From the NCBI GenBank assembly GCA_036339585.1, contig JAYZAS010000005.1, positions 62,001-126,000 of the forward strand: a DNA stretch of 64,000 nt, written 5' to 3'. Positions within the stretch are counted from its first letter, which is position 1. Each line of letters begins with the position of its first letter. Position numbers and translations under genes: made by a program. Below, one piece after another: positions 1 through 64,000 of this stretch. The notes beneath the pieces are model-generated. The model had not been told where the DNA came from. It saw nothing but the letters and a program-made list of their open reading frames with translations, and ran no database searches. The stretch is from Pseudomonadota bacterium (GTDB taxonomy: Bacteria > Pseudomonadota > Alphaproteobacteria > UBA8366).

Positions 1-175
1 TCACATCATCATTGACTATTGCACGAATACGTAACACTTCGTTAGCGTTCGCGCACGTAGAGGTAATAACGCAAGCCATACCAATTAGTGCAGCGAACAC
101 CATTTTTAAGAGTCGCTGTTTGATAAGCTGGAATAAGCTTATAGTCGTAAGAGAATTAGTTTGGGAATTCGCCAT
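1..175 (-). CDS. surA: SurA N-terminus (periplasmic peptidyl-prolyl isomerase/chaperone), partial
   Basis: Reading the minus strand from an ATG at 175 gives an open frame that runs off the window. The first 58 residues hold a positively charged start, a hydrophobic core (around residues 25-41) ending in an Ala-rich cleavage region, then LRIRAIVNDDV, which resembles the start of the mature SurA/parvulin chaperone (typically AVVNDEVIT). SurA escorts outer-membrane proteins, LptD among them, through the periplasm. It follows lptD by 4 bases, in the order lptG-lptD-surA seen in many alphaproteobacteria, so co-transcription is likely. The call rests on the signal peptide, the short motif and the context; the isomerase domains are outside the window. 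Confidence 0.75.
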   Translation of the reverse strand, partial: MANSQTNSLTTISLFQLIKQRLLKMVFAALIGMACVITSTCANANEVLRIRAIVNDDV

Positions 176-179
176 GGCG

Positions 180-2405
180 TCATCCTGCGTTAGTCGATAC
201 CTGTCCCAAGTTCTTGAATATAATTCTGAATAATAACGAGGTTGATGGGCGTATATCGGCGTCCCGAAAAAAGCTGCGTCTACCTATCACGTTGAACGTT
301 ATACACTCATCTGCATATCTAAGGCTCGCAGAATGGCTAAGCGAGCCGCCATCTTTGGTCAAATCCCTATGAGTAGATGCACGGATTGACCAGAATTGAC
401 TAATTTGTGAAATAACCGCAGTTTTTATTTCTTCACGCTTTCTTGATGAGCCGGCACCGGTCCCGTTATCAACGTAAATGTAATCTCCTGAAATCTGAAA
501 GGCTTTTGGGCCAACGTTGAATGAGAATTCATTACGCAGAGGCGTTAGATTCATGTGGTTGGCTCGAAATCTGTACAAAAGGTCAATATATCTGTGCGGT
601 TTGATATCGACCCGTCCCACTAGATCGGAGAATCCTTGGTTAATCCCGCTATTTGCAGCCAGGTCATCATCTTCAGAAATTCTGAAAGTTTGACCAATGA
701 AGATACTATTCTGGCCAAATTGTCTGCCAAAAAGACCATATCTAGCACCATATATTAGGCGTTGCCCACTCTCGACGCGATCAAGTCCCGGCAGTCTATC
801 CATGCTTAAAAGATTGGTGTCATCCTCTTCAAAAACACTGCTATCTTCGTCGGGAATTTTGTTTGAGTTTCCACCATTTCGCGTTGCAACGAGGCCAATC
901 AGGGGTTCAACTAAGTGGGAAGTTGCGTCCCTCGCTAGAATAAATGGGAATCTCCAGTCTGCATATATCCGAGGCATGAGCCGATATTCAACACCATCTG
1001 ACGAAGTGGAGTTAACTTTTGGGTTCGAAATCTGATCAGTGTTGTAGAGATCCATTTGCATATCTAGATTTATTCGAGATACAAATCCGATATCTGAGGT
1101 GCGCGAAAGTCCATATCCCGGCTGTGCAGAAAATCGTTGGCCAGTCGGCCCATCACCTCGTCCAAGAAAACGAAAATTTGCATCAAGAGAGGTGCGTCCG
1201 CCCCAGGAGTCGGCCTCACCAATATGTTTGTAATCAATAATTGGTGCTACAAAAGGTTGTTCGTTTTGTCCTTCTTTACTTGAGCGTAGGTCTTGGAAGG
1301 AATAAAAATTTAGTGAAGCGTAGTTCCGGTGTCTAAAGCCCTCGATGTACACATGCTGTTTGAGCGAATTTCCTTCAGGTTTAAAAAAATTAAAGCGACG
1401 TAGGTATGAGCGGTCGGTACTCCGCTCAATATCCATTCCCATACGCCAAGTATCATTGATATCGTAACGCCCAAAAGCTTCAACATGCCCCCGAAATTCG
1501 TCTTCTTTTGTTTGTGGATTGGATGGATCTCCCTCTTTGCGGTCGGCCCCAGTGGCACTACCTGCCAGATAGAGTTCACCCTTATTGAATCTATGGCGAT
1601 ATTCACCGTTAAAAATTAATCCTTCCTTCATTGTATAAATCGGTGAGATGGTCATATCTTTGTTATCGTCAAGCACTAAGAAAAAAGGTGTTTGTAAAAA
1701 TCCATCAAAGTTCCCCCCTAAGCCAAAGTTTGGAGTAAGAAAACCACTTCGGCGATAGACAGTAGGGTCTGGATGCGAAAAATAGGGTGAATAAGCTACA
1801 GGCACCCCAAAAAGTTCGAGGAAGGCGTTACGGTAGGTTACCTCTTGATCAGATTGGTCATGGACTATTTTCTCTGCTTTTAGTTGCCAAACAAGGGCCC
1901 TATTGGGGTCGTCTTTGCAAGGCTCGCATGGTGAGTATACGGCCCGACGCATCACAGTTCTATTGCCGTCGCGCCTAGTTCCTTCAGCAGCAGCGAACCG
2001 ACTTTTATCGGCTAATAAGATACGAAGTTCTTTAACAATACCATTTTTAAAATCGTCAGTAAGTTCAATGTATTCCGCAAAAAGGACTTCTCCTGAGGGT
2101 TCGAGTAGTGAAATATTTCCAGACGCACTTACAGTATCAGACTTCTGATTGTAGCTTATGGAGTCAGCCGTGAGCAAACGTTCACCTTGAGCAATTTCGA
2201 CATTGCCACGAGCTAGAATTGCACCTAGTTCTTCATCATAATTTACTTCGTCGGCAGTGATTAATATTTTGCCGGCTTGCTGATACTCGATTGCGTTTAC
2301 TCTTTTTTGCAAATTGTAGGTTGTTGGTTGCTGCGCAACAGTTACAGGTGACGTAACCATCAATGCGGCCACAATGAACCAACGCTTTGAAGTCCCCTTG
2401 AACAT
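180..2405 (-). CDS. lptD: LPS-assembly outer-membrane protein LptD
   Basis: 741 residues. LptD is the outer-membrane beta-barrel that inserts lipopolysaccharide into the outer leaflet. The start chosen is the ATG at 2405, which has GGAGG about 8 bases upstream and opens a signal peptide (MFKGTSKRWF... ending VTVAQQ); an in-frame upstream start at 2471 lies inside lptG. Residues of roughly 40-150 form the OstA-like N-terminal domain (LLTADSISYNQKSDTVSASG) and the rest is a beta-strand-rich barrel. A YSPCEPC cysteine pair follows the N-terminal domain, and another Cys sits near the C-terminus (ADECITF), which would fit the disulfides known in LptD. The lptG stop and this ATG overlap as TAATG, implying translational coupling. 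Confidence 0.95.
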   Translation of the reverse strand: MFKGTSKRWFIVAALMVTSPVTVAQQPTTYNLQKRVNAIEYQQAGKILITADEVNYDEELGAILARGNVEIAQGERLLTADSISYNQKSDTVSASGNISLLEPSGEVLFAEYIELTDDFKNGIVKELRILLADKSRFAAAEGTRRDGNRTVMRRAVYSPCEPCKDDPNRALVWQLKAEKIVHDQSDQEVTYRNAFLELFGVPVAYSPYFSHPDPTVYRRSGFLTPNFGLGGNFDGFLQTPFFLVLDDNKDMTISPIYTMKEGLIFNGEYRHRFNKGELYLAGSATGADRKEGDPSNPQTKEDEFRGHVEAFGRYDINDTWRMGMDIERSTDRSYLRRFNFFKPEGNSLKQHVYIEGFRHRNYASLNFYSFQDLRSSKEGQNEQPFVAPIIDYKHIGEADSWGGRTSLDANFRFLGRGDGPTGQRFSAQPGYGLSRTSDIGFVSRINLDMQMDLYNTDQISNPKVNSTSSDGVEYRLMPRIYADWRFPFILARDATSHLVEPLIGLVATRNGGNSNKIPDEDSSVFEEDDTNLLSMDRLPGLDRVESGQRLIYGARYGLFGRQFGQNSIFIGQTFRISEDDDLAANSGINQGFSDLVGRVDIKPHRYIDLLYRFRANHMNLTPLRNEFSFNVGPKAFQISGDYIYVDNGTGAGSSRKREEIKTAVISQISQFWSIRASTHRDLTKDGGSLSHSASLRYADECITFNVIGRRSFFRDADIRPSTSLLFRIIFKNLGQVSTNAG

Positions 2406-3499
2406 TATCCATCCTCCAGATGAAATAACATTGCGAGTCCGATCATGATTGAGACACACGCAGGAGTCCAAGCAGCAAGGGTTGCTGGAATGGTGGCCGA
2501 TATGCCGAGCGCGTGCACTACGTCAGACATAAAGTAAATGACAAAACAAACGACGATACTTCCAATTATGGCAAAGCTTGCCCCAGTTCGACGATGCACC
2601 CTTAAAGTAAAACTGGCAGCAATCAGGACCATTGCGCAAAGAAGGAATGGATAGGCGAGAAGTGAATGAAAATGAAGTAAGTGCCGATGTCCAGAGAACC
2701 CTGCTGCTTCTAAAGTGCGGATAAACTCCGGTAAATCCCAAGAAGACATGGTTTCTGGAGACGCAAAACTCTCTTGGATTTTTGTTAAGGTGAGATTTGT
2801 TCGCACTTGGTGTCGCTCCCGAAACTGTGCCTGAGCTAGGGGGGCAGAGATCCAAGCATTGTCAAGTTGCCAATAGCCTTTTTCAAGTCGCGCTTTTTCA
2901 GCATCAATGCGTTCTGCAAACCGGTCTTTTCCTTCAAAACGGAAAATTATTACATCATGCAGGTCCATGGTCGAATTCGTTATGCGTTGGGCATGAATTA
3001 CTGATTGATACCGTCCATCTGCCTGTCGAAGCCAAAGCCCATTTTTCGAAACTGCGAGCATACTTGTGCGTCTTTTTAGAAATTGTGCCTCATACGCTTC
3101 ATATTTGGATAGCATAGCTGATGCGAATGGATTGAAGCCGCCTATTTCAAATACACCCACGACAAATGTAATAAAAACGGCTGGTAGCAAGAATTGCCAT
3201 ACCGAAATTCCAGCAGCGCGGGCAACAACTACTTCATTTGTTCGAGCAAGGCGCCAGAATGCCAAAAGTGCTCCGAATAATATGATGAACGGCAACAAAG
3301 AATGGATCATAAATGGCAATTTTAGCAAACCCATTTTCAGTACTACGTCCATTGTCGCATCTACTTTGCCGGATGCTCGACGCATCAATTCTACAGTGTC
3401 TAGAACCAAGGCGATACACGCAAAACCAAGAAATACGCTTCCGAACCAAAAAAGAAATTGGCGCGAAAAATACTTTGAAAGTGTTAGTGACAGCCGCAA
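2405..3499 (-). CDS. lptG: LPS export ABC transporter permease LptG
   Basis: 364 residues. LptG pairs with LptF as the inner-membrane half of the LptB2FG transporter that extracts LPS. It shows the YjgP/YjgQ layout: hydrophobic segments near residues 15-35, 60-85 and 100-125, a periplasmic beta-jellyroll (about 130-260) and three C-terminal membrane segments. The motif ARTNEVVVARAAGISVW is typical. I prefer the TTG at 3499, with GAGGG seven bases upstream; the GTG at 3505 is almost on top of that site. It is followed directly by lptD and surA. Unusually, its partner lptF is 2.4 kb away, separated by an oppositely oriented gene. Confidence 0.93.
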   Translation of the reverse strand: MRLSLTLSKYFSRQFLFWFGSVFLGFACIALVLDTVELMRRASGKVDATMDVVLKMGLLKLPFMIHSLLPFIILFGALLAFWRLARTNEVVVARAAGISVWQFLLPAVFITFVVGVFEIGGFNPFASAMLSKYEAYEAQFLKRRTSMLAVSKNGLWLRQADGRYQSVIHAQRITNSTMDLHDVIIFRFEGKDRFAERIDAEKARLEKGYWQLDNAWISAPLAQAQFRERHQVRTNLTLTKIQESFASPETMSSWDLPEFIRTLEAAGFSGHRHLLHFHSLLAYPFLLCAMVLIAASFTLRVHRRTGASFAIIGSIVVCFVIYFMSDVVHALGISATIPATLAAWTPACVSIMIGLAMLFHLEDG

Positions 3500-3987
3500 T
3501 TGCACGCCCTCGCAATTATGCCAGCTCTACCGGCGTGGTCATCTGGGAACGAAATAATTTTTATGGCCGCATCAACCACGAATCGGATAATTAGGCTACC
3601 ATATTGAAGTCGCCTCAGGGTATGCCGATAGGTGGAATAGCGGCTTGCTCGCTGGCTCGCGAGTAAGCGTATGGTGCCCATCTCGTTACGTTCTTCTTAT
3701 TTTTCTTCAATTTTCACTATTCATCACACTCTTTAACCTTGTTTACGATATTTTTGAAAGCTTTTTCTTAAGTTTATTTGAAATTGTTCTTGGCAACCTT
3801 TGTTCTTTATCAATCTTGTGGGAGTTATATTTCAAAAAGTAATTAAAATTTTTTAACCACTTCAAAGAGTATTTTGATTTCGAGAGTTATTCATGTCTGA
3901 TTGCATTTTCGCTTTCGATTTGATTGTGTTATCTGCATTTACAGCTATTTTACTTTTGAAATTTCTGGCCATCGGAACTTAATCTTA
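3500..3987. other. Intergenic region between lptG and the inserted membrane gene
   Basis: This 488-base stretch separates the divergent lptG (minus) and GT-C-like gene (plus). I find no convincing gene. The part from about 3680 to 3860 is very rich in T on the plus strand, which creates a spurious hydrophobic 65-codon frame. The only obvious structure is a strong inverted repeat at 3643-3668. Promoters for both flanking genes should lie here, but I cannot point to a clear -35/-10 pair. Confidence 0.5.
3643..3668. repeat. Inverted repeat (10-bp stem) upstream of lptG
   Basis: GCTTGCTCGC (3643-3652) pairs with GCGAGTAAGC (3659-3668): nine Watson-Crick pairs plus one G-T wobble around a six-base loop. 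Neither strand has a T-run after it, so it is not an ordinary rho-independent terminator. It lies about 145 bases upstream of lptG, so it could be a leader hairpin, an operator or a remnant of inserted DNA. Confidence 0.5.
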
Positions 3988-5907
3988 ATGATCGATTTTT
4001 TAATTGAGATTTTGCCATCTCAAAAACAGACCATAGGTTTGCTCTCAGTTTTACTTGCAAGCTTGGTGATGAGCATTATTGGTCGTTCAATCAGCTCTGA
4101 GTGTGTTTTAGGTGGGTCCACTCTATTAATGGGATGGGGTATAGGAAGTCTTTTGTACACAGGACTTGCAACACTTAGTACCACAAATCTTTCGAATGTT
4201 GTTTGGACATTAATTCTGTTCGCTTTCGGGAGCATTATTTTCTTAAAACGACGTGGGGTAGAATTAGTGACGATGAAGCCGTGGCGAGTTTTTTTCCTCG
4301 GGTTTCCATTTTTACTAATTGTTGCAGCAAAATATCCATCTGAAGTAGATGTCTTAAGCCACTGGCTCTACAATGTTATATATTTATTAGATTATGGCAC
4401 TCTTCCTCGACCAGGATTGCCTCAGTCACTTTCTGCTTATACAGGATTTCCCTATAATCACACTTTTGCGCTTCATTTTGTCTCTGTATTAGCGGGAGGG
4501 GTGGCGGAGAGTGCAGGTAATATAATAAACTTTGGTCTAGTAATTCTTTTCGCGGTTTTATTGGCCAACTTGATTCAATTGGCTAAGACAAACAGTCCTA
4601 CGCAAAGTCCAGCTCCTATTGGTTGGCTATTGGCTGCTTTGGCATTGATCCTTGCTACATATGCAAACCCTATTTTTGTGCGAAAAATCGTATTAATGGC
4701 CAACCCCGATACTGCAACCAGTGTTGGGCTTGCTTTCTTGGGGATTACCGCATGGCAACTCACAGAGCGACTTCGAGCAAACAATGCCCCTATAAAACCC
4801 TTTGTATTTCAATTTAGTTTAATCTCACTTCTTTTCGTTAATTTAAAGCAACCAAACATCATCATATTTTCTATACTATTTATGGGTATGGCTTTGGTTT
4901 TGCTAGGTCAAAATGCGTTTCCACGCTTCCAAAGACTTCTCAGACTGTCACCAACATTGATTGGTCCCGCGTTATTTTCATATCTTCTCTGGCGTAATTT
5001 CGTATCTGCGGATGCCTATCTTCACGAGGCGACTTTGTTACCTTTCGAGCAATGGCAATACCAGAACATTCCAGCCATTTTGAGCTCTTTTTGGGCAAAT
5101 GCAGTAAAGAAGGCGGGCTATTTCGGACTTATGGGCGTTCTTGTTGTTTTGGCAGGTATGAAATTATTTAGGCCTGAAACTTCGTTTGACAGGCTTGTTT
5201 TTTTAGCTGCAGTTATTTTTATAGGATGGAATGGCGTTCTATTTTTTCTCTATATTGCTCATTGGACTGGGCACGCTAGTACCGGGGCATCAAGTTACTG
5301 GCGCTATAATACCTTTATCGGTTATTTTGGTTATGCAGTCGCAATATATGGCCTGTCCCGTTTTTACTTCCAGAATTATTTGAAAACACCCGTCATTAAA
5401 ACGTTTGTACGGAGCACAGCCCCAACGCGGATCATTATAACATTGGCAATCTTGATGCCGTTTGTAACAGCTCCATATCTGCGTTTTGATAGGCAACAAC
5501 CAAAGCCATACTTGCGTTCAATCGGTCACGAACTTGGCACCAGTGTTCCTCATGGAGCAAGAGTTTTAGTTCACATACCCGGGGACATCGGAGATTATGC
5601 CACCGTGATGCAGTATTTTGCAAATAGGTTTCGATCAGATATTTCTGTTGCTCCAGCTCCTAGCCTGTCGATTATTAAAACCGATCTGCGCAAGGAATAC
5701 CCGTCACCGCCAATGGTGTGGTCCATATGCGGTAGCAAAGAATTAGAGCAATATTTCACATTGAAACTACCCGAAAACAAATCCTTCCTCCTTAAGAAAC
5801 GCAATGGAAACTGGGCAATCGCGAAATCATGGGATTGGCCAAAATCGCGTCTTCTGAGTAGTTATCATAAAAATATTAGGAACCTAAGCTGTGACATTAG
5901 ACAATAG
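3988..5907 (+). CDS. Large polytopic membrane protein, possible GT-C glycosyltransferase
   Basis: 639 residues from the ATG at 3988; an ATG at 3901 would add 29 residues. There are about a dozen hydrophobic segments over the first 500 residues and a soluble C-terminal part of about 130. The first large loop has acidic residues (YPSEVDVLSHW) followed by GTLPRPGLPQ and YTGFPYNHT, a layout resembling GT-C transferases of the ArnT/PMT type, which use lipid-linked sugar donors on the periplasmic side. That family call is my inference; no clear signature was identified. It sits on the opposite strand between lptG and lptF, genes that are normally adjacent, and its 3' end overlaps lptF by 11 bases tail to tail. 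A gene inserted into an LPS-export cluster could modify LPS or another glycan. Confidence 0.6.
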   Translation: MIDFLIEILPSQKQTIGLLSVLLASLVMSIIGRSISSECVLGGSTLLMGWGIGSLLYTGLATLSTTNLSNVVWTLILFAFGSIIFLKRRGVELVTMKPWRVFFLGFPFLLIVAAKYPSEVDVLSHWLYNVIYLLDYGTLPRPGLPQSLSAYTGFPYNHTFALHFVSVLAGGVAESAGNIINFGLVILFAVLLANLIQLAKTNSPTQSPAPIGWLLAALALILATYANPIFVRKIVLMANPDTATSVGLAFLGITAWQLTERLRANNAPIKPFVFQFSLISLLFVNLKQPNIIIFSILFMGMALVLLGQNAFPRFQRLLRLSPTLIGPALFSYLLWRNFVSADAYLHEATLLPFEQWQYQNIPAILSSFWANAVKKAGYFGLMGVLVVLAGMKLFRPETSFDRLVFLAAVIFIGWNGVLFFLYIAHWTGHASTGASSYWRYNTFIGYFGYAVAIYGLSRFYFQNYLKTPVIKTFVRSTAPTRIIITLAILMPFVTAPYLRFDRQQPKPYLRSIGHELGTSVPHGARVLVHIPGDIGDYATVMQYFANRFRSDISVAPAPSLSIIKTDLRKEYPSPPMVWSICGSKELEQYFTLKLPENKSFLLKKRNGNWAIAKSWDWPKSRLLSSYHKNIRNLSCDIRQ

Positions 5908-7027
5908 TGTTCGAAATGTCATATTGCCGCGGTGGGGGAAAGCGACTCGGCTTTAAGATTATGTAAAGGGCAATCAAGAGGGGAATAATAGAATTGCAAT
6001 ACATCAATGGCAGAAGCCACTGGTGAGTCACAGCGTAGTTTTTAAGTGTTAAACTTAAAAATAAGACCATAAAAACACCGCCTAAAGCCTTTACAATCAG
6101 AATGGTGTGGCCGCGGCGGTTGAAACTCCCATTCAGAAGGATAGCCAGAGCTAATGCACAAAATGTAAGCGGTAAAAACCCGGTAGCGAGGCGATTATGC
6201 CCTTCCGCAAACATTTCTGACCTATAACGTAAATTTTTATATCTACCGTCATTGGTTTCAAAAAATAACTCGTTCAAGAATCGTTCTGCCGGCTCACGTG
6301 ACCGTGATGCACTCTGTCGACGGCTTGGTAATTCTACTGTCCAACGATCAAACTCCAGGGTATCCGGAGAATTATTTTTTTTATAATTTACGGTCTGACG
6401 TATTCCGTTGACAAGAATTATACGCGGGCCTTTATCTGTATCCACTAAGGCTCCCTTTTCCGCCATCATGGTCTCTGGGTGATCTTTTTTACGGTTGTCA
6501 TGCAACATTATGCCGTATAGCTGGCCGTCTTTATCACGTTCTCGCACATACACGGTTATGTCTTTCCGGATATCATTAAAAATACCCTCTTGAAGAGCCA
6601 CTGAGGCTAATTCGTTTCGGAATTCATGTTCGCGTGACTTGTACTCCCTAAAACTGGCGGGTTGGACATAAAGATTAAGAATGAAAGTAAGCGCCATCAT
6701 CACAAACCCGACGGCTAATCCGGGGCGTGCTAGAGCCCAGTTCCCAATTCCAGCTGCTCGCATAACGATAAGCTCACTGTCGGTAATCATCTTACTATAA
6801 ACAAAAAGAGTCGAAAAACAGGGTGCTACTGGGAATAAAACAACCAAAAAAAATGGCATTTGTAAGCTTGCCATGGTTAGGAAAGTGGAAAAATTTAATC
6901 CTCTATTTAAGGTCCAGTCAATGATACGCAGCGATTGTGTAAGAAAGACAGCAAAAATGAGCACCAAAAGGAAAACAATGGTGATACCAACAATCTGTTT
7001 CGAGATATAGGTCCCTAGACTTTTCAA
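5897..7027 (-). CDS. lptF: LPS export ABC transporter permease LptF
   Basis: 376 residues, the usual length. It is the second permease of LptB2FG. Three N-terminal membrane segments (roughly residues 12-35, 50-80, 100-120), a periplasmic jellyroll (about 125-265) and three C-terminal segments are visible, with the family motif MITDSELIVMRAAGIGNWAL. It is divergent from pepA across a 128-base gap. In relatives lptF and lptG are consecutive; here they are separated by the membrane gene at 3988-5907, so lptF and lptG cannot share a simple transcript, and lptF must be expressed separately from lptG-lptD-surA. Confidence 0.93.
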   Translation of the reverse strand: MKSLGTYISKQIVGITIVFLLVLIFAVFLTQSLRIIDWTLNRGLNFSTFLTMASLQMPFFLVVLFPVAPCFSTLFVYSKMITDSELIVMRAAGIGNWALARPGLAVGFVMMALTFILNLYVQPASFREYKSREHEFRNELASVALQEGIFNDIRKDITVYVRERDKDGQLYGIMLHDNRKKDHPETMMAEKGALVDTDKGPRIILVNGIRQTVNYKKNNSPDTLEFDRWTVELPSRRQSASRSREPAERFLNELFFETNDGRYKNLRYRSEMFAEGHNRLATGFLPLTFCALALAILLNGSFNRRGHTILIVKALGGVFMVLFLSLTLKNYAVTHQWLLPLMYCNSIIPLLIALYIILKPSRFPPPRQYDISNTIV

Positions 7028-7155
7028 GTTCGCTTCCTATTTATATTTTTTTGCAAATCTTACTTACCCCTTATAAAGGCATATCATAAGATATAATTGT
7101 GAAGGCAGTACCTTAACTACAGCATAAACGCATTTTATTTGATTGGACTTTCAGA

Positions 7156-8634
7156 ATGAACATCACTTTTTCGAAGTTGAGCCTACCAAAATCTGGTCCT
7201 GTTGTCTTTGGCATTCAGGATAAATCACGCCTTTGTCCATCCGTTGCCGCATTAGATAAGGAAAGTGGAGGTTCTGTGCGACGCGCTATTGATGTCAGCC
7301 AATTTAAAGGTAAGAAAAATCAAATACTTGAGATCATCGCGCCACATGGTCTCAAGCATGAAATGGTTTTTTTCATAGGTTTAGGAAGTGAATGTCTTAG
7401 TGAAACTGAATTGCAAGATTTAGGTGGTTCTATTTATGCCTGTATTGATAAACTTAAGCAGCAGCGAGCTACGGTCATGGTGGATTTTGGCAGTGACCCC
7501 ACACAATCAGCTGCTCACCTAGCATATGGAGCTAAATTACGTAGCTACACATTTTCGAAATATAAAACGAAACTAAAAGAAAACAGCAACAAAGTGAAAA
7601 AACTTATCATCGCTGTCAATGGAGAGGCAAAAGCAAGACGCGAGTTTAATAAGCTCGGAAAACTGGCGGAGGGTGTTTTTCTCTGTCGTGATTTGGTCAC
7701 TGAGCCACCGAACATTCTCTATCCGGCTACATTTGCTGCCGAAGTGCGAAAATTAAAGCGACTTGGCGTAAAGGTTGATATCTTGGGTGAGGCCGCGATG
7801 AAGAAGCTTGGTATGGGCGCGTTGCTTGGTGTTGGCCAAGGATCGCGCAAGGATAGTCAGTTAGCAGTGATGAAATGGAATGGTGGGGTTTCCTCGCAAA
7901 AACCAGTCGCTTTCATTGGTAAGGGTGTCACATTTGATACAGGTGGCATATCCCTTAAGCCAGGTGCTGGAATGGCAGATATGAAGTGGGATATGGGCGG
8001 CGCTGGAGCTGTGGCAGGCCTCATGAAGGCGTTGGCTGGTAGAAATGCAAAAGTTAATGCTGTGGGTATAATCGGCCTCGTAGAAAACATGCCAGATGGT
8101 GACGCGCAACGGCCCGGAGATGTTGTAACTACGATGTCAGGTCAGACTGTTGAAATTCTAAATACTGACGCGGAGGGTAGGCTTGTTTTGGCTGATGCAC
8201 TATGGTATTGCCAGAAAAAATTCAAACCATGCCTGATGATTGATCTTGCTACTCTTACAGGCGCTATTTTGGTAGCGCTAGCAAAAGAATATAGCGGTCT
8301 ATTCTCAAACAATGATGAGCTTTCAAATCAACTTATCTCGGCTGGAGAAGGTAGCGGAGAAAAAGTTTGGCGCATGCCTTTGAGCGAAATTGGCGGTCAT
8401 TTTGATAAGATGATTGATAGTAAAATAGCTGATATGAAAAATATCGGGGGACGCTATGCAGGCTCTACAACAGCTGCGCAATTCTTACAGAGATTTGTTA
8501 ATGGAGTACCATGGGCGCACCTAGATATTGCGGGAATGGCTTGGGCGGAAAAAACTACGGCAACAGTACCTGAAGGAGGTACAGGATATGGAGTAAGACT
8601 TCTCGATCGATTTGTGAAAGATAACTTCGAATAG
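7156..8634 (+). CDS. pepA: Leucyl aminopeptidase (M17)
   Basis: 492 residues, a normal length for PepA. This cytosolic two-metal peptidase removes N-terminal residues from peptides. The M17 signature NTDAEGRL occupies residues 336-343, and the metal-site segment GKGVTFDTGGISLKP begins near 255. Expected metal and catalytic residues are present by alignment with the E. coli enzyme: K256, D261, K268, D279, D338, E340 and R342. The N-terminal third is more divergent, as usual. It leads a plus-strand run pepA-holC-ndk. A consensus TATAAT occurs at 7092-7097 but no good -35 is correctly spaced from it. Confidence 0.95.
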   Translation: MNITFSKLSLPKSGPVVFGIQDKSRLCPSVAALDKESGGSVRRAIDVSQFKGKKNQILEIIAPHGLKHEMVFFIGLGSECLSETELQDLGGSIYACIDKLKQQRATVMVDFGSDPTQSAAHLAYGAKLRSYTFSKYKTKLKENSNKVKKLIIAVNGEAKARREFNKLGKLAEGVFLCRDLVTEPPNILYPATFAAEVRKLKRLGVKVDILGEAAMKKLGMGALLGVGQGSRKDSQLAVMKWNGGVSSQKPVAFIGKGVTFDTGGISLKPGAGMADMKWDMGGAGAVAGLMKALAGRNAKVNAVGIIGLVENMPDGDAQRPGDVVTTMSGQTVEILNTDAEGRLVLADALWYCQKKFKPCLMIDLATLTGAILVALAKEYSGLFSNNDELSNQLISAGEGSGEKVWRMPLSEIGGHFDKMIDSKIADMKNIGGRYAGSTTAAQFLQRFVNGVPWAHLDIAGMAWAEKTTATVPEGGTGYGVRLLDRFVKDNFE

Positions 8635-8646
8635 GCTTCATAAGTT

Positions 8647-9108
8647 TTGACTGAAATACGGTTTTACCATTTGTTTTCAATGACCTTAGAAAAGGCATTA
8701 CCTGTTTTATTGGAGAAAGTCTTAGAGCGTGATTGGCGAGCTTTGATAATTACGGACTCATTAGAGAGAGTGACCGAGCTTGATTCTGGCTTGTGGACTT
8801 ACAAACCGAGCAGCTTTTTGCCTCATGGTATGGTGGGAGATGAAGACGCTGATTCGCAGCCAATCTTGATTACCCATAAAGATGAAAACTCTAACAACTC
8901 AAATGTACTTTTTCTTGTTGACGGTGCAGAAAGTAAGCAAGTCGGAAAATTTGAAATGTGTTGTTTACTTTTTTTTGGTAATGATACAAGTGGGTTAAGG
9001 AAAGTTCGTGAGGCTTGGACAGGCTACAAAAATGAAGGCCACAAGGTTATATATTTGCAGCAGGACTCTACCGGTAAATGGAGTGAAAAGCGCACGGTTA
9101 GCGATTAA
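8647..9108 (+). CDS. holC: DNA polymerase III chi subunit
   Basis: 153 residues starting at TTG (8647), 12 bases after the pepA stop. Chi links the clamp-loader complex to single-strand-binding protein. The pattern MTEIRFYHL..TLEKALPVLLEKVLERDWRALI, then LDSGLWTYKPSSFLPHG and ILITH, is characteristic of HolC: a short beta strand, a helix with repeated leucines, and the W(T)Y...FLPHG segment. pepA-holC adjacency is common in proteobacteria and supports the call. The middle, around residues 75-100 (DENSNNSN), is a short polar insertion. Confidence 0.9.
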   Translation: MTEIRFYHLFSMTLEKALPVLLEKVLERDWRALIITDSLERVTELDSGLWTYKPSSFLPHGMVGDEDADSQPILITHKDENSNNSNVLFLVDGAESKQVGKFEMCCLLFFGNDTSGLRKVREAWTGYKNEGHKVIYLQQDSTGKWSEKRTVSD

Positions 9109-9136
9109 AAATATTCACCAATATTTGTAAATTTTT

Positions 9137-9166
9137 TTGACACAAACCCTTGCGGCAACGCTTAGA
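9137..9166 (+). promoter_or_regulatory. Candidate sigma-70-type promoter for ndk
   Basis: A perfect TTGACA at 9137-9142 is followed after 18 bases by CTTAGA at 9161-9166, about 57 bases upstream of the ndk start. The -35 is strong and the -10 weak. It lies in the 114-base holC-ndk gap, so ndk probably has its own transcript. Confidence 0.4.
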
Positions 9167-9222
9167 GCCGTCTATAAGGCGCTGCCTTTAATAATACTCT
9201 CCATAAAAGGGAAATATATCAA

Positions 9223-9645
9223 ATGGCCCAGGAACGGACACTATCCATAATAAAGCCTGATGCTACTCGTCGCAACTTGACCGGTGAAATTAATGCGCGG
9301 TTCGAACGGGCTGGATTGCGCATTGTTGCACAGCGGCGCATCCACCTGATACGTAAAGAAGCTGAGGGATTTTATGCAGTTCACAAGGAACGTGCATTTT
9401 TTGATGAATTATGTGATTTCATGTGCTCTGGGCCCGTAGTGGTGCAGGTATTAGAGGGAGAAAACGCAATTCTAGCTAATCGTGATATTATGGGTGCCAC
9501 AAATCCTGCAAATGCCGACGAAGGTACAATCAGGAAAGACTTTGGTGAGTCAATAGAGGCTAATTCTGTCCACGGTTCTGATTCACCAGAAACGGCAATT
9601 ACCGAGATAGCTTACTTCTTCTCCGAACTTGATATTGTTGGGTGA
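9223..9645 (+). CDS. ndk: Nucleoside diphosphate kinase
   Basis: 140 residues, the standard bacterial length. The enzyme transfers the gamma phosphate from ATP to nucleoside diphosphates through a phosphohistidine. The N-terminus [16 protein letters not shown] and the active-site segment [12 protein letters not shown] are canonical; the phosphorylated histidine is H117, the same number as in E. coli. The ATG at 9223 is preceded by a purine-rich AAAAGGGAAA. It has its own candidate promoter upstream. Nothing odd in the sequence. Confidence 0.97.
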
Positions 9646-9691
9646 GAAAATCAGGCAAACACTTCGAATTTCATGCTTTGGACGACCAAGA

Positions 9692-9826
9692 CTAAACCAA
9701 CGTTATTGCTAGAATTACAAGCAAAAGAACTACGCCTGCACAAGTCCACGCCGACACTTTAATAAGGCCAGCCCAAGTTTTGAGATGATCTTTCGGAGCT
9801 TGCTTATACTGCATTTCTCCTGACAT
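9692..9826 (-). CDS. aa3-type cytochrome c oxidase subunit IV (small membrane protein)
   Basis: A 44-residue gene: MSGEMQYKQAPKDHLKTW followed by AGLIKVSAWTC and a single C-terminal membrane helix (about residues 25-44). The polar N-terminus, then H-x3-TWxGxIK-x2-xW and one helix, is the layout of the bacterial aa3-type oxidase subunit IV family (PF07835), an accessory helix on the alphaproteobacterial terminal oxidase. The ATG at 9826 has a good ribosome-binding site (TAGGAGC, about 5 bases upstream). It sits alone between ndk and purN, away from the oxidase core genes, as such genes often do. The family assignment is from pattern memory, not a search. Confidence 0.75.
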   Translation of the reverse strand: MSGEMQYKQAPKDHLKTWAGLIKVSAWTCAGVVLLLVILAITLV

Positions 9827-9913
9827 ATTCTGCTCCTACATAAATTTTCTTTATCTCTATGTTTACCTATACCGGCTTTCTTCAGCACGCAAGTGTAAAC
9901 GTTTTTTACTCTT

Positions 9914-10570
9914 CTAATTTAGCTTTGGACTAATGATTACAGAGTCATCAAGCGATATTTCATCAAAAATAACGTATCCATCCTCTATCTTTACGCGCCC
10001 TTCAGCAATCATTTTAAGTGCTAATGGGAAGATAATATGTTCTTGCTGAAGAATGCGTGCCGCTAGAATATCTTCGCTGTCATTTGGCATTACCGGAACA
10101 GCGGCTTGAGCAATAATTGGCCCCGCATCCATATCCTGACTGACGTAGTGAATAGTACAACCTGCTATTTTAACGCCAGCGGCAAGGGCACGGGCATGGG
10201 TGTCTAGCCCCTTAAATGCTGGGAGTAACGATGGGTGTATGTTAACGAGGCGACCGTGCCACTTTTTTACGAAACTACTCGTTAGGAGCCTCATAAATCC
10301 AGCGAGACATACCAATTCCGCATTGCAAGACACGAGCTCATCATTGAGTTGCGTTTCGAAATCCGTCCGATTTTTAAATTTGAGGTGATCTATTACCGAG
10401 TGAGGAATACCGGCTTTTAATGCTCGTTGAATACCAAAAGCATCTCTAACGTTTGATATTACCCGCACTATGTGCGCAGGGAAACCGGGTTTCTGGCAGG
10501 CGTCAATTAGAGCTTGTAAATTTGAACCATGTCCCGAGACCAAGACAGCAACCCTTAACCGATCGGTCAC
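9914..10570 (-). CDS. purN: Phosphoribosylglycinamide formyltransferase (GART)
   Basis: 218 residues from a GTG at 10570 that overlaps the purM stop as GTGA; a TTG at 10576 is the alternative. PurN carries out the third step of purine synthesis, using 10-formyl-tetrahydrofolate to formylate GAR. The phosphate-binding VLVSGHGSNLQAL lies near the N-terminus, and the active-site segment NIHPSLLPAFKGLDTH and later GPIIAQAAVPV are canonical. It is translationally coupled to purM, which supplies the next-but-one step of the same pathway. A C-terminal tail of about 15 residues is not obviously conserved. Confidence 0.95.
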   Translation of the reverse strand: MTDRLRVAVLVSGHGSNLQALIDACQKPGFPAHIVRVISNVRDAFGIQRALKAGIPHSVIDHLKFKNRTDFETQLNDELVSCNAELVCLAGFMRLLTSSFVKKWHGRLVNIHPSLLPAFKGLDTHARALAAGVKIAGCTIHYVSQDMDAGPIIAQAAVPVMPNDSEDILAARILQQEHIIFPLALKMIAEGRVKIEDGYVIFDEISLDDSVIISPKLN

Positions 10571-11634
10571 GCCCAATCACCGTGAACTAGAACGGGTTCT
10601 CGCTTTTTCAGATGCTCAATGACACCTATGGGAGTTGCAGGTTGGCCACTTGCTTCTATTGCGTTAGCAATTGCAGAAGCCTCGTCTGCAGAAACTATTA
10701 TCACCATTCCAATGCCACAATTAAAAGTTCGCAACATTTCAGGCACTTCGATTGATCCTGTTTCAATAAGCCAATTGAATACTGGCGATTTCGGCCAAGA
10801 GCTTAGATTTAAGGCGGCACACTTGCCGTCAGGTAGAATACGTGGAAGGTTTTCCAGTAATCCTCCACCAGTGATGTGCGCAATACCCTTGACGTTACCT
10901 ACCTCGCGAGCAATTTTAACCGCGTTAACGTAGATGATTGTTGGTTTTAAGAGTGCATCACCCAGCGAAACACTTGTATTAAAGGGCGCTGGTTCGAAAT
11001 AGCTAAGACCGCTTTCATCGACAATTTTTCTAACTAACGAATAACCGTTAGAATGAATACCACTGGAGGCCAAGCCTAATACAATGTCACCAACGTTTAT
11101 ATTGCTCCCATCAATACCGTCGTGGCGTTCCATCGCTCCAACAGCAAATCCCGCGAGGTCGTAGTCATTTTGCCCATAATGGCCTGGCATTTCTGCCGTT
11201 TCTCCACCGATTAGTGCGGATCCTGCTTGCTGGCAACCATTGGCAATACCAGCAACCACTTTTTCTACTATTTTATTTTCAAGCCTGCCGGTAGCGAAAT
11301 AATCCAAAAAAAATAGTGGCTCTGCCCCTTGTACCACTAGATCATTTACACACATCGCAACGAGGTCAACACCAATAGTACCGTGCTTATTAGCCGCTAT
11401 GGCAATTTTTAGCTTAGTGCCCACACCATCCGTGGCAGCGACAAGTATGGGGTCCTTAAACCCAGCGGATTTAAGGTCGAATAATCCCCCAAACCCACCA
11501 AGCGATCCGGAGGCGCCAGATCTCGCAGTTTGAGCTGCCAAGGGTTTAATGGCCTCTACCAATGTATTGCCAGCATCAATGTTTACGCCCGCATCACGAT
11601 AAGTCAGTTTAGTATTTGATTTTAACGCAGCTAT
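10567..11634 (-). CDS. purM: Phosphoribosylformylglycinamidine cyclo-ligase (AIR synthetase); non-standard start
   Basis: PurM closes FGAM to AIR with ATP in purine synthesis. GGFGGLFDL, ATDGVGTKLKIA and GGETAEMPG are typical. The conserved N-terminal YRDAGVNIDAGN is encoded in frame upstream of the first usable standard start (TTG at 11562), so that start would delete it. Upstream to the next stop there is no ATG, GTG or TTG. Candidates are ATA at 11634, with GAGG five bases before it (355 residues), and CTG at 11607, which gives MTYRDAG... and a 346-residue protein close to E. coli PurM. The 5' end is therefore uncertain. It forms an operon with purN and is divergent from the DUF2066 gene. 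Confidence 0.9.
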   Translation of the reverse strand: MAALKSNTKLTYRDAGVNIDAGNTLVEAIKPLAAQTARSGASGSLGGFGGLFDLKSAGFKDPILVAATDGVGTKLKIAIAANKHGTIGVDLVAMCVNDLVVQGAEPLFFLDYFATGRLENKIVEKVVAGIANGCQQAGSALIGGETAEMPGHYGQNDYDLAGFAVGAMERHDGIDGSNINVGDIVLGLASSGIHSNGYSLVRKIVDESGLSYFEPAPFNTSVSLGDALLKPTIIYVNAVKIAREVGNVKGIAHITGGGLLENLPRILPDGKCAALNLSSWPKSPVFNWLIETGSIEVPEMLRTFNCGIGMVIIVSADEASAIANAIEASGQPATPIGVIEHLKKREPVLVHGDWA

Positions 11635-11731
11635 GGAGTCCTCGCTTCGAAAGACATATAAGTTAAAAATGTTCCTTCAGGTTACTATATCATTCCACCA
11701 CACGAAAATACCGAATTGGATTTATAATTTA

Positions 11732-12844
11732 ATGTTTCGCCTGTTACAAATTGTCAACTTATTTGGTTTCTGTTTCCTTGCTCTGGTGTTTCAAAGCCTT
11801 CATGGTACTTCAGTCAAGGCTGATGTGTTCACGGTTCGAGATGTTGAGGTGAATGAGAAGGCTGCAAGTGAGTTGACTGCCAAGGCCAAAGCGTTAGCTT
11901 CCGGGCAGCAAACAGCACTCTTACTACTCCTAAAACGCATAACGATGCTATATGACCATGACAAGCTGCCAAAGGCTAATAATCAGCTGGTTACAGAATT
12001 AGTCCGCGATTTTTCGGTTGCTGATGAAAAATTCGGCGGCGGTCGCTACCTGGGTAAGGTGAATGTCCGCTTCAAACCAAAGGCTGTCCGCAGGCTCCTA
12101 GAAAAAATGAATATCCCATTTGCAGAGACTGCGAGCCGCCCTTTGGTTGTTTTACCGATCTTAGTTGAAGGTGATACTCAGTTGCTTTGGGATGAGCCTA
12201 ACTCATGGTTTGATATGTGGGGCGAGTATGCTCGTTCAGATGGACTATTACCTCTTACAATACCTCATCGAGAGCTTTCCGACATCTCTTTGATATCAGC
12301 TGAGCAAGCGAGTAGCGGAGATTTGGCTGGTCTTAGGGCTGTGTCAGAGAAGTACAAAACCCGAGGAGTCTTAATTTCAATAGCGCAATTCAGTACAATT
12401 CCGGAGCGCGGGGTTCAACGAGTAGAAATCAAATTGATTAGCTTTGGAAAAAATAATCGTTTAGATGAAAAACTATTTGCCTACGAGAGCCAGACTGAGA
12501 TGTCTCAAACGGATTTTCAGAAACAAGTTGTTTTGGCCCAAATACAACAACTCGAGGAAGATTGGAAACAAGCGAACTTATTGAGCGGGGGGATCAATAA
12601 TACGGTGACTGCTGTAGTGCCTGCAGAAAGACTTTCCGATTGGTTAGAAATTAAGAAACGGTTGAGTCGGGTAGCAACTGTTAAGCACGTGGAGATACGG
12701 CGTATGTCAGTACGAGAAACTGAAATCCGCATTCGATTTCAAGGCGCAACTGATCAATTACGTGTTGCGTTGGAGCAGATTGGTTTAGGCTTATCTGCTT
12801 ATCCAGGGAGAAACGTGTGGGCTATAGAACGGCTAGACCAATAG
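11732..12844 (+). CDS. DUF2066 family secreted protein
   Basis: 370 residues from the ATG at 11732, which opens a signal peptide (MFRLLQIVNLFGFCFLALVF... ending VKA). An ATG at 11633 would prepend an unlikely 33 residues. The segment DVFTVRDVEVNEKAASELTAKAKALASGQ matches what I know of DUF2066 proteins, which start with this repeated A/K-rich helix and are periplasmic or outer-membrane associated, with no firmly established function. The C-terminal part (LSDWLEIKKRLSRVATV) may be a small ferredoxin-like fold. It is followed after 18 bases by a phosphatidyltransferase and then by an AI-2E transporter and hdaA, a recurrent alphaproteobacterial order. Confidence 0.8.
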   Translation: MFRLLQIVNLFGFCFLALVFQSLHGTSVKADVFTVRDVEVNEKAASELTAKAKALASGQQTALLLLLKRITMLYDHDKLPKANNQLVTELVRDFSVADEKFGGGRYLGKVNVRFKPKAVRRLLEKMNIPFAETASRPLVVLPILVEGDTQLLWDEPNSWFDMWGEYARSDGLLPLTIPHRELSDISLISAEQASSGDLAGLRAVSEKYKTRGVLISIAQFSTIPERGVQRVEIKLISFGKNNRLDEKLFAYESQTEMSQTDFQKQVVLAQIQQLEEDWKQANLLSGGINNTVTAVVPAERLSDWLEIKKRLSRVATVKHVEIRRMSVRETEIRIRFQGATDQLRVALEQIGLGLSAYPGRNVWAIERLDQ

Positions 12845-12862
12845 ACAGGGGATTTTAAGCCG

Positions 12863-13459
12863 ATGGCATTCCATGACGCATTGCGGAGATTGCCGAATTT
12901 AATTTCGCTTGGACGGCTGTTTGCGGTCCCCATTATCGTTTGGCTTATCTCATCCAGTGAAATGGCAATAGCGCTTTGGATCTTTATTGCAGCTGGGGTT
13001 TCCGATGCTGTCGATGGTTTTATTGCGAAACGTTTTGATGCGGCAAGCAGGCTCGGAAGCTTTATTGACCCTTTGGCAGACAAGGCTTTACTGGTGAGTT
13101 GCTTCGTCACACTCGGTATTGAAGGTCAAATTTCGACTTGGTTGGTGATATTAGTTGTTTTCCGCGACGTATTAATTATTGGTGGTGTTCTTTTATCATT
13201 GCCTTTGGAGCGCCCGGTCATTGTACATCCTCTATTCATCTCAAAGCTAAATACAGCGTTACAGATAATATTAGTTGCTCTAGTGCTTTCGAAAGGTGGT
13301 CTTGGTATGAACGATGGACAAATATTGCCTATCGTGGAATGTGTTGTTGCGGCAACAACTCTCGCATCCGGTGTCAGCTATGCGTATCGCTACGTAGTTG
13401 CTGCAAACGAAAAGGATGTAAGGGAAAGCAGTAGTCATACTAATCAGCTTGGAGATTAA
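12863..13459 (+). CDS. CDP-alcohol phosphatidyltransferase family protein
   Basis: 198 residues with several membrane segments. The catalytic signature of the family, D-G-x2-A-x-R-x8-G-x3-D-x3-D, appears as DGFIAKRFDAASRLGSFIDP followed by LADKAL near residues 50-75. Such enzymes displace CMP from CDP-diacylglycerol to make phosphatidylglycerophosphate or cardiolipin-type lipids at the inner membrane. Whether this is PgsA itself or a paralogue cannot be decided from the sequence; the N-terminal RLPNLISLGRLFAVP is compatible with either. It lies 18 bases after the DUF2066 gene and six before the AI-2E transporter, so the three are likely co-transcribed. Confidence 0.85.
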   Translation: MAFHDALRRLPNLISLGRLFAVPIIVWLISSSEMAIALWIFIAAGVSDAVDGFIAKRFDAASRLGSFIDPLADKALLVSCFVTLGIEGQISTWLVILVVFRDVLIIGGVLLSLPLERPVIVHPLFISKLNTALQIILVALVLSKGGLGMNDGQILPIVECVVAATTLASGVSYAYRYVVAANEKDVRESSSHTNQLGD

Positions 13460-13464
13460 ATGAT

Positions 13465-14553
13465 ATGACCTTGCAACAGAAAAGCCTGCTTTGGCTTTTA
13501 ATTATTGTTGGTATTATTAGTATGCTTGTCTTATTGAAGGGCATTTTACTGCCTTTCGTGATCGGCATTGCGGTGGCATATTTGCTTGATCCCGTTTGCG
13601 ATTGGTTAGAACGACGGCACTTTACAAGGATCTGGGCATCAATTGCAGTTACTAGTATGTTTTTTATCACTATTGCAATGGCTTTTGCACTTTTAGCGCC
13701 ACTTCTTATTAATCAGATTACAGACTTCATCGAGAAAGTTCCCGGTTATATCCGGATCTTAGAGATCAAATTTATGCCTATGTTAGCCTATTTGATGACC
13801 CAATTCGACACTGATGGTACAGGCGAAATTGAGAAAATTTTTGGTCAATATATTGGAGATGCAGCCGCTATCGCAGGGCGTGTAATACTTCGCCTTCTAA
13901 GTGGCCTTGAAACAGCATTAAATATAATTTCTATTATAGCAATAACGCCCATCGTTGCGTTCTATTTACTCCGAGATTGGGATAAAATAATTAGTCGATT
14001 GGATGGATATCTTCCACCAGCGTATCGGAAGACAATACAAATACAGATCCGTTTGATAGATAACACCTTATCGGGGTTCCTGCGTGGCCAATTCATGGTT
14101 TGCCTTATTTTAGGAATATTTTATGCCGTAGGACTAATGATTATTGGTCTCGATTTTGGGCTGATTATTGGTCTTGGTACGGGTATGGTTTCATTCGTTC
14201 CATATTTTGGAATGTTAGCGGGAGTACTTGTGGGCCTAGGACTTGCTATTGCACAATTTGACTCATATGGTCCAATACTAGCAGTCGGCCTGCTGTTTGC
14301 TGCTGGACAAATAATGGAGGGTAACTTTGTAACCCCAAAACTAGTTGGCGATCGGGTCGGTCTGCACGCTGTTTGGATTATTTTTGCATTGATGGCCGGC
14401 GGCGCGCTTTTCGGTTTTCTTGGCATTCTGTTAGCTGTGCCAGTGGCCGCCGTGATTGGCGTACTTGTGCGCTTTGTTCTCGATTGCTACTTGCGTAGTG
14501 GGCTTTATGCTGGAGAATTACCGGAAAAACCCAATCCTCCGAAACCGCAATAG
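13465..14553 (+). CDS. AI-2E family transporter (PerM-like permease)
   Basis: 362 residues, eight or so hydrophobic segments, in the usual arrangement: two N-terminal helices, LLDPVCDWLERRHFTR, a soluble region of about residues 90-140, and a C-terminal helical bundle with GLGTGMVSFVPYFGMLAGVL and the late EGNFVTPKLVGDRVGLHA motif, both characteristic of the family. Members export autoinducer-2 or ions, or act as Na+/H+ antiporters; the substrate cannot be inferred. GGAG lies eight bases before the ATG. It precedes hdaA, a conserved alphaproteobacterial pairing. Confidence 0.9.
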   Translation: MTLQQKSLLWLLIIVGIISMLVLLKGILLPFVIGIAVAYLLDPVCDWLERRHFTRIWASIAVTSMFFITIAMAFALLAPLLINQITDFIEKVPGYIRILEIKFMPMLAYLMTQFDTDGTGEIEKIFGQYIGDAAAIAGRVILRLLSGLETALNIISIIAITPIVAFYLLRDWDKIISRLDGYLPPAYRKTIQIQIRLIDNTLSGFLRGQFMVCLILGIFYAVGLMIIGLDFGLIIGLGTGMVSFVPYFGMLAGVLVGLGLAIAQFDSYGPILAVGLLFAAGQIMEGNFVTPKLVGDRVGLHAVWIIFALMAGGALFGFLGILLAVPVAAVIGVLVRFVLDCYLRSGLYAGELPEKPNPPKPQ

Positions 14554-14560
14554 GGTTGTA

Positions 14561-15232
14561 TTGGCACCAATATCTCAGATACCGTTGGACTTCGGATATC
14601 GTTCTGCCGCTGGCAGCAGTGATTTCCTTGTAGCACCTTGCAATAAAGATGCTGTCGCTTGGGTAGACCGGTGGCCTGATTGGCCGGCTCCCGCATTGTT
14701 TATTTTTGGTCCGGTCGGGTCTGGTAAAAGCCACCTTGGTCATATTTGGTGCGCACGGTCTGGGGCAGATAGATTGCAAATTGAAGACCTTACGGTTCAG
14801 ACAACAGCCGACTTGGAGAAACAGAATTTTGTCTTGATTGATCCTCTAAAATCTCCCTTTGATGAATTGGCGCTCCTACATCTATACAACACCACAGCTG
14901 AAAAAGGAGGCCACCTTCTAATAATCGCTGAGGATCCACCAGCCCGTTTGGCTGTTGGGCTTGCCGACCTTCGCTCACGGTTGCAAGCAGCACCCACAGT
15001 AGGTATTGGCATTCCAGATGATGCATTAGTAGGTGCTGTAATGCTGAAGCAATTCACAGATCGTCAGCTGAGTGTTGACCCTGAAGTTCTTACTTTTTTA
15101 ATGGCACGCATGGAGCGTACTTTTGAGGCTGCTAGCAAGTTGGTTGCTGCTTTGGATGAGGCTGCCCTGATTGAAAAGCGTCGAATAACAGTGCCACTTG
15201 CTAGGGAAGTGCTTGCACGACAAACAGCTTAA
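14561..15232 (+). CDS. hdaA: DnaA-related regulator HdaA
   Basis: 223 residues from the TTG at 14561 (AGGG five bases upstream), giving QIPLDF near the start, the expected clamp-binding region of Hda proteins; an ATG at 14507 would overlap the preceding gene. HdaA-type proteins bind the sliding clamp and stimulate hydrolysis of DnaA-bound ATP after initiation, preventing re-replication. FLVAPCNKDAVAWVDRWPDW is strongly HdaA-like, and a Walker A GPVGSGKSH is present; the lid/sensor region follows (SRLQAAPTVGIGIPDD). Its end meets the convergent M23 peptidase gene with a two-base gap, leaving no room for a terminator between them. Confidence 0.88.
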   Translation: MAPISQIPLDFGYRSAAGSSDFLVAPCNKDAVAWVDRWPDWPAPALFIFGPVGSGKSHLGHIWCARSGADRLQIEDLTVQTTADLEKQNFVLIDPLKSPFDELALLHLYNTTAEKGGHLLIIAEDPPARLAVGLADLRSRLQAAPTVGIGIPDDALVGAVMLKQFTDRQLSVDPEVLTFLMARMERTFEAASKLVAALDEAALIEKRRITVPLAREVLARQTA

Positions 15233-15234
15233 AG

Positions 15235-16248
15235 TTACAGAACTTCAATTGTGCGCTCGGTTCGAAGAATTTTTCGACGTAGTCCTCGTTCGGTACGGAA
15301 AAGCTCAAATATTCCCTTATAAGTGCCTTTCGGCCATATTCGTCCATAGCCCTTACGCCCTACAAAGTCGAATTTAATATTGGTAATTCGTGTGATTTTT
15401 TTCTTCGAAAATGCTATTCTTTGCGCTCTTGGGGAGACCAAACTAATTTCATATTCATCCCCGGGCCTTCCACCACCAAACTCAATAGCAAACACAAAGT
15501 TTGGAGATTTTCGCCCCATCCTTTCTTTAATGTCTAATCCATAAGTCAATGCAACACGATTGAATTTGGTACTATCGCTAAAGCCTGCTTGAAGGATGAA
15601 TGCCTCCTTGTAGCGTAATTGAGCCCTAGCTTTCGCGCTCCACAGAGTTTTTTGCTCGATGCCACAACTTTTATTATTATCTGATATTTTGGGGGCGAAA
15701 GGATCTACAACCTTCCCTCGACGTTGGACAGCGAAATGTAAGTGGGGAAATTCGGAAAGACCAGACATTCCTACTTGACCGAGGACGTTACCAGCCTTGA
15801 CTTCCTGACCTGTTGCTACACGAATGCTGGCATTTTTGAGATGTGCATAAATTGTTCGCCATCCTTTTCCATGATCAAGGATAACAACATTGCCAAGACC
15901 ACGTCGTACGATGATATCATGGCCAATGGCCTTAAAAGAAACATCTGGAAGCCCGCGGCGTACTTTAATCACTCGGCCATTAGCTGCAGCTAAAACATCT
16001 ACGCCGCGTTGCATTAACTTAATGCTGCGAAGTCGAATATCAGTGCCTTGATGGTTATTGTAGCTTAAATTGCCGCATTGAAAGTCCTTCCACTTGGCTG
16101 ATTTGTCATGATCAACGAATAAGACAAGGTCACAATTATTTCCGAATTTACAATCTATTGGCATCTCAAATGGTTTTGGACTTTGACGCGCGAAAGTTTC
16201 TCCACAAAAAAAAAGAAGAAAAACAAAAGGCAAAAATCTCATAAACAT
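15235..16248 (-). CDS. M23 family metallopeptidase (LytM-type), secreted
   Basis: 337 residues from an ATG at 16248 that overlaps the rnd stop as TAATG; a GTG at 16260 is an alternative. The first 20 residues are a signal peptide (FVFLLFFCGETFA). The peptidase core has the zinc ligands H..D in NHQGTDIR, the segment YAHLKNASIRVATGQEVKAG and HLHF, so it should be an active endopeptidase cutting cell-wall peptides, or an activator of amidases. The last 120 residues form a separate beta-rich domain (around RPGDEYEISLVSP) that I cannot name. It is coupled to rnd but not obviously related in function. Confidence 0.87.
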   Translation of the reverse strand: MFMRFLPFVFLLFFCGETFARQSPKPFEMPIDCKFGNNCDLVLFVDHDKSAKWKDFQCGNLSYNNHQGTDIRLRSIKLMQRGVDVLAAANGRVIKVRRGLPDVSFKAIGHDIIVRRGLGNVVILDHGKGWRTIYAHLKNASIRVATGQEVKAGNVLGQVGMSGLSEFPHLHFAVQRRGKVVDPFAPKISDNNKSCGIEQKTLWSAKARAQLRYKEAFILQAGFSDSTKFNRVALTYGLDIKERMGRKSPNFVFAIEFGGGRPGDEYEISLVSPRAQRIAFSKKKITRITNIKFDFVGRKGYGRIWPKGTYKGIFELFRTERGLRRKILRTERTIEVL

Positions 16249-17411
16249 TAGACTTTGCACTTTGGAATTACTTTGATGAGGTTTTTTTCAATGGTTACTG
16301 AAATTTCACCCCGCTTGAGTGCAAGCGCCTGATTTCCAAATATTTTTTTTCGCCAACCTTTGAGAGTACGTACATCAGCATTGTCATCTGCCGCTATTTG
16401 TTCCAATTCTGAAACCGTGGCTATGAGCTTGCTTGCGACACCGGTTTCTTCGCTGCAACGCTTCAGAATTACTTTCAATAACTCGGCTACTGGACCAACG
16501 CCTTGCGGAAGTGGTGGTTTAATTTTCTTTCTGGGAGCCCGACATTCAGGAACTGATTGACCTTCAGCTATTGCTGACAGGAGGATTTCGCCACTTTTGC
16601 CTCTTACAAAATTAGGAGAAAGACCTCTGGTGCGGCTCAGATCTTCGAAATTGCCTGGGGCCCGGCCGGCAAGATCAAGAAGTGTATCATCGCGAGCGAT
16701 TCGATTGCGGGGTTTGTCACGCCTTTGTGCTTCGCGTTCCCTCCAAGCCGCAACGGCTTGCAAAACTGCTAGAAACCGTGGCTCATTATTTCTGCTTTTG
16801 ATGCGTTGCCATGCATCAATTGGATTTGCTGAGTAGGTCTTTTTTGCTGTCAGTACTGCCATCTCCTCGTCAAGCCAATGACTGCGTCCACTCTCTATGA
16901 GGCTACTATTCAAATTCTCATAGACGGGCCGAAGGTGCGTAACATCCCCGAGGGCATAAGTTAGTTGTTGGGGAGTGAGAGGGCGGCGCGACCAATCACT
17001 GATCCGCGACTGTTTATTCATCCGTACGCCAGTAATCTTGGCCACCAAGGGTTCGTAGCCAATCTGGTCTCCAAACCCTGACACCATCGCTGCTAGTTGT
17101 GTGTCAAATATTGGAGAGGGTAACTCTCCCATTTCATAATAGAAAATTTCCATGTCTTGTCTTGCGGCGTGAAAAACCTTTAGAATTGACTTATCGCACA
17201 TAAGATCGTGTATTGGTTCGAGGTTTATACCAGTGGCCATGGGATCTATAATTGCTGCCTCGGCAGGCCCGCCAATCTGGATAAGGCATAAGATAGGATA
17301 ATAAGTCTTTTCGCGCATAAATTCTGTGTCAACTGTCAGAAATTCTGCGTTCTTTTGGCGTTTGCAAAAGATTGCAAGCGCGTCAGTAGTAGTAATTGGT
17401 ATAATTGGCAT
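16248..17411 (-). CDS. rnd: Ribonuclease D
   Basis: 387 residues. RNase D trims the 3' ends of tRNA precursors and other stable RNAs. The DEDDy exonuclease domain is intact: VDTEFMREKTYYP (motif I), HAARQDMEIFY (motif II) and the Y-x3-D of YALGDVTHL (motif III). An HRDC domain follows at about residues 210-290 (RDDTLLDLAGRAP, LSRTRGLSPNF). A short C-terminal region of the kind found in RNase D ends the protein. It is divergent from aspS across a gap of about 127 bases. Confidence 0.95.
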   Translation of the reverse strand: MPIIPITTTDALAIFCKRQKNAEFLTVDTEFMREKTYYPILCLIQIGGPAEAAIIDPMATGINLEPIHDLMCDKSILKVFHAARQDMEIFYYEMGELPSPIFDTQLAAMVSGFGDQIGYEPLVAKITGVRMNKQSRISDWSRRPLTPQQLTYALGDVTHLRPVYENLNSSLIESGRSHWLDEEMAVLTAKKTYSANPIDAWQRIKSRNNEPRFLAVLQAVAAWREREAQRRDKPRNRIARDDTLLDLAGRAPGNFEDLSRTRGLSPNFVRGKSGEILLSAIAEGQSVPECRAPRKKIKPPLPQGVGPVAELLKVILKRCSEETGVASKLIATVSELEQIAADDNADVRTLKGWRKKIFGNQALALKRGEISVTIEKNLIKVIPKCKV

Positions 17412-17538
17412 ACTGATGAGAGGCTACACCCATTTAATTTCCCGTCAATAAAAAGCATTATCTAACGTGTTAAACTTGACAAGACGCTAGAATTAATGCC
17501 CCTTGCTTACAGTGATTAAGGCGACATTGATACCCCAT

Positions 17539-19323
17539 ATGCATCTTTACCGTACACATAATTGTGATCAGTTGCGCACCGCAAATGCCGGCCAAAAAGT
17601 ACGCTTGTCGGGCTGGGTTCACCGGACGCGGGATCACGGGAATTTGCTTTTTATAGACTTGCGCGATCATTATGGAATTACCCAATGTGTAATTGATTCC
17701 TCTAGTAACATTTTTGCTGAAGTTGAAGCCTTATCTATTGAATCGGTAATAACTGTCACTGGGTCGGTCAAAAAACGCTCAAATGAGACGGTAAATACCT
17801 TGATACCTAGTGGTGAGGTTGAAGTTTGGATAGAACAGTTCACGCTCCAAGCTTCTGCCGAATTGTTACCAATGCCAGTTAATCAGGATGCGGGCTACCC
17901 CGAAGATATACGCCTTAAATATCGGTTCTTAGATCTTAGGCGTGAAGAATTACACCGTAATATAATCTTACGTTCGGCTGTGATTGCGTCAATACGTAGG
18001 CGCATGATAGAGAGTGGATTCAGTGAGTACCAAACTCCGATACTTACTTCCAGCTCTCCGGAGGGTGCACGAGACTTTCTTGTTCCTAGCCGTCTTCACC
18101 CTGGGCAGTTTTATGCCTTACCTCAGGCACCGCAACAATTTAAACAGTTACTAATGGTTGCAGGTTTCGATCGGTATTTTCAAATTGCTCCGTGCTTTCG
18201 AGATGAGGATGCGCGCGCGGATAGATCTCCCGGCGAATTTTATCAGCTAGATTTTGAGATGTCCTTTGTGACCCAAGAGGATGTTTTTGAGGCGATTGAA
18301 CCTGTCATAGCGGGCGTCTTTGAAGAGTTTGCAGATGGTCGTCTTGTCACAAAAACACCGTTTCCTCGCATTCCCTATGATGAAGCGCTTCTGAAATATG
18401 GTAGCGATAAACCAGACTTGCGTAACCCTTTGGTCATCGTCGATGTAACTGACACTTTTCGAGGATCAAATTTTAGTATCTTTGCAAATGCTATCGAGAA
18501 GGGCGCGGTAGTTAGGGCGGTGCCGGGACCTGGTGCAGGCGACAGGCCGCGAAGTTTTTTTGACAAATTAAACGAATGGGCGCAATCAGAAGGTGCGGCG
18601 GGGCTTGGGTACATCATTTTCATTGAAGGTGGTGGAAAAGGGCCTATTGCTCGTAATTTGGAGGAGGATCAACTTTTTGAACTCAAAGAAGCTCTTGGAT
18701 TGGTCGATGGCGATGCCGTATTCTTTATATGTGACAATCCGAATGACGCCGCACGTTTCGCGGGGCTTGTAAGGAACCGTATCGGAATATCTCTTGAACT
18801 AATTCAGGAGGGAAGGTTTGATTTTTGTTGGATCGTTGATTATCCAATGTATGAGTTTGATGAGGTAAAAAGGAAAATCGAATTTAGTCATAATCCTTTT
18901 TCAATGCCGCAGGGTGGTATGGAAGCATTGGAGACGAAAGATCCACTTGAGATCAAAGCTTTTCAATACGATATCGTGTGTAATGGGGTTGAGCTTTCCT
19001 CAGGTGCAATAAGAAACCACTTGCCAGAAATAATGTACAAGGCTTTCGAAATTGCTGGTTACGGGGCTGACGTTGTTGAAGAACGTTTTGGTGGTATGTT
19101 GAATGCCTTAAAATTTGGGGCGCCTCCCCACGGTGGCTCTGCTCCTGGAATAGACCGCATAGTCATGCTTCTTGCTGATGAACCAAATATACGCGAAGTA
19201 GTTGCTTTTCCTATGAACCAACAGGCACAAGATCTGATGATGGGTGCACCCAATTCTGTGGATCAGTCGCATCTAGAGGAATTACATTTGCGAGTAAAGA
19301 TGCCCCTGAAAGTTAATGATTAG
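17539..19323 (+). CDS. aspS: Aspartyl-tRNA synthetase (probably non-discriminating)
   Basis: 594 residues from the ATG at 17539, giving the usual MHxYRTH start; an in-frame ATG-type start at 17503 adds 12 unlikely residues. It charges tRNA-Asp. The OB-fold anticodon domain, class II motifs 1-3 ([33 protein letters not shown]), and the inserted GAD domain of bacterial AspRS are present. H33 in RTRDHG corresponds to the histidine associated with non-discriminating AspRS, which also charges tRNA-Asn; E. coli has Leu there. That fits the gatCAB amidotransferase in this same window. A TTGACA occurs at 17476-17481 in the upstream gap. Confidence 0.96.
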
Positions 19324-20203
19324 TATTAGCCACCCAAAAGTGCGATTTATTCATATGTTCTTCTTTGTGTTCGAGTCAAAAATCAAAATTGGCATTTTAT
19401 TTGTTTTTGTGTTGTTTAATTATAAGATAGGTGTGGCGAACCAATTAAGTGATATTGCAAAAAAAATATTGCCTCACGAAGCTGCATATGAGTTGGATCT
19501 CGAAGACGTAGTTTCTGGCAGTCAACTTGTGCATGCGAGCGGCTTTATGAGTTATAATTGGAAGCGCCGTTGTGATGGTTGGACTAGCGAGCAAAGACTA
19601 TTCCTAGAGCTTACCTATCCGGAAAATAAAACCATAAAATTCAAGGCTATATCGGTCACATGGGAATCTGAAGATGGATTACGTTTCCGATTTAACATAA
19701 GTCGTGGAGCAAATGGTGAAGAAACCGAAAAATATGTGGGTGAGGCTATTTTGGATGGGTCTGGAGGCCCGGGCCGCGTTTATTATGAAAATCCTAAAGG
19801 TAAAGAAGTCTTGTTGGATCGTGGGACTATGTTTCCATCACATCATACTCTATTGCTGTTAAAAAGAGCGTCAAATGTTACTCGGTTCAGCCGGCAGCTT
19901 GTTTTTGATGGAGGTGATCCAGCGGGTTCTGCTGCGGTTGCGGCGATCTTTTTTCCAAAGCAAAAGGCCATGAAGCTAAAGAAACTCGTCAAGGGTTATG
20001 ATCCCAAGTCGGTATACCCAGTGAAACTCTCTTTTTTTCCTTCAGCGGGCGCTAACTTGAAGGCGGATATTTTGCCGGATGCTGAGGTAAAAGTTTTCTA
20101 CCAAGCCAACGGCATTGCACCAGTTTTATATTTTAATTTTAGCGAGTTAAAATTTCGCGGCGAGATGATCGCCTTTGCAGCCTTGGAAAGGCCTGTGTGC
20201 TAA
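19316..20203 (+). CDS. EipB-like periplasmic envelope-integrity protein (DUF1849)
   Basis: 295 residues; the ATG at 19316 overlaps the aspS end by 8 bases, and an ATG at 19355 is an alternative. An N-terminal signal peptide ends near [18 protein letters not shown]...[11 protein letters not shown] and C-DGWTSEQR match the DUF1849/EipB pattern, a periplasmic beta-spiral protein of alphaproteobacteria needed for envelope stress resistance in Brucella. Two cysteines are placed as in EipB: one in KRRCDGW and one at the extreme C-terminus (RPVC), which in that protein form a disulfide. The gene ends tail to tail with dinB, overlapping by four bases. Confidence 0.8.
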
Positions 20204-21501
20204 TCGGTTCCCTTTCTTATCTTTGTGCTCCCAAATTTAGACCTAACAGCATCCATTGCGGTGTCAATCCGAGCAGCGTCAGTATTATAGTTGTTGAAAA
20301 GATCTGGTGGATCCATTTTGGTTTCCTTGGTTAGATTTGCGGCACCGACCCCGACAAGCCGAAAATACGTGCCGTCAGCCTCCCTCTTGAGAATATCTAC
20401 CGCAGTTTTTTGCAATGACCCTAGGAGCCGCGTGGGGCTCTGCAAGCGCCGTGTGCGGGTTAGAAGTGAGAAATCGGCACGCTTAAGTTTTAAGGTTACT
20501 GATCCAGCAGCAAAACCTTTTTCAATTAATTTTATTAAGACCTTTTCACAAAGGTGGTTAACCCTTTCTTCCAAATCTTCAAAAGCATTAGTGTTATTTG
20601 TAAATGTTGTTTCAGCAGAGATACTTTTTGTTTCTTGGTCAGGGATCACAAGGCGGTCATCCTCCCCTCGCGAAAATTGGAACAAACGCGTGCCTATTGA
20701 TCCGTATCTCGAAACTAACTTTTGTTCTGATAATTTTTGCAGTTGTCCTATTTGTGAAATTCCATCGCGACGTAGTCTGGCAGCTAGGGATCGGCCAACA
20801 CCCCAAAGTAAAGTAACTGGCTTAGGTGCGAGAAAATCCAAAGCATTTGCTTTTCCAATTATCGCGAAGCCACGAGGTTTATCTAAGTCGGAAGCAATTT
20901 TAGCGAGAAATTTATTGTAACTCAGGCCCACGCTAGCAGTGACTCCAGTTTCATTTTCTATACGTTTCGCTAATCGCGCTATAGACTCGGAAGGTGACAT
21001 ACGGTGAACTCTTTCGGTGCCGCTTAGGTCAAGGAAGGCTTCATCGATAGAGATTGGCTGCACCAACGGAGTAAGATAGCTCATTAACTGTCTAATTTCT
21101 GCAGCTACAGCCTTATATTTTTCCATATTAGGTTTTATTATGACCGCATGGGGACAAGCGGCCCGTGCTTTAAACATAGGCATGGCGGATCTCACTCCAT
21201 ATACTCGCGCCAGATAGCAAGCAGTCGCTACGACACCCCGTTTGCCTCCACCTATTATCAAAGGGCGTTTAGCGAGATCAGGATTATCTCGTTTTTCAAC
21301 TGCAGCATAAAATGCATCACAATCTAAATGGGCAATAGTGAGGGTCTTAAGTTCAGGATGCGTTGTAACTCGCGGTGACGTGCAAGCCGGGCATCGGTCG
21401 CATTTCTTATCGGTAGTGTGATCAAATTGATAAAAACATTCGCGACAAAGCGAGGTTTGGTTGTTATTAATTTGCACCCCTATACTCATATCCTTTGCCA
21501 T
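20200..21501 (-). CDS. dinB: DNA polymerase IV (Y family) with N-terminal zinc-finger-like extension
   Basis: 433 residues from the ATG at 21501; a GTG at 21516 is possible. Y-family polymerases copy damaged templates. The palm motif IAHLDCDAFYAAVEKRDNP and SIDEAFLDLSGTE give the catalytic acidic residues, and the fingers, thumb and little-finger domains follow. Upstream of the polymerase lies an extension of about 50 residues with CxxC...CxxC-type pairs (LCRECF; CDRCPAC), a probable zinc ribbon, a feature I recall from alphaproteobacterial DinB. The C-terminus may hold a clamp-binding peptide (around DLFNN) but this is weak. There is no LexA site I can identify upstream. Confidence 0.93.
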   Translation of the reverse strand: MAKDMSIGVQINNNQTSLCRECFYQFDHTTDKKCDRCPACTSPRVTTHPELKTLTIAHLDCDAFYAAVEKRDNPDLAKRPLIIGGGKRGVVATACYLARVYGVRSAMPMFKARAACPHAVIIKPNMEKYKAVAAEIRQLMSYLTPLVQPISIDEAFLDLSGTERVHRMSPSESIARLAKRIENETGVTASVGLSYNKFLAKIASDLDKPRGFAIIGKANALDFLAPKPVTLLWGVGRSLAARLRRDGISQIGQLQKLSEQKLVSRYGSIGTRLFQFSRGEDDRLVIPDQETKSISAETTFTNNTNAFEDLEERVNHLCEKVLIKLIEKGFAAGSVTLKLKRADFSLLTRTRRLQSPTRLLGSLQKTAVDILKREADGTYFRLVGVGAANLTKETKMDPPDLFNNYNTDAARIDTAMDAVRSKFGSTKIRKGTD

Positions 21502-21970
21502 ATTTTTATGAGACACTGCTGCACTGTAACTTACCTTTGCATGCCAAAAAACAGATTATGAAGCGTGGGGTAATAAGCTAATTGATAGGCGTTAAAGATC
21601 ACTCGAGTCTATAAGATCTCAAGTTTTCGAAGAAACGGCAGTTATTCCCCGCATGCACAGTGATCGAGACCACGTATTAAATCATTGAACTGGCCGGTTC
21701 CGTTTAAAGCTGAATTTGAACATAAGAATGTTTGAAATGCGACTAGTATTATAAAACGATATTTGGCAGCGTACCTTTTGGCTTGCTTGTTAAATTGCAA
21801 GTATCAAGCGCCAAAACTTTGAATCGATTACTAACATGGATAAGGGTTTTCTCGATAAAAAAATCGAAAGGCAGATAGAATATTTACCACTACCTAATGA
21901 ACATTTGTGATCGTCACTCAATACCTTAGTAGGACCTTTTTTAGTCAATACTGTCCCAGGTTCTCTCGGC
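21502..21970. other. Intergenic region between dinB and rpmG
   Basis: A 469-base stretch with no gene I can support in either strand. It contains one compound inverted repeat (21776-21816). No tRNA or recognisable small RNA was seen. The promoter of dinB should lie at its left end. Confidence 0.5.
21776..21816. repeat. Compound inverted repeat downstream of rpmG
   Basis: TTTTGGCTTG (21776-21785) pairs with CAAGCGCCAAAA (21805-21816) with a two-base bulge, and inside it CTTG pairs with CAAG. It lies about 155 bases downstream of rpmG. No T-run follows the stem on the minus strand other than the stem's own, so a terminator role is only possible. Confidence 0.35.
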
Positions 21971-22138
21971 TCACTTGATACGTCCCTCTTTGAAAAGGAC
22001 ATGCTTGCGAGCTACAGGATCGTATTTGCGAAATTCGAGTTTTTCGGTTTGGTTGCGGGGATTTTTTTTTGTAACGTAATAGTAACCAGTATCCGCAGTG
22101 CTTTCGAGTTTTATAAGAATAGTTGCCGATTTCGCCAT
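21971..22138 (-). CDS. rpmG: 50S ribosomal protein L33
   Basis: A 55-residue gene on the minus strand starting at ATG 22138. [20 protein letters not shown] then [10 protein letters not shown] and [20 protein letters not shown] is unmistakable L33. It has no cysteines, so it is the zinc-free (C-minus) form. GGGGATAGG lies about a dozen bases upstream of the start. A plausible promoter (22192-22220) lies 54 bases or more upstream. Location near rnr and topA in this orientation is common in alphaproteobacteria. Confidence 0.96.
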
Positions 22139-22191
22139 ATTTTGTACCTATCCCCGTTCCAGAAAAAATCCATATTGTAATTCATCCTAGC

Positions 22192-22220
22192 GGGATACGC
22201 TCCTGTTCCTTGCACGTCAA
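22192..22220 (-). promoter_or_regulatory. Candidate promoter for rpmG
   Basis: On the minus strand TTGACG (22220-22215) and TATCCC (22197-22192) are separated by exactly 17 bases and lie between the NUDIX stop and the rpmG start. The -35 is close to consensus and the -10 is fair. Confidence 0.35.
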
Positions 22221-22235
22221 GGCAATTCATCAAAG

Positions 22236-22934
22236 TTACTCCTCACGCCAAATCCTATTATGGTCCATGTCTGCACTGAAAAACATAATTTTACGCTTAG
22301 AATCCGGGGCTGGTTTCTCTTGCAAATACAGTTGTGTCTGCTTAATCACTATTTCTGTGATACTTGCAACCTTCATTTGAATTAGATTATCGAGTGGCAC
22401 CCAAGAAATTTCCTCTAATTCAGGTGTTTGACGTATTTGACCGCTTGCAGCTGAACCGTCAGCGATAAAAAAACGAGTATTGAAACGAATGGGCTGGTAT
22501 TCTGGTGTGCATGCACGCATCAAATAGTCCAGAGCAGATAAGTCTGGAGCCAGCCCCGATTCATTGTAAGCTGATTGGGCTTCACTTATTGGTGGGGTGT
22601 TTAAGGAGCTTTTCCGCCCAATAAATAGTCCGGTTTCCTCATACATTTCCCGTAGCGCGGTCCAAGCCAACGCGTGAGCTACTTCCGGTTTGCTTGTTCG
22701 TGTTAAAAGCGATGAAACGCCAGAACGGAGGCTGAAAGGTGTTGTGATTTCAAAATCACTTGTTTCAAGTGCTCCGCCTGGAAACACCCAGACATTAGGC
22801 ATAAAACGTGCCGTGCTTGGTCTTCTTCCTACAAGGACATCGGGATTCTTATCTTTACCGCGCACGACTATAATGCTGGCCGCGTCACGTGGTACTGCTG
22901 GCTTTTGGTTTTGCTCTTTTGAAATGTTTTCCAT
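22236..22934 (-). CDS. NUDIX hydrolase
   Basis: 232 residues with AGGAG just upstream of the ATG. NUDIX enzymes hydrolyse nucleoside diphosphates linked to another group. The Nudix box is present but stretched: WVFPGGALE is followed by about 40 residues before ALREMYEETGLFIG, an insertion known in NUDT7/NUDT19-type members that act on CoA esters. RREU-type residues R and EE are intact. The substrate cannot be named. The gene sits 27 bases after the S41 peptidase gene and before rpmG, in the same orientation. Confidence 0.87.
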   Translation of the reverse strand: MENISKEQNQKPAVPRDAASIIVVRGKDKNPDVLVGRRPSTARFMPNVWVFPGGALETSDFEITTPFSLRSGVSSLLTRTSKPEVAHALAWTALREMYEETGLFIGRKSSLNTPPISEAQSAYNESGLAPDLSALDYLMRACTPEYQPIRFNTRFFIADGSAASGQIRQTPELEEISWVPLDNLIQMKVASITEIVIKQTQLYLQEKPAPDSKRKIMFFSADMDHNRIWREE

Positions 22935-22961
22935 TCTCCTATCCGATATGTTGTCTTTGGT

Positions 22962-24506
22962 TTACGGAAACTGATTTATTGATGTAAATCTTGCCAGATT
23001 TATAGCTTGGGAATATTTAGTTTTGGATTCTAGTATCATGGTTGCAACTTGTTCATCAGGGCTAATTTTTTGTTTTGGTTTCCACGGACATACTTTTCTA
23101 ATTAATTTCCCGTTATCAAGGGCTTGCGAATTCAGCGCTCGCCGCATTTGAAGGAATTTTTTAAAAGAAAAAAAGTTATTAGGGTCAAAAGCTTTTAAAA
23201 GTTTCGGCCCAGCCAACTCTCCCGATGTACATATGGACGGGAACACTCCAAGTTTTTGAAGCGAATAACCGGACGGAGCGAGAAGTAAGGCCCAAGTGAG
23301 AATGAGCTCACCATCATTTGGTAGGCGCAAGATGGTTTGAACCGTTCCTTTGCCAAAGCTTGAGGTTCCTACAACTACTGCCCGGGCATTATCCTGTAGA
23401 GCTGAGGCGAGGATTTCTGCTGAGGATGCTGTTGCGCCATTTATCAGAACTATCATGGGTAACCCTTTCAGGATGTCTCCAGCCGTCGCTTTGAAAGTCT
23501 TGATACTTTTTCGGTGTCTTCCTTTGGTAGATACAATCCGTCCGGTTTCCAAAAATAGGTTTGCTATTTTTACTGATTCATTAAAAAGACCACCGGAATT
23601 GTTGCGTAAGTCAAGAACTATACCACGCAGTTTCTTACCTCTGTGCCGCAAGATTTGTTCTATCAACTCTTTAATTCGCCCAGATGTTTTCCTATTAAAA
23701 CTGGCGACACGTAAGAAGCTGACATTCTCATATTGTGTGACAAAAACCGTTTCGGCTGTGATTCGGGCGCGATCTAATAAATAGCGCTTTGGCGAAGAAA
23801 CTGTTCCCCGTCGAACTCGAAGCGATACAGGGACATTAAGTGGCCCTCGTATTAAGTTTTGTATTTTTTGAATGGACGCACCGGCGATGTTTATTCCGCT
23901 TACCATTGTTATAACATCTTTGACGCGGAGACTTGAATGCGCTGCAGGAAGTCCATCAATCAATTTGACAATCTTAGCTCCCGCGGGGTGACGCTTGAGC
24001 CTTACACCAATACCGCCGAAACCTTGTCGTTGAACCCTATTGGCAGCAGCTTTTTTTGCGGAGGCATAGCGCGAATATTTATCGAGTTTATCAAGAATAT
24101 TAGTAAAAAATAATTTGAAAATATTTTCGTCGTCTGCCTTGGCAATATGATGTGATAAGGTTGAGGCTTTCTCGAGTGCCTCGGCAAGATAATATCCCCA
24201 TTGTGCGGGCGTTGTGGGTATCCTGTTCCTGTAGGCTTCAGCCTTTCCAATGGAAATGATTAAATCATTCCCTTTTTGAGAAACATAAAAATCTGGGTCA
24301 ATTTGACTTAGTCCATCGAGGCCAGCGATTGCTAATTTTAATAACTGTGTTTTCTCAAGATACACTTTATCGATTTTATTGATAGTGTAAGTGAACATGC
24401 GGAGACGGTTTTCGCGAACTTCGTCAATTTCCACTCTATGTTGCGTAACGCATCCTGCTAATACGGTTATGAGTGTCAGTAAACAAAGTATACTTCGCCG
24501 CTTCAT
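22962..24506 (-). CDS. S41 family C-terminal-processing peptidase, lipoprotein
   Basis: 514 residues from the ATG at 24506 (the GTG at 24515 is an alternative). A lipoprotein signal peptide is visible: MKRRSILCLLTLITVLAGC, with the lipidated Cys at 19. A divergent N-terminal domain (about 20-150) is followed by a PDZ domain (GFGGIGVRLKRHPAGAKIV, about 165-250) and the S41 catalytic domain, with nucleophile serine in INGATASSAEI and catalytic lysine in SSFGKGTVQT. It should cleave periplasmic proteins near their C-termini. It is longer than the classic CtpA because of the N-terminal domain, and is an unusual neighbour of rnr. Confidence 0.88.
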   Translation of the reverse strand: MKRRSILCLLTLITVLAGCVTQHRVEIDEVRENRLRMFTYTINKIDKVYLEKTQLLKLAIAGLDGLSQIDPDFYVSQKGNDLIISIGKAEAYRNRIPTTPAQWGYYLAEALEKASTLSHHIAKADDENIFKLFFTNILDKLDKYSRYASAKKAAANRVQRQGFGGIGVRLKRHPAGAKIVKLIDGLPAAHSSLRVKDVITMVSGINIAGASIQKIQNLIRGPLNVPVSLRVRRGTVSSPKRYLLDRARITAETVFVTQYENVSFLRVASFNRKTSGRIKELIEQILRHRGKKLRGIVLDLRNNSGGLFNESVKIANLFLETGRIVSTKGRHRKSIKTFKATAGDILKGLPMIVLINGATASSAEILASALQDNARAVVVGTSSFGKGTVQTILRLPNDGELILTWALLLAPSGYSLQKLGVFPSICTSGELAGPKLLKAFDPNNFFSFKKFLQMRRALNSQALDNGKLIRKVCPWKPKQKISPDEQVATMILESKTKYSQAINLARFTSINQFP

Positions 24507-24645
24507 TAGCCACACAACTGCTGCTTTGGACGAAATCTTACCGAGCCCTTGGTTTGCGTATTTACAGAGAAACAGTGGCAGTGGGGTGAATAATTTGGGC
24601 TTAGGTGGAAATATCTAAAATACATGAATTTGACCGGCAAATAAT

Positions 24646-26847
24646 TCAATGACTACTTTTACGGTGTCTCTTGTGCCGCGATTTTCGCTTCCCCGAGCTG
24701 TACGCCGTTCCATTCTTCGCCACAATAGCAAATTTTAGGCTTCCTGTTATTGGCAATGCTTCTACCAATTTTACATCAACAGTTTCACCGAGATAAAAGT
24801 GGATGCCGGTTTTTTCCTCTGTCATTTTAAGACCGGCTTTGTCAACATTGTACCAATCTCCCGGAAGTGTCCCAATTGGAATGAGCCCCTCTGCTCCGTT
24901 ATCATTTAAGCGGACAAATATTCCAAAGCGAGTAATCCCTGTGATTTGTGCTTTGAATTCTGCGCCTATTCTTTCTGCAATGAAACCCGTTATCAGCCGG
25001 CTCTTAACTTCACGCTCAACAGCCATGGCCCTGCGTTCGGTTTTTGAAATCTCTTCACCTATGGCGGAATAGTTTTGCGCAAATCCAGAGGAGTGGCCAT
25101 CACTACCCAATTTGAGAGCTGTAATCAATGAACGATGAACTAATATGTCTGAGTATCGCCGAATGGGTGAAGTGAAGTGACAATAAGTTTTCAGGCCTAA
25201 TCCAAAGTGACCGATCCGCAACGGACCATATACAGCCTGACTTTGGGTTCGTAGAACGATTTCGTTTACAATTGTTGAGATATTTTTCTTGTGCGCGTTT
25301 TTTACCAGTAAAGAAAAAGAGCGGGGATCGATCGTGGTAGTTTTTTTGAATTTTAAACCAAGGTTTTTTGCAGCCTCGGCGAGCGATTCGATCTTATCAG
25401 CTGTTGGGCGGTCGTGGATACGATACATTACTGGTTCAGAATTATGTTCCAGAACTTCGGCGGCTGCTACATTAGCGGTTATCATAAATTCTTCAATCAT
25501 GCGGTGGCTGTCAAGGCGTTGCTGCTCGTTGATGGCATGAACGTGTCCAGTTTTATCAAACTCTATTTTTCGTTCTGGTAGTTCTAATTCGAGGGCCCCG
25601 CGCTTTTGGCGTGCTCGATTAAGCACATCAAATGCTCCATATAACGGCTTTATAATCTTTTTTGTCAGAGAACCGGTTTCTTCGTCAGGAATGCCGTCAT
25701 AAACTGACTGAACTTGTTCATAGGTCAATCTCGCAACTGAACGCATCAGGCCCCGCACAAAATTCTTTTTAATAATTGTGCCTTTGGCATCAATTGTTAT
25801 GCAAGCAACGATGCAGGCACGGTCCTCGTTCGGTTTGAGGGAGCATAAACCGTTTGATAGAGGCTCGGGTAACATGGGAACTACTCGGTCTGGGCAATAA
25901 ATTGAATTGCCCCTAAGGCGAGCCGCCTTATCAAGTGCATCCCCTTCCCGCACGTAATAGGCGACATCTGCTACCGCAATCCGTAGTTTCCAGCCGTCCC
26001 GATTGTTCTTTGCTGTGTCTGGTGCTGCCCAAACAGCATCGTCAAAATCACGTGCATCATTTCCATCAATCGTTACAAATTGTGTTTTTCTAAAATCACG
26101 ACGGGTACCAATCTCTGGAACGGTCTTTGATTTTGCGAGCGCCATTGTCTCAGCATCAAAATCTATCGGGATATTTTTTGACTTCAACACTAAAACGCTG
26201 ACAATCTGAGGTTCGCTCTCAGCACCAAGTCTCTCTATGACGCGTCCTTCGCGTTGATTATGCGAAATGCGTTGGGCAACGACATAATCGCCGTCAGTAG
26301 CGCCAAGCAAATTTTCTTTTTTTACGAAGAGATCTTGGCGATCACTCCGCGCTATCGAGGTTATAGTTGCGCCATTTGTGGTTGCATGTATTAAACCAAT
26401 AATTTTTACTGGTGTGGACGGAAGAACTCTTATGGGTGCAGCTTCATAGCTACCATCCTGCATTTTTTTTAATCTGGCTAAAAAGCGGTCTCCGACCCCG
26501 GGATTGATAGGATTATTTGGGCGTATTGATAAGTAAATGATGGCCGGTGATAGTCGCCTATCCTGTTTTAAGGGTATGCAGATTGCATCTCCGTGACTGT
26601 TAATGTGGCTCACTTCAATTGCAATGACATATGGAATTTCATCGGGTCTTGTCATACGACGTCGATCGCCTCCAATCAGCCCCTCTTTCTTGAGGTTTTT
26701 AAGCTCCTGCCGCAGCCAATTCCTGTCAGCCCCTCGAAGGCCGAAGGTGCGCGCTATTTCGCGTCGTCCTACGGTTCTACCATTATTTAATATGAATTCG
26801 AGTATTTGATCGCGAGTGGGAAGCTGCGAGTTTTTATGGTCCGTCAT
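24646..26847 (-). CDS. rnr: Ribonuclease R
   Basis: 733 residues. RNase R is a processive 3'-to-5' exoribonuclease that degrades structured RNA. An N-terminal helix-turn-helix (GRREIARTFGLRG) and cold-shock-type domains (residues about 1-230) precede the RNB domain, whose catalytic aspartates lie in IDGNDARDFDDAV. An S1 domain follows (IGAEFKAQITGITRFGIFVR) and a basic tail (GKRKSRHKRHRKSSH) closes the protein. It begins six bases after the topA stop, so both are likely read from one transcript. Confidence 0.96.
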   Translation of the reverse strand: MTDHKNSQLPTRDQILEFILNNGRTVGRREIARTFGLRGADRNWLRQELKNLKKEGLIGGDRRRMTRPDEIPYVIAIEVSHINSHGDAICIPLKQDRRLSPAIIYLSIRPNNPINPGVGDRFLARLKKMQDGSYEAAPIRVLPSTPVKIIGLIHATTNGATITSIARSDRQDLFVKKENLLGATDGDYVVAQRISHNQREGRVIERLGAESEPQIVSVLVLKSKNIPIDFDAETMALAKSKTVPEIGTRRDFRKTQFVTIDGNDARDFDDAVWAAPDTAKNNRDGWKLRIAVADVAYYVREGDALDKAARLRGNSIYCPDRVVPMLPEPLSNGLCSLKPNEDRACIVACITIDAKGTIIKKNFVRGLMRSVARLTYEQVQSVYDGIPDEETGSLTKKIIKPLYGAFDVLNRARQKRGALELELPERKIEFDKTGHVHAINEQQRLDSHRMIEEFMITANVAAAEVLEHNSEPVMYRIHDRPTADKIESLAEAAKNLGLKFKKTTTIDPRSFSLLVKNAHKKNISTIVNEIVLRTQSQAVYGPLRIGHFGLGLKTYCHFTSPIRRYSDILVHRSLITALKLGSDGHSSGFAQNYSAIGEEISKTERRAMAVEREVKSRLITGFIAERIGAEFKAQITGITRFGIFVRLNDNGAEGLIPIGTLPGDWYNVDKAGLKMTEEKTGIHFYLGETVDVKLVEALPITGSLKFAIVAKNGTAYSSGKRKSRHKRHRKSSH

Positions 26848-26853
26848 TTAAAA

Positions 26854-29490
26854 TTATTGTCCGACCGTATCTTTAACTAACCTTGCTCCAGCCTTGGAAG
26901 ATGGTTTTTTGGTGGATTTTTGTTTTTTCTTTTTCGGCTTTTTTTTCGTGGTTGCTTTTTTCTGTGGTCCTTTCTTCGCTCGGTCGTCAAGTAATATAAC
27001 TGCTTGCTCAATAGTCAAATCGTCAGGCTCTGTTGTGTCAGGAAGAGACGCATTTACCCGTCCATGTTTAACATATAGGCCCCAACGTCCTTTCCGTATT
27101 GTTATCGGCTTGCCATCGCGCGGGTGGTCCCCCACTTCGCGGGCACCGCTGCTAGGAGCCTCTGCAAACAAAGTAACTGCACGGTTAAGACCGATTGACA
27201 ATACATCATCTTCTTTTAAAGAAATGTAAATACTACCGTGTTTTATGTAAGGTCCAAACCGACCAATTCCGGCGGTAATCATTCGTCCTGTCTCTGGGTG
27301 TGGGCCAACTTCACGCGGCAACGAAAGTAATCCCAAAGCCGCATCAAGATCGAGTGCTGCTGGATCCATATGACGTGGCACCGATGCACGTTTTGGTTTC
27401 GGGGGTGCTTTCTTTCCTTTTTCTTTTTCTAATTCGTCACCGAGTTGTACGTAAAAACCGTAGGGGCCTTTCCGAAGTGTAACATTAAGGTTAGTCGTTG
27501 GGTCTATTCCAAGAAGTTTTGGGCCAGCTGCAACTGCTGCGTCGCCGTCAGCGGTTTCCGAGTCACTCCCCGCGACCGCTAGTTGCTTGGTATATCGGCA
27601 ATCAGGATAATTATTGCAACCGATGAAGGCTCCATATCTGCCAATTTTAAGATTAACACGCCCGTCTTCACAGGCAGGGCACTTTCGCGCTAGCTCACCT
27701 TCGGCACCTTCTCCAAAGAAATGTGGGCCAAGGTCCTCATCTAAACGATCGAGCACATCCGAGATGCGTAATTCTTTGGTTCCATCAACCGCAACGGAAA
27801 AGGCAACCCAGAAATCTTCTAATACTTTTTTCCAATCTAGCGTACCGCCTGATATGTTATCCAACTGTTCCTCGAGATCAGCTGTAAAATCATAATCAAC
27901 GTATCTTCTAAAAAAATTTGCCAGAAAAGCAGTGACTACACGCCCTCTATCTTCAGGCTCAAATCGACGTTTATCCAGAATGACATAGTTTCTGTCCTGA
28001 AGTACTTTGAGGATGGAGGCGTACGTTGATGGTCGGCCAATGCCGAGTTCTTCCATTTTTTTTACTAAGCTAGCTTCGGTATAACGAGGTGGTGGCTGAG
28101 TAAAGTGCTGTGTGCTCACAACGTTCTGTTGCTGCACGGCCTGCCCCTTCTCCATTGAAGGTAAGCGTCGATCAGAGTCATCCTCGCCTGATCTATCGTC
28201 CTCACCTTCTTTATAAAGTTTTAAAAAACCGTCAAATCTTAATATCGATCCGTTGGCCCGAAGTGTTACCATTCTATCCGAGCAGGCAAGGTCGGCTGCT
28301 ACTTGATCAAAGGCTGCGCTTTCCATTTCGCAGGCTACGGTGCGGTTCCAAATCAATTCATAGAGGCTGAGTTGAGGACCATCAAGCAACTGGGCTAGTT
28401 GGAGCGGTCGCCGAAGAAAGTCGGTCGGGCGTATGGCCTCATGAGCTTCTTGGGCATTTTTTGCTTTTGTCTTATAAATCCGTGGGCTGTCAGGCAGATA
28501 TGAAGGCCCGTAATCTTCTTTAATCAATTTACGACTAGCAGATATTGCATCATTGCTCAAAGTTACGCTGTCTGTTCGCATATACGTAATTAAGCCGACA
28601 TTTTCTCCGTCAATGTTAATGCCCTCATAAAGTTTTTGGGCAGTTTGCATAGTGCGTGAAGCACTAAAGCCAAGCTTACGGCTCGCCTCTTGTTGCAGCG
28701 TTGAGGTGGTAAAAGGCGGTGCTGGATTGCGGCGCACGGTTTTTCTTTCGATCTCACCGATTTGGAACTTTCGTTGTTCAATTGCGAGTTTTGCTTCATC
28801 CGCACTTTTCTTATTAGTTATATCTAATCGTTTTAGGCGCTTCCCTTTGAAGTGAGTAAGTCGCGCATCGAATTTGTCTCCGGATGAGGTTTTAAAGCTG
28901 CCTGTTATTGACCAATATTCTTTTGGTTTAAATATTTCGATCTCGGATTCCCGTTCACAGATTAATCGTAGGGCCACTGACTGTACGCGCCCGGCTGAAC
29001 GTGATCCAGGCAATTTACGCCATAGAACAGGTGACAGCGTAAATCCAACAAGATAATCTAAGGCGCGCCGTGCAAGATATGCTTCTACCAAATCTTGATT
29101 AACATCCCGGGGGTGCGCAATCGCATCAAGAACGGCCGTTTTTGTAATTTCATGGAAGACTACTCGTTTAACTGTGATATTATTGAGAGCATTACGTTGT
29201 TCTAAAACTTCTTGGACATGCCACGAAATCGCTTCCCCTTCTCGATCTGGGTCGGTCGCTAGATAAAGATGTTCAGCACCTTTAAGTGCGTCAGCTATAG
29301 CATCGACCCTCTTTTTAGAATCTGCTGCCACTTCCCATGACATTGAAAAATTATCGTCGGGTTTAACAGATCCGTCCTTTGCAGGGAGATCTCGGACATG
29401 GCCATAGCTAGCCAATACTCGGAAATTGCCCCCAAGGTATTTGTTTATGGTTTTAGCCTTTGCAGGCGATTCAACAATAACAACGTCCAT
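26854..29490 (-). CDS. topA: DNA topoisomerase I
   Basis: 878 residues. TopA relaxes negative supercoils. The Toprim domain starts at the N-terminus (VIVESPAKAKTINKYLG, with DPDREGEAISWH), and the active tyrosine is in GLITYMRTDS. A Cys4 zinc finger follows near residue 600 (CPACEDGR, then CNNYPDC), then topoisomerase C-terminal repeats (FGPYIKHGSIYISL; KGRWGLYVKHGR) and a lysine-rich tail (TTKKKPKKKKQKSTKK), all typical of alphaproteobacteria. Upstream is a 537-base gap where I would expect dprA; the gene itself looks complete. Confidence 0.97.
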   Translation of the reverse strand: MDVVIVESPAKAKTINKYLGGNFRVLASYGHVRDLPAKDGSVKPDDNFSMSWEVAADSKKRVDAIADALKGAEHLYLATDPDREGEAISWHVQEVLEQRNALNNITVKRVVFHEITKTAVLDAIAHPRDVNQDLVEAYLARRALDYLVGFTLSPVLWRKLPGSRSAGRVQSVALRLICERESEIEIFKPKEYWSITGSFKTSSGDKFDARLTHFKGKRLKRLDITNKKSADEAKLAIEQRKFQIGEIERKTVRRNPAPPFTTSTLQQEASRKLGFSASRTMQTAQKLYEGINIDGENVGLITYMRTDSVTLSNDAISASRKLIKEDYGPSYLPDSPRIYKTKAKNAQEAHEAIRPTDFLRRPLQLAQLLDGPQLSLYELIWNRTVACEMESAAFDQVAADLACSDRMVTLRANGSILRFDGFLKLYKEGEDDRSGEDDSDRRLPSMEKGQAVQQQNVVSTQHFTQPPPRYTEASLVKKMEELGIGRPSTYASILKVLQDRNYVILDKRRFEPEDRGRVVTAFLANFFRRYVDYDFTADLEEQLDNISGGTLDWKKVLEDFWVAFSVAVDGTKELRISDVLDRLDEDLGPHFFGEGAEGELARKCPACEDGRVNLKIGRYGAFIGCNNYPDCRYTKQLAVAGSDSETADGDAAVAAGPKLLGIDPTTNLNVTLRKGPYGFYVQLGDELEKEKGKKAPPKPKRASVPRHMDPAALDLDAALGLLSLPREVGPHPETGRMITAGIGRFGPYIKHGSIYISLKEDDVLSIGLNRAVTLFAEAPSSGAREVGDHPRDGKPITIRKGRWGLYVKHGRVNASLPDTTEPDDLTIEQAVILLDDRAKKGPQKKATTKKKPKKKKQKSTKKPSSKAGARLVKDTVGQ

Positions 29491-30027
29491 TGATTGCCTT
29501 TAACAGAACTGATATCGCTAGGAATTGGCATCGGTAAGGCGTTTCGTCAACTAAAAGCACACCAAAAAATTTACGGATTTGTAAAATAAGTATCCGGCTA
29601 TGACCTTTCTAAGTTAGCGACTAATCTTAAAAAATATTTAAAAACATATAGTTAGATTAAAAATAATTTTCCTTATTTGCGAATTAAAATAAATTTAATT
29701 CAACATGGCGGATATTATTTTTTGTAGAGCTGAGCATTTCACTGTTTCAATGAATAGGCTAATTTTGATGAACAGGCTAATATTCTAAAAAAAGGAAAAC
29801 GTTCCATTTGGTTCTGGGCACGCTGGCCTTTGTTTGATCGTTTTAAAATTAATTGTAACTTAAAGTGCCTGTACAATGCGCGAAAGCAACGCGTCTGTAG
29901 CGAAACTAAAAGAAAATATACCATGTCACATATGAAAAAATTGCGGGGAAACTGAAACTTACTCTTTCATTAGATAATGTTTTTTTCGTTTCTCAAAGAT
30001 GATCGGATCGAGACATTTTTTGAAGCG
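29491..30027. other. Gene-free A+T-rich region between topA and plsY
   Basis: A 537-base stretch with long A and T runs, and no supported gene on either strand; a 61-codon minus-strand frame at 29739-29924 has no ribosome site or family features. An imperfect direct repeat occurs: GAATAGGCTAAT (29752-29763) and GAACAGGCTAAT (29770-29781), 11 of 12 bases, 18 bases apart. The promoter for topA presumably lies at the left end. In many alphaproteobacteria dprA occupies this position, and I see no remnant of it. Confidence 0.5.
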
Positions 30028-30633
30028 CTAATTTTTTTTGTTTGCGCTGGCACCTATCTTGTCTTCTGTGCCAGCGAGAAGTCTTTCAATGTTTTCTCTG
30101 TGGCGGTAAATAACGAGCAATGCAAGCAGAACAGTCGTAGAAATTAAGCTAGGCTCTAACAAAAAAGCAATCACCGGAGTGAGGCCGACTGCAACAAGAG
30201 CTGCGAGCGACGAATATCTTGTTATTACAGCCGTGAATACCCAAGCGCCCAGGGCGCATGCAGCCACGGGCCAAGACATGGCGATATAAATGCCTGCCCC
30301 GGTTGCAACGCCTTTTCCGCCCGCAAAATTTAGCCACACAGGGAAAATATGACCGACCAAGACAGCAACGGCAGCAAGATTCATAGCGTCATTGCCATAA
30401 TTTCCTGCCAGAAGTACTGCAACTGAACCTTTCCCTGCATCGAAAATTAGTGTTGCCAATGCTAGTAATTTATTACCCGTGCGAAGAACATTGGTTGCGC
30501 CAATGTTACCAGAGCCAACCTTTCGTATGTCACCATGGCCGGCAAGTTTTGTAAAAATCAACCCGAATGAGATTGACCCCAGCAAATAGCTTATAAAAGC
30601 AATGATTAGGAAAGATAAAAATTGAGTGTCCAA
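30028..30633 (-). CDS. plsY: Glycerol-3-phosphate acyltransferase PlsY
   Basis: 201 residues from a TTG at 30633 with TAGGA upstream. PlsY uses acyl-phosphate to acylate glycerol-3-phosphate at the inner membrane, the first step of phospholipid synthesis. The three conserved loops are visible: SISFGLIFTK, KVGSGNIGATNVLR (phosphate-binding SGNxGATN), and FAGGKGVATGAG. Several membrane helices surround them. It lies ten bases after the end of pyrC in the same orientation. A basic C-terminal stretch ends the protein. Confidence 0.95.
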   Translation of the reverse strand: MDTQFLSFLIIAFISYLLGSISFGLIFTKLAGHGDIRKVGSGNIGATNVLRTGNKLLALATLIFDAGKGSVAVLLAGNYGNDAMNLAAVAVLVGHIFPVWLNFAGGKGVATGAGIYIAMSWPVAACALGAWVFTAVITRYSSLAALVAVGLTPVIAFLLEPSLISTTVLLALLVIYRHRENIERLLAGTEDKIGASANKKN

Positions 30634-30642
30634 AAGTCGATC

Positions 30643-31941
30643 CTACGGTGCGAATTTGAAAACGCTTCTACCATCAACAATAGTTTCGTGCACTATTCCC
30701 TGGACGGGTCGTCCGTCATACGGGGAATTTTTGGATTTGCTAGAAAAATTCTCTTCTCGAAGTACCCAAGGCTTGTTAGGGTCAAAAAGTACAATATCTG
30801 CCGGCGCTCCGCGCTGTAATTTACCCCCTGGCAAATTGAAGAGTGTCGCTGGTTTTGAAGTAATTTTCTCTAATGCGGCAAGCAATGAGAGTTCACCGTT
30901 GTGAACTAATTCAAGCGTAAGTGGCAGAAGAGTCTCTAGTCCTATGGCACCACATTCTGCTTGGATAAATGGTAGTCGTTTGGACTCCTGATCTTGGGGC
31001 GAGTGGTCGCTGGCAATTATATCAATCGTGCCGTCAGCCAATGCGCTAACCACGGCGAGACGATCGTCCTCGCTCCGCAATGGCGGTGATAATTTAGCAA
31101 AGCTTCGATAGTCGCCGATAGCATTTTCATTTAGCGCGAAATAATGTGGTGCTGTGTCGCAGGTTATACTGAGGCCTCGATTCTTGGCGGCGCGGACAAT
31201 TGCAACGCCATCTGCAGTAGAAATATGTGCAGCATGATAACGTCCGCCGGTCATTTCGACTAATCTGATATCGCGCTCTAGCATGATCGCCTCAGCGGCA
31301 GTTGGAATGCCCGGTAGACCTAGCCGTGTCGATATCTCGCTTTCGTTCATGACGCCATCTTTAGCAAGGAATGGCTCCTCCGGATGCTGGACAATGATTA
31401 ATCCAAAGCCACTTGCATAACTGAGGGCCCGACTCATCACCATGGCATTTGAGATCGCTTTTGTACCATCTGTGAACGCTACAGCACCGGCCTCAGACAA
31501 GAGCCCCATCTCTGTTAATTGTTCTCCTTCCGTCGCACGAGTTACAGTTCCGTAAGTGTAAACCTTTACAAGCTTTGCTTCACGAGCGCGCCGGGCTATG
31601 AACTCCACTACAGATACATCGTCAACAGGTGGTTGTGTGTTTGGAAGGCATACCATTGCGGTTACACCGCCTGTCGCTGCTGCTTGCCCAGCAGTCTCGA
31701 TTGTTTCTTTATACTCCTCACCTGGCTCTCTTAAATGAACTCGGATATCGATAAAACCCGGCGAAAGGCATAGACCAGTGCAATCAATCATCCTTGCTTT
31801 GCTCGGCAAACTATTTTTGTCTAACCCAGGACCATAATCGACAACGATTCCATCCTGGGTAAGAAGAGCACCTATACTGTCAAGACCCGTTGCCGGGTCG
31901 AGGAGACGTACATTGAAATATATGGTCGGCCCCAAGCTCAT
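30643..31941 (-). CDS. pyrC: Dihydroorotase (PyrC type I) with an altered metal site
   Basis: 432 residues. Dihydroorotase closes carbamoyl-aspartate to dihydroorotate in pyrimidine synthesis. The sequence matches the class I family throughout: [42 protein letters not shown], and [18 protein letters not shown]. But the metal-binding H-x-H motif is R67-V68-H69: the first histidine is arginine, and the usual DHAPH reads DHSPQ. Alphaproteobacterial PyrC encoded next to PyrB often has such changes, and PyrC' of Pseudomonas, which lacks metal ligands, only supports ATCase assembly. Catalysis is therefore uncertain. It overlaps pyrB by four bases (ATGA). Confidence 0.88.
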
Positions 31942-32924
31942 TGAGCTTTATTCAATTTATTGCGCGTTAAAACTTCAAATACAGCCATTCGTACTGCTAC
32001 TCCCATTTCAACCTGCTCTCTAATAAGAGATCGATCTATGTCGTCAGCTAACTCACTATCGATCTCCACACCGCGGTTCATAGGGCCGGGGTGCATCACA
32101 AGCGCATCAGGATTAGCTGCATTGAGTTTTTCTTTGGTTAATCCATAGAAACGAAAATATTCTCGTATCGATGGAACATACATACCTTGCATTCGTTCGG
32201 TTTGAAGTCGCAGCATCATTACGATATCGCAACCAGAGATTCCATCTTCGAGGTTGTGAAATATATCTACGCCATATCTTTCAACGTCTGTGGGGAGAAG
32301 CGTCGGTGGGGCGACGAGGCGCACTTTTGCACCCATCGTAGTCAAAAGACACATATTTGACCGTGCGACACGGCTGTGTAAAACGTCACCGGAAATTGCT
32401 ACCGACAACCCCTCTATTTTTCCGTACCTTCGCCGAATTGTTTGTGCATCCAGTAACGCTTGAGTGGGGTGTTCATGAGTACCGTCACCACCGTTAACTA
32501 CCGAGCAGTTTACCTTCTCCGCAAGCAACTGTACTGCTCCAGAATGCGGATGGCGAACGCACAAGATATCGGGATGCATTGCATTCAGTGTCATTGCGGT
32601 ATCAATTAACGTCTCGCCTTTTTTAATGGAACTGGTGGAAACAGCCATGTTTATAGTATCCCCACCGAGTCTCTTTCCGGCAAGTTCGAAAGAGGTTCTC
32701 GTCCTTGTTGAATTTTCGAAGAATAAGTTAATTAGAGTGCGCCCACGCAATAGATCGGTTTTTTTATTCTCAGCCCTATTCTGTTCAACATAGGAGTCTG
32801 CAAGATCTAATAGTATTTGAATTTCTTGTGGACTAAGCCCTTCTATCCCCAAAAGATGTTTGTGGGGAAATGCGCGAGCAGGTGGGTTTTGCGGACTTTT
32901 AACCGCTTTCCGCTTAGATTCCAT
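31938..32924 (-). CDS. pyrB: Aspartate carbamoyltransferase catalytic chain
   Basis: 328 residues from the ATG at 32924; a TTG at 32963 would extend it. ATCase joins carbamoyl phosphate and aspartate, the first committed step of pyrimidine synthesis. The carbamoyl-phosphate-binding STRTRTSFE, and [24 protein letters not shown] and the later [10 protein letters not shown] motifs are intact. The N-terminal 25 residues ([19 protein letters not shown]) are a polar extension. No regulatory chain gene is nearby, consistent with a class B or A-type complex with the neighbouring PyrC. Confidence 0.95.
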
Positions 32925-33022
32925 TAAATTCAATGTATAACGGCGAAGTAGCTGAGGTGGCAAGAGTCTTTAAATTCAAAATCAATATTTTTGTATTGTA
33001 GGGATTTATCTGGATTGCGATT

Positions 33023-33502
33023 TTATGTCTCTGATACATGATTTTTTAACGCATCAAGTGCACCCTGCAAGATGAAGGCGGCTGCCATTTTGTCGACAGA
33101 ACGAGCTCTTTTTTGTCGGCTAAGATTAGCTTCATCAATCATTAATCTTTGAACCGCAACGGTTGAAAGGCGTTCGTCCCAGAAAACCACTGGGAGACTT
33201 ATATGTGTAGATAAATTAGATACAAAATCACGAGTTGCTTGAGCACGTCGCCCTTCTTCGCCGCTCATATTAGTTGGAAGGCCAAATACAAAACTGCTTA
33301 CAGTGTACTCAGTAATCACTTTTTGGAGATAAGGCAGGTCTTTTGAAAACTTAGTTCGTGGAAGTGTTTTCAAAGGGGTTGCAATAATTAAATTTGGATC
33401 AGTAATCGCTAGTCCTAATGTCTTTGATCCGAGGTCAACACCAAGCCAACGACCATTTTTGGGTTTTTTTTTGGCTAAATTGACTAATTTTTCTATTGTC
33501 AT
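33023..33502 (-). CDS. ruvX: RuvX/YqgF-type Holliday-junction resolvase-like nuclease
   Basis: 159 residues. YqgF proteins have an RNase-H-like fold and act in 16S rRNA 5' processing and possibly at Holliday junctions. The motifs WLGVDLGSKTLGLAITDP, FVFGLPTNMSGEEG and VFWDERLSTVAVQRL supply the conserved acidic residues, and VDKMAAAFILQGALD ends the domain. It is divergent from gatC, across an 86-base gap. The first 17 residues are a basic extension. Confidence 0.93.
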   Translation of the reverse strand: MTIEKLVNLAKKKPKNGRWLGVDLGSKTLGLAITDPNLIIATPLKTLPRTKFSKDLPYLQKVITEYTVSSFVFGLPTNMSGEEGRRAQATRDFVSNLSTHISLPVVFWDERLSTVAVQRLMIDEANLSRQKRARSVDKMAAAFILQGALDALKNHVSET

Positions 33503-33588
33503 AATAAAGCTTACGGTGTTGTTATTGATACCTGCAAGGGTGATTGTTAGCCTTCACGGAAGATTGGTATTTTGGGATAGCGTTGATT

Positions 33589-33876
33589 ATGAGTATTGAC
33601 CACAAGATTATTCAAAAAATTGCACTTTTAGCGCGCATAAAGGTATCTGCTGAAGAGAGAGAAGAGCTCGCATCGGAATTAACAAATATTTTCGATTGGG
33701 TTGAAGAGTTAGATAAAGTCGATACTAATGACATTGAGCCAATGACCTCTGTCGTTCAAGCATCAGCCTCGTTGCGGAAAGATAATCCGAATGATGGAGG
33801 CTATCCTGAGAGAATTACTGCTAATGCCCCAGAGGCCGTTGAGCATTTTTTTACTGTGCCAAAGGTCGTCGAATAA
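33589..33876 (+). CDS. gatC: Asp-tRNA(Asn)/Glu-tRNA(Gln) amidotransferase subunit C
   Basis: 95 residues from the ATG at 33589 (an upstream ATG-like start at 33544 is less likely). GatC is the small structural subunit that holds GatA to Gat[21 protein letters not shown] and the C-terminal half ([26 protein letters not shown]) match the family. The stop and the gatA start overlap as TAATG, indicating coupled translation. Its presence fits a genome that makes Asn-tRNA or Gln-tRNA indirectly. Confidence 0.94.
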
Positions 33877-35348
33877 TGATCTTAACCGATCTCACTATCG
33901 CTGAAGCTCGAAATTTGCTCATTGCTGGAGATATTTCATCGGTAGAGTTAACAGAAGCGCATATCAGAGCTATGGAGGCAACTTCCAGCCTTAACTTGTT
34001 TATTACTGAAACTTGCGAACAGGCATTGTCTAAAGCTGAAAAATCAGACACCCAACGTTTGTCGGGTAATCAAGGCAAGCTGGAAGGTATTCCAATCGCC
34101 GTAAAAGACTTATTCTGTACCCACGGCGTGCTGGCATCCGCTGCGAGTAAAATGTTAACGGGATATACACCTTGTTACGAGTCAACCGTCACTAAACATC
34201 TATGGAATGCGGGTGCCGTAATGCTTGGTAAGACGAACATGGATGAATTTGCTATGGGCTCATCAAATGAGACCAGTTACTATGGCCCTGTGACAAACCC
34301 ATGGCAGCGTGTCAATGAACCGACAGTGAAGTTAGTTCCAGGTGGATCATCCGGTGGATCTGCAGCGGCTGTGGCAGCGCGAGCAGTCATGGGGGCTCTT
34401 GGTACAGATACTGGAGGGTCAATCCGTCAACCTGCAAGTTTTTGCGGTGTTGTTGGTATAAAGCCTACCTATGGGCGTTGTTCCCGCTGGGGTATGATTG
34501 CTTTTGCTTCATCCCTTGATCAAGCAGGACCGCTTACGCGCACAGTACGAGATAGCGCGATTATGCTAGGAGAGATGGCTGGGTATGACGCAAAAGATTC
34601 TACGTCTGTTAACATAGAGGTGCCCGACTACGAAGCCGCTCTTAAAAAAAATGTAAAAGGTGTGCGCGTGGGTGTTCCGCAAGAATATTTCTTGGAGGGG
34701 ATGCCAAAAGAGATTCAATGTATTTGGGATAAAGGCATCACTTGGTTTAAAGAGGCCGGAGCGGAAGTTAAAGATGTAAGTCTACCGCACACTAAGTATG
34801 CTTTGCCCACCTATTACATTGTAGCGCCCGCTGAGGCTTCCTCAAATTTAGCGCGATATGATGGTGTTCGTTATGGACTTCGTATTGAGGGTAAGGACCT
34901 TCAAGAAATGTATGAGAATACCCGCGCAGAGGGGTTTGGGCGGGAGGTACGGCGAAGAATAATGATTGGCACTTATGTCCTATCAGCAGGTTACTACGAT
35001 GCCTATTACCTAAAAGCTCAGAAGGTGCGCACCAAAATTGCTGACGACTTCAGAAATAGCTGGAAGAGTGTTGATCTATTGCTAACCCCGACAGCACCCA
35101 GTGCTGCATTCGTTCAAGGAGAAAAAATAAACGATCCGATAGCAATGTATTTAAATGATATTTTTACTGTGCCTGCTAGTATGGCAGGCCTACCTGCCAT
35201 ATCGGTGCCGGTAGGTCTCTCTTCTGAAGGCTTACCCCTAGGCCTGCAATTAATAGCTAAGCCATTCGATGAAGAATTATTATTCAGAGGGGCTGGTTTG
35301 TTGGAGCTGGCTGCTAATTTCAAAGAGAAACCAAAATTGGCAGCTTAA
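33876..35348 (+). CDS. gatA: Asp-tRNA(Asn)/Glu-tRNA(Gln) amidotransferase subunit A
   Basis: 490 residues. GatA is the amidase that releases ammonia from glutamine for tRNA-bound Asp or Glu. The catalytic triad is intact by motif: K77 in AVKDLF, cis-serine S158 in [11 protein letters not shown], and nucleophile S182 in [13 protein letters not shown]. The C-terminal half has [20 protein letters not shown]. It overlaps gatC by one base and precedes gatB by 167 bases, so gatB may need its own start signals or be read through. Confidence 0.97.
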
Positions 35349-35515
35349 AACATGTAATGAGTTTTTTTGCTTATCATGACATGGAGGTTAATAGGCTGAT
35401 TTTTTGTCCGTAGGTGCACGCATTTTTAATATTTTTGAAAATGTACAGTTTTTTGAAACTAAATTTTAGAAATAGAGAAAATTGTTACTAAATACCGATT
35501 CCATTTTCTAATAGC

Positions 35516-36997
35516 ATGCCGGAACATAGTCAGAGATTTTCAATGGCTGAATTATTAAAAGGTACTAAAGGTGATTGGGAAGTGGTCATTGGTTTGGAAG
35601 TCCACGCCCAGGTTATAGCTGGATCTAAGCTTTTTTCGGGCGCGACAGCTGAATTTGGTGCGGAACCAAACGCACAGGTGAGCTTTGTAGATGCCGCCAT
35701 GCCCGGGATGCTTCCCGTTTTAAATGAAGAAAGTGTGCGGCAAGCTGTGCGCACCGGTCTAGCTGTCAATGCAATCATAAATTTGAGATCAGTATTTGCG
35801 CGAAAGAATTATTTTTACCCAGACCTGCCACAGGGCTATCAGATTTCTCAATACGAATTACCCATTGTTGGAGAAGGTGCTGTTGAAATTGATCTCCCAG
35901 ACGGCGGTGCTAAGACTATCAGAGTCGAACGTCTGCACCTGGAGCAGGATGCAGGAAAATCGATACATGATCTTCATCCCACCAAATCATACATTGATTT
36001 GAACCGTTCCGGAGTAACTTTGATGGAGATTGTGTCGAAGCCAGACATGAGGTCAGCTGATGAGGCTGTCGCGTATATTGCAAAGTTACGTTCTATACTC
36101 CGGTATATCGACGCATGCGATGGTAACATGCAGAATGGAAGTATGAGAGCAGATGTAAATGTCTCTGTGCGAAACCCTGGTGACAAGCTTGGCACGCGTT
36201 GTGAGATAAAAAACGTAAACTCTTTACGCTTCGTTCGTCAAGCAATCAATTTCGAGGCACACCGCCAGATTGAAATCCTTGAGAATGGAGGGCTAATAGA
36301 CCAAGAGACACGTCTGTATGATCCAGATCGTAACGAAACACGTCTGATGCGCTCGAAAGAAGACGCGCATGACTATCGATACTTTCCAGATCCAGATTTA
36401 TTACCATTGGATTTGGAGCAAGCGTATGTCGATGAATTAAAAGCAGGCCTCCCGGAGCTTCCAGATGCTCGGAAAAAGCGCTTTGTCGATGATTATGGCC
36501 TGAGTGTCTATGATGCGAGTGTACTTGTGGCTGAGCGTGATACAGGTGATTATTTTGATTCTGTGGCAAAGAGCCGTGATGCAAAACAAGTTGCCAACTG
36601 GATCACAGGTGAATTATTTGGGCATCTTAAAAAAGATGGTCTATCAATAAAGAAGTCTCCAGTTAGTGCAGAAAAACTTGGTGGGCTCATCGATTTGATC
36701 AGCAGCAGTACAATATCTGGGCGGACGGCAAAGGAAGTTTTCGAAAAAATGTGGCAAACGGGTAATGATGCCAAGGAAATTGTTGAATCAGAAGGCCTTA
36801 GTCAGATAACTGATGCCGGGGAGATCGAAATAATTGTAAATAAAGTAATTTTGGAAAACCCGAAAAATGCGGATGAGGTTCGAGGCGGCAATTCGAAAGC
36901 CATAGGTTGGTTTGTCGGGCAGGTAATGCAAGCGACTGCTGGGAAAGCAGATCCTAAAGCGGTAAATGAATTACTTCGCGATAAGTTAAAAGCTTAG
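35516..36997 (+). CDS. gatB: Asp-tRNA(Asn)/Glu-tRNA(Gln) amidotransferase subunit B
   Basis: 493 residues from the ATG at 35516; an ATG nine codons on is an alternative. GatB phosphorylates the tRNA-bound side chain and binds the tRNA. The N-terminal domain shows [42 protein letters not shown] and [16 protein letters not shown]; the [12 protein letters not shown] segment and the C-terminal tail domain (about 350-493) also match. The gap to gatA is A+T-rich and carries no gene. A TTGAAA occurs in it without a good -10. Confidence 0.96.
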
Positions 36998-37108
36998 GCA
37001 GCAAAAGTAGCCAAAGAACTTACAAAAGCTTACTCCTTTCCTCTAAATCGGCAGTAATTCTCGTGGAATTAAACTACATCTCCCGGTTTTCGGAAAGACG
37101 ATCGAAGG

Positions 37109-37405
37109 TTATGCTGCCTTCATGATGTCATTAGAGCGTGGTCGTGACTTGACATCATCTTCTACATCTTTAATCACTTTCTCCAATGCCTTATGAAGTG
37201 CTTTTGCTGATTTCAAGTCCAACTCAACACCTACTCGAGTTCCGGCTCCAAGACCTTTATTTACAAAGTCTATAGTCACAGCATCATTTAGCATGGCGTG
37301 ATGAGGGTGGTCATATGAGATTGCAGCATGTGTAAGGTTTACCCATCCTTCCGGACTCTTTCCTGACCCTTTGCAGGCCACTAGTTCAAGTATTGATGTG
37401 CACAT
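37109..37405 (-). CDS. Small conserved protein, DUF6295-like
   Basis: 98 residues beginning MCTSILELVACKGSGKSPEG, then SYDHPHHAMLNDAVTIDFVN and a helix of V-ELDLKSAKALHKALEKVI. This resembles DUF6295, a short family of unknown function that starts MCT and has the GSGK and YDHP segments; the assignment is from memory and should be searched. It lies 21 bases after the hydrolase gene and is the last member of a minus-strand operon with the UGSC selenoprotein. No catalytic role can be inferred. Confidence 0.6.
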   Translation of the reverse strand: MCTSILELVACKGSGKSPEGWVNLTHAAISYDHPHHAMLNDAVTIDFVNKGLGAGTRVGVELDLKSAKALHKALEKVIKDVEDDVKSRPRSNDIMKAA

Positions 37406-37426
37406 TTTAAAAGTTCCCTAAAATAT

Positions 37427-38170
37427 TTATCCAACATATTTTTTTACAAAAGCGAATAATTTTTCCCAGCCATCATTGCATTGTTCAACTCGGTGTAGAG
37501 GCCTATTATAATAAAAGAACCCGTGCCCCGCGCCATCATACCGATGAAACTCATAGGTCTTCCCGTGTTCCTGAAGTTTCTTTTCATGTTGATCTACTTG
37601 CTCAGCACTAGGTGCTTGGTCTTCATTGCCAAATAAGCCAAGAATCGGACAGTTGAGATCTGCCGTCATATCTATAGGAGCTTGAGGTAACTTTTCATTT
37701 AGGTCCTCCTCAGCCATAACCACGCGACCTCCCCAGAGATCTAGACAAGCATCCGCTTTTTCTGTTTTTGAGCAATAAATTACGGCGTGGCGGCCGCCAG
37801 AGCATGTGCCAAAAACGGCTGCTTTACCTGTAGAGAATTGCTGAGATTTAAGCCAGTCCATTGCGGCGTCAACATCTCCAACCATTTGGGCATCTGAAAC
37901 ACCCCCTTCCGCACGAACTTTGGCTGCAACATCTTCTGCGCTGCCCTCGCCAGCGCGTTCGTAAAGATTAGGACTTATTGCTGCATACCCGTGGTGTGCA
38001 AATTTACGCGTTGTTTCGCGGTACCATTCATCCCATCCCGGCAAATGATGTATCAGTACTATTCCAGGAAATGGACCGGGCCCCATTGGGCGGGCAGTAT
38101 AAGCCTGAATGGGATCATTGTTATGGCCGTCTAAGATTATCATTTCTGCGATCATACTTTCGTAAGACAT
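37427..38170 (-). CDS. Dienelactone-hydrolase family protein
   Basis: 247 residues, alpha/beta-hydrolase fold. The nucleophile elbow is GTCSGG with C123, and the triad continues with D184 (GNEDQAPS) and H216 (GAGHGFF). A cysteine nucleophile is the mark of dienelactone hydrolases, which open lactones from ring-cleavage pathways; other members hydrolyse various esters. IVLIHHLPGWDEWYRETTRKF forms the oxyanion region. The substrate cannot be named. It is 100 bases after the hydratase gene, in the same orientation, in an apparent catabolic operon. Confidence 0.85.
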   Translation of the reverse strand: MSYESMIAEMIILDGHNNDPIQAYTARPMGPGPFPGIVLIHHLPGWDEWYRETTRKFAHHGYAAISPNLYERAGEGSAEDVAAKVRAEGGVSDAQMVGDVDAAMDWLKSQQFSTGKAAVFGTCSGGRHAVIYCSKTEKADACLDLWGGRVVMAEEDLNEKLPQAPIDMTADLNCPILGLFGNEDQAPSAEQVDQHEKKLQEHGKTYEFHRYDGAGHGFFYYNRPLHRVEQCNDGWEKLFAFVKKYVG

Positions 38171-38270
38171 TAGTTTTCCTTCCGTAATTTTTTATTTATT
38201 AACAAGAATAAAGACGCTCGGTCGAAACTGAGCAAGAGGGTCGCTGATAAAAGTTTTGCATGAAAAGTAA

Positions 38271-39068
38271 TTAACCTCTTACCGTAACTGAGACAGACCC
38301 TAGTCCGGCCATATGATGGTGTAATGTATCGCCCGGTTTTACCCAATGAGTTTTTACCATAGAACCCAAAGTGACAATATTGCCGCCTCGTAGCATGCGG
38401 CCTTGCTCGCAAAGTTTATTAGCAAGCCATGTAAGAGCGTTTAATGGGTGTCCCATAATCAACGAACTCTTACCGTGGCCTAATTCTTTTGAATTAAGTG
38501 TAACAAACGCTTCTAAAGAGGCAAGGTCAAGCTTGTGCCAGTCTGCGATGGGTCGACCTAGAACGATACCAGCATTGAAAAAATTATCAGCTGTCAAGGT
38601 GGGCGTATCTAAGGCCTCAAAATTCTTATATCTCGCGTCAACAAGCTCTATTGATATCATGACAGAATCTATGGCATCAACAACAAGCTCAAAATCGTAG
38701 GGATCTCCGTTATTGGGAAGATTAGTATCTAACCGGACTGCCATTTCTGCTTCAATTCCTAATTGTACATAATTAGCTAAATCTAAAACTGCTGTATCTC
38801 TGAAAATAGTAGAGCTAAAAATCTCGCCATATATGGGTTCGTGTATGTCTAAGTACCGCTGAAGAACTGGAGTGGTGCAGCCAATTTTGTAGCCGGACCT
38901 GCTGCCTAGACGGCTTCGACTAAGTTTATCATTCAGGCTGTTTTGAATCTTGTATGCAGCTCCCATATCTAAGGGGCGTACATCGCTATTCAACTTATCA
39001 AGCGCGGTATTAGCAAGGCGATTTTCCTCTAAGATGGTCACCGCTTGATTAACATTATCTGATTTCAT
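38271..39068 (-). CDS. 2-keto-4-pentenoate hydratase family protein
   Basis: 265 residues matching the hydratase/decarboxylase branch of the fumarylacetoacetase-like superfamily (MhpD type). These enzymes add water to 2-hydroxypenta-2,4-dienoate-type products of meta-cleavage. Visible segments are KIGCTTPVLQRYL, GEIFSSTIFRD, LGIEAEMAVRL (with the metal-binding acidic residues), ELVDARY, and GLGSVSVTVRG at the C-terminus. The ATG overlaps the stop of the UGSC gene as ATGA, a sign of translational coupling. A role in ring-fission catabolism is a guess from the family. Confidence 0.86.
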   Translation of the reverse strand: MKSDNVNQAVTILEENRLANTALDKLNSDVRPLDMGAAYKIQNSLNDKLSRSRLGSRSGYKIGCTTPVLQRYLDIHEPIYGEIFSSTIFRDTAVLDLANYVQLGIEAEMAVRLDTNLPNNGDPYDFELVVDAIDSVMISIELVDARYKNFEALDTPTLTADNFFNAGIVLGRPIADWHKLDLASLEAFVTLNSKELGHGKSSLIMGHPLNALTWLANKLCEQGRMLRGGNIVTLGSMVKTHWVKPGDTLHHHMAGLGSVSVTVRG

Positions 39069-39598
39069 TCTGTTGCGACAGACGTGAGGTTTTCAATTAT
39101 TGAATCGAAAGCTTGATAGGCAATCATCTCTAACTCTTTTTTGGTACGGTTTTGAATAGGGTGTTCTACCCATACCGTAGCTGGCTCGAAACCAAGAGAT
39201 GCCGCTTGCGCCTTTGCTGCTGACACAAACTCGGTCGTTGCTACAAGTAAACCAGGCACCTTTAATTGATCAAGAGCATTTAAATCATGCAAACTGCACG
39301 ATGTGCATGACCCTCAATCTGCCAGACTTTCAATAACAATGTCTGCCTCGTGCACTATAGACTGAATGGTGTGCAAGTCAGCGTTTTTTGAATTGCTAGC
39401 TTTACGATACCGCCTCACTTCAATTCTCTTCTCTGTAAATTTAGCTTCAATATGGTCGAGAAACTCGTCGGACCGTTCCTTAGCAATATCAAGAAGTGCA
39501 ATGGTCCTTTTCTCGATATTTTCTGGAAAACATGTTGGCTTACGCAGCGTTGTTGAGGCTTCGCTGGTAGGATCTCGTAGGAATTGCGGTTTCTGCAT
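39065..39598 (-). CDS. UGSC-family selenoprotein (in-frame TGA read as selenocysteine)
   Basis: Two open frames on the minus strand (39598-39314 and 39292-39065) share one frame and are separated only by a TGA at 39316-39314. Read through, they give a 177-residue protein whose residues 95-98 are U-G-S-C, followed by TSC, after ESLAD. U-G-S-C with Sec is the signature of the UGSC family, known from marine metagenomic selenoprotein surveys. A good ribosome site (GGAG, 5 bases before the ATG) and four-base coupling with the next gene show an intact operon. A hairpin lies directly after the TGA (39285-39310). The redox motif suggests a thiol/selenol chemistry; substrate unknown. Cys and Sec variants exist; a decayed gene is the alternative but the frame is clean. 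Confidence 0.85.
39285..39316 (-). promoter_or_regulatory. Candidate bacterial SECIS hairpin after the Sec TGA
   Basis: Directly after the TGA (39316-39314) and three G residues, TCATGCA (39310-39304) pairs perfectly with TGCATGA (39291-39285) around a 12-base loop. Inside, TGCAC (39307-39303) can alternatively pair with GTGCA (39299-39295) around a 3-base loop. A bacterial SECIS is expected in this position, but the apical loop begins closer to the TGA (about 10-14 bases) than in E. coli fdhF. Coding constraint also shapes this segment. Confidence 0.5.
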
Positions 39599-39622
39599 GA
39601 CTACTCCACGGTTGTGTAAAAA

Positions 39623-41065
39623 TTAAAATTGGTGGGTCACAGGCTGGATCTCATTACGGTTACGACCACCACCCCATCCACCTATAATGGCCGTTTGTAA
39701 TCCTGCTGTTCCTCCGGCGCGGATAAGAAGAATACCATGGTCTCTCCAGAATTTGGGCACCATTTCTTCAGCTAATTCAGGGTCAATTCCCTCATCAATG
39801 CCGTGTGCTCCTTTTACAAGATCTGCTCCCGGTCGGGTGGTGTAGTGATGTAATGCATCTTCAATATCTTTACGCCCCCACCCGTCATTCTTATAGATTT
39901 TATAATGTTCTGGCGAGATGGCGACGATTACATTTGCGCATTGAACCTTTTTTGGGTGCAATTCATTGACCAGTGACATGGAAAGTGATTTTGCAAGCTG
40001 ATCAGCTGACCGCGCTGTGTCATCTGCAAAAGCCTGCGTGCCATGACCGTGGTGAAGTGTTACAGCATTAGAGCCCGCTGTGCACCCTCGTGAAATATGA
40101 AGTGGCTCCCATTCTGGGTCAGTTTCGTCTTCTGCAAAACAGAAAGTATATTTGCCAGGGTTGCCAAAAACAGCACGATCAATCTCGCCAGGACGTCCGC
40201 CGCCTACATTTCTTACAACCAGCTGCAAAGTGCGGCCAATGGTGGCGTTAGCGCGATTTCCTTGACCAAAGACATTATGACCCCAGTTCATGCCAATAGA
40301 TTTAGTTATGGGACCATTCACAATAATTACCGGGCCAGAAAAAAATAAAGTACACAATACTCCGTGAAGAGTAAATTTCGGATTGAGTGCTGCTTCTATC
40401 GAGGCAAGAATGACTGGCATATACTCAGGACGGGCCCCTGCCATAACAGCATTTATCGCAACCTTTTCAATGGTGCACTCCTGAAAATCTGGGGGCATGA
40501 GACCGAGTTTTTCATTGGGGGAACGATTTATGCCTGCAAGCATTCGAATAATCCTGTCGTCAGTTGGGGGGACTATTGGAAGACCGTCTGTCCAGCCCCT
40601 ATCGTAAGCTTGCTCCACTGGATCATCCCATTCAGAAAATTCTACTTTCCGCGACTTAAATCCAATTTCACCATATGTTGCCTGAAGTTTTTCGTGTACT
40701 CCCGGTTCGGTCGATTTTGATCCGCAGCCGGGTTGATTTGGTGGCAGTGCGAGACCCAACCCTTTAATTCCAGTCATTTTTTCCCAGTCGCTTCGGTTCC
40801 ATCCGTGAACCCGATCGATCTCTTTTTTTCCTTTGGTAAGAATTAGGGTAGGGACGATGTCGACTCCTAACCTGAAACTGTTCTCCAAGGTCCTGTCGTC
40901 GATTACACCGCCGGGTATGGATGGGAAATCAGGGTCATCCTGACAATAAATTCTTATGTTAGCGACTGTATGCCTAAGCTGCTGTAGTACTGGCACCACA
41001 AGCTCACAAGTAGGACAATCGCGTTTGACCACTGCGATAAAGCAATACTCATTAATAGTCATCAT
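39623..41065 (-). CDS. Thioredoxin-like domain fused to a conserved domain; UGSC partner protein
   Basis: 480 residues. Residues 1-100 look like a thioredoxin fold: beta strand, then C17-P-T-C20, then VVPVLQQLRHTV and a later cis-Pro-like VPTLILTKG. The rest (about 130-480) is a conserved domain of unknown function marked by WTDGLPIVPPTDDRI, VAINAVMAGARPEYMPV, GPVIIVNGPITK, and GKYTFCFAEDETDPEWEP. To my knowledge such proteins commonly stand beside UGSC proteins, and here the two genes are 24 bases apart. The CPTC motif could recycle the Sec/Cys motif of the UGSC protein; that is inference. No signal peptide is visible, so it is probably cytoplasmic. Confidence 0.75.
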   Translation of the reverse strand: MMTINEYCFIAVVKRDCPTCELVVPVLQQLRHTVANIRIYCQDDPDFPSIPGGVIDDRTLENSFRLGVDIVPTLILTKGKKEIDRVHGWNRSDWEKMTGIKGLGLALPPNQPGCGSKSTEPGVHEKLQATYGEIGFKSRKVEFSEWDDPVEQAYDRGWTDGLPIVPPTDDRIIRMLAGINRSPNEKLGLMPPDFQECTIEKVAINAVMAGARPEYMPVILASIEAALNPKFTLHGVLCTLFFSGPVIIVNGPITKSIGMNWGHNVFGQGNRANATIGRTLQLVVRNVGGGRPGEIDRAVFGNPGKYTFCFAEDETDPEWEPLHISRGCTAGSNAVTLHHGHGTQAFADDTARSADQLAKSLSMSLVNELHPKKVQCANVIVAISPEHYKIYKNDGWGRKDIEDALHHYTTRPGADLVKGAHGIDEGIDPELAEEMVPKFWRDHGILLIRAGGTAGLQTAIIGGWGGGRNRNEIQPVTHQF

Positions 41066-41315
41066 TCATCACCTTACATGGAGTGGATAAACCTAACATA
41101 CGTCACAACGATTATCACGGTTGCGCACAAAAATTAAAACCTCGGATCGTGCATAGCTTAAAAACGCTTAAACAACGCATCTTTGACTTTTGTATCGTGC
41201 CATACTCGGGGCAAGCGTAACCTTTTGTTGGTAAGCATAATTGATAAACTTTTTTCGAATTGTAGATGTGCCTAGCTCAATTCGTGTTGGATATGAACTC
41301 CGTCTGTTTTGGGAA

Positions 41316-41666
41316 CTAATTAGTTTTAACTAGACCCAATCTGTTGCCTTGCGGATCCTCAAAAATTGCAAAAGTAAGCATTCCCGGAATGTTTGTTGCT
41401 GGGACAATAACTTCGCCGCCCATCTCTTCTATTCGGTCTAGATATTGTTCGGGGTCGTCAACCTCGATGTACACCAGAACTCCGGGGGAGTTGTTATTCT
41501 CAAAAATTCCACCGCTAATACCCTTATCATCTGACTTTGTGTTCACACGCCCATAACCCAATGGGTTTTTGTCTTTAACTTCCCACCCAAAAAGACTCTG
41601 ATAGAAGTCTTTGAGTTCTTTACGATCAATAGCATTTATCTCAAAGTGAACAACAGGACAGCCCAT
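41316..41666 (-). CDS. VOC (glyoxalase/dioxygenase-type) family protein
   Basis: 116 residues with paired beta-alpha-beta-beta-beta modules typical of the vicinal-oxygen-chelate fold: VVHFEINAIDRKELKDFYQS (first module) and VLVYIEVDDPEQYLDRIEEM then FEDPQGNRLGL (second). Members include glyoxalases and extradiol dioxygenases; this one resembles the small single-domain type and the reaction cannot be told. H7 in VVHFE and E near the C-terminus are candidate metal ligands. Preceded by GGAGG; it lies 24 bases after the NMT1-like gene, likely the same operon. Confidence 0.87.
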   Translation of the reverse strand: MGCPVVHFEINAIDRKELKDFYQSLFGWEVKDKNPLGYGRVNTKSDDKGISGGIFENNNSPGVLVYIEVDDPEQYLDRIEEMGGEVIVPATNIPGMLTFAIFEDPQGNRLGLVKTN

Positions 41667-41690
41667 TATACCAATCCTCCAACGTAAACC

Positions 41691-42590
41691 CTAAGTTTGA
41701 ATGGCAAATCGAGTCTCAACAACTTCATCATATGGTATCACGCGATTGATTAAGCCGCCGGTTAATAAAGCAGTACGTAAACGTTCAAACCCCTCCACAT
41801 CTAACAGCGTACTTTTATTCCAAATGCCATTTTTTTTGTAACGTTCAATTGCAGACGTCAATATATCTCCTGAGAATTCCCTAAAAAATGGTTTAACTGC
41901 GCTGGCTATTTCTGTCGCACTATGACAGTGCACCCAGCCAAGAGACTTCGCCATTGCATTTGTTATTGCCTGCATATCATCAGGTCTCGCATCTAACATT
42001 GAGCGGTTAGCATAAAGGCTCGTATAGGAGCATGCGCCTCTGTGCGCTTGTTGGTACAAAATGTGTCCACCTTCCCGAATTAAAATTTCGGCAAATGGTT
42101 CATGCAATTGCACTGCCGCTATATCTCTATTTTTCCAAGATTCTATATTTTGAGACACCGTTTGAGTGGAAATACGAGCAATAGTATTGGGATCAATATC
42201 AGCCCTTCGACAGTCGTCCTGTAGGCAGAGCCAAGGTGTTACGGCCTCGCTAAAACTGCCGAGTGTAATGTCTTTCAGGTCTCCCAATTCGAAATTTTTA
42301 AATTTTTTATTGCTCACAATGTAAAATGGATCGCGACAAACGACCTCACAAAAACAAACCATTTCACATGAAGGATCTTTGTCATGAAAATGAAGTACTC
42401 TCATTGGTCCGCCCCAAGAAAGTGCATCGTGTCGACCTGCGGAAGCCTCCGCTCCCTTTCCCGGTTTTTCACATTCGCCAAATTCCATGGATAAACCCTC
42501 TCCAACAAAAGAGCCAATTTCGAAGGCTAGATAGAATGGAACGTAGAAAAGGCTCCGGAAATTTTCATATAAGGTGATAGTTTTTTGCAT
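41691..42590 (-). CDS. NMT1/THI5-like protein without signal peptide
   Basis: 299 residues with the two-lobe layout of NMT1/THI5/SsuA-like substrate-binding proteins (DALSWGGPMRV; GDLKDITLGSFSEAVTPWL; AAVQLHEPFAEILI). There is no hydrophobic N-terminal segment (MQKTITLYENFRSLFY), so it should be cytoplasmic unless another protein supplies export. A cysteine cluster lies at C75, C79, C81 and C85 (C-x3-C-x-C-x3-C). THI5-type enzymes also use a Cys-rich motif with iron, so an enzymatic rather than a transport role is possible. No permease or ATPase gene is beside it. It probably shares a transcript with the VOC gene. Confidence 0.7.
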   Translation of the reverse strand: MQKTITLYENFRSLFYVPFYLAFEIGSFVGEGLSMEFGECEKPGKGAEASAGRHDALSWGGPMRVLHFHDKDPSCEMVCFCEVVCRDPFYIVSNKKFKNFELGDLKDITLGSFSEAVTPWLCLQDDCRRADIDPNTIARISTQTVSQNIESWKNRDIAAVQLHEPFAEILIREGGHILYQQAHRGACSYTSLYANRSMLDARPDDMQAITNAMAKSLGWVHCHSATEIASAVKPFFREFSGDILTSAIERYKKNGIWNKSTLLDVEGFERLRTALLTGGLINRVIPYDEVVETRFAIQT

Positions 42591-42624
42591 TTATTAAGGC
42601 TCTTTGGTTCGTTCTATAGATTAT

Positions 42625-43431
42625 CTAAAGCTCATTGGTTTTTCTTTTTCTTGGACTTTTTAAATTAATATGCCTACGGCCATTTTGGCCTATCCTTAAG
42701 ATTATGAAAATGAGTTTCAAAAACCACGTTCCATATTTTTTAGCGATCTTATCGGTAACGTTTGCACCTGTGATGCTATCGATCTTAGCATGATCCAAGA
42801 AATGACGCTTCAGTAGAACTGCAGTTATTATTGAAATTAGGGCACCAGCTATCACATCACTGAGAAAATGGACTGTTAGAATCACTCGGCTGATGGCAAC
42901 TAAGGTAGCAAATGTGATCAAAACTGGTGTCGCCCGAGGGAAAATCAGAGAAAGGCTTATTGCAAGTGCCCAGCCCGTTTGTGAATGCCCCGACGGAAAG
43001 GAATTCATTGCGTGATTGGTATTGAATGGGATCAGACCATAGAACCCATCCTCAAACATAGCCTTAGGGCGTTGGCGCCCTATTATAAATTTCAAAAAAT
43101 TTATTGAGATGCCTGAAATCACCAGTGTGTAAAAAACAAATAATGAATTCCTTGCACCTGCACAAAAATGGCTGCTCCATCTAAACTCAGATTGGTCCTT
43201 CTTGATGATAATCAGTGCAAAGCAAATGAAACAAATAAAAGAAAGACTTATATACGTACCTGCACGTCCGAGGTCGGTGATGATGCGCCAATAGTGAGCG
43301 TAACTATCGGAAACCTTTATTTTAAGCCAGTTTGTTAGCCAAGGGTCAATCGTTAACGCCAACGTAACGCAAACAATGAATGTGATTACGGTCCATGAGA
43401 TTAGGGGTTTCTTTACTATAACATTACGCAA
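42625..43431 (-). CDS. PAP2-family phosphatase, membrane
   Basis: 268 residues from a TTG at 43431. Type 2 phosphatidic acid phosphatase signature in three parts: KFIIGRQRPK, PSGHSQTG and SRVILTVHFLSDV, whose last histidine is catalytic, set in about six membrane helices. Such enzymes dephosphorylate lipid phosphates or undecaprenyl diphosphate in the periplasmic face of the inner membrane. The C-terminal tail is rich in Lys/Arg (GRRHINLKSPRKRKTNEL). The substrate is undetermined. Confidence 0.88.
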   Translation of the reverse strand: MRNVIVKKPLISWTVITFIVCVTLALTIDPWLTNWLKIKVSDSYAHYWRIITDLGRAGTYISLSFICFICFALIIIKKDQSEFRWSSHFCAGARNSLFVFYTLVISGISINFLKFIIGRQRPKAMFEDGFYGLIPFNTNHAMNSFPSGHSQTGWALAISLSLIFPRATPVLITFATLVAISRVILTVHFLSDVIAGALISIITAVLLKRHFLDHAKIDSITGANVTDKIAKKYGTWFLKLIFIILRIGQNGRRHINLKSPRKRKTNEL

Positions 43432-43479
43432 TTATTTTATTCCCCGGCGTGGTCATTTATATATTTTCATAAGCCTGTT

Positions 43480-44982
43480 TTAAAAAAGACCGTCTCTGTG
43501 CTGACCAGGCTGAATGTGAGAGGTAATTGTTACGGGTAGGAAATCATACAACTCATCGTTAGTAAGTGAAGTGAGGCGGTTTATTGCTGCTAAAAAGCGT
43601 TCTGACTCCGCCTTTGCGATTATATCTTCAGTGAGACGCAAAAATTTGTTTATGTATTCAGTATGCCCAAACGGGCGTTGGCCTCGCGGGTGAGCGTTGG
43701 GCACAGCCATCTCAGACTCTATCACGGTACCGTCATTGTACACCACCTCTGCACGAACTCCGTGATCTTTTTCTAAAGGCTCTCGGCCATCAAACCGAAG
43801 GTTCCAAGCCGTGTCCTCCATGGTGGTGATTTTCTTCCATAGTGAAACCGTGCTCGGTCGACTAGCTCGCTCGGCCGAGTAACTCTTTTTATGGTGCCAT
43901 TCCCCATCCTCGAGCGCTACTGCAAAGCAATACATTGCGCTATGATCGAGTGTTTCTCTCGAAGCCGACGGATCCCATTTAGATTTATTTCCAGACCCAG
44001 CTCCCATCATATTATGTGTTTTTTGTTTTGTATGAAGAATTATATTACGTATTTCATCAACACGTTCAAGTTTATCACGCATGTTAATAGCAAGGTCTAT
44101 AGGCACTTGTCCGTGATAACCCGCGGCATGTTCCTTAGTATAGGTTTCAAGTATGCGGCGTTTCGGCTCTCCTTTATCAGGTAGCATCACGTCGTATCCC
44201 TCGGGACGATTCTCTAAGTAAGAAGCGATAAAGCCGCATTCACCCTCGTAGATACACCCCGGGCTACATCCACCGCGCATTGCTCGATCAATAGCATGAA
44301 TTGCTTGCATTGAAGCATGCGCTGGCGCATTTGCTTTCCAGCTAGTTAATTCTCCACAGCGGCCTTGGCCGGTGGTTGCACTGACTTGAACCCCATGCTG
44401 TATAGCTTGAAAAATAGTTTCAGTTTCTAACCCAAGCATTGTTCCAATGCCACAGATTACCGATGGAACTATGTGAGCAGTGTGGTCAAGCCGATTTTTA
44501 GCAAGTGGAATGTTGTGGGCTAGTGCAATTTGAACTTCATAGGCCGTAAGTAATCCTTGCACGAATTGTTTTCCGTTGCAGCGCATTTGTTGCGCGACTG
44601 CAAGTATCCCAGACATGGTATCGCCAGGATGTGCTACGTCTGCTCCATAAAAATTATCATGGAAGTCTAATTCGCGAACAGCCGTTGCGTTTGCCCATGT
44701 AGCCCACTCGCAATGGACCGTATCACAGCTAGCTAAACCGAACAAAGTGGCTCCGCCAGGACGTGGATGTGCTAGTGCTTCAGATCGTGCATTAGCTACC
44801 GAAGGCGCGTTCAGCGCGGCTAATGCCACTCCTAAATTATCTACCACGCGAAGCGCCGCCATTTCAGCAGCAGCGCCATCTAATGGCGCCGTGTCGGATG
44901 CGGTTTCGGCTAAAATCCACGCAAGCTGTTCATGCTTTGGCAGTGTGCCTGTGGGACGCACATTTACATTAAAAACACGCAT
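43480..44982 (-). CDS. MmgE/PrpD family protein (2-methylcitrate-dehydratase-like), long form
   Basis: 500 residues. The PrpD fold is evident: VRELDFHDNFYGADVAHPGD (catalytic/substrate region), LTAYEVQIALAHNIPL, KAHAPAF-like WKANAPAHASMQAI, and ILETYTKEHAAGYHGQVPIDLA. It resembles the 2-methylcitrate dehydratase branch, which removes water from 2-methylcitrate in propionate degradation, but no prpB or prpC is in the window, so the substrate is unknown. Gap of five bases after the acyltransferase-like gene, so it is likely co-transcribed. A second, shorter paralogue lies at 46599-47990. Confidence 0.83.
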   Translation of the reverse strand: MRVFNVNVRPTGTLPKHEQLAWILAETASDTAPLDGAAAEMAALRVVDNLGVALAALNAPSVANARSEALAHPRPGGATLFGLASCDTVHCEWATWANATAVRELDFHDNFYGADVAHPGDTMSGILAVAQQMRCNGKQFVQGLLTAYEVQIALAHNIPLAKNRLDHTAHIVPSVICGIGTMLGLETETIFQAIQHGVQVSATTGQGRCGELTSWKANAPAHASMQAIHAIDRAMRGGCSPGCIYEGECGFIASYLENRPEGYDVMLPDKGEPKRRILETYTKEHAAGYHGQVPIDLAINMRDKLERVDEIRNIILHTKQKTHNMMGAGSGNKSKWDPSASRETLDHSAMYCFAVALEDGEWHHKKSYSAERASRPSTVSLWKKITTMEDTAWNLRFDGREPLEKDHGVRAEVVYNDGTVIESEMAVPNAHPRGQRPFGHTEYINKFLRLTEDIIAKAESERFLAAINRLTSLTNDELYDFLPVTITSHIQPGQHRDGLF

Positions 44983-44987
44983 TCATA

Positions 44988-45734
44988 TTACTTCATTGTT
45001 AACTGCACGAGCCATATTATTCCTATCAGTGCCGGCTGATGTAAAATATATACTATGAGGGAATGTTGTCCCACCCACTGAGTAATTTTAGAGACGTAAT
45101 TTTTCGGGCACCAATTACTGATTGACATAAACCCTGTCGTTCGTTGCCAACGGCAGCACGCGACACCAAAGAGTACTATTCCTGCCCAAGGAAAGATTGG
45201 AACATAATCTATACTCTGAGGAGGCGAAGTGACGAGGCCAATCCATTGTAACCAGTCACGATTAAAAAAAGGGTCGCTAGCGAGGCTAGGCAAAAAGCAA
45301 AACAGCACGGCAATCATAAAGGTGATAAAAAAATTAATTTTAAGAAAAGGGAGTGCAATGAAACTTGCTACAGCTATGCAATGGAGAACGCCAAAGAAAA
45401 CGTAGACTTGCGGCATTACCAACAATGTTCCGAGCGAAACAAGTATTGCGCCCCCAGTGATACCAATCCAACGCCGCCAGAATGCGCGCCAGTTGTGACC
45501 GTTTTCATGTGCCAGCACCATCGCAATTCCAGCTACAAATAAAAATATTGAGAGGATCACAGTTCGCGCTAAAAGCCAGATCGGGTTGCTGAACAATTCC
45601 AGATCGATAAACCCGAAGTCGCTGAGATCCCACACGAAGTGATACAGGATCATAAACCAGACAGCGATCCCGCGCAGAATGTCAAGTGTTGCGATCCGGT
45701 TTGATGTGGGCGGCCCACAGAGAATTAGTTTCAT
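44988..45734 (-). CDS. Heparan-alpha-glucosaminide acetyltransferase-like membrane protein (DUF1624)
   Basis: 248 residues with about seven hydrophobic segments. The N-terminal ATLDILRGIAVWFMILYHFVWDLSDFGFI matches the DUF1624 family, in which a histidine (YHFVWD) is thought to take part in acyl transfer across the membrane. Later segments include VFFGVLHCIAVA and SLIVYILHQPALIG. Role in modifying a surface sugar or another periplasmic acceptor is plausible but not shown. It lies next to an MmgE/PrpD gene. Confidence 0.78.
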   Translation of the reverse strand: MKLILCGPPTSNRIATLDILRGIAVWFMILYHFVWDLSDFGFIDLELFSNPIWLLARTVILSIFLFVAGIAMVLAHENGHNWRAFWRRWIGITGGAILVSLGTLLVMPQVYVFFGVLHCIAVASFIALPFLKINFFITFMIAVLFCFLPSLASDPFFNRDWLQWIGLVTSPPQSIDYVPIFPWAGIVLFGVACCRWQRTTGFMSISNWCPKNYVSKITQWVGQHSLIVYILHQPALIGIIWLVQLTMK

Positions 45735-45800
45735 GGCTGTAAGTTAATACTGGAAAGAGGTTACGCGACGGATTTTTACAATTTTTTTGAGCTTGACACT

Positions 45801-46469
45801 TTATTTGTCAGTATCGTTACCACTGGAAAAATTGATATATTCAATAGGCATAGGAGGTAGTGAAAATCGTACCCATTTGCCAGAAAGAGATGTTGTGCTA
45901 ATTGCAATTGCGGATGCATTGCTGAGAAAAGTTAGGAAACTATTATAGTTGAGATGGCCGGATAGAGGCATCTGTTGTTGTGGAATAAAAACTCCTTCCC
46001 CGGCTCCATGTGAATTAAGATCCATCGAGAATACCTCAGACAAATTATCAAACCGTAGCTCCAAATCCTCATAGGGTTTAAATGTTGTTCGCTTACAGTT
46101 TATATCCGTATATCTTTTGTTTAGTTTTTCCCGTCTTATTGAAAGTGTGCACTCTCCATCATCAGACTGTATCGACAAAGCATCTATATATTTTCGTCCA
46201 TTAGCTGGATCAGCACGATGTTCAATAATCCATCCGGGATCTATTTTATTTTCAGGATTGAGTGTACTTTCGCTGGTGGACGACTGTTTTGCTGAATATC
46301 CTTTCTCAGCCTCCGCCTCATCTTTAGAAGTGTGTGAGTGGTCCCCGATAAACACAATTGACAGCGCTAGAACTATTAGAAGGATGGGGAGACATGCAAA
46401 AGCCAACGGATAATTTCGAAAAACCCAAAATCCAAGCATAAGTCCGATAAGAATTATTACCCACACCAT
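45801..46469 (-). CDS. Membrane-anchored protein of unknown function
   Basis: 222 residues from the ATG at 46469, with AGGA about 8 bases upstream. Two closely spaced hydrophobic segments fill the first 45 residues (VWVIILIGLMLGFWVF; LPILLIVLALSIVFI), then a polar acidic linker and a periplasmic domain of about 140 residues with one conserved-looking cysteine pair (GECTLS; DINCKRT). I do not recognise it. Neighbours are the DUF1624 protein and an MmgE/PrpD gene, and nothing points to a function. Confidence 0.6.
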   Translation of the reverse strand: MVWVIILIGLMLGFWVFRNYPLAFACLPILLIVLALSIVFIGDHSHTSKDEAEAEKGYSAKQSSTSESTLNPENKIDPGWIIEHRADPANGRKYIDALSIQSDDGECTLSIRREKLNKRYTDINCKRTTFKPYEDLELRFDNLSEVFSMDLNSHGAGEGVFIPQQQMPLSGHLNYNSFLTFLSNASAIAISTTSLSGKWVRFSLPPMPIEYINFSSGNDTDK

Positions 46470-46598
46470 TGTCACTATCCTAAACAGTATTCTTTTCTGC
46501 TTTTTTAATTACCGGCATTATTATGCCAGAATATATTAATTTTTGGTATGGTTTGCCTTACTTCAGCTTAATCCGACCTATTGGCAGAATGAAATGAA

Positions 46599-47990
46599 CT
46601 ACATAAAGAGGTTTTGTGTTATGTCATTAACGTCGGATATCGTATCAATCTGTTTCCAGCCCTCAACTAATGATTCAAATTTTTCTTGAGGCCAGTCTCT
46701 ATAGGTAGAGCAACGTTGCGCCTTTTCTGCAGTCTCATCGTAAGAGAATGGGTTATGCGCTGAACCTTTGCCAAAGTCAGAACGCTCAGTGAATGTCCGT
46801 CCATCTTTTAGTGTGAAGGTTATTAAAGTGGTGTAGTTCTCGTAACCTAAACTTATGCTTTCCGCATCGGGAAAAGCTGAATAATTGGTGTTCCCAAGCA
46901 TATGTTGAATATCTGGACGTTGCACAACCTCATCAGAAAAATCACTGAGACCAAGGTCTCCATCAATTAATATTTTAACGATACAGAATTCCATAGAAAA
47001 TTTACTTTGCAAGCCGGTTTTAGGATGATGATGAATTAGCGTGTCATAAATTGATTGTTTGGTTTGAATGTCTAATTTGCATACGTCGTTTCGTAGAGCG
47101 TTATTTTTCTCTAGAAATTCATCGATTCTACTCATGCCTGGGTGGGTCAGATTACCGCTAGGGTAGGGTTTGATCCACATTCCTGGCGACAAATAGGCCC
47201 ATGGACAACCTAGCGCCTCCAATGGTGCCATATCAATAGAATCGCCATATGCATTCAGAAATCCTATGTCTCCACCAATAGCATCGGCTGCAGCTGTGAA
47301 TCCACCCACAGCCATTTCTACTGCTAAAAACCCAGACATCGCTCCATGGCCAGGGTGATAAGGTTTCATCATTGAGCCAAAGTTCGCCCTTAAGCCGCAA
47401 GCATGACTAGCGGCAATACCAAGCGCGGTTTTTGTCGTTTGCAGGTCAAGCCCCTTTAGTCTAGAGGCCGAAGCAGCCGAGCCGAAGGCACTCATGAGAG
47501 CGGTTGGGTGAAAACCAGCAGAGAAAGAGCGCGGACCCAAAGCTGAGTTTAATTTTGCCATCACTTCCACGCCAATGTGATAAGCAATAAGGAAATCCTT
47601 GCCAGTAGTTTTTTTGCTATCAATAAGTGCGAGTAATGTTGAGAGGAGAGGCCCGGTGGGATGGGTCGAGCCGTGATAACCTTGAGCCACCGGATCGGCA
47701 GCTAATGTATCGTCAAAATCATCGGCATGAATGGTATTGCCATTTGCCATGGCAGCAAATGGAGCAGGCAGACGCATATCAGTGCCTATCACTTGTGCGC
47801 CCCCTGTGCTTGAGTAAGGTAGGAGAACGGAATTGAGTGTCCTCGCACCTTTAGAGGCCGATCCGGCGATCCCGACAGCACTAGCATCTAACAAAGAACT
47901 ACGACCATAAGCTAGGGCCTCGTCGGGTATATCAGAATAGTGAGACTCTGTAATAAACCGTGCCAATAATTCTGTTGGGGTTTGAGCCAT
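46599..47990 (-). CDS. MmgE/PrpD family protein, short form
   Basis: 463 residues with AGGGATATGAAG just upstream of the ATG. The family's features are present: YGRSSLLDASAVGIAGS, NTIHADDFDDTL with the conserved histidine and Asp residues, GFHPTALMSAFGSAASA, and RANFGSMMKPYHPGHGAMSG. Members include 2-methylcitrate dehydratase and cis-aconitate decarboxylase; this form looks more like the latter or an uncharacterised branch. It is distinct from the longer paralogue at 43480-44982. Confidence 0.82.
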   Translation of the reverse strand: MAQTPTELLARFITESHYSDIPDEALAYGRSSLLDASAVGIAGSASKGARTLNSVLLPYSSTGGAQVIGTDMRLPAPFAAMANGNTIHADDFDDTLAADPVAQGYHGSTHPTGPLLSTLLALIDSKKTTGKDFLIAYHIGVEVMAKLNSALGPRSFSAGFHPTALMSAFGSAASASRLKGLDLQTTKTALGIAASHACGLRANFGSMMKPYHPGHGAMSGFLAVEMAVGGFTAAADAIGGDIGFLNAYGDSIDMAPLEALGCPWAYLSPGMWIKPYPSGNLTHPGMSRIDEFLEKNNALRNDVCKLDIQTKQSIYDTLIHHHPKTGLQSKFSMEFCIVKILIDGDLGLSDFSDEVVQRPDIQHMLGNTNYSAFPDAESISLGYENYTTLITFTLKDGRTFTERSDFGKGSAHNPFSYDETAEKAQRCSTYRDWPQEKFESLVEGWKQIDTISDVNDITQNLFM

Positions 47991-48115
47991 TCTTCATATC
48001 CCTCCGGGTAGTTCTTTTTTGAATTCAAAATTCATTGGTCAACAGAAATAGGTTGTAGCAAAATAGGCTATTAGGTTCGTTGGTATTCTTGATGGGCCAA
48101 CAAAATGGGAATGAT

Positions 48116-48403
48116 TTACGCACCATCAACAAAAACAAAGGATCCGGTTGAAGCTTCCTCGCGGATACGGCAGATTTTTTGGTATTCCTTTGACTGATAC
48201 CACTTTTTGAGTGTTGCCATATTAGGAAATTCTATTATCACAAGTCGTTGTGGACGCCAATCTCCAGCTATTACCGTAATCTCTCCGCCGCGCACGACAA
48301 ATTTACCACCAAATTTTTCGATAGTTGCTGGGGTCTTTTTAGCATACTCGTTGTATCGCTCTGAATTTGTTACAGTTATATCAGCTATGACGTAAGCCGG
48401 CAT
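48116..48403 (-). CDS. DUF1330 family protein
   Basis: 95 residues, an alpha-beta ferredoxin-like dimeric fold. MPAYVIADITVTNSERYNEY, GGKFVVRGGEITVIAGDW and RLVIIEFPNMATLKKWYQS are canonical for DUF1330, whose function is unknown. GGAG precedes the ATG. It lies next to the decayed GST gene, on the other strand. Confidence 0.88.
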   Translation of the reverse strand: MPAYVIADITVTNSERYNEYAKKTPATIEKFGGKFVVRGGEITVIAGDWRPQRLVIIEFPNMATLKKWYQSKEYQKICRIREEASTGSFVFVDGA

Positions 48404-48520
48404 GGAGTACTTTCTCCTGTGAGTTAGTTTGTCATAATAAGTAAAGCATCAAAACGGTAGTCTACCACTCTGGTCGAAACATGCTAGGGGCATACTAAAG
48501 GTATACCTGTATATGCAGGA

Positions 48521-49158
48521 ATGGGATTTGTCGATTTGTATCTATGGGCTACCCCGAATGGGCGGAAGGTATCAATAATGTTGGAGGAGTTGGAGCTTCC
48601 ATATACCGAGAAGCCTGTAAATATATGGGAAAAGAGCAATTCTCCTCAGATTTCTTGGCTATTTTTCCCAATAATCGAATACCTGCAATCGTTGATCATG
48701 ATGGTCCTGGTTGCAAACCAGTTTCTGTATTCGAGAGTGGTGCCATCTTATTATATTGGGGCGATAAGGAGGGTAAATTGATTCCGACTGATCCAAGGAA
48801 ACGGATTATGGGGTTGGAATAGTTAATGTGGTAGATGGGTGGAGTAGGGCCGTTGTTTGGTCAAGCACACCATTTTCTAGACGGCACCAAAGAAGAGGTG
48901 CCCTACGCTATAGAGCGCTACTCAAATAAATGTCATGGGCTTTATGCAGTTTTGAACGATGGTTTGGGAAGCAAAGAGTATGTTGCAGGCAGCGTATATT
49001 CGGTGGCCGATATAGCTATAATACCATGGGTCCAAAGACATGCACGTCATCGACTAAAGTTAGAGGATTTCATTTGTTGAGAACGTTGGTGCAAGAAATT
49101 AACTCAACGCCCTGCAGTAAAACGAGGCATGGCATGTCTTGGGAGAATAAATTTGTAA
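48521..49158 (+). pseudogene. Decayed glutathione S-transferase-like gene (YghU/YfcG type)
   Basis: Pieces of a GST can be read in order: DLYLWATPNGRKVSIMLEEL then LPYTEKPVN in one frame, KEQFSSDFLAIFPNNRIPAI and PVSVFESGAILLYWGDK in another, then MGGVGPLFGQAHHFL, SVADIAIIPWVQ, LEDF and LTQRPAVKRGMA. The lesions are an indel near 48630, TAG at 48820 (where TGG is expected), TAG at 48832 (where CAG is expected) and TGA at 49078. The intact relatives use glutathione in disulfide-bond reduction. No rescue by a single frameshift is possible, so it is dead. It sits between DUF1330 and a tRNA, in a region with signs of flux. Confidence 0.85.
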
Positions 49159-49420
49159 AAAATTTGGGCGGCGTCGGGCCAAGAGTATTTATTTCTGCAT
49201 AATCAACGGTTCGTGTAACACTGTCATTGCGCCTTTAATTGAAAATCAAAAATTAGGTGGCCATCCTCCATGGTGTTTTTCAAATTAGAAAACATTGTAA
49301 GTCTTTAGTCTGCTGGACATTTGAGAGATTTCCATTGATAAATACACAATTATGATAAATTAAGCCACAACGGCTATGAAGGATATGGCACAACGAAAAA
49401 GGTTAAGTCGTCGAGAAAAA

Positions 49421-49509
49421 GGAGGGGTGGCAGAGCGGTAATGCAGCGGATTGCTAATCCGTCATGGGGTAATACTCATGCCCGGGTTCGATTCCCGGTC
49501 CCTCCGCCA
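49421..49509 (+). tRNA. tRNA-Ser (anticodon GCU)
   Basis: 89 bases including an encoded CCA end. Acceptor stem GGAGGGG pairs with TCCCTCC (one G-T), the discriminator is G, the anticodon stem GCGGA/TCCGT encloses TTGCTAA with GCU at the centre, a long variable arm marks class II (Ser), and the T arm is CCGGG TTCGATT CCCGG. It reads AGC and AGU codons. A tRNA is a common integration site for mobile DNA, but no integrase is next to it. Confidence 0.96.
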
Positions 49510-49764
49510 GAATGCTCTCTTAAATAAATAAATATGCTACACTGTCATTAAGTTCATAAAGAGCAAAACAGGTGCCTGCCCCGTTGGAAAATACGAATAT
49601 TTTGTGCGGAGTGCGTGGTGTCCAAGCTATAATGTTAGTACTGGGATTGAGAGGCGGCAGTTAGGGGATAAAACGAGAGCCCTTTGCACTCAGTCATTAA
49701 CTTCGAATTTGGTAGAAAGCAGCTGTAAAAAATCAGCGGAAAATCTTGTTGGGGGGGTATCAGT

Positions 49765-51138
49765 ATGTCGAAGGTTCATGCAAGCGAAGCAAAAACCCAA
49801 AACTATCTTGATCGGTACATGGAAGGTGTGGGGAAGCGCAATCCTGGGGAGCCTGAATTCGTTCAAGCGGTCTTCGAAGTGGCTTCTACTATTTTTCCAT
49901 TTATTGCGGATAAGCCGATTTATCACGAAATGCAAATACTTGAGCGGATGGCTGAGCCGGAACGAGTCATATCATTTCGCGTGCCTTGGACTGACGATAA
50001 GGGAAATATTCGAACAAACCGAGGTTGGCGTGTCCAATTCAATTCAGCAATTGGCCCTTATAAAGGTGGTATCCGCTTCCATCCTAGTGTTAATCAGTCA
50101 ATATTAAAATTTTTGGGTTTTGAGCAAACCTTCAAGAATAGCTTAACCGGCTTGCCTATGGGTGGTGGTAAAGGCGGAGCAAATTTTAATCCAAAAGGCA
50201 AATCCGATCTTGAAGTTATGCGTTTCTGCCAGTCTTTTGTTACAGAATTGTACCGTCATATAGGCGAAGATACCGATATTCCTGCGGGAGATATAGGGGT
50301 GGGTGGAAGAGAGATCGGCTTTATGTTTGGTCAATATAAACGCATTACAAATCGTTTTGCGGGTGTCCTGACCGGTAAAGGCTTAGAATTTGGGGGTTCA
50401 AAAATGCGAACTGAGGCAACCGGATATGGTGCGGTTTTTTATCTTGAGAATATGTTAAGGCACCACGGGGAAGGCCTAGAAGACAAAACAGTCTTAATCT
50501 CAGGCTCCGGGAATGTTGCCACCTACGCGGCAGAGAAAGCACTTCATTTGGGTGCTAAGCCCTTAACAATGTCTGATTCGAGCGGTTTTATTCATTGCGC
50601 AAAGGGTTTTACCGAAGAACAAATCAATTGGATTAAAGAGCTGAAAGAAGTACGGCGTGGTAGAATTCACGAGGCTGCTGACGAATTTAACGACATTACT
50701 TTTCATAAAGGAGAGCGACCCTGGGGTGTCGAGGGAAACTGCATAATTCCATCTGCGACACAAAACGAGGTTAGCCGTAAAGATGCCGAAGCCCTTATAA
50801 GGAACGGTACTACTTATGTTGCTGAGGCTGCTAACATGCCCTGTGAGCAGGAAGCCATCAATGCATTCATTCAAGCAAATATCAAATTCGGACCAGCTAA
50901 AGCGGTAAATGCGGGTGGGGTTGGCGTTTCAGGTCTTGAAATGAGCCAGAATAGTGCTCGGATTGCATGGGAGGAAGAACACCTCCGGGAATTGTTGGAG
51001 AATATGATGCGCGATATCCACGATTCCTGCGTGGAGTATGGCTCGGAGGGAGGCGGTGCCGTGAATTATCTCAAAGGCGCTAATATAGCGGGTTTTGTTA
51101 AAGTAGCGGATGCCATGCTTAGTTATGGACACGTTTGA
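49765..51138 (+). CDS. gdhA: NADP-specific glutamate dehydrogenase
   Basis: 457 residues, the usual length for the hexameric bacterial NADP enzyme, which aminates 2-oxoglutarate. Visible: FRVPWTDDKGNIRTNRGWRV, KGGIRFHPSVN, the active-site LTGLPMGGGKGGANFNPKG with its lysine, and the Rossmann region VLISGSGNVATYAAEK. A G-run upstream of the ATG could serve as a weak ribosome site. A terminator-like hairpin follows about 45 bases after the stop. Confidence 0.97.
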   Translation: MSKVHASEAKTQNYLDRYMEGVGKRNPGEPEFVQAVFEVASTIFPFIADKPIYHEMQILERMAEPERVISFRVPWTDDKGNIRTNRGWRVQFNSAIGPYKGGIRFHPSVNQSILKFLGFEQTFKNSLTGLPMGGGKGGANFNPKGKSDLEVMRFCQSFVTELYRHIGEDTDIPAGDIGVGGREIGFMFGQYKRITNRFAGVLTGKGLEFGGSKMRTEATGYGAVFYLENMLRHHGEGLEDKTVLISGSGNVATYAAEKALHLGAKPLTMSDSSGFIHCAKGFTEEQINWIKELKEVRRGRIHEAADEFNDITFHKGERPWGVEGNCIIPSATQNEVSRKDAEALIRNGTTYVAEAANMPCEQEAINAFIQANIKFGPAKAVNAGGVGVSGLEMSQNSARIAWEEEHLRELLENMMRDIHDSCVEYGSEGGGAVNYLKGANIAGFVKVADAMLSYGHV

Positions 51139-51182
51139 CACATTCAACAAAGAGGTCATACACTCGTATTTAGGTTGCTTTA

Positions 51183-51210
51183 GCCATCGGTTTAATGGCG
51201 GTATTTTTTT
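51183..51210 (+). terminator. Candidate rho-independent terminator after gdhA
   Basis: GCCAT (51183-51187) pairs with ATGGC (51195-51199) around a seven-base loop, and a run of seven T follows at 51204-51210. It begins 45 bases after the gdhA stop. The stem is short, so strength is uncertain. Confidence 0.4.
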
Positions 51211-51375
51211 CTAAAAGCCACCTAAGTAGTTACCGAGCTATCGGATTTAAACACTTAGAATTTTGCGAAATTATATTTTGCATGGAAGTACCACGGTGAT
51301 AAATATGAGCTATACAACTTTATTTTTGGTGATTAGGTCGGGTGTGGGGCCCAGCCAAAGGGGGACGAGACGTTT

Positions 51376-51732
51376 ATGTTAAGAGCAACTGTAGCACTGA
51401 GCATCCTTGCGGCATTTTTCTTGTCAGGCGCAACAACGAATGCTCAGCAAAATCATCCGTGCTCCGCAGATGTGTTGGTACGTGCTCCTGGCCTTCTGAA
51501 ACACCATCTGCCAGACCTTGGCAGCGCCTCTAGCCACGGCTTTAGCATCCAAAAACAGATTAGCCAGTTGGCACCGATCAAGAATCCAGCCGATTCAAAA
51601 CAAAGTTTTGATGTCCTTGAGGCTTGGGCTTTTGTTTACAAAGCCAAGTACCGACTGCGTTTCTATTACGCAAAATTTCCGGGAGAATGCGTGCTGATGG
51701 GCCAAGAGGTGCTGGAGCATGCGAGGCTTTAG
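51376..51732 (+). CDS. Small secreted protein of unknown function
   Basis: 118 residues: a signal peptide (LRATVALSILAAFFLSGAT ending NAQQ) and a mature part of about 95. Two cysteines (PCSADVLVRAP and ECVLMGQ) could form a disulfide. The segments ADVLVRAPGLLK and CVLMGQEVLEHA, with FDVLEAWAFVYKAKYRLRF, resemble a conserved alphaproteobacterial secreted family I recall without a name. No function is known to me. Purine-rich AGGGGGACGAGACG precedes the ATG. Confidence 0.7.
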   Translation: MLRATVALSILAAFFLSGATTNAQQNHPCSADVLVRAPGLLKHHLPDLGSASSHGFSIQKQISQLAPIKNPADSKQSFDVLEAWAFVYKAKYRLRFYYAKFPGECVLMGQEVLEHARL

Positions 51733-51883
51733 AATATATCGTTGGTTGGGAAAAGATTGTAGCCTGACCTCCATCCATTAATTTACTTGAGATTAATGGC
51801 TTGCTATAGAACTTGCCTATTTAAAGGTGTCTGCAATATCGTAAATAGATCAACATTGTTTGCAGACCTCTTCGAGGATGTCC

Positions 51884-52942
51884 ATGGAAGTGTTCGAAAA
51901 AATTTACTACGGAAACACTGTCTTACAGTGGTCAACAGCGCTTGGTATCATCATAGCGACTATTCTGATTGGGAGGCTTGTTCTGTGGCTTTCTAAAAAC
52001 ATGGCGCGCAAAGTTGCATCTAAGACAAGGACGCAACTTGATGATTTGCTCATTGAATCCACTGAGCGTCCGTTAGTTTTCATAATATCTCTATTTGGTA
52101 TTTGGTGGGCTTTGAACCATTTATCGCTAACAGAGCAGGTGCGTGTTTGGATTTCGAATGGCTACGATTTTCTTGTAACAATTGCATTCGCATGGATACT
52201 GACACGTTTCTTTGACTTACTCGTAAAAGAGTATATTGAGCCAAAAGTACGAGAGACAGAGACTGACCTCGATGATCAACTTTTGCCAATATTGCGTAAA
52301 GGTGTAAAGGCAACCATCTGGGTACTTGCTGTCGTCGTTGGATTAGACAATGCGGGTTATGATGTTGGCGCCCTTCTGGCAGGTCTTGGTATCGGAGGCC
52401 TCGCCTTTGCAATGGCCGCGAAGGATACTATTTCGAATTTATTTGGTGGATTTACTATTTTCACTGATAAACCTTTCACTATTAACGATCGGATTATTGT
52501 TGCGGGTGTTGAAGGCTGGGTAAGGGAAATCGGTGTCCGATCAACCCGCATACAAAAGCTAGATGGACGAAACGTAGTTATCCCAAACGCTAAATTCTCC
52601 GACTCAGTAATTGAGAATGTTTCGGCAGAACCAAGTCGTATGATAAAGCTTAATCTTGGACTTACCTATAGTACTAGTGCAGAACAGATAGAAAAGGCAT
52701 TAGGTTTGTTGCGTGAAATTGCTAAGGAGCATAGCGATAAAATTGAGGAAAAAACCAAATTAAGTTTTAATGGGTTTGGTGATTTTCATCTAAACATATA
52801 CTTCGCCTATTATATAAAACGTGGAGCCAATATTCTCGAAACGCAAACATCAATGAATATAGAAATTTATAAACGTTTTAATTCGGCTGGTCTCGAGTTT
52901 GCCTTTCCAACACAGACCATATACCACAAGCCTGTGGAGTAA
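51884..52942 (+). CDS. MscS-family small-conductance mechanosensitive channel
   Basis: 352 residues from the ATG at 51884, six bases after GAGG. Three or four membrane helices in the first 200 residues are followed by the MscS pore helix and beta domain. The segment AGLGIGGLAFAMAAKDTISN corresponds to the Gly/Ala-rich pore helix, and FGGFTIFTDKPFTINDRIIV and GWVREIGVRSTRIQKLDGR match the beta domain. Such channels release solutes on hypo-osmotic shock. It is followed after four bases by the nitroreductase start, so they are likely linked. Confidence 0.91.
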   Translation: MEVFEKIYYGNTVLQWSTALGIIIATILIGRLVLWLSKNMARKVASKTRTQLDDLLIESTERPLVFIISLFGIWWALNHLSLTEQVRVWISNGYDFLVTIAFAWILTRFFDLLVKEYIEPKVRETETDLDDQLLPILRKGVKATIWVLAVVVGLDNAGYDVGALLAGLGIGGLAFAMAAKDTISNLFGGFTIFTDKPFTINDRIIVAGVEGWVREIGVRSTRIQKLDGRNVVIPNAKFSDSVIENVSAEPSRMIKLNLGLTYSTSAEQIEKALGLLREIAKEHSDKIEEKTKLSFNGFGDFHLNIYFAYYIKRGANILETQTSMNIEIYKRFNSAGLEFAFPTQTIYHKPVE

Positions 52943-52946
52943 GGTT

Positions 52947-53726
52947 ATGACTGTTGATGGTAAAGAATTAGCAAGCTCAAGTGAAACAATTGAGTTGTTA
53001 AATAGAAGAAGAAGCATCCGCAAATATTCCGAGAAGCCAGTTTCAAGTGCCCATCTGGATGCACTGCTTGGGGCCGCAATGCGGGCTCCTACATCATCTA
53101 ACATACAAGCATACAGTGTGATTGTTGTAAGAGACAAAAAGATTTTAGCTGAAATTTACCCGGTCGTTAATAATCAGGAGCATGTTTTAAACGCCCCAGT
53201 GTTTTTATGTTTTTGTGCTGATTTAACGCGTATGGAAAAGGCTATTGTAGCACGCGGTGGATCCATGGATGAAAATCCTTTAGAAATTGGATTGGTGTCC
53301 AGCATCGATGCATCTTTAGTTGGGATGAGTGCTTATCTAGCAGCTGAATCGCTTGGAATGAGCGGTGTGATGATAGGAGCAGTTCGCAACGACCCTAGTG
53401 AGATGGCAAGAATCCTTAAATTGCCCGATAAGGTATATGTAGTCTTTGGTATGGTTCTGGGTTGGCCGGCCGAAGCTCCCAAGCAAAAACCGAGAATGGA
53501 TCGAGGGACTACTGTGCATTATGATTTATACGGAAAACAAAAAGATGAACGAAACCTAGTCGAAAAACTTGAAAGTTATGATACTGAATTGGCTAATCAC
53601 TACACATCTATTAACAAGGTTACGACCCCAGATAGTTGGACAAATGACATTAGCAAAAAGTTTGCAGATCCAAGCCGAAAGAATTTACGCGCTCACCTAA
53701 AAAAGCGTGGCTTTGATTGGCTATAG
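52947..53726 (+). CDS. NfsA-type NADPH nitroreductase family protein
   Basis: 259 residues from the ATG at 52947 (GGAG upstream). The flavin-binding RRRSIRKYSEKPVSS, AAMRAPTSSNIQAY, GMSAYLAAESLGMSGVMIGAVRN and PEKV-like KLPDKVYVVFGMVLGWPAE are those of the FMN-dependent nitroreductase superfamily, closest to the NfsA/FRP side. Such enzymes reduce nitro groups or flavins with NAD(P)H. The substrate is unknown. It follows an MscS gene closely. Confidence 0.88.
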   Translation: MTVDGKELASSSETIELLNRRRSIRKYSEKPVSSAHLDALLGAAMRAPTSSNIQAYSVIVVRDKKILAEIYPVVNNQEHVLNAPVFLCFCADLTRMEKAIVARGGSMDENPLEIGLVSSIDASLVGMSAYLAAESLGMSGVMIGAVRNDPSEMARILKLPDKVYVVFGMVLGWPAEAPKQKPRMDRGTTVHYDLYGKQKDERNLVEKLESYDTELANHYTSINKVTTPDSWTNDISKKFADPSRKNLRAHLKKRGFDWL

Positions 53727-53846
53727 TCGTTCGTTCATGTCTTTTGCGAAATTCGTCATATTGTTGAGGCTAATCTTGAAACTATAAAAAAGTATTTTCT
53801 GGTTTTTGATGTTTTTGTTGAATCGAAATGCGAATGGAGTGCGCCC

Positions 53847-54437
53847 ATGGCTGAAACAATCCCACTTTTTTCATCAAAGTTCTATTTCATTCGGCACGGT
53901 GAGAGTGTTGCAAATGCAGCGCATCAATTTGCCGGGCAGATAGATGTAGAATTAACTGAAAAGGGTCGGCAGGACGCGGTAGATGCCGTGAAATGGATTA
54001 AGGATGAGGATATTGGTTCAGTTTTTTCAAGCCCATTACAACGGGTTTGGAAAACAGCAGAGCCTGCTGCCGAGGCATTTGGTTTAGATATCCTTTCCGT
54101 TCCGGGTATTATGGAACGTTCGTACGGTGAATGGGAGGGTAAGCCCATTGCCGATTATGACCGCGGAGGCAAGCCGCCGGGCGGAGAAAGCCCCGCGGAG
54201 TTTAATTCACGGATCATTGCTGCATGCGAAGAAATACAGGGTAAACAGTCGATACTTATCGTTGCACACTCTGGAACATTTCGAGCTTTACGTGGCCACC
54301 TCTGTGGAATTGATACCACATACGATGTTCTTAAAAATGGTCGGCCGGTTGTGTTTATCCCGCCTCGGTCAGTTAACCAGAAATGGACATGTCAACTGGC
54401 TGGGGCTCCAGATGAGAATATGTTCATCGGGCAGTAA
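53847..54437 (+). CDS. Histidine phosphatase family protein
   Basis: 196 residues. The RHG motif FYFIRHGES gives the phospho-accepting His17, and a second histidine is in ILIVAHSGTFRAL. SSPLQRVWKTAEPAAEAF and ERSYGEWEG are typical of the branch including phosphoglycerate mutase-like and cobalamin/phosphatase enzymes. A substrate cannot be assigned. The ATG at 53847 has a TGGAGT a few bases upstream. Confidence 0.9.
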   Translation: MAETIPLFSSKFYFIRHGESVANAAHQFAGQIDVELTEKGRQDAVDAVKWIKDEDIGSVFSSPLQRVWKTAEPAAEAFGLDILSVPGIMERSYGEWEGKPIADYDRGGKPPGGESPAEFNSRIIAACEEIQGKQSILIVAHSGTFRALRGHLCGIDTTYDVLKNGRPVVFIPPRSVNQKWTCQLAGAPDENMFIGQ

Positions 54438-54562
54438 TAAACAACCGGTAAATTTCTTTGTTAATATAAACTAATCCATTTTTATAGATTGTCACAAATT
54501 TCCCGCAGATGCGAAAAGCCTATCTTTAGATTATGCTTTAAGGGTAGTTGTTAAACTCCGAT

Positions 54563-55495
54563 CTATTTTGGTTCTTTCTCAAAAGCGGCATCGATTAGCT
54601 CTTGCGGAACTTCAATCTCCACACCCGCTCTCTCAGATTGCAAAAGCATTGCAGACCGGCTGTCGCGTTCATCCCAGCCGCGGTTTCGTGCTTCGGTCAG
54701 CTCAGCAAGAGTGAGATTAGCTATGCGCATAGGCACGCCTAATTCTTTTCCTAATTCTGTCGCCAACGTTACGTCCTTGTGTGCGAGCTTGAGCGCGAAA
54801 GCAGGAGGGTCATATTTATTGCTTAGGAAGTGGTCGGGGATATTGTCAAATGTACGCCTGCGTCCCGCTGCACCCTGACGGACTGCTAGCCAGAGTGCCA
54901 TTGGATCCAAACCAGCCTTTGTTCCCATGGTGAATACCTCTGCGAAGACGGTCTGCATCATGTATCCCGAGCAGTTATGGACAAGTTTTGCAATAGCACC
55001 AGCGCCTATGGGGCCTACATACATAGCACGGTCGCCAATCGCATCTAAGACAGCCTTCTTTTCGTTGAACAGTGCTTCATCACCACCAACCCAAAGTGAC
55101 ATTTTCCCACTTTGTGCTCCTTTTGGCCCCCCGGAAACAGGGGCATCAAAAACGTGGACACCCTTTTGAGACATTTTGTCGTGAACACGTCGAACAGTGG
55201 TCGGGGAGTTGGTGGTAAGATCAAAATAACAGTCACCCGAAGAGAAACCGTTTATGAGCCCGTTATTGCCTAGAGCCACTAACTCCATTTCGCTGGGTCC
55301 GGGCAAAGATGTAAATACCACCTCACATTGCCGAGCCAACTCTACTGGCGAATCTGCCCAGATAGCGCCTTGAGAAATATGTTTTTCAGCTATTACCTTA
55401 TTAAGATCATGGACGAATACCTCATGCTTTGCTTTTAAAAGATTAAAAGCCATCGGCCCACCCATGGTACCAAGTCCTATGTATCCAACTTTCAT
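54563..55495 (-). CDS. Beta-hydroxyacid dehydrogenase (3-hydroxyisobutyrate dehydrogenase family)
   Basis: 310 residues. The NAD(P) site IGLGTMGGPMAFNLLKA, the substrate segment DAPVSGGPKGAQSGKM and the lysine-containing GAGAIAKLVHNCSGY are canonical. Family members oxidise 3-hydroxyisobutyrate, tartronate semialdehyde precursors, or gamma-hydroxybutyrate; the specific substrate cannot be told. It is divergent from the DHA2 transporter across about 107 bases. Confidence 0.9.
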   Translation of the reverse strand: MKVGYIGLGTMGGPMAFNLLKAKHEVFVHDLNKVIAEKHISQGAIWADSPVELARQCEVVFTSLPGPSEMELVALGNNGLINGFSSGDCYFDLTTNSPTTVRRVHDKMSQKGVHVFDAPVSGGPKGAQSGKMSLWVGGDEALFNEKKAVLDAIGDRAMYVGPIGAGAIAKLVHNCSGYMMQTVFAEVFTMGTKAGLDPMALWLAVRQGAAGRRRTFDNIPDHFLSNKYDPPAFALKLAHKDVTLATELGKELGVPMRIANLTLAELTEARNRGWDERDSRSAMLLQSERAGVEIEVPQELIDAAFEKEPK

Positions 55496-55602
55496 GATAT
55501 GCTCACCTCAAATATGTTAAATCTATCCGATGTTCGTTCATCAAATGAGGTGGTATAACAGGTTACTGGGTCTCGCAAGAGGCCACAGCATCTAAAAGGT
55601 TT

Positions 55603-57147
55603 ATGAGTCAAAATCGTAGTAAACAATCCCCGCCCGTTGAAGGCGAAGAAGAGGTTCTGCCGGCTAAACGGCGGCTGCTTGTTGCGCTCGCCATAATACC
55701 TGCAGGAGCCATGCAAGGCACCGATACGTTTGCTGTTTCTGTCGCGCTTCCAACAATGATGGGGGCAATGTCAGCTACTATAACTGAGATTTCCTGGGTG
55801 CTGACGTCTTACTTAGTAGCTGGAGCAATTTTTACGCCTTTATATGCATGGATGTGTCGAGAGTTCGGCCGACGATTTATGTTCATAATTGTCGTCTGTG
55901 GTTTCATGGGCTGCGCGATAATGGTCTCTCAATCAACAAGCCTTTATGAGGTCATTTTTTATCGCTTCTGCCAAGGTTTCTTCGGGTCAGGTTTGAATCC
56001 GCTTACTTATCAAGTGGTCCTGGCCACATTTCCTAAGAATCAGCAAGGTCCGGCTTTCGGGTGGCTTCAGACAGGAAGAATGAGCGCGGTTGTAATTGGC
56101 CCTATAATAGGGGGCGTATTAACTGAAATGTTCGGTTGGCGAACTGTGTTTCTTATGAATGTTCCACTCGGAATAATAGCTTTAACGCTTCTTTTAACAG
56201 TAGTCCCTAAAGATAAACAATTAGACCCCAAACCATTCGATTTCTTTGGCTTTGTTGTCCTCAGCATTGGGATAGCTTGCTTGCAATTAATGCTTGACCA
56301 GGGGGAAAAAAACGGTTGGTTCTCCTCTACAGTTATTACTGGTTACGCAATTGTAGCTTGTAGTGCGTTTTATATTTTTCTCATACACGCAATAACAGCC
56401 CGCCAACCTTACCTCAATCTAACGCCTCTTAAAAACCGCGAGTTTGTGCTTGGAATTACCATCGATTTTTTTGTGAACATTCTTTTTTTTGGGTACATGG
56501 CTCTTTTACCTGCAGTAATGCAGCGAATAATGGAATTCCCTGTCCTGATGATAGGACTAGTTATGGTGAATCGCGGTGTAGGCACCATGTTGAGCTCGCT
56601 ATGTGCCGGATATTTACTGATGCGGGTTAGCCCAAGGCCACTAATTTTTTTCGGTAGCTTGATAGTCTGTCTGTCAACTTGGATGTTAGCGGGCCTACCT
56701 CCTGACTCAGAGCAGTGGAGGCTGGCAGTTGCAGTCTTCTTGCAGGGATTTGGTATGGGCTTTATAAATACACCTTGCGAAACAGCGGCATTCAAGACGG
56801 TGCCACCCTCGCTTCGTCCTGATGCTACAAGTCTATTTACAACAAATCGAAGAATCGCTGCTGGAGTGGGCATAGCCTTCATTGTGACTCAGCTTGTTGC
56901 AAGTACTCAAGATGCACGGTCAAATTTGACGCAAAATGCAAGCTATTATAATGAAGTATTGAAACACTACGCTCTTCCAGAAAAATGGAGTATGGAAAGC
57001 CTAGAGGGGATTGCTAGTTTTGAGCAAATTATAAATAGGCAAGCCGAATTTATTGGATACCTACACGATTTTCATATACTGACAATTTGCACAATTTGTA
57101 TTTTACCTCTGGCACTTCTTATGCGCGTTGGATCGCAGGATAAATAG
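55603..57147 (+). CDS. DHA2-family MFS multidrug exporter
   Basis: 514 residues and about 14 hydrophobic segments, the size and number of EmrB-type drug/proton antiporters. TDTFAVSVALPTMMGAMSAT is the family's D1-type motif and GVLTEMFGWRTVFLMNVPLG is the motif C region. AAAGGT precedes the ATG. No EmrA-like partner is beside it, so outward transport across both membranes is not supported here. It lies ahead of the glycan locus but has no evident link to it. Confidence 0.9.
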   Translation: MSQNRSKQSPPVEGEEEVLPAKRRLLVALAIIPAGAMQGTDTFAVSVALPTMMGAMSATITEISWVLTSYLVAGAIFTPLYAWMCREFGRRFMFIIVVCGFMGCAIMVSQSTSLYEVIFYRFCQGFFGSGLNPLTYQVVLATFPKNQQGPAFGWLQTGRMSAVVIGPIIGGVLTEMFGWRTVFLMNVPLGIIALTLLLTVVPKDKQLDPKPFDFFGFVVLSIGIACLQLMLDQGEKNGWFSSTVITGYAIVACSAFYIFLIHAITARQPYLNLTPLKNREFVLGITIDFFVNILFFGYMALLPAVMQRIMEFPVLMIGLVMVNRGVGTMLSSLCAGYLLMRVSPRPLIFFGSLIVCLSTWMLAGLPPDSEQWRLAVAVFLQGFGMGFINTPCETAAFKTVPPSLRPDATSLFTTNRRIAAGVGIAFIVTQLVASTQDARSNLTQNASYYNEVLKHYALPEKWSMESLEGIASFEQIINRQAEFIGYLHDFHILTICTICILPLALLMRVGSQDK

Positions 57148-57378
57148 TGAACTAAACCTTTGGCTAAAGATCCTCTTATAAAAAAAGCATAGGTGCAAAA
57201 TATCCGCAGAACAATTGGGATGAAAAATATTTTCAGGGTCATTGCAACTTCCAATCTTGGACAAAGGCCAACAAAGAGGGTATTTACTCCCTTCGGCAGG
57301 TCTCAGTAGGCCAGTCGACCTTGCTCTGTGGAAATGTTTTATGTGTGTTTCACCCTTTGGGATTCTTAAAGTTAATCC

Positions 57379-58803
57379 ATGACAACATTATTCCCAGTTA
57401 TATTATCTGGCGGGTCAGGCACAAGACTTTGGCCTTTATCCAGATCGTTACATCCAAAACAGTTTCTTCCGTTGGCAGGCAGAATGACCATGCTGCAGCA
57501 AGCGGTGCAGCGTCTGGGCAGAATTAACGGTTCCACGCAGCCCCTTGTTATAGGAAATAATGACCATCGGTTTATAATGGCAGAGCAACTGCGCGAGATT
57601 GGTGTGACACCATCGGCTTTATTACTAGAGCCGGTTGGCCGAAATACTGCGCCGGCTGCCGCTTTAGCCGCGCTCTTTGCCACTAAGCATAACGCAGAAG
57701 CAGTGACTCTATTAATACCCTCAGATTTATTTATTGCGGACGAACCAGCTTTTTATTCTGGCCTAGAGCATGCAGCTGAGATAGCCAAAGCGGGTAGGCT
57801 AGTGACTTTCGGTATTAATCCTGATCGTCCCGAAACTGGATTTGGTTATATCCGCAAGGGTAGTCCGCTCTGCATTACAAACCATGCTTTCGAAGTGCAA
57901 TCTTACGTTGAAAAACCCGACGAAAAGACTGCAACTGATTATGTGCAATCAGGAGCATATCTCTGGAATAGCGGCATGTTTGTATTCCGTGCCGATATCA
58001 TGCTGCAAGAAATCGAAAAATTCCAACCCAAAATGTTTAACCTTTGCAAAGAAGCATTTTCAAATCTATCTGTTGATATGGATTTCTTAAGGCTTGACGA
58101 AAATATTTTCAGCAGAATTGAGCCAGATTCAATCGATTTCGCAGTAATGGAAAAAACAAAACTCGCCGCTGTCGTGCCCCTAGATTGCGGTTGGTCTGAT
58201 CTTGGATCATGGTTTTCTCTTTGGCAACAGAGTGCTTCTGATTCCGATGACAATGTTATTTGCGGTGATGTTGTAGCTAAATCGGTGAACGGATCTTACC
58301 TCCATAGTGAGAATGGGCCGTTAATCGCTGCGATGGGCTTATCAGATATGGTGGTTGTGGCGACTCGCGATGCGGTACTCGTGGCGCCAAAAGATCAAGC
58401 CTCTGAGGTCCGTAGCCTCGTAGATCATCTAAGAAGAGATGGCCGGAATGAAGTAACTATGCCTAGCCAAGTTTACAGGCCATGGGGTAGTTACCAGGAT
58501 ATTGATGCAGGTCCGAGGTTCAGAGTAAAGCGGATTATTGTGCGCCCTGGGGGGCAGCTCTCCCTGCAACGTCATAAGTTTCGAGCCGAGCATTGGGTTG
58601 TTGTTAGAGGTGAAGCGGAAGTTACGCGAGGTAATAATTCGATGACATTGGGGCCTGACCAGTCGGTTTACATTCCAATTGGTGAGGTGCACAGGCTGGA
58701 AAATAAAAGTGATCAGGCATTGCATCTTATTGAAGTGCAGACCGGGGAGTATGTCGGTGAGGATGATATTGAGCGGTTAGAAGATATTTACGGCCGAAGC
58801 TGA
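57379..58803 (+). CDS. manC: Mannose-1-phosphate guanylyltransferase / mannose-6-phosphate isomerase (bifunctional)
   Basis: 474 residues, normal for type II ManC/AlgA. The N-terminal nucleotidyltransferase starts LSGGSGTRLWPLSR, followed by EPVGRNTAPAAALAAL, FGYIRKG and the ExxP-type VEKP segment. The C-terminal cupin isomerase begins near RPWGSYQDI and has PGGQLSLQRHKFRAEHWVVV. It makes GDP-mannose from fructose-6-phosphate via mannose-6-phosphate and mannose-1-phosphate together with a phosphomannomutase, absent from the window. It leads the glycan cluster. Confidence 0.95.
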   Translation: MTTLFPVILSGGSGTRLWPLSRSLHPKQFLPLAGRMTMLQQAVQRLGRINGSTQPLVIGNNDHRFIMAEQLREIGVTPSALLLEPVGRNTAPAAALAALFATKHNAEAVTLLIPSDLFIADEPAFYSGLEHAAEIAKAGRLVTFGINPDRPETGFGYIRKGSPLCITNHAFEVQSYVEKPDEKTATDYVQSGAYLWNSGMFVFRADIMLQEIEKFQPKMFNLCKEAFSNLSVDMDFLRLDENIFSRIEPDSIDFAVMEKTKLAAVVPLDCGWSDLGSWFSLWQQSASDSDDNVICGDVVAKSVNGSYLHSENGPLIAAMGLSDMVVVATRDAVLVAPKDQASEVRSLVDHLRRDGRNEVTMPSQVYRPWGSYQDIDAGPRFRVKRIIVRPGGQLSLQRHKFRAEHWVVVRGEAEVTRGNNSMTLGPDQSVYIPIGEVHRLENKSDQALHLIEVQTGEYVGEDDIERLEDIYGRS

Positions 58804-58809
58804 ATAATT

Positions 58810-59877
58810 ATGGTTCATATTCCCCATATAGTTGCGGATATCTCAGCAAACGGGTTTGGGCATCTTGCGCAAATGGCTCCAATACTTGATTGTTTGGCAG
58901 GTGATCGTGAGGTTCGAATAACGCTTAGAACAGAGGTTGATCCTGAAATTTGTCATCAATTTTTGGAAATTCCATTTGAGTTTGGTCCGGCACCGAAAGA
59001 CCCCAACATGCGCATGAGAGGTCCGTTAGATGTTGATTCTGACGGGTTGCTTGCGGATTACAGAGAACTATTTAACGAATGGGATGAGGTTGTGTCGAGA
59101 GATGCGCAAATCCTCAAGGAATTACGCGCAGATATTGTTTTAACGAATATTGCTGTTGTGAGTGTAGCTTCTGCAAACGCTGCAAATTTACCAGTGGCAG
59201 CCATCTGTTCGCTGAATTGGGCCGATGTATTTGCTACATATTGTGGGACTAGCGGTGTTGCAGGACGCATATACAGGCAGTTGATACAAACCTATGACAA
59301 AGCGACAAGGTTCATACAGCTTTCTCCCCATATGGAAATGGACTGGCTCTCACATTACTGTTCGGTAGGGCCTGTCGCGCGTCGGGGGCAGGATATTCGT
59401 GATGAATTGGAGAGGCTAAAACCATCTCCTCATTATGTGATAGCTTCCATGGGAGGCATACCAGGCATGCATGACATCATTCCCCTGCCCAAACTTGATG
59501 ATGTTGTTTGGATTGTGCCTCCGGACTGGAATGATTTAAGAACAGATTGGCTGTCTCGAGGCAAAATTAATATTCCGTTTATTGATTTAATGAGGTCAGC
59601 TGATCTACTTGTAACTAAGGCAGGATACGGAAGTGTCACGGAATGTGCCGTAAACTCGACTCGTATGATATACACTGAGCGTTCAGACTGGTGCGAGAAT
59701 ACTGTTCTAGAAAGGTGGATAAGGGATAATTGCACTGCGTACAAAATTGACCGCAATACTATGCAATTGGGTAATTATGGGGAAAAGCTCAAATGGCTTC
59801 TTAAGGAACCTGTGAGATCTCCCCCAACTTCTAAAGGTGCAGCACAGGCAGCGGCAATACTATCAAATTTATTTTAA
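58810..59877 (+). CDS. GT-B fold glycosyltransferase-like protein
   Basis: 355 residues, six bases after manC. The N-terminal GFGHLAQMAPILDCL looks like the substrate-binding start of the MurG/UGT-type GT-B fold, and the C-terminal half has the donor-binding region DLLVTKAGYGSVTECAVNSTRMIY and WCENTVLERWIRD. No firm donor or acceptor is apparent. Coupling to manC suggests a GDP-mannose-derived sugar, by inference. There is no signal or membrane anchor, so it acts in the cytoplasm. Confidence 0.75.
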   Translation: MVHIPHIVADISANGFGHLAQMAPILDCLAGDREVRITLRTEVDPEICHQFLEIPFEFGPAPKDPNMRMRGPLDVDSDGLLADYRELFNEWDEVVSRDAQILKELRADIVLTNIAVVSVASANAANLPVAAICSLNWADVFATYCGTSGVAGRIYRQLIQTYDKATRFIQLSPHMEMDWLSHYCSVGPVARRGQDIRDELERLKPSPHYVIASMGGIPGMHDIIPLPKLDDVVWIVPPDWNDLRTDWLSRGKINIPFIDLMRSADLLVTKAGYGSVTECAVNSTRMIYTERSDWCENTVLERWIRDNCTAYKIDRNTMQLGNYGEKLKWLLKEPVRSPPTSKGAAQAAAILSNLF

Positions 59878-59975
59878 ATAATTTCCAAAGTCATCATCAC
59901 CCTATCGAGATAGTGAAGAATAATATTTCGAGGGGGCATGAAAGATAATTATCTGAAGGGAAATATTCTTTGTCT

Positions 59976-61220
59976 TTAATCCGCAGGATACACTTCCACG
60001 TTGGGAAGTGGGAATATTAATTTTCCTCCATTATTTATAAAAGTCTGCTCCCGCTCTACAAACTCATTTCGAAAATGCCACGGGAGAACTAAATAATAAT
60101 CGGGCTTTTGCGCTCGCGAGGCTTCTTCAGAGATGATTGGAATGTTTGTGCCCGGTGTTCGGTGACCAAACTTCCATTCATTACGTTCTGATGCAGCATC
60201 GATTAACTTCCGGTCTATACCGAAAAGTTGAAGAAGCACATTGCCCTTAGTAGATGCACCGTAGACATGCACTGTTTTGCCAGCGGCTTTTACATTTTTA
60301 AGAACCTTCAAAAGCTTTTCCCCAACTTCATTTACACGCGTGTAGAATGCGTTAAATGTCTCGGTGCAATCTAGCTTAGCCTCTGCCTCGAGTTTTGCAA
60401 TTTTCGCAAGAGCTATTTCATTAGTAGAATACCGACTTTTTGCATGACAAATAAAAGCTCTTATTGAGCCGCCATTCATCGAATTGGTCTCAGCATCGAA
60501 TACCCTTAATCCTGCATTTTCAGCAGCAAACTCGATTTGTTTAAGGCAGTAGTAACCAAGGTGTTCATGGCAGATACTATCAAAAGAAAGATCAGCAACT
60601 AGAAGGGGTAGGTATGATTGTTCCATTACCCAAACACCATTAGTTTCGAGCACTGATGCAATATCAGCCGTAAACCTAACGGGGTCTGGAACATCGTAAA
60701 AGACAGCAATTGAACTAATTGCTTTTGCTTTTTTCGTTGGACTGATCGATTCAAAAACTCTTTGCGAAAAAAAATCTGACGAAAGATACGACCCGTTTGG
60801 GTAATAGGATCTGTATTGTGTGATGGTTGGGTCGATACCAACCAAATTCAATTTTTTTTCGGTATAGCTGCGCAGTAGCGTTCCATCATTGCTCGCTATA
60901 TCAAGCACAGTGTCGTTAGGCCTAATTTTCACGTGGGACTCAAGCTGTTGTGCAATGCCAGCCAAGTGGTCTCGCATTGTTTGGTTAACGCCTGATCTGT
61001 AGCCATAGCCTCGCCGATATAAATCATCCGGATCGTAGTCATGAGTAAGCTGTGTGAGTTTACAGCTCTGGCATTGAGCAAGGGTTAGTGGCACCAATTC
61101 GGCATCTGGCTCATCTGGGCCCGGAAACCGAGTGGAGAGTGCCTGGATACCAAAATCAAATACGGTTTCAAGTCTTTTTGAACCACAAAGACGACAGCAT
61201 GTGATTTTAGTTATTTTCAT
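59976..61220 (-). CDS. Sugar C-methyltransferase-like SAM enzyme
   Basis: 414 residues in three parts. The N-terminal domain has CRLCGSKRLETVFDF and CQSCKLTQL, a Cys-x2-Cys pair of a zinc-binding domain; the middle has SAM motif I DTVLDIASNDGTLL; and the C-terminal has GASTKGNVLLQLF and RTPGTNIPIISEE. This is the layout of C-methyltransferases acting on nucleotide-linked keto-sugars (e.g. C3-methyltransferases). The start overlaps the end of the upstream SDR gene by 14 bases. Probably makes a branched methyl sugar for the surface glycan. Confidence 0.87.
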   Translation of the reverse strand: MKITKITCCRLCGSKRLETVFDFGIQALSTRFPGPDEPDAELVPLTLAQCQSCKLTQLTHDYDPDDLYRRGYGYRSGVNQTMRDHLAGIAQQLESHVKIRPNDTVLDIASNDGTLLRSYTEKKLNLVGIDPTITQYRSYYPNGSYLSSDFFSQRVFESISPTKKAKAISSIAVFYDVPDPVRFTADIASVLETNGVWVMEQSYLPLLVADLSFDSICHEHLGYYCLKQIEFAAENAGLRVFDAETNSMNGGSIRAFICHAKSRYSTNEIALAKIAKLEAEAKLDCTETFNAFYTRVNEVGEKLLKVLKNVKAAGKTVHVYGASTKGNVLLQLFGIDRKLIDAASERNEWKFGHRTPGTNIPIISEEASRAQKPDYYLVLPWHFRNEFVEREQTFINNGGKLIFPLPNVEVYPAD

Positions 61221-61926
61221 CTTGGCTCTCTCTTACCTTCAACATATTGACAAAATTTATGGCCCCTTTTGCTAACGGCGCGTCAATTATTGGCGCGCTC
61301 AAAACTTGATTATCAATCTCCCCTTGGAATTCGGATTTTGAGTTTATGGCATCTGCAACTTCGCCAACCGTAATGGCTTCATTTGCTCCGAGGTCCATCA
61401 CCCCAGTGCGATCTAGATTGCATCCAATCCATTCTCCTATCCACCCAATCGGGGCAAAACAATAGCGGCTATCACGTGCAACAAAAACTGTCTTGTTTTG
61501 TAGAATATCAATTAGAACTCCTTTATCGAGACCATCGCCATACATTGGCCCCAACCGTAATATAAGGTTGTCGCCATACTCAACCAGCTTTTCTGCAGAT
61601 GCCTTATTTCGTCCATATACAGTGTTAAGTTGGCTACGTGCTGAAATTGAGCTGATTTGAATCATCTTTCCCCAATTCCAATCATTAACCAATTTGAAAG
61701 TTTTTTCTGTCGTTTCAGAAAAGTCTCTTTCTGGCTCCTGCTGGGCCCAGAAGCGTTTGGAGGGCATCGCTGCATTGATGAGGATGTCGTAGTAGCCATC
61801 CATACGCGCTACTTCGTAATTTGATCGGGTTACTGCAATGAGATCAAAATTGTGATTTGCAATCAAGGCTCTGGCTATAGAACTGCCTACGAAACCATTT
61901 GCTCCAATGAGGGCTATACGACGCAT
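61207..61926 (-). CDS. Short NAD-dependent epimerase/dehydratase-like SDR
   Basis: 239 residues, shorter than the usual 300 or more of extended SDRs. The nucleotide motif is IALIGANGFVGSSIARAL and the catalytic Y-x3-K is VYGRNKASAEKL with an upstream serine pair QISSISARS. The LRLGPMYGDG segment is typical. It is likely a reductase or epimerase for a nucleotide sugar, placed between the cupin and methyltransferase genes in one minus-strand set. Confidence 0.83.
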   Translation of the reverse strand: MRRIALIGANGFVGSSIARALIANHNFDLIAVTRSNYEVARMDGYYDILINAAMPSKRFWAQQEPERDFSETTEKTFKLVNDWNWGKMIQISSISARSQLNTVYGRNKASAEKLVEYGDNLILRLGPMYGDGLDKGVLIDILQNKTVFVARDSRYCFAPIGWIGEWIGCNLDRTGVMDLGANEAITVGEVADAINSKSEFQGEIDNQVLSAPIIDAPLAKGAINFVNMLKVRESQDENN

Positions 61927-61935
61927 TGATAAAAC

Positions 61936-62361
61936 TTAGTTGTCTACGCGTATTATGGGTGGATCTGAATGGTCCCAACGATGAGTGAGCATTGCAATTA
62001 ATGTCATGTCCGTAATTGCGTAGACTGTATGGTAGACATTGGTTTCTGTTCTTGTGCAAACTCCTTTGCTTAAATGAATAAATTCCTCGCATTCAGGATC
62101 TTCGGGGTCCTCACGAGTGACTAATACTCCGGAACCATCTGCGACTAATAAATACTCTATAAAATGTGGATGATAATGAAAACCACGAGTTTTGCCTGGC
62201 CTAAAATATAGCATATTAAATTCAACAATTGGTTCGGGGGGCACCCATGTGAAGATGCCACCGCGACCATCCCGTACCGTGTCCAGATTACAGGTTGGTC
62301 GAAGAATTTCTACCTTGCCATACGACCTATCGAAGTCTTTATTGGGCTTTACCTTTGCCAT
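61936..62361 (-). CDS. Cupin-type sugar isomerase/epimerase-like protein
   Basis: 141 residues with a single cupin domain: RGGIFTWVPPEPIVEF, KTRGFHYHPHFIEYLLV, and a later VYHTVYAIT. HxH within HYHPHFIEY with a glutamate are metal-binding-type residues, and the shape resembles WxcM/FdtA or RmlC-type sugar-nucleotide isomerases. The exact reaction cannot be told. It is followed closely by the SDR and the C-methyltransferase, so the three may build one sugar. Confidence 0.78.
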   Translation of the reverse strand: MAKVKPNKDFDRSYGKVEILRPTCNLDTVRDGRGGIFTWVPPEPIVEFNMLYFRPGKTRGFHYHPHFIEYLLVADGSGVLVTREDPEDPECEEFIHLSKGVCTRTETNVYHTVYAITDMTLIAMLTHRWDHSDPPIIRVDN

Positions 62362-62492
62362 TCTTTATCCATCTAACTCCTTCAAACAAATCACACAAGA
62401 TCGGATAATAGGCTATCGTGTAGGTCTGGCAACTACTTCTGCACGCTTTCGGTATTGCGTGACCACGAGGTATTAGTTAGTAAGGCCCAATA

Positions 62493-63467
62493 ATGCTAGC
62501 CATGCAAAAAAATCAGGCAATCAGGGCCATTATAGTAGGTAGCGCGGGCCAAGACGGCTTCTATCTTGAACGCTCGCTGCTGGCCGATGGTATTGAGACT
62601 GTCGGTATCACTCGATCAGGTGTTTTGCTGCCGTGGGAAACAACGATACAGCCATTCTCTCTGCTTGACCCCAATTCCGTGTCGTCGCTTGTTAAAGAAG
62701 TCAAGCCTCAACAAATTTATTATCTCCCGGCATATCATCAGTCGTCTGAAAGTAAGCTAGAAAACACAAATGTATCGTTAAAACATAGTATAGATATTCA
62801 TGTTTTGGGTCTGACTAACTTTCTAGATGCGATGCGAAGTTGGAATCCGAAGGCGCGCTTATTTTATGCTGCATCCTCACACGTATTTGGAGACCCTATT
62901 ATTGTTCCGCAAACCGAAGAAACCCCGTTCCGGCCCATAAATGTCTACGGAATAACAAAAGCGGCAGGCATTGAGTTGTGCCGTCTTTACAGAAAACAAC
63001 ATGGTCTTCATTGCTCCAATGGCATCCTCTATAATCATGAATCTCCAAGACGGTCGCCTGATTTCGTTGGCCGGAAAATAATCAAATCAGCAGTAGCAAT
63101 CAAAAAAGGCAACCTTGATAAATTAAAGCTTGGCGACCTTAGTGCAAGAGTGGACTGGGGGGCAGCAGAAGATACCGTGGAAGCAATGCGAGCCATCCTT
63201 AACCTGGAGGCAGCTGATGATTTTATTGTGGCCAGTGGGGAAACACACTCGATCGGTGAATTTGTTGAAATTGTTTTTAATGATCTGAGATTGGATGCCA
63301 ACAAATATGTCGAAGTGGAGCCCAAGCTTATTGACGTAGGCAGTCGAAAACGAACATTAGTCGGGTCGCCAGCTAAGCTCAAAAAAGCTACTGGATGGGT
63401 GCCCCAAAAATCCTTTGAGCAAATCATTCTAGATATGATTGCTGCTGAACTCGCTGGGGAGATTTGA
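62493..63467 (+). CDS. GDP-mannose 4,6-dehydratase-like SDR with altered active site
   Basis: 324 residues; an ATG three codons in (62502) is an alternative start. The NAD(P) motif is VGSAGQDGFYLERSLL, with GQDG as in Gmd, and NHESPRR matches Gmd's substrate-binding NHESPRRG. The catalytic Y152-x3-K156 is present (VYGITK), but where 4,6-dehydratases have S/T-x-E (SSE/STSE) this protein has S129-H130 (SSHVFG), replacing the general-base glutamate. It may therefore reduce or epimerise a keto-sugar instead of dehydrating. The next gene starts within its stop (TGATG). Confidence 0.8.
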   Translation: MLAMQKNQAIRAIIVGSAGQDGFYLERSLLADGIETVGITRSGVLLPWETTIQPFSLLDPNSVSSLVKEVKPQQIYYLPAYHQSSESKLENTNVSLKHSIDIHVLGLTNFLDAMRSWNPKARLFYAASSHVFGDPIIVPQTEETPFRPINVYGITKAAGIELCRLYRKQHGLHCSNGILYNHESPRRSPDFVGRKIIKSAVAIKKGNLDKLKLGDLSARVDWGAAEDTVEAMRAILNLEAADDFIVASGETHSIGEFVEIVFNDLRLDANKYVEVEPKLIDVGSRKRTLVGSPAKLKKATGWVPQKSFEQIILDMIAAELAGEI

Positions 63468-64000
63468 TGAAAATGGCTAATCGCATACTTATCTTTCTGC
63501 CGACTTACAATGAGGCTGGTCATGTAAAAGAAATGAGGGATCGGATAAAAGCGACTCGTGTGCCAGCGGATATAATGTTTCTCGATGACAACTCTACGGA
63601 TGGGACGGGCGATATTATTGATTGTTTTGCAGAGGAAGATGTAACTATATCGGCCGTGCACAGGCCTGCAAAGAGTGGAATAGGAGGGGCCCATTTGGAA
63701 GGCATAAGACGTGCCTATGATATGGGCTACGATACCCTTGTAACTATGGACACTGACTTAGTTCATAAACCTGAGGATATCCCGACATTTTTGGATGCTA
63801 GTAATGCCTCAGACATCGTTATAGGCACTCGCTTTGAACTAAAGAATAGTCTTGCCGAATGGAATTTTTTTAGAAAAGTTCTTACACACCTTGGTCATTT
63901 AATGACAAGATTGCTATTGCGTCACAACTTTGACGCAACAGGTGCTTTCCGTGTTTACAGGTTAGACCGTATTGATCGTCGAGTGTTTGATCTTGTTAAA
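63467..64000 (+). CDS. Glycosyltransferase family 2, polyprenyl-phosphate sugar transferase type, 3' end cut
   Basis: The first 178 residues of a GT2 protein, open to the window edge, starting inside the stop of the preceding gene (TGATG). ILIFLPTYNEAGHVKEM, FLDDNSTDGTGDII and VTMDTDLVHKPEDI hold the DxD-type and acidic motifs of GT-A enzymes, and the sequence resembles DPM1-like dolichyl/polyprenyl-phosphate mannose synthases. It is likely to load a lipid carrier with a sugar made by this cluster. The length and any C-terminal membrane helices lie outside the window. Confidence 0.87.
   Translation, partial: MKMANRILIFLPTYNEAGHVKEMRDRIKATRVPADIMFLDDNSTDGTGDIIDCFAEEDVTISAVHRPAKSGIGGAHLEGIRRAYDMGYDTLVTMDTDLVHKPEDIPTFLDASNASDIVIGTRFELKNSLAEWNFFRKVLTHLGHLMTRLLLRHNFDATGAFRVYRLDRIDRRVFDLVK

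Follow-up and report, generated by a model that had tools for sequence, protein, structure and literature searches.

What is encoded where two open frames that share a phase lie end to end on the minus strand, divided by nothing but a TGA codon? A locus in the 64,000-nucleotide stretch of DNA analyzed here as a whole (the window) raises this question, and the original prediction answered it with a single gene of the UGSC family in which the TGA is read as selenocysteine (Sec). Direct reading of the sequence bears out the arrangement that had been described: the two frames are separated only by the TGA at 39314-39316, and the joined gene has a normal start, a ribosome site, the motif U-G-S-C-T-S-C with Sec at its head, and a four-base coupling to the gene that follows. 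On the minus strand, its ATG occupies 39598-39596, the in-frame TGA 39316-39314, and the terminal TGA 39067-39065, the last overlapping the ATG of the next gene (ATGA, 39065-39068), and the read-through product comprises 94 residues, Sec, and a further 82, giving 177. The main interest of the locus lies in the two-gene system that surrounds this gene, in which it is accompanied by what we refer to as its partner. The elements of the UGSC gene itself are as follows.

39065..39598, minus strand: UGSC-family selenoprotein gene, 177 residues, Sec95; PF24696 E 2.1e-31, NF041046 115.4 bits, AlphaFold2 mean pLDDT 90.7
39314..39316, minus strand: UGA codon, almost certainly read as Sec; of 75 homologous loci that could be read, 71 have TGA, 2 TAG, and 2 TGC
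39284..39302, minus strand: bacterial SECIS-like hairpin with an 8-bp stem; the apical loop, GUU, lies 22 nt downstream of the first base of the UGA
39604..39607, minus strand: Shine-Dalgarno-like GGAG, 5 nt before the ATG of the UGSC gene, by direct sequence reading

Automatic gene callers see two same-phase open frames divided only by a stop, and the TGA might be just that, leaving either a pseudogene or a 94-residue protein and a separate one of 75 residues. The split is not a chance one, however, because the PF24696 match of the read-through product runs straight through the TGA, with residues 8-172 aligned to positions 3-171 of a 172-position profile. At 109.8 bits against a curated cut-off of 25, and with most of the length covered, the match supports the family membership that had been proposed. 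On the NCBI equivalog model NF041046 (UGSC_fam), the protein scores 115.4 bits where the cut-off is 125; the C10 paralogue scores 150 bits. Judged by these profiles, the window copy is kin of NF041046 and is not filed as that equivalog. It is an additional member of the UGSC family, known since 2008, with which (PF24696, NF041046; PMC2398784) it shares a full-length match, Sec within the UGSC motif, and Sec machinery in the genome. Beyond the score, it differs from the UGSC proteins of NF041046 and PMC2398784 in that its partner, which has a thioredoxin-like segment, is encoded by a gene of its own, and in its predicted flavodoxin-like fold.

The Sec machinery, sought in the genome to which the window belongs (2.79 Mb, 25 contigs), is present in full: selA and selB adjoin on contig 10 and are followed by tRNA-Sec with a UCA anticodon, and selD is found on contig 18. 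Each of the four UGSC paralogues in this genome has exactly one in-frame TGA. Across 11 genomes of the window's taxonomic family, an in-frame TGA is present in 65 of 66 UGSC matches, accompanied in one of them by a TAA, the remaining match being a 59-position fragment. The TGA is also kept in two congeneric orthologues, 90% identical, in which the changed codons (synonymous/nonsynonymous) number 15/9 and 7/7 after the TGA and 16/8 and 12/9 before it. Purifying selection is similar on both sides of the codon, and this, together with the retention of the TGA throughout the family, weighs against a real stop. As a separate observation, selD (G000 contig 18:9487-10404, L110) lies within a 766-residue open frame and may therefore be fused at its N terminus, as in the known Ndh-SelD.

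More distant homologues were collected from one-per-species genomes with the neighboring partner as the query, so that Sec was not presupposed in the UGSC genes recovered. The scan yielded 80 loci from many phyla, 76 of them with a UGSC gene, and a Sec codon stands at the critical position nearly everywhere: TGA in 71, TAG in 2, and the Cys codon TGC in 2, with one truncated copy unread. The conservation expected beyond the TGA is also there, with G96, S97, C98, C101, D105, F124, H146, and P147 invariant in 73 sequences. Both TAG codons occur in Geodermatophilaceae (L060:7374 (+), Blastococcus; L099:7374 (+), Geodermatophilus), and the Geodermatophilus genome holds another UGSC copy, also with TAG. 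The tRNA-Sec of this family reads UAG, and among the UAG-decoding selenoproteins described there are likewise genes with the UGSC motif in which UAG takes the place of the Sec codon UGA (PMC5330540), whereas the window uses UGA with a UCA anticodon. In both genomes with the TGC form, selB does not rise above the cut-off, and it does so in 47 of 48 other genomes sampled (Fisher p 0.0024), an association that involves only two Cys cases and MAGs that may be incomplete. A TAG found exactly in the lineage with a UAG-decoding tRNA-Sec and a TGC only where selB is missing speak against termination at this codon.

The region downstream of the codon adds a further point. Between 16 and 37 nt after the UGA, 109 of 114 homologues form a small apical loop that contains a G, as against 43% of synonymous-codon shuffles, the mean hairpin energy over the 114 has a z of -1.48, and the window's own hairpin is mildly more stable than its shuffles (z -1.34). 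On these comparisons, the hairpin of UGSC homologues goes beyond coding constraint and would help UGA decoding, which again argues against a stop. Because machinery, paralogues, close and distant relatives, and SECIS-like signals combine, the reading of the TGA as a real stop is very unlikely, to the point of being scarcely credible. We regard it as close to certain, from the sequence evidence as a whole, that Sec is inserted at the UGA of codon 95 and that the gene encodes an intact selenoprotein.

The second gene of the system, immediately 5' of the UGSC gene on the same strand, has a thioredoxin-like N terminus and a hinge Cys ahead of a domain with the motif DGLPxxPPT.

39623..41065, minus strand: partner gene, 480 aa; thioredoxin-like N terminus, hinge Cys, then the DGLPxxPPT domain
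41006..41017, minus strand: CxxC (Cys17-Pro-Thr-Cys20) of the thioredoxin-like segment, from the translation; a CxxC also occurs in homologous partners
40724..40726, minus strand: Cys114 of the partner (PGCGS), an invariant column; TGA in three homologues

The association between the two genes is close. At 72 of 76 loci, both genes share a strand, with UGSC 3' of the partner and no more than about 300 nt away; in the window's taxonomic family, a partner is adjacent or fused for all 43 UGSC genes examined (40 loci); and in a betaproteobacterial MAG (G414), partner and UGSC occur together in 18 of 20 loci. We therefore consider it very probable that the two form a functional pair. Three subtypes can be distinguished: a thioredoxin-linked partner with PG[C/U]GS, as in the window; a short partner without it; and a fusion. 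The thioredoxin-like segment and Cys114 are missing from many paralogous pairs. No description of a UGSC-partner two-gene system was found in the literature searched, and the near-obligate adjacency or fusion, thioredoxin-linked in the window, is apparently new.

Several variations on the arrangement were encountered. A single partner accompanies two tandem UGSC genes in L162, and in L167, L168, and L169, two successive partner genes stand beside one UGSC gene, as if duplicated into a heterodimer. L088 and L102, considered as partners without a UGSC gene, were rejected, both genomes carrying one elsewhere. On contig 10 of the window's genome, selA, selB, tRNA-Sec, an AhpD-like gene, a short partner, and a UGSC gene form one run (L013:2879-8863). 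Contig 1 (L014:4858-8334) holds two tandem fusion genes, with UGSC N-terminal and partner C-terminal, which carry the motif AAUGxCxxACG and have UGSC parts that are 54% identical. The GOS selenoproteome paper already noted UGSC fused with a second conserved domain, Unknown_1 (PMC2398784), and the contig 1 fusion is probably this same arrangement.

The thioredoxin-like label of the partner is a tentative one, based on the CxxC together with a match to Thioredoxin_2 that is weak (E 0.0068). A Pfam search with the DGLPxxPPT domain gave no match, comparison of the partner model with the PDB (Foldseek/VIA) gave no Z of 5 or more and no clear fold match, and profile searches of the sequences of solved structures, with UGSC and with the partner, found nothing significant. 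Since the structure search was without a match and the first 115 residues are poorly modelled, no fold is claimed for the partner, and with no recognizable fold, its active site could not be named.

The AlphaFold2 model of UGSC is more informative (mean pLDDT 90.7). It consists of five alternating strand-helix units. Sec95 follows strand 3 just before the helix 96-111, and the stretch in which it lies also contains Cys98 and Cys101. This does not follow the secondary-structure order of the thioredoxin fold, and the closest structures among the matches listed are flavodoxins, TIR, and receiver domains. The fold is thus predicted to be flavodoxin-like and not the thioredoxin-like one supposed in the GOS selenoproteome paper (PMC2398784); the flavodoxin-like prediction is apparently new. 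The best single match, a chain of the MCR activation complex (Z 11.9), is on a par with generic flavodoxin-like chains and was not taken as a sign of kinship, and matches to DUF116 in 19 UGSC members were set aside as too weak (best E 8e-4). Outside the motif, the residues invariant in the 73 sequences include Asp9, Pro10, Lys40, Asp94, Asp105, Phe124, His146, and Pro147; Lys40 and near-invariant Arg/Lys residues would suit an acidic substrate.

The number of copies per genome is a second source of information on function. A UGSC match of any kind was found in 7 of 397 sampled genomes of the phylum, and every genome of the window's family has between 3 and 10 copies. The betaproteobacterial MAG mentioned above (the L033 genome; e.g. 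L190-L209), the purity of which is unreported, has 29 UGSC genes with one TGA each. The 19 of these copies that were compared differ too much to have been duplicated from a single gene, pairwise identity having a median of 31% and reaching 67% at most. For comparison, a 2016 survey counted 33 UGSC in 26 organisms (PMC5029168); multiplication of copies within genomes is apparently new. It also illustrates how routine annotation hides whole gene sets, in that all 29 in this one MAG would be called broken.

Around the window's own copy lie FAA hydrolase, dienelactone hydrolase, glyoxalase, weakly NMT1-like, and MmgE/PrpD genes, among them the following.

38271..39068, minus strand: FAA-hydrolase / 2-keto-4-pentenoate-hydratase-like gene; PF01557 E 8.4e-11, four-base overlap with the UGSC gene
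37427..38170, minus strand: dienelactone-hydrolase-like gene, downstream; PF01738 E 3.4e-38
41691..42590, minus strand: weakly NMT1-like (substrate-binding-protein-like) gene, upstream; PF13379 E 5e-5, 23.6 bits, below the cut-off of 24.7

Both congeners have an ORF of the same length as the FAA-hydrolase-like gene 3' of UGSC. These neighbors, like the high copy numbers, fit catabolic enzymes that differ from one another in substrate. Elsewhere the neighboring genes vary and indicate no single substrate, and tallies over the 80 distant loci and the paralogues of the window's family singled out no pathway. An association with MmgE/PrpD (7 of 128 neighbors; 5 versus 2 of 135) is suggestive at most. 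TctC organic-acid receptors are enriched near 20 UGSC loci of the betaproteobacterial MAG, where they make up 39 of 135 neighbors as against 19 of 135 in controls from the same genome (p 0.0046), which speaks for organic acids as the class of substrate.

The metagenome literature tends to suppose that proteins of this kind are general thiol/selenol antioxidants or disulfide oxidoreductases, reducing peroxides or disulfides. The UxxC motif, the thioredoxin-like segment of the partner, and the AhpD-like gene beside the C10 copy are in keeping with such a role for UGSC and its partner. Against it stand the five alternating strands and helices of the predicted fold, which are not in thioredoxin order, and the presence of up to 29 diverged paralogues per genome with solute receptors enriched nearby, which fit substrate specialization better. 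On balance, an antioxidant role seems unlikely. Binding or detoxification of a metal or metalloid by a cluster of Sec and Cys ligands, with no organic substrate being reduced, is more improbable by a good way. It would account for the invariance of three soft ligands (U95, Cys98, and Cys101), and Sec has been proposed as a metal ligand in some other selenoproteins (PMC13188914), but no metal-resistance family recurs among the neighbors listed, and many of the paralogues sit in solute-uptake and acyl-CoA contexts.

A reductive role for the pair is suggested by a resemblance to the selenoproteins of glycine and D-proline reductase, GrdB and PrdB (PF07355). The GrdB motif is UxxCxxC (PMC6778437, PMC13188914), as in UGSC. 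When 134 UGSC domains were compared by hhalign with about 40 GRDB-type proteins, the score was 40.7 (P 3.9e-5, probability 70%), whereas none of 30 decoys, shuffled or reversed, scored above 19.2 and none of 16 unrelated families above 22.5; with a narrower alignment, the probability was 21%. Sec falls on Sec and Cys98 on Cys, with only the Sec-side part aligning. This correspondence is apparently new. The differences are also considerable, with identity at about 11%: searched with HMMER to an E of 10, the window protein has no PF07355 match, and for 73 UGSC homologues this family does not appear among the 25 families listed (of 28). For want of an HMMER assignment, the window protein is not filed as a member of PF07355; the resemblance is a distant one, and the protein may work like a GrdB without being one. 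Glycine reductase is also similar in having a second subunit and a link to thioredoxin, as UGSC and its partner would. No kinship between the partner and GrdE or PrdA could be demonstrated.

Taken together, the best overall explanation, to which we would give a probability of roughly 0.6, is that UGSC and its partner constitute a Sec-encoded two-gene unit with GrdB/PrdB-like chemistry. The proposal in its specific form is a two-component reductase of imported small organic solutes. The selenolate of Sec95 would attack a small organic substrate, probably one bearing a carboxylate, held between UGSC and the partner domain; Cys98 and Cys101 would resolve the selenium-substrate or selenenyl-sulfide intermediate; and electrons would return from the CxxC of the partner via Cys114. 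In pairs without the thioredoxin-like segment and Cys114, the electron route would differ. That the pair is a GrdB/PrdB-like reductase in this sense falls just short of an even chance. Chemistry of the GrdB/PrdB kind may in this way be spread over substrate-specific UGSC paralogues. We suggest, with more reserve and at rather worse than even odds, that the pair represents the two subunits of an undescribed GrdB/PrdB-related class of selenoenzymes found in many phyla. Some genomes would then hold dozens of copies, each specific for its substrate, and the thioredoxin-linked partner would carry a second Sec in some lineages.

In surface-water metagenomes, UGSC proteins rank with the most abundant of all selenoproteins (PMC2398784). 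They are without known function, and no biochemistry of any member was found in the literature searched (PMC13188914). A partner family, a fold that is not that of thioredoxin, a GrdB-like Sec site, and clusters with solute uptake would turn them into a testable two-subunit enzyme. If the proposal is correct, selenium-dependent reductive catabolism is far wider than the clostridial amino-acid reductases suggest.

The partner may itself carry Sec. Its Cys114 column is invariant in 78 aligned sequences (Sec being written as Cys), and at three loci (L030:5338, L033:6007, and L103:6010, all (+)) an in-frame TGA stands exactly at this codon, the frame being open on both sides. Hairpin tests on these three TGAs were not significant. 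Because the TGA coincides precisely with an invariant Cys in all three, the partner is likely to be a selenoprotein in these lineages, and a TGA at this position is apparently new. GRDB-like (PF07355) selenoprotein genes also occur in the genome of the window: two in tandem on contig 4 (L108:2433-4941), with U-P-N-C, and a third on contig 17 (L107), with U-P-K-C.
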